A stretch of 42,556 nt of DNA from the NCBI GenBank assembly GCA_013334765.1, contig JAAXWW010000004.1:1-42556 (forward strand), in the 5' to 3' direction. This DNA is from Candidatus Moraniibacteriota bacterium (lineage in GTDB: Bacteria; Patescibacteriota; Minisyncoccia; Moranbacterales; UBA2206). The notes under the pieces were generated by a model, which was given only the letters and a program-made list of their open reading frames with translations, ran no database searches and was not told the origin of the DNA. The number at the start of each line of letters is the position of its first letter. Position 1 is the first letter of the stretch. Shown here piece after piece: positions 1 through 42,556 of this stretch. Both the position numbers and the translations under genes were made by a program.

Positions 1-40
1 CCGATTGGGAAAACCAGGACTTGCGCCGGTTTCGGTTTTC

Positions 41-1510
41 TTACAACTTCTTTTCCCGCACGCGCCTCAGAACTGTGCGCACCCCGAGTGACCGCACCGA
101 GGCAGTGAAGTAGATCAAAGCGAACAGCGGATCGCCCATCATCAGATAGGTGAACCAAGCCAGCCCGTTGTTGGTCGCGGACAGATAGGGCGTGTCGATC
201 TGACTGGGATCACCGGTAAAGATCATCTTCGAGCCTTCGCCCAGACGAGTGGCAAAGGTCAAAAGTTCCTGCCGCCGCATGTTTTGGGCTTCATCAACCA
301 GAACCACCGAGTTAGGGTAAGTCCTCCCGCGAATATGCGAGTATGGCAGGATGATGATCCGCATGCGCCGATCCTTTTTCTCGGCAGGAACATCATCATG
401 TCCGTTGTTTTTCTTGGTCTTTTTGCCAGTCGGTTGCTTTACGAAAGCTTCTTCTGCTGCCGCCGAATCACCTTTCAGCCAAAACTCTATCTTCTTGGCT
501 TTAGACGGATTGAGCTCGGCGATGAGATGGATGTTGTCCATCATGCCAGCAACCCAAGGCGCCATCTTATCGATAGCGTCCCCAGGCAGAAAGCCTTGAT
601 CGGGACCAAAGGGAACCGGCGCGCGGGTAAGATACAGATAACGGATTTCGCCTTTGTCCAGCAGTTGTAAGGCCAGAGCCAGAGCCAGCAAGGTCTTGCC
701 ACTGCCAGCTTCGCCGAACATCGAGTAATAAACGATACGCGGATCTTGGAGCATTTGCATAGCCAGCATCTGCTCCATATTGACCCCTGAGCCATTGATC
801 GGCTTGGGCTTGACGCCGAATAAATTGACTCCGTGCGGCACAGCCACCAGCCTCGATCCCTTCCGAATAAAAGGCCGGGTCTCGCTGGGTTGTCCATTTA
901 AGGGATGCTTGGTGCAAATTACGCCGCCGTTTTCAAGGATGTTCTCGCTTCCAGAAATATCCTTGATAAGCAAAGAATGGTCCCTGATATTGGTACTGTC
1001 TGGCAGTTCCAGGTCAGGAGTCTTCAGGTTTTCAAGAGCTACTCCCTTGGTTTTCTGACATTCCTCGATGATAAGACATTGCTTCTTGCCATCCTTCATA
1101 TCCCTGGCTTTGAGCTGCATGCCCTGGTCATGGGTGATCAGGACGATTTCCTTGTCAGGATATTCCTTGTAGGCCGACAGCGCCACCGCAATAATGATGT
1201 CATCCGGAACTTCCTTTTCCAGCGATTTCACACCTTCCAGCCTGCCGACCCCTTCCCAGTTGGGAAAACGGTTGGTTCGCAACAGAAGATGGTTAGCTGA
1301 GCGCAACTGATTCATCCGGCTGATCGCTTCCCGAGCGTCCCTGCCGATGTCAGCTTCCCGGTCACGTTTTTTCCCGGTCAATTCCTTGTGCACGATCGCC
1401 GGCACGAGCACCAAATTGTTCCCTGCCACCAATTCTTCGACCAAGGGCGGGTAGTCAATCAACGCGCTGGTGTCAACTACATATACCTTATCAAAACCAT
1501 TGCCGTTCAT
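41..1510 (-). CDS. phoH: PIN domain-PhoH family ATPase (YlaK/PhoH2-like)
   Basis: N-terminal PIN-like VVDTSALID; PhoH P-loop GEAGSGKTLLALALAL; VVLVDEAQNM; TGDPSQID motifs. Confidence 0.93.
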   Translation of the reverse strand: MNGNGFDKVYVVDTSALIDYPPLVEELVAGNNLVLVPAIVHKELTGKKRDREADIGRDAREAISRMNQLRSANHLLLRTNRFPNWEGVGRLEGVKSLEKEVPDDIIIAVALSAYKEYPDKEIVLITHDQGMQLKARDMKDGKKQCLIIEECQKTKGVALENLKTPDLELPDSTNIRDHSLLIKDISGSENILENGGVICTKHPLNGQPSETRPFIRKGSRLVAVPHGVNLFGVKPKPINGSGVNMEQMLAMQMLQDPRIVYYSMFGEAGSGKTLLALALALQLLDKGEIRYLYLTRAPVPFGPDQGFLPGDAIDKMAPWVAGMMDNIHLIAELNPSKAKKIEFWLKGDSAAAEEAFVKQPTGKKTKKNNGHDDVPAEKKDRRMRIIILPYSHIRGRTYPNSVVLVDEAQNMRRQELLTFATRLGEGSKMIFTGDPSQIDTPYLSATNNGLAWFTYLMMGDPLFALIYFTASVRSLGVRTVLRRVREKKL

Positions 1511-1820
1511 AAGCCACGCTCCTTGTTTAGCTATTGAGCAGTTTAATCGCTGCTGATCGGCAGTAATCTGTAGCCTGATCGATCTCTTTGCCTTCAGTCT
1601 CTCATGTCAAAGAACAGGCCTCCTTCTTTGTTTTCGGCTTTAAACTAACTCATCTTGCAACAAAAAGCAAGGGAACCGCTACGAATTCACCAGATAGACA
1701 CACCGACTTCATCTTCAGCTCGTCAATCCTCATATGAAATACGAGGCTCGTCGTTTGCAAGATTATCAATCTTCCTGCTTTCGTGATGGATATTCCGAGC
1801 ATGACAACAACGCGCTACCC

Positions 1821-2348
1821 CTATTTCAGGAACAGCCACATGCCATCCTCATCGGACTTGTTTATATCCACGCTCGCCTTCAGGATCTCTTCGAAACTCG
1901 TTTTTATCTTCCTATCGAAATTCGCTCCGTCATACAGATATATCTCACCGCCTTCCCGAAGCAGAACAACGTAGTGCGGCCCCGGATCTCCTCTTTCCCC
2001 TCTTATCTTGGAAGCATCCACATTGACGATTACCGGCTTGTCTTTGATGTCCTTTTCAGCCGGAAGCCTGTCTTCGAAATCCTCCCGCCGCCTATATTCA
2101 TTGAGCGTCTTAGTGAAGCTCTTGCCTTTGCTGTAGTCACGATTGGATATCAGCGCTGTTCTGATTCCCATTTTGTCAAAATAAACGCCGATTTCCTGAA
2201 GGAAATCCCCGAATGCGTGTTTAGGAAGGCCTTTCTTGATTTCTTCAAAAGAAGGATATTTCCCGAAAAAAGACAACACGTGCTGAATCGCGATGATATT
2301 GCAAGTATTCTCTTCCGTCTGCTTGAAAAATTTCATATCGTTAAACAA
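1821..2348 (-). CDS. C39-like (papain-fold) peptidase domain protein
   Basis: FFKQTEENTCNIIAIQHVLSFFGK near the N-terminus and PHYVVLLREGGEIYLYDGA downstream, matching the C39-like Cys/His arrangement. Confidence 0.65.
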   Translation of the reverse strand: MFNDMKFFKQTEENTCNIIAIQHVLSFFGKYPSFEEIKKGLPKHAFGDFLQEIGVYFDKMGIRTALISNRDYSKGKSFTKTLNEYRRREDFEDRLPAEKDIKDKPVIVNVDASKIRGERGDPGPHYVVLLREGGEIYLYDGANFDRKIKTSFEEILKASVDINKSDEDGMWLFLK

Positions 2349-2397
2349 AAAATCGACTTTCTTATTTTAATTATTATCGAGGGGAAAAAAGGAAGCT

Positions 2398-3276
2398 CTA
2401 ATTCTTGCCAGCCAATGATTGGTAAATTATCGGCCACTTTTTTCTTTTTTCCATTTTCTCAAAAAAATCCTTTAACTCAGTGAATTTCTCATCCGCTTTC
2501 AAAGTCAAATCGGCTATCTTATCCAGAAATATCAGGTCTTTTCCGCTAGGTTCGTAATCCCTGCTCATAAGCTTGCTTCTTTCCTGATACGTATACTCGA
2601 TTTTATTAAGAGCGAAAAAGTCTCTCAGCATGTTCCCTCGGATATACCATTCTCCGTATTCTCCTTCTTCAAAAAAGAAGCCGCATAGCCGGCCGCTGAC
2701 CAGACCTTGCCTATAAAGCTTCCAGACGGCTGCTCCGCAGAAGAAGGATTCGCCAGGCAGATTCAATGGATCGGTCTCTTCCTTCTTTATCCCGCAATTC
2801 TTCATTTGGGCTTCTCCCATCATAGGGTCGACCCTGATCCAGGACTGCTGTTTTTCATTCCAATATTCGCAGATCCAATGATCCTCAAACCAACCATTGG
2901 AAAGATAGGTGGCGAAACCGCAACGGCATCTTGCCGGTATTCCTTTTTCCCTCAAGACGGAACAGAAAAACATAGCGAAATTCCTGCAGATACCGACTAC
3001 CCTATCCCTGGGTTCTCTAGGAACAATCAACGGTTCGCTATTTATTGATCTTATCCGATCCAGGATCTCTTGGACGCTTCTGCTCCTTCGGCTTTTGATC
3101 CTTTCTTCAGGAAAATTCAAGCCATACAGCTTAAGATCGACAGGATGAATCATCAGCCCCTGGATGATTTTGCATATTCCAGCAACATCATCTGGAAAGC
3201 CGACAAAAAAGTCCGCACTGACTTTCGTCCTGCTTCCTTGAGCCTTATAGAAATCCGCAATTTCTTTCCTATCCAT
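2398..3276 (-). CDS. Transglutaminase-like domain protein
   Basis: VVGICRNFAMFFCSVLREKGIPARCRCGF...DHWICEYWNEKQQSWIRVDPM: Cys-His-Asp order typical of transglutaminase-like proteins. Confidence 0.8.
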   Translation of the reverse strand: MDRKEIADFYKAQGSRTKVSADFFVGFPDDVAGICKIIQGLMIHPVDLKLYGLNFPEERIKSRRSRSVQEILDRIRSINSEPLIVPREPRDRVVGICRNFAMFFCSVLREKGIPARCRCGFATYLSNGWFEDHWICEYWNEKQQSWIRVDPMMGEAQMKNCGIKKEETDPLNLPGESFFCGAAVWKLYRQGLVSGRLCGFFFEEGEYGEWYIRGNMLRDFFALNKIEYTYQERSKLMSRDYEPSGKDLIFLDKIADLTLKADEKFTELKDFFEKMEKRKKWPIIYQSLAGKN

Positions 3277-3339
3277 AATTTCAATGATAACACAATAGGC
3301 CGGAAAACTGACAGCCGTATTTCATACGATCATCCTCAA

Positions 3340-3915
3340 CTATGCCGGATATCGGGAGACTCGCTGCATATGCAGATAATACAAAATAAGGAAGAACGAT
3401 ATGGTCGCCGCCGCTATCATGCAATAGACCAAGGCTTCGAATCCGAACAAGGTTGCGACCAAGCCTCCTGTGATAGCCGCGATGCCGCTCAGGATATCCT
3501 GCAAAGCCTCAAACAGCCCCCATTCATATGATTTTATCTTCGCATCCGTGTGATCATCCAGTTCCGCGTCGAACGCGGGGTTGGCCGTGGCATTGCCAAG
3601 GGCTATAAGCACCTGCGCGGCGAAAAGGGTTGGCAGATCCGAGATGATGAGATACATCCCGATACCGAGCACCCACACGAACCAACCCACTATCATAAGC
3701 GTCTTGCGATGTTTCTGGCTCCAGCGGGAACGGTGAATGACTATAGTAGCGGCACCGCTCATAATAAGAAAGGTTGCTACGGCACCGGTTGCCTCAAGAA
3801 TATCTCCCCCGATCTTTTGAACGAAGATAGCGTATATCGGAGCTATAATGCCTTCGGCAAATGTCGAAATAGCGTATGAAATTATGAGGATCTTGTAAAA
3901 ACGATTGATTTTCAT
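3340..3915 (-). CDS. Half-size MFS-like membrane protein (about 6 TM segments)
   Basis: 191 aa hydrophobic protein resembling only the N-terminal half of an MFS transporter. Confidence 0.65.
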   Translation of the reverse strand: MKINRFYKILIISYAISTFAEGIIAPIYAIFVQKIGGDILEATGAVATFLIMSGAATIVIHRSRWSQKHRKTLMIVGWFVWVLGIGMYLIISDLPTLFAAQVLIALGNATANPAFDAELDDHTDAKIKSYEWGLFEALQDILSGIAAITGGLVATLFGFEALVYCMIAAATISFFLILYYLHMQRVSRYPA

Positions 3916-3951
3916 ATTTTATAAATTATTGATTTTTGAGCTCCTGAGTAA

Positions 3952-5201
3952 TCAAAAAGACTGTGCGCGTTCCCGATATGGCACCCTATCCAGCATACCG
4001 TTCCCAAGACCGTTCCGTATCATGAAACTGGCAGCTATCGACAAAATAACCAACAGTTATCCGTTAGCCAGCATAGCATAGCTAAGTCCGTATTCATCTA
4101 TCATGATTCCGCCGATAATCGGCCCGGCCATCGCTCCGATGCTGGTGATGCTGCGCACGAACCCACTGGTACGCCCGAAATGATCCGGCTTGGTGCAGAA
4201 AGAAACCAACTCATCACTGCCAACCAAAAGAAGCTCCGTAACGATGCCGATGGCCAGAAGAACGAATAGTCTCCAAAGATACCCGTCAAAGAAAGCCAGA
4301 GATAAGGCAAGCATGCCAAAGATAAGAAGCGCTTGGGCGAACATCGAAGAACCTTTTTTATCAAACAGCCACCCAAGCATCCAACCGAATAGGTAAGGGA
4401 TTGTCAGCACGACGCCCATAAGAATGACCTCTGTCAGGTTTCCGCCATTCTCATAGGTTTCGATCGGAATAAAAAAGCCTATCGAAGATCCGACAAAAGA
4501 AGTGAAGAAGCCGAGGGTGACCAAACTTCGCAACTCCCAGCTCCAAACCTCCACTTTTCCGAAAACCTCACTGAACTTCTTGCGCTTGCGTTCACCCGAC
4601 TTGGCCTCTTTTTTCCTCCTAGCCCTATACATCAATATAATGAAAAGGCTTATTACCGATGTCGGCGCTATAATGAAAAGGAGCTGATGAATGGCAAAAT
4701 GCTTGATCAGGAAAATCCCCGATAATGCCGCGACCACCCACCAAAAATTGGATATTGTATCGAAATACCCGAAGACCGTTGCCAGCCGCCCAATAGGGAT
4801 ATGCCGCTTATGTATGCTTCCCGCCCCACCGAATCAAGGGCGTAGCTTATCCCATTCATGATTCGCGCAAACAAGATGAAAACGACCAAGCCGGTAACAC
4901 CAGCCATCCAATATCCAAGTCCTATGAATATATATATGACCAATCCGACCGCTATCATAGCCGTAGCGCTGATGCTGTCGGCTATCAAACCGGCAAAAAG
5001 CATGCTCACTATAAGGGAGACATCAAGAACCGATTTCAAAAGCCCGGCTTCGGCATAGGTTTTTCCGAAAGAAAAAAGGAATACCGGAATCAGCGATTCG
5101 GCGAATCCCCATCCCATCCACCTGATCGAGGTGATGAGGGTAATCATGCGCACCCCTTTGGGCACATCTTTCGGTTTCGACATTTCTGTCAGCGATATCA
5201 T
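3952..5201 (-). pseudogene. MFS transporter disrupted by a frameshift and an in-frame stop
   Basis: ORFs 4707..5201 and 4057..4737 join as one MFS protein: after ...DSVGREAYI the other frame reads KRHIPIGRLATVFGYFDTISNFWWVVAALSGIFLIKHF. After ...SYAMLANG-TAA the same frame continues LLVILSIAASFMIRNGLGN... to TGA at about 3952. Confidence 0.75.
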
Positions 5202-5252
5202 GCTGATTTCATCCTGACTATTTTCCCGTTATGTCTTCAATTATACCTTAAA

Positions 5253-6086
5253 TCACTCATCATCGCTAACATTCCCCATGGATTGCAGGGTGTAAAAAGA
5301 CCTATAAAGATCTTCGTGGTCAACTGCCTCATACCTGACAGTCTGCCCATCGACGCGAATCGTGCGAGGCATCATTTCCGCTCTGTCAGCCATCCCTCCG
5401 TTATTGAATTCTATTTCAAGAATCGCCGGAAAAGCTATATCCAAAGCCGCATATCCGCAATCTTTTTTCCCAATATCCCGCACCGCCTCGCATATCGTTT
5501 TTTTGATGTTTTCATGCACATCGGAAACGGGAAACATCTCGCCGGATCGCCTTCCGAGAGAATATTTGGTTGCAACTGTTTTCACAGAAGGAAACATCTT
5601 CTTGGCATATTCGCAAGCAGTGTTGTCGCCTGAAACAAAAACGACGGCGATATTCTTTCCGCTTGCCAAAACAGACTCAAGCGCCATCTCGTCAAATTCA
5701 ATTCCGTTCACCGTCAAGCGATGCACATGAAAATCCATCGTGTGCTCCAGAATCGAAGCTGCCGAGCCAGCCCTGCCATGGAAACCGACGAAGCAGATGG
5801 CATCTATGCCTTCGATCCGCCTCTTTATCTGCAGCATGGTAGCACTACCGGAAAAAAGAACAGCCCTCGGGTCGAGACGATCCAAAAGGATGCTCCGGCC
5901 ATCCCAATGATAGTCGAGCACCCTCACTTCGCTCGCTCCTCCATCGAATACTCCTTCGATGGCGACATTAACCTCTTTGATCATGAGATCGCGATAGTGA
6001 TCATAGTCGGCATTCTTGTCCCAAGTCTGACCGTAGTGGCACACTCCGGCGATGCCTTCCATGTCTGCGATGATGAGTATTTTCAT
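5253..6086 (-). CDS. M55 family D-aminopeptidase (DppA-like)
   Basis: MKILIIADMEGIAGVCH start, FVGFHGRAG, VFVSGDNTACEYA: M55 family motifs. Confidence 0.88.
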   Translation of the reverse strand: MKILIIADMEGIAGVCHYGQTWDKNADYDHYRDLMIKEVNVAIEGVFDGGASEVRVLDYHWDGRSILLDRLDPRAVLFSGSATMLQIKRRIEGIDAICFVGFHGRAGSAASILEHTMDFHVHRLTVNGIEFDEMALESVLASGKNIAVVFVSGDNTACEYAKKMFPSVKTVATKYSLGRRSGEMFPVSDVHENIKKTICEAVRDIGKKDCGYAALDIAFPAILEIEFNNGGMADRAEMMPRTIRVDGQTVRYEAVDHEDLYRSFYTLQSMGNVSDDE

Positions 6087-6095
6087 ATAAGCAAG

Positions 6096-6695
6096 TTATT
6101 GATTACCGAAACATGCAACCCTCTTGGGCGGCTTTTTTCGCAAATTCAAAGCAAAGATAAGCGGAATCACAACAGCAACTTCGATTGGATATAGGGCTAT
6201 CGCAAAAGTCCATGACTTCACTGCGAACAGATTGGCAAGCGCCGCCAATGACCACAAAAGCCAAGTAAGCCGATCCTCTGATCCCGGATTTTCATATACC
6301 TTCAATATAGTGGGAACAGAACCTATTATTGCAACTATTACGATGACAGTCATTCCTATCAGCGGATTCCTCGTCAATCCCCAAGCGATCAGGGCAAGCA
6401 TCGCTCCTAGAAAGCACCCAGCATCTAATTTGCCAACTCTGCTCATGCCGCTATGACGGAAGGCTAGAAAGGCAAAAACGACATTGAACAAGACGGCTGC
6501 GCCAGGCTGCCATAAAGTAGCTCTAGCGCCTGAGAGATAATACGTGCAGAAAAGTATGACGCTGACCAGCGACCAAATCAGCCAGGTTGCTCTGTTCGGC
6601 TTTGTCTTTTTGTTTATTATTGAGTGCAGATAAGGCAATGCGCCAACAAATTCAAATGTTCCTGACAAATATCCCGAAGCTATTTGATAATCCAT
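6096..6695 (-). CDS. Multi-TM membrane protein with an internal duplication (PQ-loop-like)
   Basis: Track ORF is 6096..6755; a start at MDYQIASG (about 6695) is more plausible. Two similar segments: RATWLIWSLVSVI and LTWLLWSLAALAN. Confidence 0.6.
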   Translation of the reverse strand: MDYQIASGYLSGTFEFVGALPYLHSIINKKTKPNRATWLIWSLVSVILFCTYYLSGARATLWQPGAAVLFNVVFAFLAFRHSGMSRVGKLDAGCFLGAMLALIAWGLTRNPLIGMTVIVIVAIIGSVPTILKVYENPGSEDRLTWLLWSLAALANLFAVKSWTFAIALYPIEVAVVIPLIFALNLRKKPPKRVACFGNQ

Positions 6696-6980
6696 CTTTT
6701 CAATCCGTTCAATAATTATTCGGCCATGCTTATTCTTCAATAATACGAGTGGCATTCTCTGCGATATTGCGCGCCATTTGGACTATCCGAATGTTTCCAT
6801 AATGTTTCCCGACTTCATCGGCAAGCATAGTAATCGAATCCCGATCTTTTATTCGTTAAGTTTTGTTTCGGCCAGCGTTATGCAACCTAAGTATACCAAA
6901 ACAATCCGAATGATTGAAATCTTCACGGACTATGATTTTATCTTCATGACCTAATCACGAAAAAGAGACGTTTCACTATA

Positions 6981-7014
6981 AAAAAACAACCCCTGATCAG
7001 AGGGTTGTTTTTTT
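6981..7014 (-). terminator. Rho-independent terminator downstream of the DUF378 gene
   Basis: ACAACCC-CTGATCAG-AGGGTTGT stem with flanking A/T runs. Confidence 0.8.
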
Positions 7015-7025
7015 GAGCTTGAATG

Positions 7026-7232
7026 CTAGTTTTTTCCGAGTTTTCCAGAAATTGCCAAGACATAGACAGCGCAGATTCCGACAACGGCATACACGATTCT
7101 TGAAAGGGCTGACATATCTCCGAAGATAGCGGCAACCAAATCAAAATTGAAGATTCCTACCAATCCCCAGTTCAATCCTCCGACGGCTAAAAGGATGATA
7201 GCGATCCAATCGATAGCGTTTAGTTTGTTCAT
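7026..7232 (-). CDS. DUF378 family small membrane protein
   Basis: MNKLNAIDWIAIILLAVGGLNWGLVGIFNFDLVAAIFG is a characteristic DUF378 sequence. Confidence 0.92.
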   Translation of the reverse strand: MNKLNAIDWIAIILLAVGGLNWGLVGIFNFDLVAAIFGDMSALSRIVYAVVGICAVYVLAISGKLGKN

Positions 7233-7319
7233 GCGAACACCCCCTCTCCGTGCAAATGTTCCATTTGTATATTTTTGTTTGTTCTCCTTTTATATTATAT
7301 AACGAAATAACACTCCGCG

Positions 7320-7832
7320 CTACATTTTTCTCGAATCATATGCCCAATGCAGGACTGCTTGGCGCTGACGGGCCCGGCAATTCAGATCGCCTTTCCGGCA
7401 ATTCTTCCTGATTTGCGCGATGTGCCTGATGATGGCTTTCCATCTTCTGATCTGCCGCGCGTCATCCTGGCATCTCCTGCCCATGTAATACCGGCAATAC
7501 CATTGAAACCATCCTCGCGGATCATCTTCCCAGATCCAGCCTTTCTTTTTCCAGACCGAAAGCGGCTGCGAAGCGTTGATGCCGAAAAAATTTATTTTGG
7601 GGTCGTGGAATTCGGAATTGAGCTTGGCTTTTTCAAACCAATCAGCTGGAAATTCTTTCCGGCAGTCGGTCATATATTTCCCGCCGAAAACCCCTATCTT
7701 GAGCATCTCCTTCGGAGTCAGATCCGGCTTGAAATCGGGATGGAAATTTTTCCCGACCAGCTCGGTCAAATCATAGCGGTATCCGCTTTGCATTTTATCT
7801 TTGACCGTGATGATTTTTCTTTTTTGAGACAT
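7320..7832 (-). CDS. Conserved hypothetical protein, Trp/Tyr-rich
   Basis: 170 aa ORF; KFHPDFKPDLTPKEMLKIGVFGGKYMTDCRKEFP...WFQWYCRYYMGRR resembles a conserved hypothetical family known from CPR and other bacteria. Confidence 0.75.
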   Translation of the reverse strand: MSQKRKIITVKDKMQSGYRYDLTELVGKNFHPDFKPDLTPKEMLKIGVFGGKYMTDCRKEFPADWFEKAKLNSEFHDPKINFFGINASQPLSVWKKKGWIWEDDPRGWFQWYCRYYMGRRCQDDARQIRRWKAIIRHIAQIRKNCRKGDLNCRARQRQAVLHWAYDSRKM

Positions 7833-7965
7833 GATTATCTTTCGAAGGAGAGATGACCTGATATTAAGAATACTATATCACAGATAAAGTTTTCATAAAA
7901 TTTTATTAAATTGAATGATGTTGCAATAACAATCCAAGTAAAATTTGATGCTACCGGAGTATAAT

Positions 7966-8703
7966 TCAAATCTTGCAGATATCCGCGCTTTTTTTCTTAA
8001 TCATGCGAATAGTCATGGCAAGCCAAACCGCAATAAAGAAAAGCAGGACGAGATACAGAATCGCCAGCCCTAGGGAAATATTCTGACATACGTATAATTC
8101 TTCGATTGACGCTTTCCTTGTATTTGTCGCGTATTCATCTTGGAGGATGATGAATTTTCGCATCTTCCCATCAAAATTGATTTCGTCGAATATCTTTTCG
8201 TTTTCAAACGTAAGCTGCCTCATAGCCATAAGCTTTTCATATACTGAGGGATTGCTAACGAGGGCATACCCTTTCAAGCCGCTGTTTGCCACTGCTTCAT
8301 TGTACTCTTTGGCTGCCGTTAGGATTCCTTGCCAATTCCCGTTTATCTTGCTCCAATTATCAGAAATATCGCTAAGATCATCAAATCCTCCATCATATAT
8401 GGCTGCAGCGTCGCCATCTCCGATCATCCTCGATAAATTGTCGAGATTATCACTCAGGGTTTTCTCATGTTCCTTGAAAGCGTTCAGTCTTTCCTCGTTC
8501 GGGTCATTGATGTATTCCCAAAGTTCCAACTGGGTATGAAAATTCTCCTCGCTTAACATCGAAGCCTGCCTGGCAATATTGATCACTGTCGTTGTCCTTT
8601 CAGCATCCTGGGCCACATTATCCAGTTTTGCCAATAAATAGCCTATGACTCCAAGAACAGCGAGGCTGACTAATACGAGAATGGGTATTATTTTCTTATT
8701 CAT
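7966..8703 (-). CDS. Membrane protein with a four-helix-bundle chemoreceptor-like extracellular domain, no output domain
   Basis: N-terminal TM, helical extracellular region of about 170 aa, C-terminal TM, then only a short basic tail. Confidence 0.65.
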   Translation of the reverse strand: MNKKIIPILVLVSLAVLGVIGYLLAKLDNVAQDAERTTTVINIARQASMLSEENFHTQLELWEYINDPNEERLNAFKEHEKTLSDNLDNLSRMIGDGDAAAIYDGGFDDLSDISDNWSKINGNWQGILTAAKEYNEAVANSGLKGYALVSNPSVYEKLMAMRQLTFENEKIFDEINFDGKMRKFIILQDEYATNTRKASIEELYVCQNISLGLAILYLVLLFFIAVWLAMTIRMIKKKSADICKI

Positions 8704-8723
8704 AGAATTAAAATGCTGAAAAA

Positions 8724-9239
8724 TTATAGACGCTTCTTTATCCTGTTTACCTCCAAACTGATTATGATTCCCAGGATAATGATCAATCCGACTATTATAA
8801 AGAAGTATATTTGCAATTGATTGCCGCTTCTGATCACATTGAAACTGGCAGACGCTTCCTCGTCCAATTTTCCATCATAGTCGGTAATTCTAACTCTGAT
8901 TTCGTAAATACCTTTTTCAGCGCTTTGAGGAATAACCATGTAATCCATAAAAGAAACTTGCGTTTCGACAGCCTTCAGAACCTTCGACTGAGCGATCGTC
9001 TCTTTGTTTCTAATGATTTCGTATTCAATGCGCAGATCTTTTCGAGAGGGGTTTTCCGGATATTTTATTTCCAGTTCGAAATAGAACCTTTCTCCAGCTA
9101 AGACATCCGTGTATTTCTCCGGGACATGCACAACAACACTCATTGCGCTAGCCGTGTCAACCTGGGCAGAAAAAATGAAATAAAAAAGAGAAATAATAAA
9201 AAAATATGAGAATATGGATTTCATTCTTTCCGTTTTCAT
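8724..9239 (-). CDS. Secreted/anchored Ig-like protein with C-terminal TM
   Basis: Signal peptide, beta-rich region GIYEIRVRITDYDGKLDEEASASFNV, TM helix, basic tail. Confidence 0.6.
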   Translation of the reverse strand: MKTERMKSIFSYFFIISLFYFIFSAQVDTASAMSVVVHVPEKYTDVLAGERFYFELEIKYPENPSRKDLRIEYEIIRNKETIAQSKVLKAVETQVSFMDYMVIPQSAEKGIYEIRVRITDYDGKLDEEASASFNVIRSGNQLQIYFFIIVGLIIILGIIISLEVNRIKKRL

Positions 9240-10321
9240 GTATTCTTTTTCTTAAGCGAACATTTGTTTTTCAGATATTCCGCAATAATGAAACTTGCCG
9301 CCAAAAGGAAGAGGACTATGATGAATACTACTCCCTTGCTGCTTGCCCAAAAATCTTCATATAGGAAGAAATCATATCCCGTATGCGCGATAGTCTTCTT
9401 GCAGGCACTGACCAATATCCAATACCCGGAATCGCTATTATCTTGGGCAGACTTGCTTCCTTCATAGGCTTCAAAACTGGATACTGTGGGATAAATCTTC
9501 TTGATACTGAATATATACTGGGAATTTTCCACTCGCTGGCCAGAGGAAGAAACTATTTTTTCGCTTACATCAGGATAATCACTCATAAATAATCCCTGTC
9601 CGTCTTCCCCTGTGGCAAACTCTTTGCTTCTATCCGTATTGGCGATATACATACCTTTGTCATCAATCAAGTAGACAGCCTCATCAGTCTTGGAATAAGC
9701 GCGTATATCATCCAGAAAATAATCCGCGTCAATACTGAGAACCACCGAGCCTTGAAAGGAACCTCCGTCATCGAAAACCGATGCCATATAATGCAACCTC
9801 GTAAGCTGGACGGAGCGATCCGAATCGTAGTTTCGATGCATCCTGGAAATATGCACTTCTCCATCTCCTAATCTGTCAGACATCTCATTGAAATACTCGC
9901 ATTCAGCGCAATGATATGCGCTATCTTCTCCAGGAGATGCTACACAAAATTTTCCCTTGTCAGCACAATCCACAGGAAAATACTTTATATCCGCGTAAGC
10001 TGCGCTCTGTTTGCGATATGTTTCGAAGTCCATAAGGACTTTATCCCGCGTGGCATCACCTGGCTGCGGCGAAGAGACATATTTTTTCAAGCTGGAAAGG
10101 CGGCTTAAAAAAACAACGTCTTGCCCGGGACCGCGGGGAAAGTTATTTATCTCCAGAAAAAGAGGATTCAGACGCTGATCGATCATGAACATATCATCAG
10201 CTCTCTTATGAGCTGCTTCTTTTTTGACATCCATGAATATCTCGGCTCCAACGATAAGTATGATACCTACCATTATCATCTGTAAAATGATAATGCTGTG
10301 TTTTGACAAAATATCTTTCAT
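9236..10321 (-). CDS. dCache/PDC-like extracellular sensor protein with terminal TMs, no output domain
   Basis: N-terminal TM, GSVVLSIDADYFLDDIRAYSKTDEAVYLIDDKGMYIANTDR (Cache-like), C-terminal TM with a tail of about 16 aa. Confidence 0.7.
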   Translation of the reverse strand: MKDILSKHSIIILQMIMVGIILIVGAEIFMDVKKEAAHKRADDMFMIDQRLNPLFLEINNFPRGPGQDVVFLSRLSSLKKYVSSPQPGDATRDKVLMDFETYRKQSAAYADIKYFPVDCADKGKFCVASPGEDSAYHCAECEYFNEMSDRLGDGEVHISRMHRNYDSDRSVQLTRLHYMASVFDDGGSFQGSVVLSIDADYFLDDIRAYSKTDEAVYLIDDKGMYIANTDRSKEFATGEDGQGLFMSDYPDVSEKIVSSSGQRVENSQYIFSIKKIYPTVSSFEAYEGSKSAQDNSDSGYWILVSACKKTIAHTGYDFFLYEDFWASSKGVVFIIVLFLLAASFIIAEYLKNKCSLKKKNT

Positions 10322-10329
10322 TGATTATT

Positions 10330-11079
10330 TCATTTGCCCCTTCGCTTGTTTCTAACCATAATCGCTGCGGACATAAGGAAAGCTATTGATATTCCAATCC
10401 ATATCCATCGGTTTTTCCAGGATGGCACTTTCACGATTTCGAAATCAGCCCTGAATTCATCAACAACGTTTACATTATATGTTGTTGTCAGAACCAAAAC
10501 ATATTTCCCCAATGGCAAATCATGATCGGCATCTTTGAAGTCCTTATTGAAGACGGACTCCGTCTGAACATCGGTATGATTTTCTGACCTATATGCTTCA
10601 TTCCCTGCTTGGTCTACAACTGCGAAAACCATATCCACCGGAGTGAGTTCCGTGCCGAAAGAAGTAAAAATTACTCGAGCGGAAAGATTCTTGATATCGG
10701 TAATTTCAGGATTGCCTATTTCAAGATTTATATCGAAAAGTTTTCTGGGAATAATTGATTCTTTCTTATTTATATTTTGTCCGACGTATTGAGATGCGTC
10801 ATCGCCTTTTGAATTATCATTCTTGCTGCTGCGCTTAGTGCTTCCTCTGCCACCGCTGTCATCCTCACTTACAGCCGGATTAAGCGAAACCTCGCCCGAA
10901 GGGGTGGCTTGGAAAGAATAGCTCTCTGACTGAGCATAGGGCAGAGATATTTCCCCAGTGCCTATCCTCCCCGAATCTATGCTATAAGTCTCGCTCGTCA
11001 TGGAAGCGAAAACATTCATTGGAAAAATTATCACCAATGAAAATATCGCTGAAAACCATGCCTTATACTTTTTTATCAT
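10330..11079 (-). CDS. Secreted/anchored Ig-like protein with C-terminal TM
   Basis: Signal peptide, low-complexity linker, beta-rich domain, TM helix WIWIGISIAFLMSAAIMV then NKRRGK. Confidence 0.6.
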   Translation of the reverse strand: MIKKYKAWFSAIFSLVIIFPMNVFASMTSETYSIDSGRIGTGEISLPYAQSESYSFQATPSGEVSLNPAVSEDDSGGRGSTKRSSKNDNSKGDDASQYVGQNINKKESIIPRKLFDINLEIGNPEITDIKNLSARVIFTSFGTELTPVDMVFAVVDQAGNEAYRSENHTDVQTESVFNKDFKDADHDLPLGKYVLVLTTTYNVNVVDEFRADFEIVKVPSWKNRWIWIGISIAFLMSAAIMVRNKRRGK

Positions 11080-11231
11080 CGATTCTCTTTATTATTACTG
11101 CCTAAAACCGAGGTTCCAACATTCACAATGATGTCTCTATCGGGACCATAGATTATAGCTTTTTGGGCAGACGGATAAACTATAAACTTGTCTCCATTTT
11201 GAGCATCTTTAAAAAATGGTTGATGCGATGA
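11076..11231 (-). pseudogene. Degenerate duplicate of an internal LytR_C-gene domain, in frame after its stop
   Basis: Reads SSHQPFFKDAQNGDKFIVYPSAQKAIIYGPDRDIIVNVGTSVLGSNNKENR-stop; similar to QEFFKNAENGDKILIYAGAKQAILYRPVANKIIQVAPLI in the preceding gene. Confidence 0.75.
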
Positions 11232-11975
11232 TTAATCTTTTTTTCCTGCAATAATTAGAATATCGGTATTGTCAGGCTTGCCTTCTCCATCCGGAAGGCT
11301 GCCGACTTCTCCTCCGATTGCTTGGGAAATCTTTTTTGCCACTTCCGAATTATTCTGAGTAAGATCAATGACCAACGTTTTGGTATAATCGTTTTTCTGC
11401 GAGTTTCCTTTGCTGACCACATTTATTCCATCAATTGAGGTTAGTTTCTTTTCCATATCATTAGCTAGGCCCGCTATTTTCGTTCCGTTCTGAATCATGA
11501 CCCGAAGCGGTTCTTGCGTATTAACCGCCTCAGAACGACTCTCTTGCGAAGTGGTTCCTTGAGTATTCTGATCCATTATAAGCGGCGCTACCTGGATGAT
11601 CTTGTTCGCTACTGGGCGATAAAGAATCGCCTGTTTGGCCCCGGCATAAATGAGGATCTTGTCGCCATTCTCCGCGTTTTTGAAGAATTCCTGTTCCTTT
11701 AATTTATCCCTATCAGACACAGTCGCAAGCGTAGGGTCTTCTCCTTGCGGCAAATCCATTATCTTCGATAGCTTTTCTGTTATCGCTTTCGTTTCTTCTT
11801 GAGCAATGCTATTGGGATTTTCTTTTATTTTCTTGTATTGTCTGAAATAATATATTGATGTTCCAGCCAAACCGACCAAAATCAAGATCGTTAAAATTCT
11901 TAAAAAGCCTGTTCCTTTCTTATTTTTAGGAACGGACGCGCTTGAGAGCTGTTCTGCGTTTTCTGTCTTTTTCAT
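11232..11975 (-). CDS. LytR_C domain-containing membrane-anchored protein
   Basis: N-terminal TM; C-terminal RVMIQNGTKIAGLANDMEKKLTSIDGINVVSKGNSQKNDYTKTLVIDLTQ is typical of LytR_C. Confidence 0.85.
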   Translation of the reverse strand: MKKTENAEQLSSASVPKNKKGTGFLRILTILILVGLAGTSIYYFRQYKKIKENPNSIAQEETKAITEKLSKIMDLPQGEDPTLATVSDRDKLKEQEFFKNAENGDKILIYAGAKQAILYRPVANKIIQVAPLIMDQNTQGTTSQESRSEAVNTQEPLRVMIQNGTKIAGLANDMEKKLTSIDGINVVSKGNSQKNDYTKTLVIDLTQNNSEVAKKISQAIGGEVGSLPDGEGKPDNTDILIIAGKKD

Positions 11976-11997
11976 AATGCTTTTTTATACCAACTTA

Positions 11998-12297
11998 TTA
12001 ATTATTTGCTGTATCGGCATCAGTTATGACACCGACTGATTCATTATCATCTTCATCGCTATCCAGTTCAGGATTATCCTCGATTGCTTGGGCCTCTCCT
12101 GCTTCTATATTTTCAGGATCTGCAATGGAAGGCGTCTTTGTTTCAGAAGAAGAGGATGATGAAGAAGATGATGAGGAGGATGAGGAATTGGCAGAAGAAG
12201 ATTGGCTTGATGATTCGCCATCGCTCTTTGATGTCCTGACATTTTTTACCATCAATGCATTCCATGTAAAGCTGATATCATCATCCATTGAATCCAA
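11998..12297 (-). CDS. Ser-rich low-complexity protein
   Basis: Open frame with a poly-Ser tract and acidic C-terminus; position fits the operon, but an antisense ORF is also open here. Confidence 0.4.
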   Translation of the reverse strand: MDSMDDDISFTWNALMVKNVRTSKSDGESSSQSSSANSSSSSSSSSSSSSSETKTPSIADPENIEAGEAQAIEDNPELDSDEDDNESVGVITDADTANN

Positions 12298-12709
12298 TTA
12301 TTCCCTTATGGCTCTTAACTTCGATTGCGAAGATTCCGGTCGGACCGACGACAACAAAATCGATATTAAAATCTTTTGTCGGGAATTTTACATCTTGAAA
12401 TACAAGATAATTATCTGACAATTTTAGTAATTCGTAATATATCGCACCCTCTCCTTTTCCGCCTTGTTTGTAGTTTTTTCCGTCTCTCTCGTATTTTATC
12501 TTTTCTTTCAGTGCCCAATAAGCTACTGGGAAATAGATAATGCTTAATACTGCAGAAGACAATATCGGAGCCGATTTAAATGCAAAAAGTTGTCCAATAT
12601 AACGATATGCCAAATATGCCAAGATGACCCACATTGTTAGAGCGGCAATATAGTTCATTTTCTGCATGATTATTATGAACCTGCTCCTGCCTCCAAAAAA
12701 TTGAGCCAT
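12281..12709 (-). CDS. Membrane-anchored NERD (nuclease-related) domain protein, C-terminally truncated
   Basis: TM region then GKGEGAIYYELLKLSDNYLVFQDVKFPTKDFNIDFVVVGPTGIFAIEVKSHKGIIGFNG-stop. Confidence 0.8.
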   Translation of the reverse strand: MAQFFGGRSRFIIIMQKMNYIAALTMWVILAYLAYRYIGQLFAFKSAPILSSAVLSIIYFPVAYWALKEKIKYERDGKNYKQGGKGEGAIYYELLKLSDNYLVFQDVKFPTKDFNIDFVVVGPTGIFAIEVKSHKGIIGFNG

Positions 12710-12722
12710 GATTTTGCAAAAA

Positions 12723-13451
12723 TTACTTTAAATAATATTCAAAAGTATATATCCAATTTTCATCATTTTCTCCTCCTTGTTCTCTTTCTTCGAGTTTCTT
12801 ATTTAAAAACCATCTTAAGTACCCTAGGTCAGTTTTAGCAACATCCGCTACTCTTAATCCTTTATACTTTCCGAAGGGAAATTTTTTCATAAGAATCGGC
12901 TTGGATGATATTTCCAGCATCTCCGCAATAACTAGACTTTCATCTTTAAGCTCTGCCATCATTTTTTGAAATAGACGCTCAAAAATTTTTTCCAAAACAC
13001 GAATATCGCCGAGCGCATTATGAGCAATAACGTTGTCAATTTCAAGATCAAGAAAATATCTCAAGTATTGCAAGTTATATTTGGGGATTACGCCCTCCTT
13101 ATCTAAATGATGCGCAATCTTTAAGGTATCGATTATTTTTTCGACCTCCAGGTTTTCCTTCTGCAACATATTAACATCAAACTGAGCGTTATGAGCAACT
13201 AAAATATTTCCTTCTGATAAGATACCGGATAATTTTTTATACATTTCTGAGCCAATAAATACCTCCTTATCTTCAACCATCTTGTTTGTAATGTGCGAAA
13301 TGGACATCGCCTCAATCTGAATCGGAACAGGCGGCTTAAAGAGAGCTTCAAACTCCTCGCCATTATATTTAAAAGCAACCTGACACAATCTATCCGCAGT
13401 GTCCTTGCCAGTAGTTTCTGCATCTAAAAATATTAGATTTGATTTATTCAT
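12723..13451 (-). CDS. DnaQ-like 3'-5' exonuclease (DEDDh) with C-terminal DUF3820/ExoX-C-like domain
   Basis: LIFLDAETTGKD, LVAHNAQFDVNML, AHNALGDIRVLEKIF; C-terminal KKFPFGKYKGLRVADVAKTDLGYLRWFLNKK. Confidence 0.88.
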   Translation of the reverse strand: MNKSNLIFLDAETTGKDTADRLCQVAFKYNGEEFEALFKPPVPIQIEAMSISHITNKMVEDKEVFIGSEMYKKLSGILSEGNILVAHNAQFDVNMLQKENLEVEKIIDTLKIAHHLDKEGVIPKYNLQYLRYFLDLEIDNVIAHNALGDIRVLEKIFERLFQKMMAELKDESLVIAEMLEISSKPILMKKFPFGKYKGLRVADVAKTDLGYLRWFLNKKLEEREQGGENDENWIYTFEYYLK

Positions 13452-13461
13452 ATTTATATTT

Positions 13462-14961
13462 TTAAACAGATTTTAACACCTTCCAAATTTCAACCATAGC
13501 CAGCGTATCGAGATGGCAATAGTCCTTGAGCGCCTGGATTTTCATATTTTTCTCATCCTCAGAATATTCATCCGATACTATACGGTTCCAAGTATCTGAC
13601 GCAGAGCCTCCTTCTTGAATATGCATATTTTTATACGAAAGATGAGGAACGAGGGCTGGCAAAACATATTTTATCGAAGCGCTTCCCTTGAACTCCGGAT
13701 GATCATACATCGTAGTATTGCCAGAAAATGGAATCATCAAATCAATAACTCGATTATTTACGCTCTCCATGAAATCCCTGTAATCAGATAAGCGCTCTCC
13801 AAGTTGTTTGTTGATCCCCTTCTCGAATCTCTGACTCCACACTATAACACTGCCTCTTTCAGGAAGATGTTTTTTCAATGCTTCGGTAAAATATTCATCT
13901 GGGCAATCCTTGCCTGTATAGATAAACTCCTGATGGACTAATTCTCCGTCCAAAGATTCAATCACATGCAGAGAAAATTGAAATGGAATTTGTTGGTAAG
14001 GACTGTACCTGTCATATCTTGGCAAAGCCGAAGGAAAGGTTTCATAATCAAGAAATGCCAGTGGGTATTTCATAGCCCCTAAAAATTCTGAGATACCTTT
14101 TTTATCGATATATTCCTTGCCAGATTTGGCCGTGTCGACCTGCCTTCTTTGATTAGCCGAAAGCTTAAAATAATCTGGCACGTCATGGATACTAAAAATT
14201 CCACTGTCCACCAACTCGGCTAATTTTTTCTTGCTGTTACCGATTCTCGAAATTGCATGCACCGGATATTCTGGTAGATCTGAATTGGAATACCATGAGG
14301 TCGTGCAATGTGAATTTTTTCCTTTCAAGATGCAATCACAGTGTCCGGTCGGTTCGGTTTCGCTAGACAGCACTTCATAAGCCCCTTCCATATTATTCCG
14401 CACATCCTTCAATTTTTCATTTACTTGACTGGTTAAATCTTCTACGAAAAATAACTCTTTCAAATTAATTTCCCCGTGACGAACATATTTTTTATTAAGC
14501 CTAATCAAATTTAAAGTTCCAACTTTAATGTCCAAGTCATCTAAAACATTTTTTTGAAAAGCCATGTCTATTAAATAATCTTCGGTCTTTCTCCCTCCAT
14601 TCTCCTCAGAAACTGTCGATGACTTCACTTCATATAGATCATAGACATTCGTGTCTGAGTTAAAAACAAAAATATCAGCCACTGCAAAATATTTTTCAGT
14701 TGCAAAAACAGGCTGATAAATTACAGGGGTCTTTTCTTCCATAAGCTTTTTCGTGATTTCTGTGTCATCACGAGATTTCACAAGCATGCCGTCTGGGAAA
14801 AGACCGCGCGCAAGCTCGTCGATTTGATTACCAGTATCAACAATATTCAACTCAAAAGAAGAAAGTCCTTTTTTCTTATACACCTCCGGCTTATGAATTT
14901 TCAGCCAAGCATTCTTTGCACAATCAAGACAAATAAGAAAGTTTGTTTTTGATAATTTCAT
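13462..14961 (-). CDS. DUF2779 protein: PD-(D/E)XK/Cas4-like nuclease plus RNase H-like exonuclease
   Basis: N-terminal LICLDCAKNAWLKIHKPEVY; VADIFVFNSDTNVYDLYEVKSS (D..ExK); CDCILKGKNSHC cysteines; FLDYETFPSALPRYDRYSPYQQIPFQFSLHV; DYCHLDTLAMVEIWK. Confidence 0.85.
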   Translation of the reverse strand: MKLSKTNFLICLDCAKNAWLKIHKPEVYKKKGLSSFELNIVDTGNQIDELARGLFPDGMLVKSRDDTEITKKLMEEKTPVIYQPVFATEKYFAVADIFVFNSDTNVYDLYEVKSSTVSEENGGRKTEDYLIDMAFQKNVLDDLDIKVGTLNLIRLNKKYVRHGEINLKELFFVEDLTSQVNEKLKDVRNNMEGAYEVLSSETEPTGHCDCILKGKNSHCTTSWYSNSDLPEYPVHAISRIGNSKKKLAELVDSGIFSIHDVPDYFKLSANQRRQVDTAKSGKEYIDKKGISEFLGAMKYPLAFLDYETFPSALPRYDRYSPYQQIPFQFSLHVIESLDGELVHQEFIYTGKDCPDEYFTEALKKHLPERGSVIVWSQRFEKGINKQLGERLSDYRDFMESVNNRVIDLMIPFSGNTTMYDHPEFKGSASIKYVLPALVPHLSYKNMHIQEGGSASDTWNRIVSDEYSEDEKNMKIQALKDYCHLDTLAMVEIWKVLKSV

Positions 14962-14968
14962 ATAAATT

Positions 14969-16165
14969 TTAATTAGGTGTCCACTTTATTAACCCATCAT
15001 ATTCTTCCTCATTACAATAATCAAAAACTATCCCAACACTATATTTCGCTCTTGTAAGAGCAACATAAAAGCGACAACGACTTAAAGTTGGTAAATTACA
15101 ATTATTGTCTTTTATCCAATCCGTAATCGGTTTAGTCGGATAAATTAACACTCTATCAAACTCTAATCCTTTTGATAACCCAAAATTCCATTCTGGAGGC
15201 ATTGCTTTTTCCCAGCGCAATATTGTTGGTGAATATTTTTTACAATATTCACTTACATCATTTTCTTTTATAAGAAAAATCCCCTCACCATCCACCTTGG
15301 AATTTCTGCATTTTTCACAATCACATGGTTCAGATGGGCTATATTCAGGAAATAGTTTCGATGAATAATTACAAATAAAATCATTATTTCTATGTGATTT
15401 TTTTAGTAATTCGAAATCTATATCACAAAGACCTTCCTTGCATTTGTCTTTTATAAACTCATCAATTTTTCCACACTGATAAGATGGGTTTTTAGTTGTT
15501 GGATGAGTTGAATATGTAACTTGTCTAGGGTCGCCAACCAATAGAATATCCGAATCTGACTTGAACAGTAATTGTAAAATATCCAAATCATACCCCACCA
15601 TATCTTGAATCTCATCAATAAAAATACATTGAAATACCCTTGAGATCCTGTCTATTATTAATCCGATATCATTTCTTTTTTCTTTTGTTTTTTTATTACA
15701 ATTTATTATAAACTTAGAAATTTTATCTGAATACATTTTATAATCATTCGTAAAATAATGTTTTATAAAATCTTCATCTTCCCCCCAATAAATATAGCGA
15801 TCTTTTCCTGTTTTAAAATCCTTTATTTTAATAGGTTCTCCCTTTTGATTATATTTCTTGCCAGACTTGTCGCTTGTTAAATAAAAACCAATTTTCTTTC
15901 CCCATAAATCGTCGCCCATCACGCTCTTATATGGCCTAACACCGTGTTGTAATAAAAAAGAAAACCAAGTTTGAACAGTTACATTTTTTGGAATAAATCC
16001 ACCAGTTTCTTTTATTATTTTATTCTCAATTTGCCTTTTATTAGCTTCAGTAAAAGTAGTTATAAGTATATTTCTATCCTTTCTGCCTAAACTTAAGGCT
16101 TCACTTACTAATGTGGTTGTTTTACCAGATCCGGCAGTTGCTATTATCAATCTGTTTTTATTCAT
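14969..16165 (-). CDS. gajB: Gabija GajB-like superfamily I (UvrD/Rep) helicase
   Basis: Track ORF 14969..16183; likely ATG at 16165 (MNKNRLIIATAGSGKTTTLV). Walker A ATAGSGKTT, IFIDEIQDM, LLVGDPRQVTYSTH, FYVALTRAKYSVGIV; adjacent to a GajA-like gene. Confidence 0.82.
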   Translation of the reverse strand: MNKNRLIIATAGSGKTTTLVSEALSLGRKDRNILITTFTEANKRQIENKIIKETGGFIPKNVTVQTWFSFLLQHGVRPYKSVMGDDLWGKKIGFYLTSDKSGKKYNQKGEPIKIKDFKTGKDRYIYWGEDEDFIKHYFTNDYKMYSDKISKFIINCNKKTKEKRNDIGLIIDRISRVFQCIFIDEIQDMVGYDLDILQLLFKSDSDILLVGDPRQVTYSTHPTTKNPSYQCGKIDEFIKDKCKEGLCDIDFELLKKSHRNNDFICNYSSKLFPEYSPSEPCDCEKCRNSKVDGEGIFLIKENDVSEYCKKYSPTILRWEKAMPPEWNFGLSKGLEFDRVLIYPTKPITDWIKDNNCNLPTLSRCRFYVALTRAKYSVGIVFDYCNEEEYDGLIKWTPN

Positions 16166-17813
16166 ATTCCCAATCAATAGCATCCAGAATATATTGGGGG
16201 AATTTTATATTTTCCGATGTATCACTAATATTTATAGCACAATCAGTTTTATTGTTTTCCATATACTTAATAATGGATTCTTTGTCAGGATATGTATCTT
16301 TATCTATTTTTAAAGCCTTTCTTAGTATATCCAAATCCTCCTTGTTGGCCTCAACAATTTGAGGTTCCAATGTTGGCAAAGAATCGTCGGTATCTGCACA
16401 AATTTTTATTGTTGATATACTTTCATAAGCAGAGTACTTCTTTGTAATTTTATCATCATATTTACCATCGTTATCAGTCACAACAATAACCGGCTGGCTT
16501 AGTTCTTTTGCGATATCTAAAAATCTTTTAAATGCAAGACTATGAACAGATATAACATCAACGCCATTTTCAATTGGAAGCTTTTTATTTTTTTCGAAAT
16601 AGGCTTTCTGAATTATTAACTCATCTGAATCACCCTCAACCAAAATAGCTTTTTTGCATAAAATCAATCTCAGGGTGTCATATCCAGAAAGTTTTTCAAA
16701 ATATTTTTGAGTACCAAGATCAAGAGATGCTATTCTGAACTCTTTTCTTTTTTTACTAACTTCATCAACATTCAGAAGAATTAGGCTCTTGAGTCCTAAT
16801 TTATTTGCCACAAAGCTACTGTGGGTTGAAATAATAATTTGTTTAGAATTATTATTTTGCTTAATATAGCTTACCAATTCATTTAGCTTTGAATGGGATA
16901 AGTGATTTTCCGGCTCCTCCACAAGCAGGATATTTGATTCTATTGTTTTTTTATGATGTAAGGACAATTTTGTCTTTACCAAACATTGCTCTCCCTTTCC
17001 AACATTTTGGAACGGAATATCATCTAAATAAGGTATCAAGCTTGATTCCCAGCTCGTTTTAGTTGATGTTTCAATTTGCAATGAAACTCTCTTGTCAGAT
17101 ATATCTTGTTGTATCTTTTCATTGACTTTTTTTACACTTTCATGCATAGAAAATGCATCCTTCAACTTTCTATGTGCTTGAGAAATACTAGTCTCCTCCT
17201 CAAAGGTTAGCCGATCACGAATAATACGAGATGCGTTAACATCTGAACCATTGCTATAACGAAAGTTGGATGAATCAATTAAAGCTGGTTTTATGGGTAT
17301 AGTTCCGGGAATTTTTTGATCACCAGAAAATGATTCCCAGGTAAAATCACAAAATTCAATTGGCAATGAGCACAATTGCTCATTTAATTGTCTGATGCCA
17401 CTTATGTATTCTTGGTGTTGGCTCTCATTAAATGAGATTGTAAATTTAATCCCGGAAGCCTTGCTGTCTTTTTCTGAATTCTCGCGTCCTGTAAAATTTG
17501 CATTTATAGATTTATCACCAAAATCACAATACAGCTCGATAAGTATGGACGGTGGCAATATATTGCCCGTGTTGTCGTTAACCTCCTTTAAATAAGCTTC
17601 TACAACTTTTTTATTAAAAAGTGATTCATTCAATTCTGTTTTTAAATATCTTCCGTTAATCCAGCCTGACAGAGCTAAATTAATTGCCTCCAAAACAGTG
17701 GATTTTCCAGCCTCATTGTCTCCAACTAAAATATTTAATCCCTCATTGAGATCCAGTTTAAATCTTCCCTCAAAGCATTTAAAATTTTCAATAACAACTT
17801 TTTGAATATGCAT
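16158..17813 (-). CDS. gajA: Gabija GajA-like OLD-family ATPase/TOPRIM nuclease
   Basis: Walker A VGDNEAGKSTVLEAINLAL; LLVEEPENHLSH; IIISTHSSFVAN; TOPRIM KKAILVEGDSDELIIQKA and PVIVVTDNDGKYDD. Confidence 0.87.
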   Translation of the reverse strand: MHIQKVVIENFKCFEGRFKLDLNEGLNILVGDNEAGKSTVLEAINLALSGWINGRYLKTELNESLFNKKVVEAYLKEVNDNTGNILPPSILIELYCDFGDKSINANFTGRENSEKDSKASGIKFTISFNESQHQEYISGIRQLNEQLCSLPIEFCDFTWESFSGDQKIPGTIPIKPALIDSSNFRYSNGSDVNASRIIRDRLTFEEETSISQAHRKLKDAFSMHESVKKVNEKIQQDISDKRVSLQIETSTKTSWESSLIPYLDDIPFQNVGKGEQCLVKTKLSLHHKKTIESNILLVEEPENHLSHSKLNELVSYIKQNNNSKQIIISTHSSFVANKLGLKSLILLNVDEVSKKRKEFRIASLDLGTQKYFEKLSGYDTLRLILCKKAILVEGDSDELIIQKAYFEKNKKLPIENGVDVISVHSLAFKRFLDIAKELSQPVIVVTDNDGKYDDKITKKYSAYESISTIKICADTDDSLPTLEPQIVEANKEDLDILRKALKIDKDTYPDKESIIKYMENNKTDCAINISDTSENIKFPQYILDAIDWEYE

Positions 17814-17890
17814 AATTAAGAAGATTAACTTCGGTTTTATTAAAAATTTACATAATCTTACTTTTAGATTCTATCTTTTTTGTACTGTTT

Positions 17891-18994
17891 TTATTTCCCC
17901 GATTTTCTTCGATTATCGTCTTTGCATAACATTTGGCAATTTTTTGCAATAGTTTTTCCACCCTCATGCCAAGGCGTTATATGATCAGCTTCCATTTCCC
18001 CAATTTCAAAATGTTTCTTACATTTTACACATTTACCCTTTTGCCTTTCGTAGGCTTCTCGTTTCATTTTGTCATTAAACGCTCGGATATTCAGATATCT
18101 TTCTTGTCTCGTTAAAACATATGGGTAAATGCCAGATGGCTTCGTTACTTCCTCATCCTGCATCAATTCCCTGATTTCATCTTCAAGCTTATCGGCGTCA
18201 AGTTTCGCATCTTTGAATTGATTATATATTTCACCCCATTGCACACTGCCCATTTCTCGACGATAATTCGTAAAAGTTTTTCTAACCCACGCGATTACAT
18301 CTTGAAAATATTTCCACAACTCATCCGCATTTTCATCGTGCTGGTGCTTTGCCATGTATTCTTCAATCTCGCCGTTATTTATCCAAGAGATTGCAGTTTC
18401 TAAATATTCCTGCCTGATAGGCGAGCCGGCTACCAAATGTCCGCCATCATTCGCAAGTAAATACGCTGCGCAGTTTGACTTACTGAATTTCAACTTTGCG
18501 TCTGAAAGCCAAGGCCCGGTATAAACAGCATTTCTAAGCTCTTGGGGAAATAATTTTTCCCCGGCAATATTGATAATTTTAAACCAATCAAGTTTTTCCT
18601 TGTCGTTTCCCTCACAATGATAGATCATCAGATCATAATTCAAAATTTGCTCTTGTTCTTCTGGAGTCAAATTATGAAACATTGCGATTCTACCATTAAA
18701 TTCAATGGAAAAATCTCCATTTACAAATTGGGCGATACTGATTGTTCTTTGCTGTCCATCAAGCACTTCAAAATTACCATCAGCCCTCTTGACCCAATAC
18801 ATAACATTGAGAGGAAAACCATTTTTGATAGTCTTAATTACTTCATCTCGCTGTTTTCCGCTATATACAAACTCTCGTTGATATTTTGGACGAATATCCA
18901 ATTTGCCGCCAAAAGCGCTGACGCCTTCCTCAGCACTGTCTTTATAGTCTTTTACAACCTCCGCAACTTTAATTTTGTGCAAATCTATTTTCAT
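17891..18994 (-). CDS. DUF262 (GmrS-like) domain fused to an HNH endonuclease
   Basis: PKYQREFVYSGKQRDEVIKTI, FEVLDGQQRTISIAQF (DGQQR motif); C-terminal CVKCKKHF...EADHITPWHEGGKTIAKNCQMLCKDDNRRK (HNH). Confidence 0.92.
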   Translation of the reverse strand: MKIDLHKIKVAEVVKDYKDSAEEGVSAFGGKLDIRPKYQREFVYSGKQRDEVIKTIKNGFPLNVMYWVKRADGNFEVLDGQQRTISIAQFVNGDFSIEFNGRIAMFHNLTPEEQEQILNYDLMIYHCEGNDKEKLDWFKIINIAGEKLFPQELRNAVYTGPWLSDAKLKFSKSNCAAYLLANDGGHLVAGSPIRQEYLETAISWINNGEIEEYMAKHQHDENADELWKYFQDVIAWVRKTFTNYRREMGSVQWGEIYNQFKDAKLDADKLEDEIRELMQDEEVTKPSGIYPYVLTRQERYLNIRAFNDKMKREAYERQKGKCVKCKKHFEIGEMEADHITPWHEGGKTIAKNCQMLCKDDNRRKSGK

Positions 18995-19017
18995 ATTATT
19001 TCATTTTATCAATTAGT

Positions 19018-19482
19018 TTAAAAATTCTGGTTTAATATTTCTTTTATTGGTGATTTAAAATTTTTATACCACTTTATGCCTTTAAATTTACAAACAATAA
19101 TAATTGAGGTATCTTCTGAGTCATTTTCTGCTATATATTCAACCCATTCAAAAGGAATCAATCCAGTAACAAATTTATCAGAATCCCTCAATTCAACCTC
19201 AATTCCGTATCTTTGTACTATGCGATGAATTTTGCAGGCTTGTTTATAATAATCTTTATTAGTTAAATGAACTTGACTTCTATCATATTTCTTAGAATCA
19301 TATTTTTTTACATCTGTTAGAATTGCTTTTCTGCCTAAAAAAGGAGTTACTTCTTTTGTAATAAATATTTCATGATTGTACACTTCTTTCGCCGATAATT
19401 TTTTTGATAAACAATAAACTATTATCGCTATAACAATAGACACAAATATATTGACGATGCTCAGCATTTGATCTAATGTCAT
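19018..19482 (-). CDS. Small N-terminally membrane-anchored protein of unknown function
   Basis: N-terminal TM MLSIVNIFVSIVIAIIVYCL then about 120 aa soluble region; gaps of 4 and 23 nt to its neighbours. Confidence 0.65.
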   Translation of the reverse strand: MTLDQMLSIVNIFVSIVIAIIVYCLSKKLSAKEVYNHEIFITKEVTPFLGRKAILTDVKKYDSKKYDRSQVHLTNKDYYKQACKIHRIVQRYGIEVELRDSDKFVTGLIPFEWVEYIAENDSEDTSIIIVCKFKGIKWYKNFKSPIKEILNQNF

Positions 19483-19486
19483 AAAA

Positions 19487-20632
19487 TTATTTTTGTGGTT
19501 TTTTGTTTCTAATTAAAACTCTTGCGTAAGGAACTTCAACAATTCCATTTTTAATCATATATAAATCACCATCCACAGCACCTCTCTTCTGGACTTCTTT
19601 TCTGTATTTTTTATGCTCTATTTTATATGGCTTGACCCCAATTTCTTTTCCTGAATTGGATATACCCAGACCAATAATATCAAATTGTCCCGGATTATAT
19701 TTATCGAGAAAAGTAATTGGCACACCTATAGGATCTGCATAGTCCATAGGTATTTCAGAGGTTTTATCAACATTAATACCTTTATAATTTTCATATTTTG
19801 GATATTCTTCGGGTTTGTATTTTTTATAAAGCACTAGGTTTTCATGGCGTTCTTCATAGTCTAAATTCGTAAACCAGCGCACTCCCTTAACACGAATATA
19901 TTTTTTACCATCATCATCAATTCTAGAGCTAGCTGCGTTTAGAGGATAATCATCTGGCACCTGGAACTCACGATCGCCGCTATGGATACTCGCTCCAAGC
20001 CACATCCTATTATCTTTAATAACTTTAAAACATTCCCTATAGGTAATTGCATTAACATTACCAATAATCAAAAACTTTTTATTATATTCTGTGAGTTGGG
20101 CGATATATTCTCTAAAAAGCGAAAATGGTGGATTTGATACCACAACATCTGCTTGTCTCAAAAGTTCTATACTCTCTTCGCTTCTAAAATCCCCATCGCC
20201 TTTGAGTGGTGCCCATTCGTTATTTTTATTTACTTTTAGTTGCTCGGCAATATCACGCAAATCAAATGCGCCATTACCATCCAAATCACAAACTTCGTTG
20301 ATAATAAATTTGTTTGCTGTTGCTTTTGGACGACCTTTTAGTGTAGCGAGCGTTTTATCGTCACCAAATAACGCCAGTTGCGTGTTGGCCACAGGAGAAG
20401 GCTTATAACTCGTAGCGATAAGCCTCTTCAGACCCAGAGCATTGAAATTTGAAGCAAAATACTTGAAAAAATTACTTTCAAAAGGATCATCACAATTGCA
20501 ATAGACCACCTTGTTACGAAATTGTTCTTTGTAATGCTTTAATTCCTTTTCAATATCAACAAGCTGAGTATAGAACTCATCCTTTTTTGCCTTACTGGCT
20601 TTATGCAAGTTTGTATTTAAAGATTTTGCCAT
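19487..20632 (-). CDS. EcoRI-methylase-family adenine-specific DNA methyltransferase
   Basis: KKDEFYTQLVDIEKEL; VVYCNCDDPFESNFFKYFASNF; VVVSNPPFSLFREYI (NPPF motif); EcoRI-MTase-like architecture. Confidence 0.9.
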   Translation of the reverse strand: MAKSLNTNLHKASKAKKDEFYTQLVDIEKELKHYKEQFRNKVVYCNCDDPFESNFFKYFASNFNALGLKRLIATSYKPSPVANTQLALFGDDKTLATLKGRPKATANKFIINEVCDLDGNGAFDLRDIAEQLKVNKNNEWAPLKGDGDFRSEESIELLRQADVVVSNPPFSLFREYIAQLTEYNKKFLIIGNVNAITYRECFKVIKDNRMWLGASIHSGDREFQVPDDYPLNAASSRIDDDGKKYIRVKGVRWFTNLDYEERHENLVLYKKYKPEEYPKYENYKGINVDKTSEIPMDYADPIGVPITFLDKYNPGQFDIIGLGISNSGKEIGVKPYKIEHKKYRKEVQKRGAVDGDLYMIKNGIVEVPYARVLIRNKKPQK

Positions 20633-20633
20633 A

Positions 20634-20828
20634 TTATTTATTAAAAATCTTTAAAATATCTTCTTTCCTATACCTCCGATCGCCACGCTTCCCGAACCGG
20701 ATAGCTTTCAGAGTGCCTTCATTGTCCCAATTACGGAGGGTGTTGGGATGACAATTGAGAATTTCGCACGCCTCTTGAAGCGTGAGTATTTCGGGCAAAC
20801 TATCGATTTTCTTAGATTTATTTTCCAT
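20634..20828 (-). CDS. Excisionase/MerR-type helix-turn-helix DNA-binding protein
   Basis: ILTLQEACEILNCHPNTLRNWDNEGTLKAIRFGKRGDRRYRKEDILKIF; ATG at 20828 preferred to the TTG at 20834 in the track. Confidence 0.88.
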   Translation of the reverse strand: MENKSKKIDSLPEILTLQEACEILNCHPNTLRNWDNEGTLKAIRFGKRGDRRYRKEDILKIFNK

Positions 20829-20833
20829 AGTCA

Positions 20834-20864
20834 AAACTTACCATAAGTTTACAATAAATTATGG
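20834..20864. promoter_or_regulatory. Nested inverted repeats, putative operator for the HTH gene
   Basis: AAACTTA-CCA-TAAGTTT (20834-20850) overlapping CCATAA-N12-TTATGG (20841-20864), immediately upstream of the ATG. Confidence 0.5.
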
Positions 20865-20893
20865 TTTCAGTAAAACATCGACCAACTTAATAA

Positions 20894-22273
20894 TTACCGC
20901 TTCGTAACCAAAAATCCTCCTTCAAACCTGTTCTTCTCCACAGTCGTCAGCGCCAGCATTGAGAAGGCATCCGCCAAATCATCGTGTTTTTCCTTTCCGA
21001 ATCCGACCAATTGCTCGATCAGTCTTTCCGCTCCAAATCTTGGAAAGATGATTTTTCCGGTCTGGATGAGATTCGTCGTCAAAGCCAAGCGGGATCTCTT
21101 GTCGCTTCCATGAGGGCTGATCCCCTCTGCCCTTACGCCGTTAACTGCCAATTGCTGAACCACTGACTCCTGATAGCCGACTTTTTCAACATACACGCGG
21201 GAAGAAAGCCCTGCGCTCGCAAAAGCGCTGTGAATGGATTCTATCCTTTCGACCGTTTCAGGAAATCCCATCCTCTCATTCACTGGATTTGGTAGGATAT
21301 ATATTCTTAGATTTTCTCCGCATCCATAGATATAAGCTGAAACGATCGCGGTATAATCCGCAGTATCCTTTTCCGATATCGCCAAGTCGACTGCCGTGGC
21401 TACATATCTGGGGCTTTCTGCCGGAAGACTGTCATAATGATGGAGCCATTCTGGAAAGATAAGCTGGTCTTCTTCCGGGACGATCCGGAGCATGTACTCC
21501 CGTTGCCAGGCGTTCTCGTTCGGAACGGAAAGCTTCAATCTCTCTATATCTTCCATGCTCTTGAATTTTCCCGGCCAAAGAATCCTGCCTTCGTAGTCGA
21601 CAATAGGAAAGGCTTTGTATATCCCGTCCCATTTCCTTTTTTCGATATTCTCTTTAAGGCGCATGAGCAATGAATCCTCATGCAGAAGATTCCCGATCAC
21701 TACTATCTTGGTATCACGATCTCCGGCAGGAATGACTTCGCTGACGAACCACCTGAAAGTCCTGTCTCTTGCTTCTCTGGTTTTCACAGAACCAAGATCC
21801 TCCACGTCATCGCAGACTATCAAGTCCGGACGATACGCCCCGTGCCTCATTCCCCTGATGCTCTGGTCCGCCGAAGCGACCATTATCCTGGCATTGAATT
21901 TCGGAAGCACTATGGAAAAGGCACTCCATTCTCCGGACTGATCAGAGAACGGACCCATTTCCTTTTTCAGGAGCTCATTGGTTTCAAGTTCTTTCCTTAG
22001 ATTGGCCATGATGAGCCTGGCTTGTTGCTGTGTCTGGGTGAAGATCACTACGAACTTCTTCTGCTGTTTGCCCATTATCGCCCAAAGCGGATAAGACAAG
22101 GTCATGATCGTAGATTTCGATGATCCCCTGAATGCCACAACGACCGCTCCCTTGACCGAATTGCTCTCCGTGATGCGAAACATGTCTTTCTGAAATTCAG
22201 CCGTTTCATACCTGACATATTCTCCGAAATAGACATTGAAAAACCAGTAGTGGCTTTCTCTTGTTGTTTTCAA
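20894..22273 (-). CDS. terL: Phage terminase large subunit
   Basis: GAVVVAFRGSSKSTIMTLSYPLWAIMG; PDLIVCDDVEDLGSVKTREARDRTFRWF; nuclease-like VATAVDLAISEKDTADYTAIVSA; ...EKHDDLADAFSMLAL. Confidence 0.92.
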   Translation of the reverse strand: MKTTRESHYWFFNVYFGEYVRYETAEFQKDMFRITESNSVKGAVVVAFRGSSKSTIMTLSYPLWAIMGKQQKKFVVIFTQTQQQARLIMANLRKELETNELLKKEMGPFSDQSGEWSAFSIVLPKFNARIMVASADQSIRGMRHGAYRPDLIVCDDVEDLGSVKTREARDRTFRWFVSEVIPAGDRDTKIVVIGNLLHEDSLLMRLKENIEKRKWDGIYKAFPIVDYEGRILWPGKFKSMEDIERLKLSVPNENAWQREYMLRIVPEEDQLIFPEWLHHYDSLPAESPRYVATAVDLAISEKDTADYTAIVSAYIYGCGENLRIYILPNPVNERMGFPETVERIESIHSAFASAGLSSRVYVEKVGYQESVVQQLAVNGVRAEGISPHGSDKRSRLALTTNLIQTGKIIFPRFGAERLIEQLVGFGKEKHDDLADAFSMLALTTVEKNRFEGGFLVTKR

Positions 22274-22302
22274 GCGAACTTTCCTATCCTTGATTAACTC
22301 CT

Positions 22303-22761
22303 CTATTTATCTGGTTTTGATTCTTCGGTTCCATTCTTTTCCGGACTCCCGGAAGCCAATCGCAGAGCCGCCTCTACGATTTTCTTCTGTTCATCTGTAA
22401 GTTCTTGATTATCACTCTTTCCTCGATCAAAAACCTCAACTTTATTGGCGTATGCGCGATGACGATTCTGCAGCCAGAACCTGACTGCGGAAAAGTTATT
22501 GTTCTTAATCGCACTGATCAGTTGCGACTCCGATAAATCATTGATCATCTGCACGCCTTCCTCAATCGCTTCATCGGCATCGTCGGCAAACCGCCTGTCT
22601 GCAATCCGCCAACGATAATATGTCGCACGACTGATCCCGGCCTTTTGAACCGCCACTTGAACGATGGGCAGTTTTGCCAGTTGTTCCAAAACCGCCTTTT
22701 TGTCATCGGCTGTCCGCTTTTTGGTATTTTTGTTATTTGCCATCTCTTTTGTCTTTATCAA
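22303..22761 (-). CDS. Terminase small subunit-like HTH protein
   Basis: VAVQKAGISRATYYRWRIADRRFADDADEAIEEG...AIKNNNFSAVRFWLQNRHRAYANK, directly upstream of terL. Confidence 0.75.
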   Translation of the reverse strand: MIKTKEMANNKNTKKRTADDKKAVLEQLAKLPIVQVAVQKAGISRATYYRWRIADRRFADDADEAIEEGVQMINDLSESQLISAIKNNNFSAVRFWLQNRHRAYANKVEVFDRGKSDNQELTDEQKKIVEAALRLASGSPEKNGTEESKPDK

Positions 22762-23503
22762 TTGCTCTCGTAACTTTTACTCCTAACTTGGAAAATCGTT
22801 CAATGATTGTCCGGCAATATTCCGGATCAAGTTCGATCATGATGCATTTTCTTTTCGTCTGTTCACAGGCAATGCCGGTAGAACCGGAACCTGCGCAAGG
22901 TTCGTAGACAACATCACCGATTGAAGTGCTGTTCAAAATCAATCTCCTCATTAAGCTCAATGGCTTTTGCGTCGGATGGAGCGCGCTCTTGTTTGGCTTA
23001 GGACAAAACAGAACCGATTTGTCCTGCGACTTCCTGAATTCATGCACCCCGAACCAACCGACGGCGATAAGTTCGTGCATCGGGAGATAATCTTTCCTTC
23101 CGATCACTGCGTGATTTTTTATCCAGATCAGAAGCTGGGAAAAATGCACTCCGGATTTTTCCATGCCTTCGCGCAGAGCGAAAATCTGCTTGTCGCTGTT
23201 GAAAATATAGAACGAGTTTTTGCGCGTGAGACATGGAATGACTAGCGCAATCAGATCTTCCACAAATTTGGCATACTGCTTTTCGGAAACGAATCCGTCA
23301 TTGAGAATGTCCTTATCCACTTTGACTTGGCTGAATCCCTTCTTGCTGGCCGTATAGTCAATTCCGTATGGGATGTCAGAGATGAAAGCGTTGATTTTGC
23401 TTTCTCCGATCGCTTTTTCCACGATCTTGGGATCCAAAGCATCACCACACACCAGAATGTGATCGCCGATTTGAAACTTGTCCCCGTAATTAATTTTTGT
23501 CAT
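22733..23503 (-). CDS. Site-specific DNA methyltransferase (N4/N6)
   Basis: AFISDIPYGIDYTASKKGF (DPPY-like DIPY), HPTQKPLSLMRRLI, GDVVYEPCAGSGSTGIACEQTKRKCIMIELDPEYC. Confidence 0.9.
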   Translation of the reverse strand: MTKINYGDKFQIGDHILVCGDALDPKIVEKAIGESKINAFISDIPYGIDYTASKKGFSQVKVDKDILNDGFVSEKQYAKFVEDLIALVIPCLTRKNSFYIFNSDKQIFALREGMEKSGVHFSQLLIWIKNHAVIGRKDYLPMHELIAVGWFGVHEFRKSQDKSVLFCPKPNKSALHPTQKPLSLMRRLILNSTSIGDVVYEPCAGSGSTGIACEQTKRKCIMIELDPEYCRTIIERFSKLGVKVTRAIDKDKRDGK

Positions 23504-24788
23504 TTGTTTTTGTGTTATTGATTAGCTTGGCTTTTCGTCCAGTCAGTTTCTCATGCCTATTAATTATCAGTTGGCAAAACTTGGGTTCGATTTCCGTAAG
23601 ATAGGCTCTACGCTTAAGCATCTCTGCCGCTATCAGGGTGCTTCCGCTCCCGCCGTATAAATCCAAAATGACATCGCCTGGTTTTGAACACCTGCGAATG
23701 GCTTTTTCGTGGAGCGTCGGCGGTTTGGAAGTACTGTGCTCATACTCATTCCCAGCCAAACGCTTAGCCAGCCAGATATCCAATTCGTCCAGGATATCGT
23801 CGATAAGGCGATTGCCAGTTCCGATTTCCTTGTTCATCACCTCGTTCAAATTTTGCAAATTCCGGGAAAGATAGGGACTGCCGACTGTGCCATAAACACA
23901 GGGTTCGTAGCATTTGGAAAAAGCCACGCCCGGAGTCGGATTCTGGGCATTCTTGATCCACATGCAGACCCTCTTGTTCTCGATGCCGAGTTCCCGAAAA
24001 ATATCCTGCACCATTCCTATGTAGCGCTGGTCGCAATAGCAAAAGTAATGGAAGGCTTTGTTAGCCACCGACATCGCGCTTCGCATACCGCTTCTCAAAA
24101 ATTCGCGATATTCCGAGTCGGATTTGTTATCGTCCACCTTGCCTCCATAGCTTTTGTTCCCGCTGATTCCCTTGTTATAGGAAACACCGATGTTGTAAAT
24201 CGGATCGGTATATATCATGGACGTTTTCTCTCCGCCCATCAGCCTTTTGATGTTTTCAGGATCGTGCGCATCTCCGCAAAGCAAGCGATGCGACCCGATC
24301 TCGAACAAGTCCCCTGACTTTATTTCGGTTTCCTCTATCTTCTCCAATTCCTTTTCTTCCTGAAAATTGTCATCTTCGGTTTCCAAAGAATCGTCCCAAA
24401 TCTGAGACAAATCATCATCGTCAAAACCGACCTCCAAAAGGACGCCTAAATCGAACTCCTTGAGAAGTTCCAAATCCCATTCCCCGGTATTCTTGTTCAA
24501 CCTGAGATTGAGCTCTTTTTCCTTTTCGATATCGGGAATATCCAAGTAGACCACCGGGACTTCCTTGTATCCCATCTCCTTGGCCACTTTCAATCTGAAA
24601 TGCCCGCCTATGAGGATATTCTTCCTGTTGGGAGCGGAATTGGCGATCAAGGGATTGACCAGACCGAATCTTTCGATGCTTTCTCTTAACTTTGCTTTTT
24701 TGACGTCATCCCATTTCCGAGGATTATATACAGACGCCTTTAAAGAATCAATTTCAACAAAATTGATTCTTAGATTTTCTTTTCCCAT
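23490..24788 (-). CDS. ParB N-terminal domain fused to a DNA methyltransferase
   Basis: NPRKWDDVKKAKLRESIERFGLVNPLIAN...LIGGHFRLKVAKEMG (ParB-like); YTDPIYNIG, KPGDVILDLYGGSGSTLIAAEMLKRRAYLTEIEPKFC. Confidence 0.9.
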   Translation of the reverse strand: MGKENLRINFVEIDSLKASVYNPRKWDDVKKAKLRESIERFGLVNPLIANSAPNRKNILIGGHFRLKVAKEMGYKEVPVVYLDIPDIEKEKELNLRLNKNTGEWDLELLKEFDLGVLLEVGFDDDDLSQIWDDSLETEDDNFQEEKELEKIEETEIKSGDLFEIGSHRLLCGDAHDPENIKRLMGGEKTSMIYTDPIYNIGVSYNKGISGNKSYGGKVDDNKSDSEYREFLRSGMRSAMSVANKAFHYFCYCDQRYIGMVQDIFRELGIENKRVCMWIKNAQNPTPGVAFSKCYEPCVYGTVGSPYLSRNLQNLNEVMNKEIGTGNRLIDDILDELDIWLAKRLAGNEYEHSTSKPPTLHEKAIRRCSKPGDVILDLYGGSGSTLIAAEMLKRRAYLTEIEPKFCQLIINRHEKLTGRKAKLINNTKTNDKN

Positions 24789-24876
24789 TCGTTTTTTGAG
24801 AAAAGAACCAAGACACTTGAAGTTGCAACCAGTCTTCCTTATTTCCGATTAAAGAATAGAAAAGATCCATAACTAA

Positions 24877-24956
24877 CCACTAGCGCTTAATTTCCTTCTC
24901 TTGAAGTTAGAAACTTAATCGCTCTTTACTCCTTACTCTTTACTCTTACCTAGTGG
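24877..24956. repeat. CCACTAG/CTAGTGG inverted repeat enclosing short TTACTC-type tandem repeats
   Basis: CCACTAG at 24877-24883 and CTAGTGG at 24950-24956; interior TTTACTCCTTACTCTTTACTCTTAC. Confidence 0.55.
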
Positions 24957-25099
24957 CTATTCTGTTGGATCTGATATATATAACTATATGATATTTGCTT
25001 CCACGACTGCATTGCTTATTATTCTATTCCTCTCTTCCGGGCGCTGTCAAATCTGATGGCTGAAAAAAATCAATGAGCCTTTGGGGGCTTTTGGCAAAG

Positions 25100-25969
25100 T
25101 TATTTCATCCACAAAGACAGAACATCAGCTAGTTCCTGCTCGTATCCCCTGTATCCATGATCGGCATCGCCGAGAATATGAGTCCCCGCTTTAGGCGAAT
25201 TAGACAACGATCTTTTTGTTCTCTCCATTGTTTCCTCCACTGGGATAACCAGGGCTTCGTCTTTTCTGCCCATTACTGTATAGGCCGGAATTGTTATTCT
25301 TGAAAGAAGCGGCAACGTATCTTCGGGATTATGGAAGTTGAATATCGCAACTTTGGAATCCTTGCTCCCAAGACTAACGTATGCATTCGCAGAAAGATAG
25401 CACTCATCCCAAACGGGATGTGGCAATAGCTCATCTCCTTTGCCTTCTGAAATCATCCGTTTCGCCGTCTCGTTATCCTCATCATGACTCCCGTCCATCT
25501 TCGCGAGCCCGACCATGTCGGCAGGAGAAAGAAAGATAACCGAAGATATCCTCTCGTCGTTTCCGTTAGCGCAATAATACGCGACTTTCGGAGCGCCCAG
25601 GCTATGACCCTGGAGATGGATATCAGAAAAACCTCTTGATGCGACAAAATCCACCGCAGCAGCGATATCGATTTGGCTGTCTTCGAATTTCTCGTAAGCG
25701 TTCCCGATCCTGACAATGGTCCTCTTCCCGTCCACGATCTTAGTCAGATCCTTTATGAACTCGCACCCGCGGTTATTGAAGGTAAGGAAGGCGATGCCGT
25801 TCTTGGTAAGGGTTTCGGCAGTGGCATCAAGGAACTTGTTCTCGTAGAAATTGCCAGCCATCCCATGGACATGGACAAGAATTTTGCTGGTCGCCTCTTC
25901 CGGCTCATACAGAAGGCCGACCAGTTCAATTGAATCACGAGTGATGATCCGTTGAAATGAAGTTTTCAT
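25100..25969 (-). CDS. Alpha/beta hydrolase
   Basis: ILVHVHGMAGNFYENK; IHLQGHSLGAPKVAYY (GHSLG nucleophile elbow); GDADHGYRGYEQELADVLSLWM. Confidence 0.85.
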   Translation of the reverse strand: MKTSFQRIITRDSIELVGLLYEPEEATSKILVHVHGMAGNFYENKFLDATAETLTKNGIAFLTFNNRGCEFIKDLTKIVDGKRTIVRIGNAYEKFEDSQIDIAAAVDFVASRGFSDIHLQGHSLGAPKVAYYCANGNDERISSVIFLSPADMVGLAKMDGSHDEDNETAKRMISEGKGDELLPHPVWDECYLSANAYVSLGSKDSKVAIFNFHNPEDTLPLLSRITIPAYTVMGRKDEALVIPVEETMERTKRSLSNSPKAGTHILGDADHGYRGYEQELADVLSLWMK

Positions 25970-26463
25970 AATGTCGTTTCGATAAAGAATTTTTTTATTA
26001 TCTCTTCGAATCCAAAAGCAAGCTTGGTTCCATTCTCAATTTCTTTTTTCGTTAGCCAAATCAACTCTTGGCCTTCGAGAAGATTGACGTCAGGAATATC
26101 GAAATTAACTTCACAGGTGAAGATGTGCTGCTCACAATCACGCTCATCTTCATAGATATGAAAGTGCTCGTGTCCTTGAAGAAGAAATGGTTTTCCTGTT
26201 CTGAGATCCAGAAGCTCTTCGGCTATTTCCCTTTCGACTGCTGCGACTGGATCCTCTCCTTCGTCGATATGTCCGCCCAAAAGATCGAGCATATTGGGAA
26301 AAGGAATGAAATCTTTGTCATCACGCCGAAAAAGTAAGACGGCCGTCTTTTCTGGATTATAAAAAATTATTCCGCAGCCTCTTTTTTTCATAATTTTTCT
26401 CTGTGTTAATGGTAGATCAAAGCTTGATTTTTGTCCAAAAATAAGGCAAAATTTAGCCATCAC
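25966..26463 (-). CDS. NUDIX hydrolase
   Basis: LLGGHIDEGEDPVAAVEREIAEEL Nudix box; true start may be internal (MKKRGCGIIFYN). Confidence 0.9.
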   Translation of the reverse strand: MMAKFCLIFGQKSSFDLPLTQRKIMKKRGCGIIFYNPEKTAVLLFRRDDKDFIPFPNMLDLLGGHIDEGEDPVAAVEREIAEELLDLRTGKPFLLQGHEHFHIYEDERDCEQHIFTCEVNFDIPDVNLLEGQELIWLTKKEIENGTKLAFGFEEIIKKFFIETTL

Positions 26464-26479
26464 TAAAAAAGCTATTGAT

Positions 26480-26800
26480 ATGATATCATCAAATGTAAAA
26501 CTCGTAGTTTTCGTCCCGACCTCGCATGCTGATTCCGTAAGAAAAGCGCTTGGCGAAGCTGGTGCTGGAAAGATCGGAAATTATGATTTCTGTTCTTTCT
26601 CTTCCCAAGGGATCGGAAGGTTCAGAGGAAACGAGAACTCGAATCCTACGATCGGGAAAGCTGGCGAGCATGAAGCCGTCAAGGAAGAAAGGATAGAGGT
26701 CATGGTGACAAGAGAAATCCTAAACGACGTCATTGAGAAAATGAAGGCCGCACATCCCTATGAAGAAGTCGCGTTCGATATTTATCCTTTAGAAAATTAA
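26480..26800 (+). CDS. YqfO/NIF3 C-terminal-like (CutA-like fold) protein
   Basis: VKLVVFVPTSHADSVRKALGEAGAGKIGNYDFCSFSSQGIGRFRG...AHPYEEVAFDIYPLEN. Confidence 0.87.
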   Translation: MISSNVKLVVFVPTSHADSVRKALGEAGAGKIGNYDFCSFSSQGIGRFRGNENSNPTIGKAGEHEAVKEERIEVMVTREILNDVIEKMKAAHPYEEVAFDIYPLEN

Positions 26801-26806
26801 TCCAGA

Positions 26807-27763
26807 ATGAGTCGAAAATTTTTTGAAAGAATCGGATATGATGGAAATTTGGAAGACATATCAAGAAAAGTATGTCAGGATTTTAGCATCGGCGAGTTCG
26901 AGTCAAATGAATTGATCCTCGTCGGCTATGAGGATTTTAATTTCATATTGAAGACTGACAAGGGCAATTATGTCATCAAGGTTTTCGCGAACTCCAGAGA
27001 GGACGACGAATGCAAGCGAATCGTAGATGTCAATCTGGCGGCGATGGAAGGAGATGTCACCATTCCGAAGCTAATTAAATCCAGTTATGGATACTTGCAT
27101 AGGACCACCATAGGCAGTTCGGATATGAGGATATGCGTTTTAGAATATATTGACGGAAAGAATCTATACGCCCTGAAACACAAGGCGAACGAAGATGAGA
27201 TAAAATTTTTGTCCAGACAGGCGTCCTTGATAAATTCTCTCACGATCAATCCCCGATTCATTTATGACGGGTGGGCGATTACGAATTTTGCTCGCGAGTT
27301 CAAGAGAAAAGGAAAATATTTGGAAAAGGAGGACTTTGGAATAATCGAAGCCTTGCTCGAAGAATTCAATATGCTGGACATTGAGAATCTTCCTCATTGC
27401 TTTGTACATGGAGATCTCATCTCCCCAAACGTAATAAGAGAAAACACGGGAAGAATGTGGATAATTGATTTCGGTGCCTCCAATCGCTATCCGCGCATCC
27501 AGGAGCTAGCCGTCTTGGCATGCGACGTCTTGTTCATTGAGAACGACAAGATCAAAAGCGATAAGAATCTAGAAATAGCTCTGGATGAGTATCAGAAGAC
27601 GGTGAAACTAACCGATAATGAGCTAGCTATTCTCCCTTTGTATGTTAGATTCGGTCACGCTATGCATGTCTTGTCGGCGAATTATGAAAAAGTCGCCAAA
27701 GAAAACCGCTCGAAGGAAAATGAATACTTTTTACGAATCGGACGAGCTGGCCTCAGGAATTAA
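26807..27763 (+). CDS. Aminoglycoside phosphotransferase-like kinase
   Basis: NLPHCFVHGDLISPNVIRENTGRMWIIDFGASNRYPRIQELAVLACDV: APH catalytic HGD and DFG-like motifs. Confidence 0.83.
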   Translation: MSRKFFERIGYDGNLEDISRKVCQDFSIGEFESNELILVGYEDFNFILKTDKGNYVIKVFANSREDDECKRIVDVNLAAMEGDVTIPKLIKSSYGYLHRTTIGSSDMRICVLEYIDGKNLYALKHKANEDEIKFLSRQASLINSLTINPRFIYDGWAITNFAREFKRKGKYLEKEDFGIIEALLEEFNMLDIENLPHCFVHGDLISPNVIRENTGRMWIIDFGASNRYPRIQELAVLACDVLFIENDKIKSDKNLEIALDEYQKTVKLTDNELAILPLYVRFGHAMHVLSANYEKVAKENRSKENEYFLRIGRAGLRN

Positions 27764-27780
27764 TCGTAAGAAATAAGATT

Positions 27781-28560
27781 ATGGAAAACACAGAATTTCT
27801 AAAAAAATACCAGCAGCTCCAAGGCGGGATAATGTTGGATGAGATCATCGATCTGAAATATGCCAGGATCGGGATTTCCCATATCGACAGGGCAGCTTTT
27901 TGGAATTTCTCTTTGATCGATAGAAACATAGATAATAAAGAGCTTGAAGAAATCGAAAGCAGTATGAGATCCTTGGACAGGAAACCGACCGTCTATTTCG
28001 AAAACAGCGAAAATTTCAGTGAGACAGCGAACCTTCTGAAGCGCTTGGGATACGGAAAATCATTCGAAGATTCCTGGATGTTCTGGACGGGCGAAGAAAT
28101 TTCCGATGACAGGTTCCATCAAGTCAAGAAAGTCAAAGACGAAGATGACTTGGCGATCTTCCTTGATACCTTCAATAACTGCTTCAGGAAAAACGATCCA
28201 CAAAACCCATACGGCGAGCTGGGTGATTATCTGAAGGTAGCGGAAAAAGTCTGGAAGGATCTGCATCGTTCAAGCAGGATCGAATATTTCATCGCCTACA
28301 AAGACGACAAGCCAGTGGCCGTCGCCACACTGACGAATCGTGACGGTCTCGGCTATATCTCCAATGTCGGCTCCCTGAAAGAGGTACGTGGAGAAGGCTT
28401 TGGAAAATTAGTAACGCTTTATTGCGTGGACAAGTCGATAATAAACGGAAACGAAACACATTTTCTAGCTACGGAAGAAAACACCTATCCAAATGAATTC
28501 TATAAGCGAATAGGATTTGAAACTAGATTTACCGGGGTAGCATATTCTAAAGAACAATAA
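27781..28560 (+). CDS. GNAT family N-acetyltransferase
   Basis: KPVAVATLTNRDGLGYISNVGSLKEVRGEGFGKLVTLYCVDKSIINGNETHFLATEENTYPNEFYKRIGFE. Confidence 0.87.
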   Translation: MENTEFLKKYQQLQGGIMLDEIIDLKYARIGISHIDRAAFWNFSLIDRNIDNKELEEIESSMRSLDRKPTVYFENSENFSETANLLKRLGYGKSFEDSWMFWTGEEISDDRFHQVKKVKDEDDLAIFLDTFNNCFRKNDPQNPYGELGDYLKVAEKVWKDLHRSSRIEYFIAYKDDKPVAVATLTNRDGLGYISNVGSLKEVRGEGFGKLVTLYCVDKSIINGNETHFLATEENTYPNEFYKRIGFETRFTGVAYSKEQ

Positions 28561-28578
28561 ATAAATTCAATCAAAAAT

Positions 28579-28719
28579 ATGTTCAAAGACAAAGTTGTCA
28601 TAGTAACCGGCGCATCAAGCGGCATCGGAGCTGAAACTGCCTTGGCCTTTGCCACGGTAATTTCGAATATCCTAAAGGAAGCGGAAAATGGTTTGAAGGA
28701 AAACATGAACCTGTCATAA
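28579..28719 (+). pseudogene. Truncated short-chain dehydrogenase N-terminus
   Basis: MFKDKVVIVTGASSGIGAETALAFA (SDR TGxxxGIG motif), homology lost at about 28650, stop at 28719. Confidence 0.8.
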
Positions 28720-29258
28720 CCAAAGAAGTCTTCGATCTGGCTCAGGAACAATTGAAGAGGGATCGGCTCGTAAGAGACAGCAAGGAATTCGCCTTCACCA
28801 AGCTCCTCACTTGCGGAATCTGCGGATCGGGCATAACCGCCGATGAAAAATACAAGAAACTGAAAAACGGAAACACCGCTTCATATATCTACTACGGATG
28901 CACTCGTTCGAGAGATCTTTCCTGCAAGCTGGGGTATATCCGGGAAGAAGAACTGATCAAGCAGATGCTTCGGATAGTCGACAAGATCGATATCAATGAA
29001 ATCGGCCTCAAGAAGCAGTTTGAGGAAGAAGTGATGAGATACAACAGATTCCAGATTTCCGTCCTTGAAATGAACGGCAAGGAAAAAAAGATAGACAAGA
29101 AAAAGGAGTTCGATATCAAGGCCTATGCAAAATATATCCTGGCGGAAGGAAAAATAAATGAAAAAAGGGAATTATTGGCCAGCCTCAAAAGCAGGCTGGT
29201 TTTGGGAAAGGATAAGAAATTAACACTCAAAAAAGATGAAACCGCCATAGGATTATAA
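28653..29258 (+). pseudogene. C-terminal fragment of a large serine recombinase
   Basis: Open frame HGNFEYPKGSGKWFEGKHEPVITKEVFDLAQEQLKRDRL...LLTCGICGSGITADEKYK...YIYYGCTRSRDLSC (recombinase zinc ribbon); no catalytic N-terminal domain. Confidence 0.88.
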
Positions 29259-29262
29259 AAAA

Positions 29263-29290
29263 TTGATTTTTGTTCTTTAAAATGTATAAT
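29263..29290 (+). promoter_or_regulatory. Sigma-70-type promoter
   Basis: TTGATT (29263-29268), 16-nt spacer, TATAAT (29285-29290). Confidence 0.65.
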
Positions 29291-29296
29291 TAACAT

Positions 29297-29470
29297 ACAA
29301 TCTAGCCTAAACTCAGGCCTTAATGGCTCGGGCATGGCTTAATAATAAATCTCACGTGAATAGAAACGGTCTTCTGACCGGCGCTTATTCACGTGAGTCA
29401 ATGGCTCGAAAGAGTTATTGGGCAGTCCCGAAAGGGTTCTGTCGCCTGGTTCGGAAGACCTTTTGTGTAC
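29297..29470 (+). ncRNA. Candidate structured RNA or 5' leader, family not assigned
   Basis: CTCACGTGAATA (29351-29362)/TATTCACGTGAG (29386-29397) 12-bp stem enclosing CGGTC-TTCT-GACCG; CAATGGCTC-GAAA-GAGTTATTG (29399-29420); GGCAG...CCC-GAAA-GGG...CTGTC (29421-29443); promoter upstream. Ends are approximate. Confidence 0.6.
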
Positions 29471-29509
29471 CCAAAAAACTATTTTTGTAATTTCTAATAA
29501 ACAATAAAA

Positions 29510-30313
29510 ATGAATATTATTCAAAAGTTGGCTGAAAAATACAAGCAGTCAAAACAGAAGAAGGAAGGATTGAAATCTTTTGAAAAGATACTTATTGAAG
29601 CTGTGAAAGATGGAAAATTGACCGGAAGTGAAATAGCTCAATTAGAAAAAGATAAAGAAAATTTAGGAATAAGCGAGGAAGATATGAAAAAATTCAAAAT
29701 CAACGCTTATCTTACAGCCTTTCAAAATTCAAAATCAGATGGAAAAATGACAGATGATGAAGAGAAGGAATTGGAAAAAATCCAAAAATATCTTCAGATA
29801 TCGGATGAAAACATCATTGCGACAAAAGCGGAATTATCAAAATTAAGATTGCTTAATGAAATTCAAAAGGGTAATGTTCCTGAAATTCAGGTCGCAAGCC
29901 TGATAACTCAAAAGGGAGAAAAGGTTTATTGGAGCGAACCTTCCAGCTTAACAGAAGAAAAAGTGATACGTAGAGGCTATGAAGGAGGCTCCCAAGGATT
30001 CAGCTTTCGCGTAATGAAGGGAGTGACTTATCGAGTGGGAGCACACAAAGGAAACTTAATAACGGAAACGGGAATGGTTTCCGTAAGCACGGGAGATTTC
30101 ATAATCAGCAACAAGAGAATCGTCTTCAGGGGAAATGCTAAATCATTTTCCATCAAATTGGATAAGATTCTGGATGTCCAATGCTATTCAGATGGCATAA
30201 AAATATTCGAAAACAATAAATCAAATCCGAGACTGATCCAGTTTTTTAACAACAACAATGGGGATGTGGTCGGATCAATCCTTTCTTATTCAATAAATAA
30301 TTACCAAGCCTAG
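29510..30313 (+). CDS. TerB-like helical domain plus bacterial PH-like domain protein
   Basis: N-terminal helical repeat AVKDGKLTGSEIAQLEKDKENLGISEEDM / SKSDGKMTDDEEKELEKIQKYLQISDENI; C-terminal GDFIISNKRIVFRGNAKSFSIKLDKILDVQCYSDGIKIF. Confidence 0.65.
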   Translation: MNIIQKLAEKYKQSKQKKEGLKSFEKILIEAVKDGKLTGSEIAQLEKDKENLGISEEDMKKFKINAYLTAFQNSKSDGKMTDDEEKELEKIQKYLQISDENIIATKAELSKLRLLNEIQKGNVPEIQVASLITQKGEKVYWSEPSSLTEEKVIRRGYEGGSQGFSFRVMKGVTYRVGAHKGNLITETGMVSVSTGDFIISNKRIVFRGNAKSFSIKLDKILDVQCYSDGIKIFENNKSNPRLIQFFNNNNGDVVGSILSYSINNYQA

Positions 30314-30859
30314 ATGAAAAAACATTACGACAGCATTAATGATCTTATCAAAAATGAATTGAATAATGCAGAGGAGATGAAGGGCTCAGAATTAATGAAT
30401 AAACTGTCCGGTGTCAAAGAAAGGGGCTATTGCAACCGAGCAGAATTTATTGATATATGCATGTGGAAAAGTGCCAGGCCGAAAAGACATTATCTTGAAA
30501 ACACGGAAGAGAAAATCATTGAGATAACAAAGAAAGTTTTTGCCACCAAGCTAGAAAAAAGAAAGATGGAATTGCTTACAAAATTAAAGGGCGTGTCTAT
30601 TCCTGTCGCTTCAGCTATCCTGACTGTAACCGATCCTAAAGACTACGGGATAATAGACATCAGAGTTTGGCAAATACTTCATCTGTATGATTCTGTTAAA
30701 GACAATCCAAAAGGAAAATCCTTTGATTTCAATAATTGGTACAACTATCTCATGAAATTAAGATATTACGCCAAAAAATTCAATGTTGACGCTAGGGATA
30801 TCGAAAGAACGATTTTTTATCATCATAGGAAAATACAAGAAGGAAATCTATACGGCTGA
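30314..30859 (+). CDS. HhH-GPD-like helical protein of unknown function
   Basis: LLTKLKGVSIPVASAILTVTDPKDYGIIDIRVWQILHLY resembles an HhH DNA-glycosylase-like core. Confidence 0.55.
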   Translation: MKKHYDSINDLIKNELNNAEEMKGSELMNKLSGVKERGYCNRAEFIDICMWKSARPKRHYLENTEEKIIEITKKVFATKLEKRKMELLTKLKGVSIPVASAILTVTDPKDYGIIDIRVWQILHLYDSVKDNPKGKSFDFNNWYNYLMKLRYYAKKFNVDARDIERTIFYHHRKIQEGNLYG

Positions 30860-30869
30860 TGATAGCGAG

Positions 30870-30914
30870 GCAACATAAAACCGCCAATCATTGGCGGTTT
30901 TATGTTGCTTTTTT
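30870..30914 (+). terminator. Rho-independent terminator with an 18-bp perfect stem
   Basis: GCAACATAAAACCGCCAA-TCA-TTGGCGGTTTTATGTTGC followed by TTTTTT. Confidence 0.9.
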
Positions 30915-31023
30915 AGTTCTAGTTCGAATCCCATTCTCTAGTCCCCTTTTTGAGAAAAAACGCTCTCGAAAAAATGGCTAGGATAAGCCTCTCGGGTCAC
31001 CCTCGATACTAAAAGCTTGATGC

Positions 31024-31111
31024 GGAGAGGCAGGGATTCGAACCCTGGGACCGGTGTTACCCAGTCAACACATTAGCAGTGTGCCCCTTTCGACCACTCA
31101 GGCACCTCTCC
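31024..31111 (-). tRNA. tRNA-Ser(GCT)
   Basis: RC GGAGAGGTGCCTGAGTGGTCGAAAGGGGCACACTGCTAATGTGTTGACTGGGTAACACCGGTCCCAGGGTTCGAATCCCTGCCTCTCC; long variable arm. Confidence 0.95.
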
Positions 31112-31170
31112 AAAAACTATAATCAATTCTAAAACCTTTTGAAAAAATAGTCCAGCGGTCATAAAAAAAG

Positions 31171-31203
31171 GCGGCCGCAAGGATAATTGATCCAGGCGGC
31201 CGC
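31171..31203. repeat. Hairpin with two GCGGCCGC arms
   Basis: GCGGCCGC-AA-GGAT-AATTG-ATCC-AG-GCGGCCGC. Confidence 0.7.
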
Positions 31204-31223
31204 GTAAAGACTGAGAAAACAGC

Positions 31224-31817
31224 CTAGACTGCGATCTTGCGCAATCCCAAAATCGGGATTTTCTCCTCAGGATCACACTTGACTATGGTCATGCAAGATC
31301 CGAACGTGCACACGACCGGGCAGTCCCCATCGGAAAACCTACTCCCCCAACAAAGAGTCGCTCCGGTTGTGTCCAGGCACTCATGAGGAAAATTATTCTT
31401 ATTTCCAGTTCGTTTCATGTGATACAGTATCTCCATGAGCAGCCTGACCATCAGCGTTATCTCATAATCCTTCACAGCATAGGCACCTTCGGGAATTTCC
31501 TCCGGATTCGGGGAAATCTCAACCCATACGGCATATGGCACTTCTTTCGGATTGTCCGCAATATCGCCGAAATCGCCGCCAATGCGTTCTCCGGCATTGA
31601 AATATTCGCGGCAGACCCCAAAAACAGCAGAAAGAGAAATCCCGAGCGGCACCGCGATGAGCCAATATTTGCGACCGTCTCGCGGATATTTGGGAACCGT
31701 AATTCCTGAAAAATCCGCTTCCAGGTCGAAATATTCCCGATAGATCCGAATCCATGTGCGCAGCCTCTTCTCGACGGTTCTATTAAGACCGAGCATATCC
31801 CCGATATTCCCCATCAT
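31224..31817 (-). CDS. Hypothetical protein with a hydrophobic segment and Cys-rich C-terminus
   Basis: 197 aa ORF; YWLIAVPLGISLSAVFGV hydrophobic segment; CLDTTGATLCWGSRFSDGDCPVVCTFGSCMTIVKC. Confidence 0.6.
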   Translation of the reverse strand: MMGNIGDMLGLNRTVEKRLRTWIRIYREYFDLEADFSGITVPKYPRDGRKYWLIAVPLGISLSAVFGVCREYFNAGERIGGDFGDIADNPKEVPYAVWVEISPNPEEIPEGAYAVKDYEITLMVRLLMEILYHMKRTGNKNNFPHECLDTTGATLCWGSRFSDGDCPVVCTFGSCMTIVKCDPEEKIPILGLRKIAV

Positions 31818-32013
31818 AAAACAGCCTCCGTTGCTATATTTTCCAAAGAACCAGCATTGCCGACGATAAACACACTTTTATTTACTATACGCCTCTGACG
31901 CACAAAAAGTTGCAAAATAAAAACCTGCCAAAAACAGGGTGATAAAGGTTTATTTTCAATAATATTAAAGTCGTGAGGGCGTGCGACCGAATCCCATGTT
32001 TGAACACGTTAGT

Positions 32014-32067
32014 GGTCGCCTTCGCAACCTTGGCGGACTTTGTCCGCCGAAGTCCGCTATGGCGACC
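32014..32067. repeat. REP-like palindromic element next to tRNA-Ser
   Basis: GGTCGCC (32014-32020)/GGCGACC (32061-32067) around GGCGGAC-TTT-GTCCGCC (32032-32048). Confidence 0.6.
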
Positions 32068-32073
32068 GAAGGC

Positions 32074-32159
32074 GGAAGCGGTGAGATTCGAACTCACGGT
32101 ACCGTTTCCGGTACGACAGTTTTCAAGACTGTTGCCTTCAACCACTCGGCCACGCTTCC
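32074..32159 (-). tRNA. tRNA-Ser(TGA)
   Basis: RC GGAAGCGTGGCCGAGTGGTTGAAGGCAACAGTCTTGAAAACTGTCGTACCGGAAACGGTACCGTGAGTTCGAATCTCACCGCTTCC. Confidence 0.95.
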
Positions 32160-32277
32160 CTAATACTTCTTTTTGATTATTATATTTTCTTGCGCTTTTG
32201 TCCAGCTAAGCGGCAATTATTGCAATAGATCGCATTTTGAAGATTCGTGGTATAATTTCTGTGTAATCTCTTTGCCT

Positions 32278-32886
32278 ATGCAAATGTATATTGAAGATTT
32301 CCATTCACAGTCTCAAAAAAAAGATATCCTTCCGCCGGAAAAGCAGGAGCTTATCGACGACAACGGAATGATGGAAGAAAAACTGATTGGCGCTCCGCAT
32401 GAAGGAGTCATAGAAAAACATCCGTATGACACGCTCATCCATTGGAAAGCGCCTGAGTTCGAGATGGTCGAACGCGACAACAAATGGCTCATCTATGTCA
32501 CGATATCCCTCATCCTGATCGTTGCCTATGCCATATATACCAACAGCATCATCATGGCCATAACCTTCATCCTGCTCGGGATCGTCGGATACATGCACTT
32601 CGAGCGCGAACCGCGCATCCTGACTTTCCGCATCACGCCGGACGGAGTGGCAGCCGGAAGGGAGCTCTATCTTTTTTCCAATATCAGCTCCTTTTGGATA
32701 TTCTATGAGCCGGAAGGCAAGAAGCTCATCAGTCTCCACACCAACAGCTACCTGACGCCTTTCGTGCATATGCCCATCCATGAAGAGGACCCGGTCGAAA
32801 TCCGCGAAGTGCTCCTCAAATACATCCCGGAAGTGAAGCAGGAACCTGGAATAGTCGACGCCTTCGAAAGGCTGCTAGGGATATAG
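32278..32886 (+). CDS. Conserved membrane protein with two TM segments, unknown function
   Basis: IHWKAPEFEMVERDNKWLIYVTISLILIVAYAIYTNSIIMAITFILLGIVGYMHFEREPR; start at MQMYIEDFHSQ preferred to 32173. Confidence 0.75.
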   Translation: MQMYIEDFHSQSQKKDILPPEKQELIDDNGMMEEKLIGAPHEGVIEKHPYDTLIHWKAPEFEMVERDNKWLIYVTISLILIVAYAIYTNSIIMAITFILLGIVGYMHFEREPRILTFRITPDGVAAGRELYLFSNISSFWIFYEPEGKKLISLHTNSYLTPFVHMPIHEEDPVEIREVLLKYIPEVKQEPGIVDAFERLLGI

Positions 32887-32904
32887 CCATTATATTGAAA
32901 ACAT

Positions 32905-32935
32905 AAAACAGTCCCGCCTAGGCGGGACTGTTTTT
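32905..32935 (+). terminator. Rho-independent terminator
   Basis: AAACAGTCCCGCCTAGGCGGGACTGTTTTT palindrome. Confidence 0.9.
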
Positions 32936-32939
32936 CTTG

Positions 32940-33012
32940 TGTCCTCGGGAGGAATCGAACCGCCGACCTTCTGGACCGCAACCAGACGCTCTATCCACTG
33001 AGCTACGAGGAC
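32940..33012 (-). tRNA. tRNA-Arg(GCG)
   Basis: RC GTCCTCGTAGCTCAGTGGATAGAGCGTCTGGTTGCGGTCCAGAAGGTCGGCGGTTCGATTCCTCCCGAGGAC; loop TTGCGGT gives anticodon GCG. Confidence 0.92.
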
Positions 33013-33101
33013 ATGGAATATCAACTTCATCTATCCTAACTCAGAGCACGGATAAAATCAATACTTCCTACTTTGGGCCTCCTGATTTATACTTAAACCA
33101 C

Positions 33102-35213
33102 ATGAGAAAACCTGACGAAAAACTGACATCCGTCCTGCGCCTCAACCCGCGACAGGAAAAGGCCCTTAAGAAACTGTGTCTCGTCACGATCCAGGATCTT
33201 TTGCTGCACTTCCCTTTCCGCTACGACGATTTTTCCAATATCGTCACCATTTCCAAAGATTATCTCGGGCAGATCATCACTGTCGAAGGAACCGTTTCGA
33301 AAATCAAGAGCCGGCGGATATTCCCCCGCCGCATGACGATAACGGAAATATTCATTCAGGATTCCGAGGACAACACGCTAAGGTCCGTCTGGTTCAACCA
33401 GGCCCTTTCGCTTTCCGGAATCAAAGAAGGGATGACCATCCGCGTTTCCGGCAAGCTGGCCATAGACCAGAAATTCTTTTCCATGTCCAATCCGTCATTC
33501 GAAAGAGCCGGACGCGCTGCGACGAATACGGGCTGCCTGGTGCCAGTCTATCCGGAAACCGACGGGATCACCTCCAAATGGATCCGCTGGCAGATGAAGA
33601 ACATTCTGGGATATGCCCAATATCTGGAGGATTTCGTTCCGGAAGAGACCCGGAAAAGGCTGCATCTTTTCAGTTTCAAGTCCGCTTTGAAACAGATCCA
33701 TTTCCCGGATGATAACGAGAAATTGATGATTGCCCAGAAAACTTTCGCTTTCCGGGAGATGTTCCTGATCCAGATAAAAGCGCTCCAGACGAAAATGGCT
33801 TGGGACGGGAAAAAAGCGATCAGCATGAAGCATGCCAAACAGCTGACGGACAACTTCATAGCCAAACTGCCTTTCACTCTGACCGGCGCCCAAGAGAAGG
33901 CCTATCACGAGATATTGAAAGACCTCGAAAAGCCCAGCCCGATGAATCGCCTTCTAAACGGGGATGTCGGAGCTGGAAAAACAGTCGTCGCGGCCATCGC
34001 CGCCCTGCAAGCCGCCGCTGCCGGACAGCAGGTCGCCATCATGGCTCCGACTGAAGTCCTGGCGCGCCAGCATTTCGAAAGCTTCTGCAGGATATTCGCC
34101 GATCGTGATTTCAGCATCGCCCTTCTGACAAATTCATACAAACTGCTATCGAAAAAACCAGCGGGAAATATTTCCGACAGCTGCATTGAGAAACTACCTA
34201 GGAGCGACCTGCTCGAAAAGATCTCATCCGGCGAAATCGACATCATCATCGGTACGCACGCCCTCATCCAGAAAGACGTCAGCTTCGGAAAGCTCGCGCT
34301 GGTCATCATCGATGAGCAGCACCGCTTCGGAGTAGCGCAAAGATCGGCGCTTCAGGATGAGACAATGGGATTGAAAGATGGAAGCAGAAAAACGATCCCC
34401 CACCTTCTCACCATGACCGCCACGCCCATCCCAAGGACTCTGGCTATCGCGTATTTCGGAAGCCTCGAGCTTTCCATCCTCGATGAAATGCCCAAGAACA
34501 GGAAACCGATCACGACAAGAATCGCCCAACCGAAACAGCAGAGGGAGATTTATGACTTCATCCGCAGCGAAGCCGGAAAGAGACGGCAGGCTTTCATCAT
34601 CTTCCCTTTCGTCGAGGAATCAAAATCCATGACCGAAGTCAAGGCTGCCATAACGGAACACGGAAGGCTGGCTGAAGAAATATTCCCTGAACTGAGGCTC
34701 GGCCTTCTTCATGGAAAGATGAAAGCCAAGGATAAAGAGGAAGTGATGAAGAAATTCAAAGACAAGGAATATGATATCCTCGTTTCCACTTCTGTCGTGG
34801 AAGTCGGCATCGATATCCCCAATGCCACTGTCATGCTGATCGAGAATGCCGAGCGTTTCGGCTTGTCGCAGCTTCACCAATTCCGCGGACGGGTCGGAAG
34901 AGGAGAACATCAATCATATTGCTTCCTTTTCACCGATTCGGCCGATCCTGAGAGGCTTCGCGTCATGGAAGAAACCACTGACGGATTCAGGATATCCGAA
35001 CGCGATTTGGAACTCCGCGGTCCAGGTCAGTTTTTCGGACGGGTCCAATCAGGGCTTCCGGATATCGCTATGGAAAACCTGGCCAACATGAAACTCATCC
35101 GAATATCGAGAGAGGAAGCGAAAGGAATCGTGTCGGAAGACCCGCAACTCAAAAAGCATCCCGCCCTTCGGGATGCCATCAGAAAATTCCAAGAAGAAGT
35201 GCATATGGAATAG
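33102..35213 (+). CDS. recG: ATP-dependent DNA helicase RecG
   Basis: LLNGDVGAGKTVVAAIAALQAAAAGQQVAIMAPTEVLARQH, IIDEQHRFGVAQR, TMTATPIPRTLAI, QFRGRVGRGEHQSYC; ATG at 33102 (the upstream part of the track ORF overlaps a tRNA). Confidence 0.97.
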   Translation: MRKPDEKLTSVLRLNPRQEKALKKLCLVTIQDLLLHFPFRYDDFSNIVTISKDYLGQIITVEGTVSKIKSRRIFPRRMTITEIFIQDSEDNTLRSVWFNQALSLSGIKEGMTIRVSGKLAIDQKFFSMSNPSFERAGRAATNTGCLVPVYPETDGITSKWIRWQMKNILGYAQYLEDFVPEETRKRLHLFSFKSALKQIHFPDDNEKLMIAQKTFAFREMFLIQIKALQTKMAWDGKKAISMKHAKQLTDNFIAKLPFTLTGAQEKAYHEILKDLEKPSPMNRLLNGDVGAGKTVVAAIAALQAAAAGQQVAIMAPTEVLARQHFESFCRIFADRDFSIALLTNSYKLLSKKPAGNISDSCIEKLPRSDLLEKISSGEIDIIIGTHALIQKDVSFGKLALVIIDEQHRFGVAQRSALQDETMGLKDGSRKTIPHLLTMTATPIPRTLAIAYFGSLELSILDEMPKNRKPITTRIAQPKQQREIYDFIRSEAGKRRQAFIIFPFVEESKSMTEVKAAITEHGRLAEEIFPELRLGLLHGKMKAKDKEEVMKKFKDKEYDILVSTSVVEVGIDIPNATVMLIENAERFGLSQLHQFRGRVGRGEHQSYCFLFTDSADPERLRVMEETTDGFRISERDLELRGPGQFFGRVQSGLPDIAMENLANMKLIRISREEAKGIVSEDPQLKKHPALRDAIRKFQEEVHME

Positions 35214-35214
35214 A

Positions 35215-36414
35215 TCAGCCTATGTCATGCGCTTTGATCGCCTGTTCATACATCTCAAGCAGCTTGCCGGTCGAAACCGAAGCAGTATATTCCTCCCTAG
35301 CAATCCTTGCGGAAGCATCGCTGAAACGCTGACGCAGAAGGTCATCCTCAGCCAGTTTCAATACCGCTTTTGAAAATTCTTCTTCATTCTCTTTCACCAG
35401 AAAGCCGTTAGCGCCGTCCTCTACCAAACTGCTGACACCCGTAGCTGAAACGGCCACGATCGGAAGACCGGAATACATCGCTTCGGTTATTATCATTCCC
35501 TGCGTTTCGCTTTTGGATCCATAGACGAAGATATCGGAAGCCGCATAATAGTCCTTCATGTCATTCTCACCGACCAGTCCGGCGAAAATGACCCTGCCCT
35601 CCACTCCGTTTTTCCTGCAGAGATCCTTGAGGCTGTCAGCAAGATACCCGTCTCCCGCAACCAGGAACCTTGTCCGGTTGTTTTTTTTGAGCACCGGGAA
35701 AACCGAATTGAAAACGAACTCGACATTCTTTTCCGGCGTCAACCGGGAAACCAGCAAAAGAACCGCCTCATCGTCAGCAATGTTATATTTCTGCCTGATT
35801 TTCTTCCTATCAGGATTCCGGAACTGTTCTTCATCCACTCCAGTCGCGATCGGTTTCATTTCTTTCCTGACTCCCCACCCTTTGAGGATGGGAATTATCG
35901 AATCGGTCGGCACAACGACCCGGTCCGCCTTATTGGCATAGCTGACCGCTTTCCTGGTCATATATTCCATCACTAATTTCTTCGGCAGGAAAGGAACGAA
36001 GGCGGCATACTGATCATAGAGGGTGTGCCAAGTGAAAACAAGCGGGATCTTTTTCTTTTTCGCCCATCTGGAAGCGGAAAATCCCAAAAGATTGGGATGC
36101 TGGGAGTGAATGATGTCCAGATTGAGTTTCTTTATGATCTTGTCCATCTCGATGGAATGAGGAACAGCCAAAGGAAAGCGGAATCTGAATTCCGTGTCGA
36201 TCGAAGGATAACGGAAAACGTTCGGATTCTTGTCATCAAATTCCTTCCATAAAGGGGCGAAAATAAAAACGGAGTGTCCCCGTTTCTCGAGCTCCTTCCT
36301 GAAAGATTCCACCGATTTGGAAACTCCATAGGGATTGGGCAGATAGTTGTTGGTGAATATGGCGATATTCATAGGCTTTCTAGTTTTCTTCGATGAATTT
36401 GAGTATATCTTCAA
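35215..36414 (-). CDS. Glycosyltransferase family 4
   Basis: NIAIFTNNYLPNPYGVSKSVESFRKELEKRGH; LLVSRLTPEKNVEFVFNSV; YGSKSETQGMIITEAMYSGLPIVAV. Confidence 0.93.
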   Translation of the reverse strand: MKIYSNSSKKTRKPMNIAIFTNNYLPNPYGVSKSVESFRKELEKRGHSVFIFAPLWKEFDDKNPNVFRYPSIDTEFRFRFPLAVPHSIEMDKIIKKLNLDIIHSQHPNLLGFSASRWAKKKKIPLVFTWHTLYDQYAAFVPFLPKKLVMEYMTRKAVSYANKADRVVVPTDSIIPILKGWGVRKEMKPIATGVDEEQFRNPDRKKIRQKYNIADDEAVLLLVSRLTPEKNVEFVFNSVFPVLKKNNRTRFLVAGDGYLADSLKDLCRKNGVEGRVIFAGLVGENDMKDYYAASDIFVYGSKSETQGMIITEAMYSGLPIVAVSATGVSSLVEDGANGFLVKENEEEFSKAVLKLAEDDLLRQRFSDASARIAREEYTASVSTGKLLEMYEQAIKAHDIG

Positions 36415-37222
36415 AGACGTGCTCGTTTCTGATGTCGGAAATGAACGTGTGATAGGCGCGTTTGATGTGCTTTTTCTTTTTTATTTTCGATCCGATACGC
36501 GCATAGATCTCTTCTGCACTTTTCCTGTCGATGATATTGTCTATCTCGGATTGCATGATAAAGCTCGGCTGGGTCACCTCCGACAATTTCTCTCTGGCAT
36601 GCCGCACCAGATGAAAAACCTCCAGAACGCTTGCGATGGGATATCTCCGGTATGCGGTGCGCCTGGTGATGCTCTCGGAAAATCCGAAAGAAGGAGGATA
36701 GGCTTTTTTCGCATATTTCTTGAAAGGCGCTATCATTCTCAAGACAAAAAACAGGAACTTTTCCATACGGAGCCTGTATGGCATCGCCATAAGCGTAAGC
36801 GACGTTACGCCTTTTTTCTCCCTGGCCACCATCATAGCCAGAACTGCCCCGATCGATGTCCCGATGATATGGACCTGGTCGTATTTTTGGGCAAGCTCAT
36901 TGTATGCTTCCTCGACGCTTGCGAGCCAATCTTCCCATCTGACATTTTCCAAATCTTCCGGAACAGTGGCGTGGCCTTTGAGTATGGGGCCTGAAACCGC
37001 ATATCCGTTTTCATTGAGATATGTTCCAAGGCGGCGAAGCTCATAGGGAACAGCTGTCCAGCCATGCACAAGCAGGACCGCCTTGCCGTTTGCTCCCTCG
37101 AAAAAGAACGACTGACTGATCAGATGCTTTTCTTTTTCATATAGGGATTCGAGATTATTAAAAGCAGCGTCCTTATCCTTTCCTATTTTTATTCTTGTGA
37201 TCCTTTCTGGCATATTTAACAT
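36380..37222 (-). CDS. Alpha/beta hydrolase (carboxylesterase/lipase-like)
   Basis: AVLLVHGWTAVPYELRRLGTYLNENGYAVSGPILKGHA; VHIIGTSIGAVLAMMVA. Confidence 0.87.
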   Translation of the reverse strand: MLNMPERITRIKIGKDKDAAFNNLESLYEKEKHLISQSFFFEGANGKAVLLVHGWTAVPYELRRLGTYLNENGYAVSGPILKGHATVPEDLENVRWEDWLASVEEAYNELAQKYDQVHIIGTSIGAVLAMMVAREKKGVTSLTLMAMPYRLRMEKFLFFVLRMIAPFKKYAKKAYPPSFGFSESITRRTAYRRYPIASVLEVFHLVRHAREKLSEVTQPSFIMQSEIDNIIDRKSAEEIYARIGSKIKKKKHIKRAYHTFISDIRNEHVFEDILKFIEEN

Positions 37223-37246
37223 TTATTTTTCATTACGGAAAAATAG

Positions 37247-37849
37247 CTAGATTCTATTTTTATCAAAAAATCCCCCCGCCTGCTTCTTTTTATAAAGCGA
37301 AATGGCAACAAATGAAAATATTGCGATAATGAAAATGATCCACCCTGCCCAACTGATGTATTGTTTGATTTCACGCCACAAATAGCCATAGAAATATCCC
37401 ATCGCCACCAAGGCGCTGCTCCAGATTACTCCGCCGAGAAAAGAATACTTCACGAATTTCTTGAAATCCATTTTGACGATGCCGGCAGCAGTGAACGTCG
37501 CCCAGCAAAGCCCGGTTGTTGCCTTTACGGCGAAAATGGTCTTCCCCCCGTGATGCTCGAAATATTTTTCCATCTTTTTAACAAGCGGTTCCGTGATTCC
37601 CATATACTTCCCAACATTCCTCACGAACCCGAGTCCCCAGTGATAACCCAAGCCATAGAAAATGATATCGCCGATCATATCGCCAGCGATTGAAAAAACG
37701 AGCACTACGGCGAAATTGAAAGCGCCAAGAGCTGCCAGCATCGCAGCGATGATGGTCACGACCGGTCCTTCGATTATCATGAGCGGCAGCATGCCCCAAT
37801 AGCCGTAGTGTTGAAGGAAATGAAAAATTGTCTGTCCTGTCTGTTCCAT
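37247..37849 (-). CDS. DedA family (VTT domain) membrane protein
   Basis: YGYWGMLPLMIIEGPVVTIIAAMLAALGAFNF; GDMIGDIIFYGLGYHWG; KYFEHHGGKTIFAVKATTGL. Confidence 0.92.
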   Translation of the reverse strand: MEQTGQTIFHFLQHYGYWGMLPLMIIEGPVVTIIAAMLAALGAFNFAVVLVFSIAGDMIGDIIFYGLGYHWGLGFVRNVGKYMGITEPLVKKMEKYFEHHGGKTIFAVKATTGLCWATFTAAGIVKMDFKKFVKYSFLGGVIWSSALVAMGYFYGYLWREIKQYISWAGWIIFIIAIFSFVAISLYKKKQAGGFFDKNRI

Positions 37850-37899
37850 ATATGACTCAATTCTATCCTATCTGTGAAATTTATCAAACAAAAAGAACG

Positions 37900-37930
37900 A
37901 AAAGGCACCCGGAATTTCAGGGTGCCTTTT
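37900..37930. terminator. Hairpin terminator
   Basis: AAAAGGCACCC-GGAATTTCA-GGGTGCCTTTT. Confidence 0.85.
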
Positions 37931-37936
37931 GGATCG

Positions 37937-38012
37937 TACCGCGTATGGGATTCGAACCCATGATTTCCAGGATGAAAACCTGGCGTCCTAGACCAGACTA
38001 GACGAACGCGGC
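37937..38012 (-). tRNA. tRNA-Glu(TTC)
   Basis: RC GCCGCGTTCGTCTAGTCTGGTCTAGGACGCCAGGTTTTCATCCTGGAAATCATGGGTTCGAATCCCATACGCGGTA; anticodon TTC. Confidence 0.94.
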
Positions 38013-38170
38013 AGCATTAAAGCAAAAAGACGATTAGTCCTATTCGCCTTAATGGATGATAACACAAAGGAAAAATATGTCCAGCCTCCCGATAAACCAT
38101 CCTTGCTTTTTTCGGTTATTTGTGCTAGAATGTAAAGTCGTACCTTAAAAATCAGCTGGAGGATTTTTCG

Positions 38171-38941
38171 TTGATAATAGGCAGGGACGAGCCGTATGAG
38201 ATGTCTTGTTATCTCAACAGGCTCCGATTGGCATTGAGGCCTCTGGATAAAACAATCCTAACGGACAACGAGACATTCGTCCTTTTGAATGAGCTCGGTC
38301 CGGAAAATCAAAAGGAGCATATTATGAAAGTTGCTTTGGTTTTGACGGCTGGCGTCAAGAGCAAGATGTTTTGGGGAAGCTTCCAACTCCCCTTTTTCTG
38401 CAACTGGCCAACCATAAAATGGTTCGGCCGATTGTTTGGTTGGAAGCTGGTCTATTTAGATCAGCTCAAGACCGAAACCGTCTGCCGCCTGGAAAAGGCT
38501 TATAGCCTTTTCCAGAACGGAGTCATAGGCCTGATTTTCGTTTCAGGAGGAGGGAAAACGAACAGCGCCAAGCTGATGAAAGACTGGCTGACTGGTAAAG
38601 GACTTCCTCCCGAGTCCATCCGTACTGACGACAAGTCAGTCAGCACCGCCACCAATGTGGCAGCCTTCGCTGGGTTCATCAAGAATCTAGATGGCTTTGG
38701 CGAGGAAATCGTGGTTTTCTTGGTTTCGAGCTGGTACCACACCGGCCGAGCCAGGAAGTTTTTCGAAAAGATCCTCCGCGATGTCACAATTATTGAGATC
38801 AAGGCATATCCGCCATTGTCGTGGGAGTGCCTAAAAGAGGAATACTTGTATAATCTGTTGAGCGAGCCATTCAAAAGATTGGTTTCGCTTAGCAGCGGCT
38901 TATTGGGCTTTTTCGACAAGATCGAGAAGGCATCCCGCTGA
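38171..38941 (+). CDS. DUF218 (YdcF/ElyC-like) protein
   Basis: GLIFVSGGGKTNSAKLMKDWLTGKGLPPESIRTDDKSVSTATNVAAFAGFI...VVFLVSSWYHTGRARKFF; true start may be internal (MKVALVLTAGV). Confidence 0.82.
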   Translation: MIIGRDEPYEMSCYLNRLRLALRPLDKTILTDNETFVLLNELGPENQKEHIMKVALVLTAGVKSKMFWGSFQLPFFCNWPTIKWFGRLFGWKLVYLDQLKTETVCRLEKAYSLFQNGVIGLIFVSGGGKTNSAKLMKDWLTGKGLPPESIRTDDKSVSTATNVAAFAGFIKNLDGFGEEIVVFLVSSWYHTGRARKFFEKILRDVTIIEIKAYPPLSWECLKEEYLYNLLSEPFKRLVSLSSGLLGFFDKIEKASR

Positions 38942-38947
38942 GTTGCC

Positions 38948-38985
38948 ACCGGGCGGTCTGCGTATGCAGGCTGCCCGGTTTTTTA
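38948..38985 (+). terminator. Rho-independent terminator
   Basis: ACCGGGCGGTCTGCGTATGCAGGCTGCCCGGT followed by a T run. Confidence 0.85.
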
Positions 38986-39052
38986 TTTTTGCAATTATCT
39001 TTCCGATATAGTAGCCTTAACTAAGACATATATTCATCTTCTAATAATATCT

Positions 39053-40129
39053 ATGCTAATCCTCGGAATCGAAACTTCATGCGACGAAACGGCGGCGGCT
39101 GTCATCAACGCGTCCGACCATGGGATCGAGGTCGTTTCCAATGTCGTGTCATCGCAAGTCAAGCTGCATGCCGAATGGGGCGGCGTCGTTCCTAATCTCG
39201 CGGCAAGAGAACACCTCAAGAACATCCTGCCCGTAATAAGCAGCTCGCTTCAGGAAGCGAATATCGTTCCGGAACAGCTAGATCTGATGGCAGTGACGAG
39301 CGGCCCGGGACTCATCCCAGCCCTTCTCATCGGGACGACTGCCGCCAAGACGCTCGCCTATCTCTGGAAAAAGCCATTGATCGGGATCCACCATATCGAA
39401 GCGCATATATATGCCAACCTCATATCCGGAAATTCCGATTCAAAAGAGGAACTGAAATTTCCGGTTCTGGCGCTGGTCGTTTCAGGCGGGCACACCCAGC
39501 TCATCCTCATGAAAGAACATTTGAGATATGAAATTGTCGGTCAGACGCTTGATGACGCTGTCGGCGAAGCTTTCGACAAGGTGGCCAGGATCCTCGATTT
39601 GGGATATCCCGGCGGACCGATCGTTTCTAAGTATGCCGACAGCTTCAAAACGGATGCGGAAAGCAAGGAGTGGCTGGGAATGAGATTCCCCCGCCCGATG
39701 TTCGACTCCAAGAATTTCGATTTTTCATTTTCAGGACTGAAAACTGCTGTCCTTTATGCTGTCAAAAGCAATCCGCAAATACTTTCTAGTGAAACACTGA
39801 AAAAAGAAGCCTGTTTTCAATTCCAGGAAGCGGTCATCGACACGCTGATTCACAAGACACTTGGCACAGTGGAGAAATACGGCGTCAAGACCGTCATGCT
39901 GGCCGGAGGAGTAAGCGCCAACAGCGAACTGCGGGCGCGCCTTGGAACAGCGATCAAGAACAGGTTCCCTAACATCGGATATATCATTCCTAATATCAGC
40001 TATTCGGGAGACAATGCCGCCATGATCGCGGCGGCGGCATACTATCGCTGGAATTCATTGGAAGACAAGGAGGCATTGGAAGAAAGCTGGAAAACGCTCG
40101 ATGCGGATGCCAATATGAGCCTGTCCTAG
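39053..40129 (+). CDS. tsaD: tRNA N6-adenosine threonylcarbamoyltransferase TsaD
   Basis: MLILGIETSCDETAAAVI; VTSGPGLIPALLIG; GIHHIEAHIYAN; VSGGHTQLILM; MLAGGVSANSELR. Confidence 0.98.
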   Translation: MLILGIETSCDETAAAVINASDHGIEVVSNVVSSQVKLHAEWGGVVPNLAAREHLKNILPVISSSLQEANIVPEQLDLMAVTSGPGLIPALLIGTTAAKTLAYLWKKPLIGIHHIEAHIYANLISGNSDSKEELKFPVLALVVSGGHTQLILMKEHLRYEIVGQTLDDAVGEAFDKVARILDLGYPGGPIVSKYADSFKTDAESKEWLGMRFPRPMFDSKNFDFSFSGLKTAVLYAVKSNPQILSSETLKKEACFQFQEAVIDTLIHKTLGTVEKYGVKTVMLAGGVSANSELRARLGTAIKNRFPNIGYIIPNISYSGDNAAMIAAAAYYRWNSLEDKEALEESWKTLDADANMSLS

Positions 40130-40226
40130 AAAATTTAGGCATATGAGGCTTGCGCAGTTGTTATGCCAGCTAGCTAATGCGGCAACCAAAAACCAGCCAA
40201 CGCTAATCGGATATAATTTAATCATC

Positions 40227-40694
40227 ATGCTTTTCAAATCTTTCCTCTATGGAATACTCGCCGCCTTGGGAGCGCTCGTCGTAGAGCTCGGCATCCTTTC
40301 TTTTTTCTTCGACAGCTATTTTTCAGGCGCCAATGCCGGATATTCCACATCCGTATCTTTTCTTCTTGTTGCCGCCATACTCGAAGAAATATCCAAGGCG
40401 CTGTTCGTTTTCAAATTGAACGCTCAGGAAAACAATGTCCTGAAGCCATACCTGGCTGCCATGCTTGTCGGATTGGGATTTTTCGCTGCTGAATTTGCCC
40501 TCAAACAACCGCTGTTTTCGAACGGCTCGATCATTCAGTCAACCGGAGTCCTTTTCGTGCATGTATTCACGACGTTCATCCTGGGCTATGCCCTTTGGAA
40601 AGCGCCGCGGAAAAGGACCGCCCTGATTGCGATGACAGCCTTGAATATCGCCCTTCATTTCGGATATAATATCCTAGTGCTCAGCTATTCCTAA
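40227..40694 (+). CDS. PrsW-like multi-TM membrane protein
   Basis: VSFLLVAAILEEISKALFVFKL (EE..K motif) and multiple TM segments; start at MLFKSFLYG preferred. Confidence 0.65.
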   Translation: MLFKSFLYGILAALGALVVELGILSFFFDSYFSGANAGYSTSVSFLLVAAILEEISKALFVFKLNAQENNVLKPYLAAMLVGLGFFAAEFALKQPLFSNGSIIQSTGVLFVHVFTTFILGYALWKAPRKRTALIAMTALNIALHFGYNILVLSYS

Positions 40695-40761
40695 ATCCGC
40701 CTTGCCAAATAATCACAATCCGATATAATTCAACTATACGAAATAAATAACTAAAAACGCT

Positions 40762-41295
40762 ATGACAAAAATAAAAAAATCCTTTTTTGAAAGACTGACC
40801 GGAGCAAGCGCGCTTGAGGAAAACTCGTATGAAATCGAAAAGACCATTCATCCGACTGGGAATATGTATGAGGAACGGGAAACCGAGATGTTCATAAATT
40901 CAGCCACTCCGACCAGCCAGCAACCGGCAAGGGAAGAAAGCATAAGCATCAACACTGACGACAGCGAGGGCCAGCTGACTATCGACGTCTACCAGACCGA
41001 CACCGACATCGTCATCAAATCGACCATCGCCGGGGTGAAGCCTGAAGATTTGGATGTGTCCATCAACAACGACATGCTGACAGTCCGAGGAGAAAGGAAG
41101 AATGACGAGCAGGTCCCGGAAGAGAATTATTATTACCAGGAATGCTATTGGGGAACATTCTCCCGTTCGGTCATCCTGCCAGTCGATGTAGTTTCAGACA
41201 AGATCGAAGCTTCCATGAAGAACGGGATACTGACAGTCAGGATGCCGAAGGCCACCAACAACCGCCTGAAGAAGATCCAGGTCCGCGGATTCTAG
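40762..41295 (+). CDS. Hsp20/alpha-crystallin family small heat shock protein
   Basis: LTIDVYQTDTDIVIKSTIAGVKPEDLDVSINNDMLTVRGERK...GTFSRSVILPVDVVSDKIEASMKNGILTVRMPK. Confidence 0.95.
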   Translation: MTKIKKSFFERLTGASALEENSYEIEKTIHPTGNMYEERETEMFINSATPTSQQPAREESISINTDDSEGQLTIDVYQTDTDIVIKSTIAGVKPEDLDVSINNDMLTVRGERKNDEQVPEENYYYQECYWGTFSRSVILPVDVVSDKIEASMKNGILTVRMPKATNNRLKKIQVRGF

Positions 41296-41327
41296 CAGGA
41301 AAAAAGCATTATCGTTAGAAATTCATT

Positions 41328-41360
41328 CCCCCTGTCCCCTTTCCGGAACAGGGGGCTTTC
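41328..41360 (+). terminator. Rho-independent terminator after hsp20
   Basis: CCCCCTGT/ACAGGGGG stem. Confidence 0.75.
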
Positions 41361-41411
41361 ATTTTGCGGCAAATCGTTGATTCAGGACGGCTTTTGGTAT
41401 ATCCTTAACAT

Positions 41412-42556
41412 ATGAAGATCAAATATCTTTTTTTATTTGTTTGCCTTTTCTCGGTATTCGGCAGTTCGGCAGCAAGGGCTGAAACTTTCGAATTGGGATT
41501 CCTGTCACCTCAGGACATTATCAAGCTGTCGCAGCCTATCGATTTCAAGCTGGGTGATTCTTCATATAAAGCGACGATTGCGGATGTCAGCGCGTGGCTG
41601 AAACAAACCGATTCGCTCAGCTATGATCCCGGCTATTCTTCCGAAATAGAGAATACCCGTTTCTGCAAATACCGGAAATCGATGCTATGCGACCTTTCCT
41701 TCGATATCAAAAGGGAATCGCATATCCGCAAAAAGACACTGGTCGAACTGGATAGCGCCGCCGTTTCGGAATTCGTTTCCAATCTGGCGTTCAAAACTGA
41801 CAAGGAAGCTGAGAACGCTAGATTCAAGCTGGAAAACGGGAAAGCATCGGCTTTTTCGATGGGAGAGGAAGGAATCAAGATCAAGGAAGACGAAGTCACA
41901 AAATCGATCGTGGAATACGTCAGGAATCGGACAAGTGACTTGGACGGGACCCAGGAAGCTATCAGTCTTGCCTATGACAAGATAAAGCCGGAGGTTCCGA
42001 TCCAGTCGATCGACAGCATGGGCATAGACACGCTCTTAGGAGAAGGGCGCTCCAATTTCAGAGGCTCTCCCAGGAACAGGATCGCCAATATCAAAGTCGC
42101 GACAGCCAGATTCGACGGGGTGATGATAAAGCCGGGCGATGAATTCTCCTTCGTGAGCATACTTGGGCCCGTGGACGAAGAGCACGGGTATTATCCGGAG
42201 CTCGTCATCAAGAAAGACAAGACGGAACCGGAATTCGGGGGCGGAATCTGCCAGGTATCGACCACCGTTTTCAGGGCCGCCATCTATTCTGGATTGGAAA
42301 TAACCGCCAGAAGGAACCATGCCTATCCCGTAAGCTATTACAGCCCGCAAGGGATGGATTCGACCGTATACATACCCAAGCCGGATCTCAAATTCAAAAA
42401 CAATACCCCGGGATATATCCTCGTGCAGACCAAATTCGAAGGCACCGAGCTGATTTTCGATTTCTATGGAACCAGCGACGGCAGGCAGACGAACGTAATC
42501 GGACCGAAAATACTGGAACGGAATCCGGACGGGTCGATGAAGACTACTTTCACCCA
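41412..42556 (+). CDS. VanW family protein (3' end cut by the window)
   Basis: Signal peptide; RNRIANIKVATARFDGVMIKPGDEFSFVSILGPVDEEHGYYPELVIKKDKTEPEFGGGICQVSTTVFRAAIYSGLEITARRNHAYPVSYY; open to window end, absent from the ORF track. Confidence 0.93.
   Translation, partial: MKIKYLFLFVCLFSVFGSSAARAETFELGFLSPQDIIKLSQPIDFKLGDSSYKATIADVSAWLKQTDSLSYDPGYSSEIENTRFCKYRKSMLCDLSFDIKRESHIRKKTLVELDSAAVSEFVSNLAFKTDKEAENARFKLENGKASAFSMGEEGIKIKEDEVTKSIVEYVRNRTSDLDGTQEAISLAYDKIKPEVPIQSIDSMGIDTLLGEGRSNFRGSPRNRIANIKVATARFDGVMIKPGDEFSFVSILGPVDEEHGYYPELVIKKDKTEPEFGGGICQVSTTVFRAAIYSGLEITARRNHAYPVSYYSPQGMDSTVYIPKPDLKFKNNTPGYILVQTKFEGTELIFDFYGTSDGRQTNVIGPKILERNPDGSMKTTFT

Follow-up and report, generated by a model that had tools for sequence, protein, structure and literature searches.

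Riboswitch-type attenuators and translational three-strand switches belong to a general class of leaders with mutually exclusive helices. The LOOT RNA was reportedly first described by Weinberg in 2017, and its leader context may already have been familiar to its first describers. LOOT entered Rfam 14 as a metagenome-derived family (PMC7779021), has served as an example of extreme cross-covariation (PMC7657543) and received a revised structure in Rfam 15 (PMC11701678); the passages found on it in these three papers state no function, and Rfam types it as 'Gene; sRNA', without known function. Like the raiA RNA, it is a structured RNA of bacteria that is known chiefly through its sequence.

The window analysed here is a stretch of 42,556 nucleotides from a Candidatus Moraniibacteriota bacterium. 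Searching the whole window with cmscan returned five matches above gathering scores, namely four tRNAs and, on the + strand, one LOOT RNA: a full-length match to RF03000 (29304-29439, model positions 1-121) that scored 51.9 bits (E 4.6e-7), the curated gathering score being 46.4 bits. A preliminary description of this interval had left the family unassigned, a statement that the RF03000 match above the curated cut-off replaces; it had also put forward raiA as a candidate, and at cmscan against Rfam neither raiA nor any other family for structured RNA gave a match to this element in the window. The window copy contains the same P1, P2, P2b, P3 and P4 elements as the RF03000 model, from which it differs by a long P4, linker insertions and a low score.

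Just upstream of the RNA lies a sigma-70-like promoter on the + strand (29263-29290), with TTGATT at 29263-29268, a spacer of 16 nucleotides and TATAAT at 29285-29290; it agrees with the consensus at 10 of 12 positions and sits exactly where it had been proposed. The interval 29263-29509 folds with a minimum free energy (MFE) of -75.7 kcal/mol, far more stable than shuffled sequence (-49.9 +/- 4.1 kcal/mol in 200 dinucleotide shuffles, none of them equally stable; z = -6.29), and all RF03000 consensus helices also appear in the unconstrained MFE fold of this copy. The hairpins picked out in the preliminary description are present as drawn: the 12-bp P2 stem, formed by CTCACGTGAATA (29351-29362) and TATTCACGTGAG (29386-29397), encloses the inner hairpin P2b, CGGTC-TTCT-GACCG (29367-29380, -6.8 kcal/mol alone); P3 (29399-29420) is a 9-bp stem capped by a GAAA loop at 29408-29411; and P4 (29421-29443), found by both the RF03000 match and the MFE fold, combines CCC/GGG with outer GGCAG/CTGTC around a GAAA loop at 29430-29433. 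Absent from that description were P1 (29304-29339), the helix that we call PT (29368-29376 with 29452-29460) and membership in an Rfam family. Homologues of the RNA covary strongly. Of the conditions that the preliminary description had named for its own refutation, two were checked, a lack of covariation and a fold no better than that of shuffled sequence, and neither holds. The window RNA is a real structured RNA and a member of a known family without assigned function.

The Rfam match ends before three elements that lie 3' of it, namely the second arm of PT, a U-tract and, in some copies, a duplicate of P2 at the start region of the next gene. PT is a long-range helix of 9–12 bp between the P2 terminal loop and the strand just before the conserved U-tract; in the window, its 5' arm GGTCTTCTG (29368-29376) pairs with its 3' arm CGGAAGACC (29452-29460) over 9 bp (-13.0 kcal/mol as a duplex), and the terminator-like U-tract TTTTGTGT (29461-29468) follows directly. 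We examined PT in a first set of 149 loci holding LOOT matches and in a held-out set of 57 usable loci, for which predictions had been written down beforehand, together about 200 copies from the same phylum, leaving the four sub-threshold matches L009-L011 and L013 out of the P2 and PT counts. A PT of at least 7 bp was found in 97% of first-set loci, as compared to 47% with swapped partners, and in 93% of held-out loci, as compared to 39%, in a control that disregards differences in base composition between genomes. PT pairs were also among the strongest covarying pairs in an alignment of 101 sequences (z up to 20), and all 12 counted pairs had changes on both sides in some sequences while being ~94% paired; the model used to make this alignment already included PT, which biases it towards the helix, whereas the swap tests are free of that bias. 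The U-tract (CUUUGUGUU, CUUUUUGU and similar) has at least 6 T in 9 positions in 117 of 144 copies.

Because the PT 5' arm is shared with P2b, PT and P2b are mutually exclusive, and because PT crosses P2, the two together would make a pseudoknot. The terminator loop that PT closes measures ~75 nt, and a simple consensus scan called no terminator at the PT and U-tract of the window. A third alternative hairpin, between the PT 3' arm and a strand beyond the U-tract (for example in L051, L133 and L077), is strong in 20 of 144 loci against 3.4% with swapped partners; since it is enriched but not universal, we did not build on it.

P1 carries a further signature. The 11-nt receptor of GAAA tetraloops is CCUAAG/UAUGG (PMC11381326), and CCUAA...YAUGG is found in the P1 of nearly all LOOT copies, together with a P3 loop that is GAAA in 135 of 137 scored copies on a stem that varies. 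The window copy has both of these conserved features, with the receptor-like internal loop of P1 formed by CCTAA (29306-29310) and CATGG (29333-29337). The likeness is not exact: most LOOT copies have A...C or C...U where the canonical receptor has G...U, the window reading CCUAAA...GCAUGG, which is the commonest LOOT variant. Alignment columns 8 and 34, at this receptor position, covary non-canonically. The P4 loop varies across the family (GCAA, GAAA, TTCG, GTAA). From these patterns we infer that the P3 GAAA loop docks into the receptor-like motif of P1.

The genomic surroundings of LOOT revealed a number of clues to its role: firstly, by simple ORF heuristics and in counts that are not fully independent, several genomes having more than one copy, the nearest downstream ORF is co-directional with LOOT in 140 of 146 first-set and 56 of 57 held-out loci (196/203 combined), while the strand of the upstream ORF is random (68 + and 79 - in the first set, 23 + and 34 - in the held-out set; combined Fisher p 2e-34); secondly, the downstream gene mostly starts less than 100 nt from the end of the LOOT model, which leaves little room for another promoter; thirdly, TATAAT with at most one mismatch occurs 6–45 nt upstream of 148 of 199 LOOT loci, as compared to 33 in an interval 200 nt further upstream, and an ACAAYT-type motif stands just upstream of LOOT in 151 copies but only 22 times further upstream. 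A co-directional next gene combined with promoter enrichment upstream indicates that LOOT carries a promoter of its own and is the leader of the gene behind it. In 196 of 203 loci the RNA lies as a cis-regulatory leader would, a short way ahead of a gene that reads in the same direction, and PT and the U-tract (joined in 44 of 202 copies, the window not among them, by the start-region duplicate) have the sequence features of an expression platform.

The same observations bear on whether LOOT might instead be a free-standing, trans-acting sRNA, whose terminator would be PT with the U-tract and whose downstream gene would be a habitual neighbour or a target. Its Rfam type says as much, in disagreement with a genomic context that is that of a leader, and a private promoter with a terminator-like 3' end would suit an sRNA well. 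We nonetheless regard this as unlikely, since co-directional downstream genes in 196 of 203 loci beside a random upstream strand are the signature of a leader, and since U-tract and start codon usually stand too close together for another promoter to fit between them. We favour the reading that the window RNA (29304-29475) is a cis-acting attenuator that serves the accessory gene at 29510, and probably also the abutting gene at 30314, as their 5' leader, a proposal from sequence in which we have good though incomplete confidence. The preliminary description had proposed that the RNA, under its own promoter, is either a functional ncRNA or a leader regulating the 29510 gene in cis, and the covariation of homologues and the orientation of their downstream genes agree with it.

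The genes that LOOT precedes are accessory, and include methyltransferases, nucleases, zinc-ribbon and other membrane proteins, and lipoproteins; they are functionally so diverse that no ligand is suggested. Among the few opposite-strand cases are L009-L011, sub-threshold copies in which the 3' half is missing. All three keep the promoter and the 5' half, and their inner hairpin runs straight into a T-run, so that each resembles half a LOOT pared down to a simple terminator.

In a subset of loci, the P2 5' strand recurs at the start region of the next gene. With a threshold of at least 8 nt (the usual length is 9–12 nt), such duplicates were found in 44 of 202 copies (32/145 in the first set and 12/57 held out), as compared to 0.2-0.4% in controls in which stems and leaders were exchanged between loci (11/2867 and 5/3176, respectively). 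The duplicate ends a median of 3 nt before the ATG. In a genome with seven LOOT copies (G273), the seven stems all differ and several match their own leaders. Each copy has a P2 sequence of its own, which matches the start region next to it and no shared target; this argues further against a trans-acting sRNA. Pairs of homologous genes behave likewise: L086 and L121, whose proteins are 67% identical, have the stems CCTATCAAGC and CCGTCCAAA, which match the start regions of their respective loci, and L022/L062 (45% identical) and L026/L075 (62%) also keep the match with different stem sequences. Inherited duplication alone would not be expected to preserve a match while its sequence changes. 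The duplicate occurs in 9 of 10 DNA-methyltransferase loci against 34 of 192 others, an association noticed post hoc (8/8 in the first set, 1/2 held out). Since ~79% of copies are without the duplicate, LOOT must be able to do its work without it, and in the window copy, where downstream-gene orientation, PT and the P1 receptor signature are all present, it is absent; the window P2 sequence has no second occurrence anywhere in its genome. The target-like P2 copy led us to consider a self-splicing or guide RNA, which we rejected because LOOT is too small for such a role, no protein accompanies it consistently, and its P2 copy is tied to the start codon. In one locus (L104, genome G349), the start region AATCCATCCAAGGAGTATG, ~45 nt beyond the end of the model, looks like a stem copy yet is mismatched to its own P2; the P2 that it does match belongs to L095, in a different genome, as though the RNA of L104 had been exchanged.

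A duplicated stem next to a gene could also be a footprint of recombination or copying, left when LOOT and its gene were joined as a mobile cassette, rather than a regulatory site. Such a cassette would fit the distribution of LOOT, which is patchy: matches above the cut-off came from 7 of 35 same-family genomes, 103 of 387 at class level and 82 of 382 at phylum level, with 1–7 copies per genome in genomes that are small (mostly 0.5–1.5 Mb, a size that suggests Patescibacteria/CPR), and from none of the named control genomes. It would fit, too, the accessory nature of the downstream genes, LOOT copies at contig ends in one genome (G502), four copies in viral-contig records, and the recombinase remnant that adjoins the window copy. 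We consider it improbable, however, because homologous genes keep exact but different pairs of P2 and start region, which would require upkeep; because the P2 copy lies within a few nt of the ATG in 40 of the 43 cases analysed; and because no recombinase is a consistent neighbour among the downstream families.

In the window, the gene that the RNA leads (29510-30313, +) encodes a protein of 267 amino acids. The preliminary description had placed the RNA between a recombinase relic and a TerB/PH-like gene; the flanking gene is where it was said to be, but TerB matches its N-terminal half only weakly and below threshold (E 0.0018). Residues 4-99 give a partial match to the PADLOC candidate defence family PDC-S48 (E 3e-11). 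No relatives of the protein were found in the 55 other genomes searched, which marks the gene as accessory and leaves no orthologous leader for direct comparison. A second gene (30314-30859, +) abuts the first and is probably part of the same transcript; it resembles a DNA glycosylase (Ogg-HhH, E 3.4e-5, below the Pfam cut-off; NCBIfam N-glycosylase/DNA lyase, E 6e-8, also below cut-off). With a candidate defence-family match and a glycosylase-like neighbour, 29510-30859 may possibly be a small defence or repair island. On the upstream side, the recombinase relic was borne out as a C-terminal remnant of a serine recombinase (Zn_ribbon_recom, E 3e-8). Across 28581-29258, the beginning of a short-chain dehydrogenase-like ORF breaks off and passes into this remnant, a junction that is likely an insertion or deletion scar.

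That the window copy is itself a decaying relic without function might be supposed from the truncated recombinase that it adjoins and from its score, the lower of the two in its genome (51.9 versus 79.9 bits); the other copy is on contig C1, before a zinc-ribbon membrane-type gene. Against this, its promoter, P1 receptor motif, GAAA loop, all helices, PT and U-tract are intact, and it reaches 70.8 bits under an extended model of ours, which covers the 3' extension and has the window copy among its sequences. We therefore hold decay to be very improbable.

Together, these observations suggest a mechanism. Transcription would start at the dedicated promoter just upstream of LOOT, and P1 and P3, likely docking through the tetraloop-receptor contact, would form a compact body with P2. 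The P2 loop could then either close on itself as P2b or pair as PT with the strand before the U-tract; pairing as PT would yield a terminator-like helix or a pseudoknot, and we infer that whichever of P2b and PT wins decides whether polymerase stops at the U-tract or reads through into the gene. In about one-fifth of copies, of which the window is not one, the P2 3' strand (29386-29397 in the window) could pair either with the P2 5' strand or with the copy at the start codon, a choice that would expose or hide the start and so add a layer of translational control.

Like the riboswitch-type attenuators and three-strand switches, LOOT would be a structured 5' leader with mutually exclusive helices and a terminator-like element, and in a subset one strand has a choice of partner between leader and start region. 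It differs from this class in that it has no known ligand, its downstream genes form no pathway, only ~1/5 of copies have the start-region copy and its PT loop is very long. We see roughly even chances for a broader reading, in which LOOT is an orphan cis-regulator, serving in this phylum as a portable leader that brings its own promoter to accessory genes (restriction-modification, nucleases, membrane and secreted proteins). The 3' platform that the Rfam match omits would then consist of a pseudoknot-forming terminator and, in some loci, among them nearly all those with DNA-methyltransferase genes, a private start-codon copy of the stem, making a three-strand translation switch particular to each copy. 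Comparison of sequences argues for a leader role and defines a 3' platform beyond the Rfam match. Leader placement, a defined 3' platform and a private start-codon partner turn an orphan motif into a testable hypothesis, and LOOT could illustrate how horizontally acquired genes, for instance those of restriction-modification systems, are kept under control in very small bacterial genomes.

Elsewhere in the window, on the - strand at 23490-24788, lies a DNA methyltransferase that matches PADLOC type II methyltransferase models (E 4e-58) and has, by eye, a ParB-like N-terminal region. A pattern scan of viral contigs returned 20 stretches, of which only four contain LOOT (L156, L164, L166 and L168, all in IMG/VR viral contigs); L164 has a start-codon copy before a restriction-enzyme-like gene. 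LOOT copies are also found at the ends of contigs (G502 contigs C25, C40 and C88, G091:C54 and G119:C3). In G502, LOOT stands at both ends of one 3.7-kb contig and recurs with equal scores on other contigs, which suggests that the contig-end copies in this genome are near-identical repeats that break assemblies.
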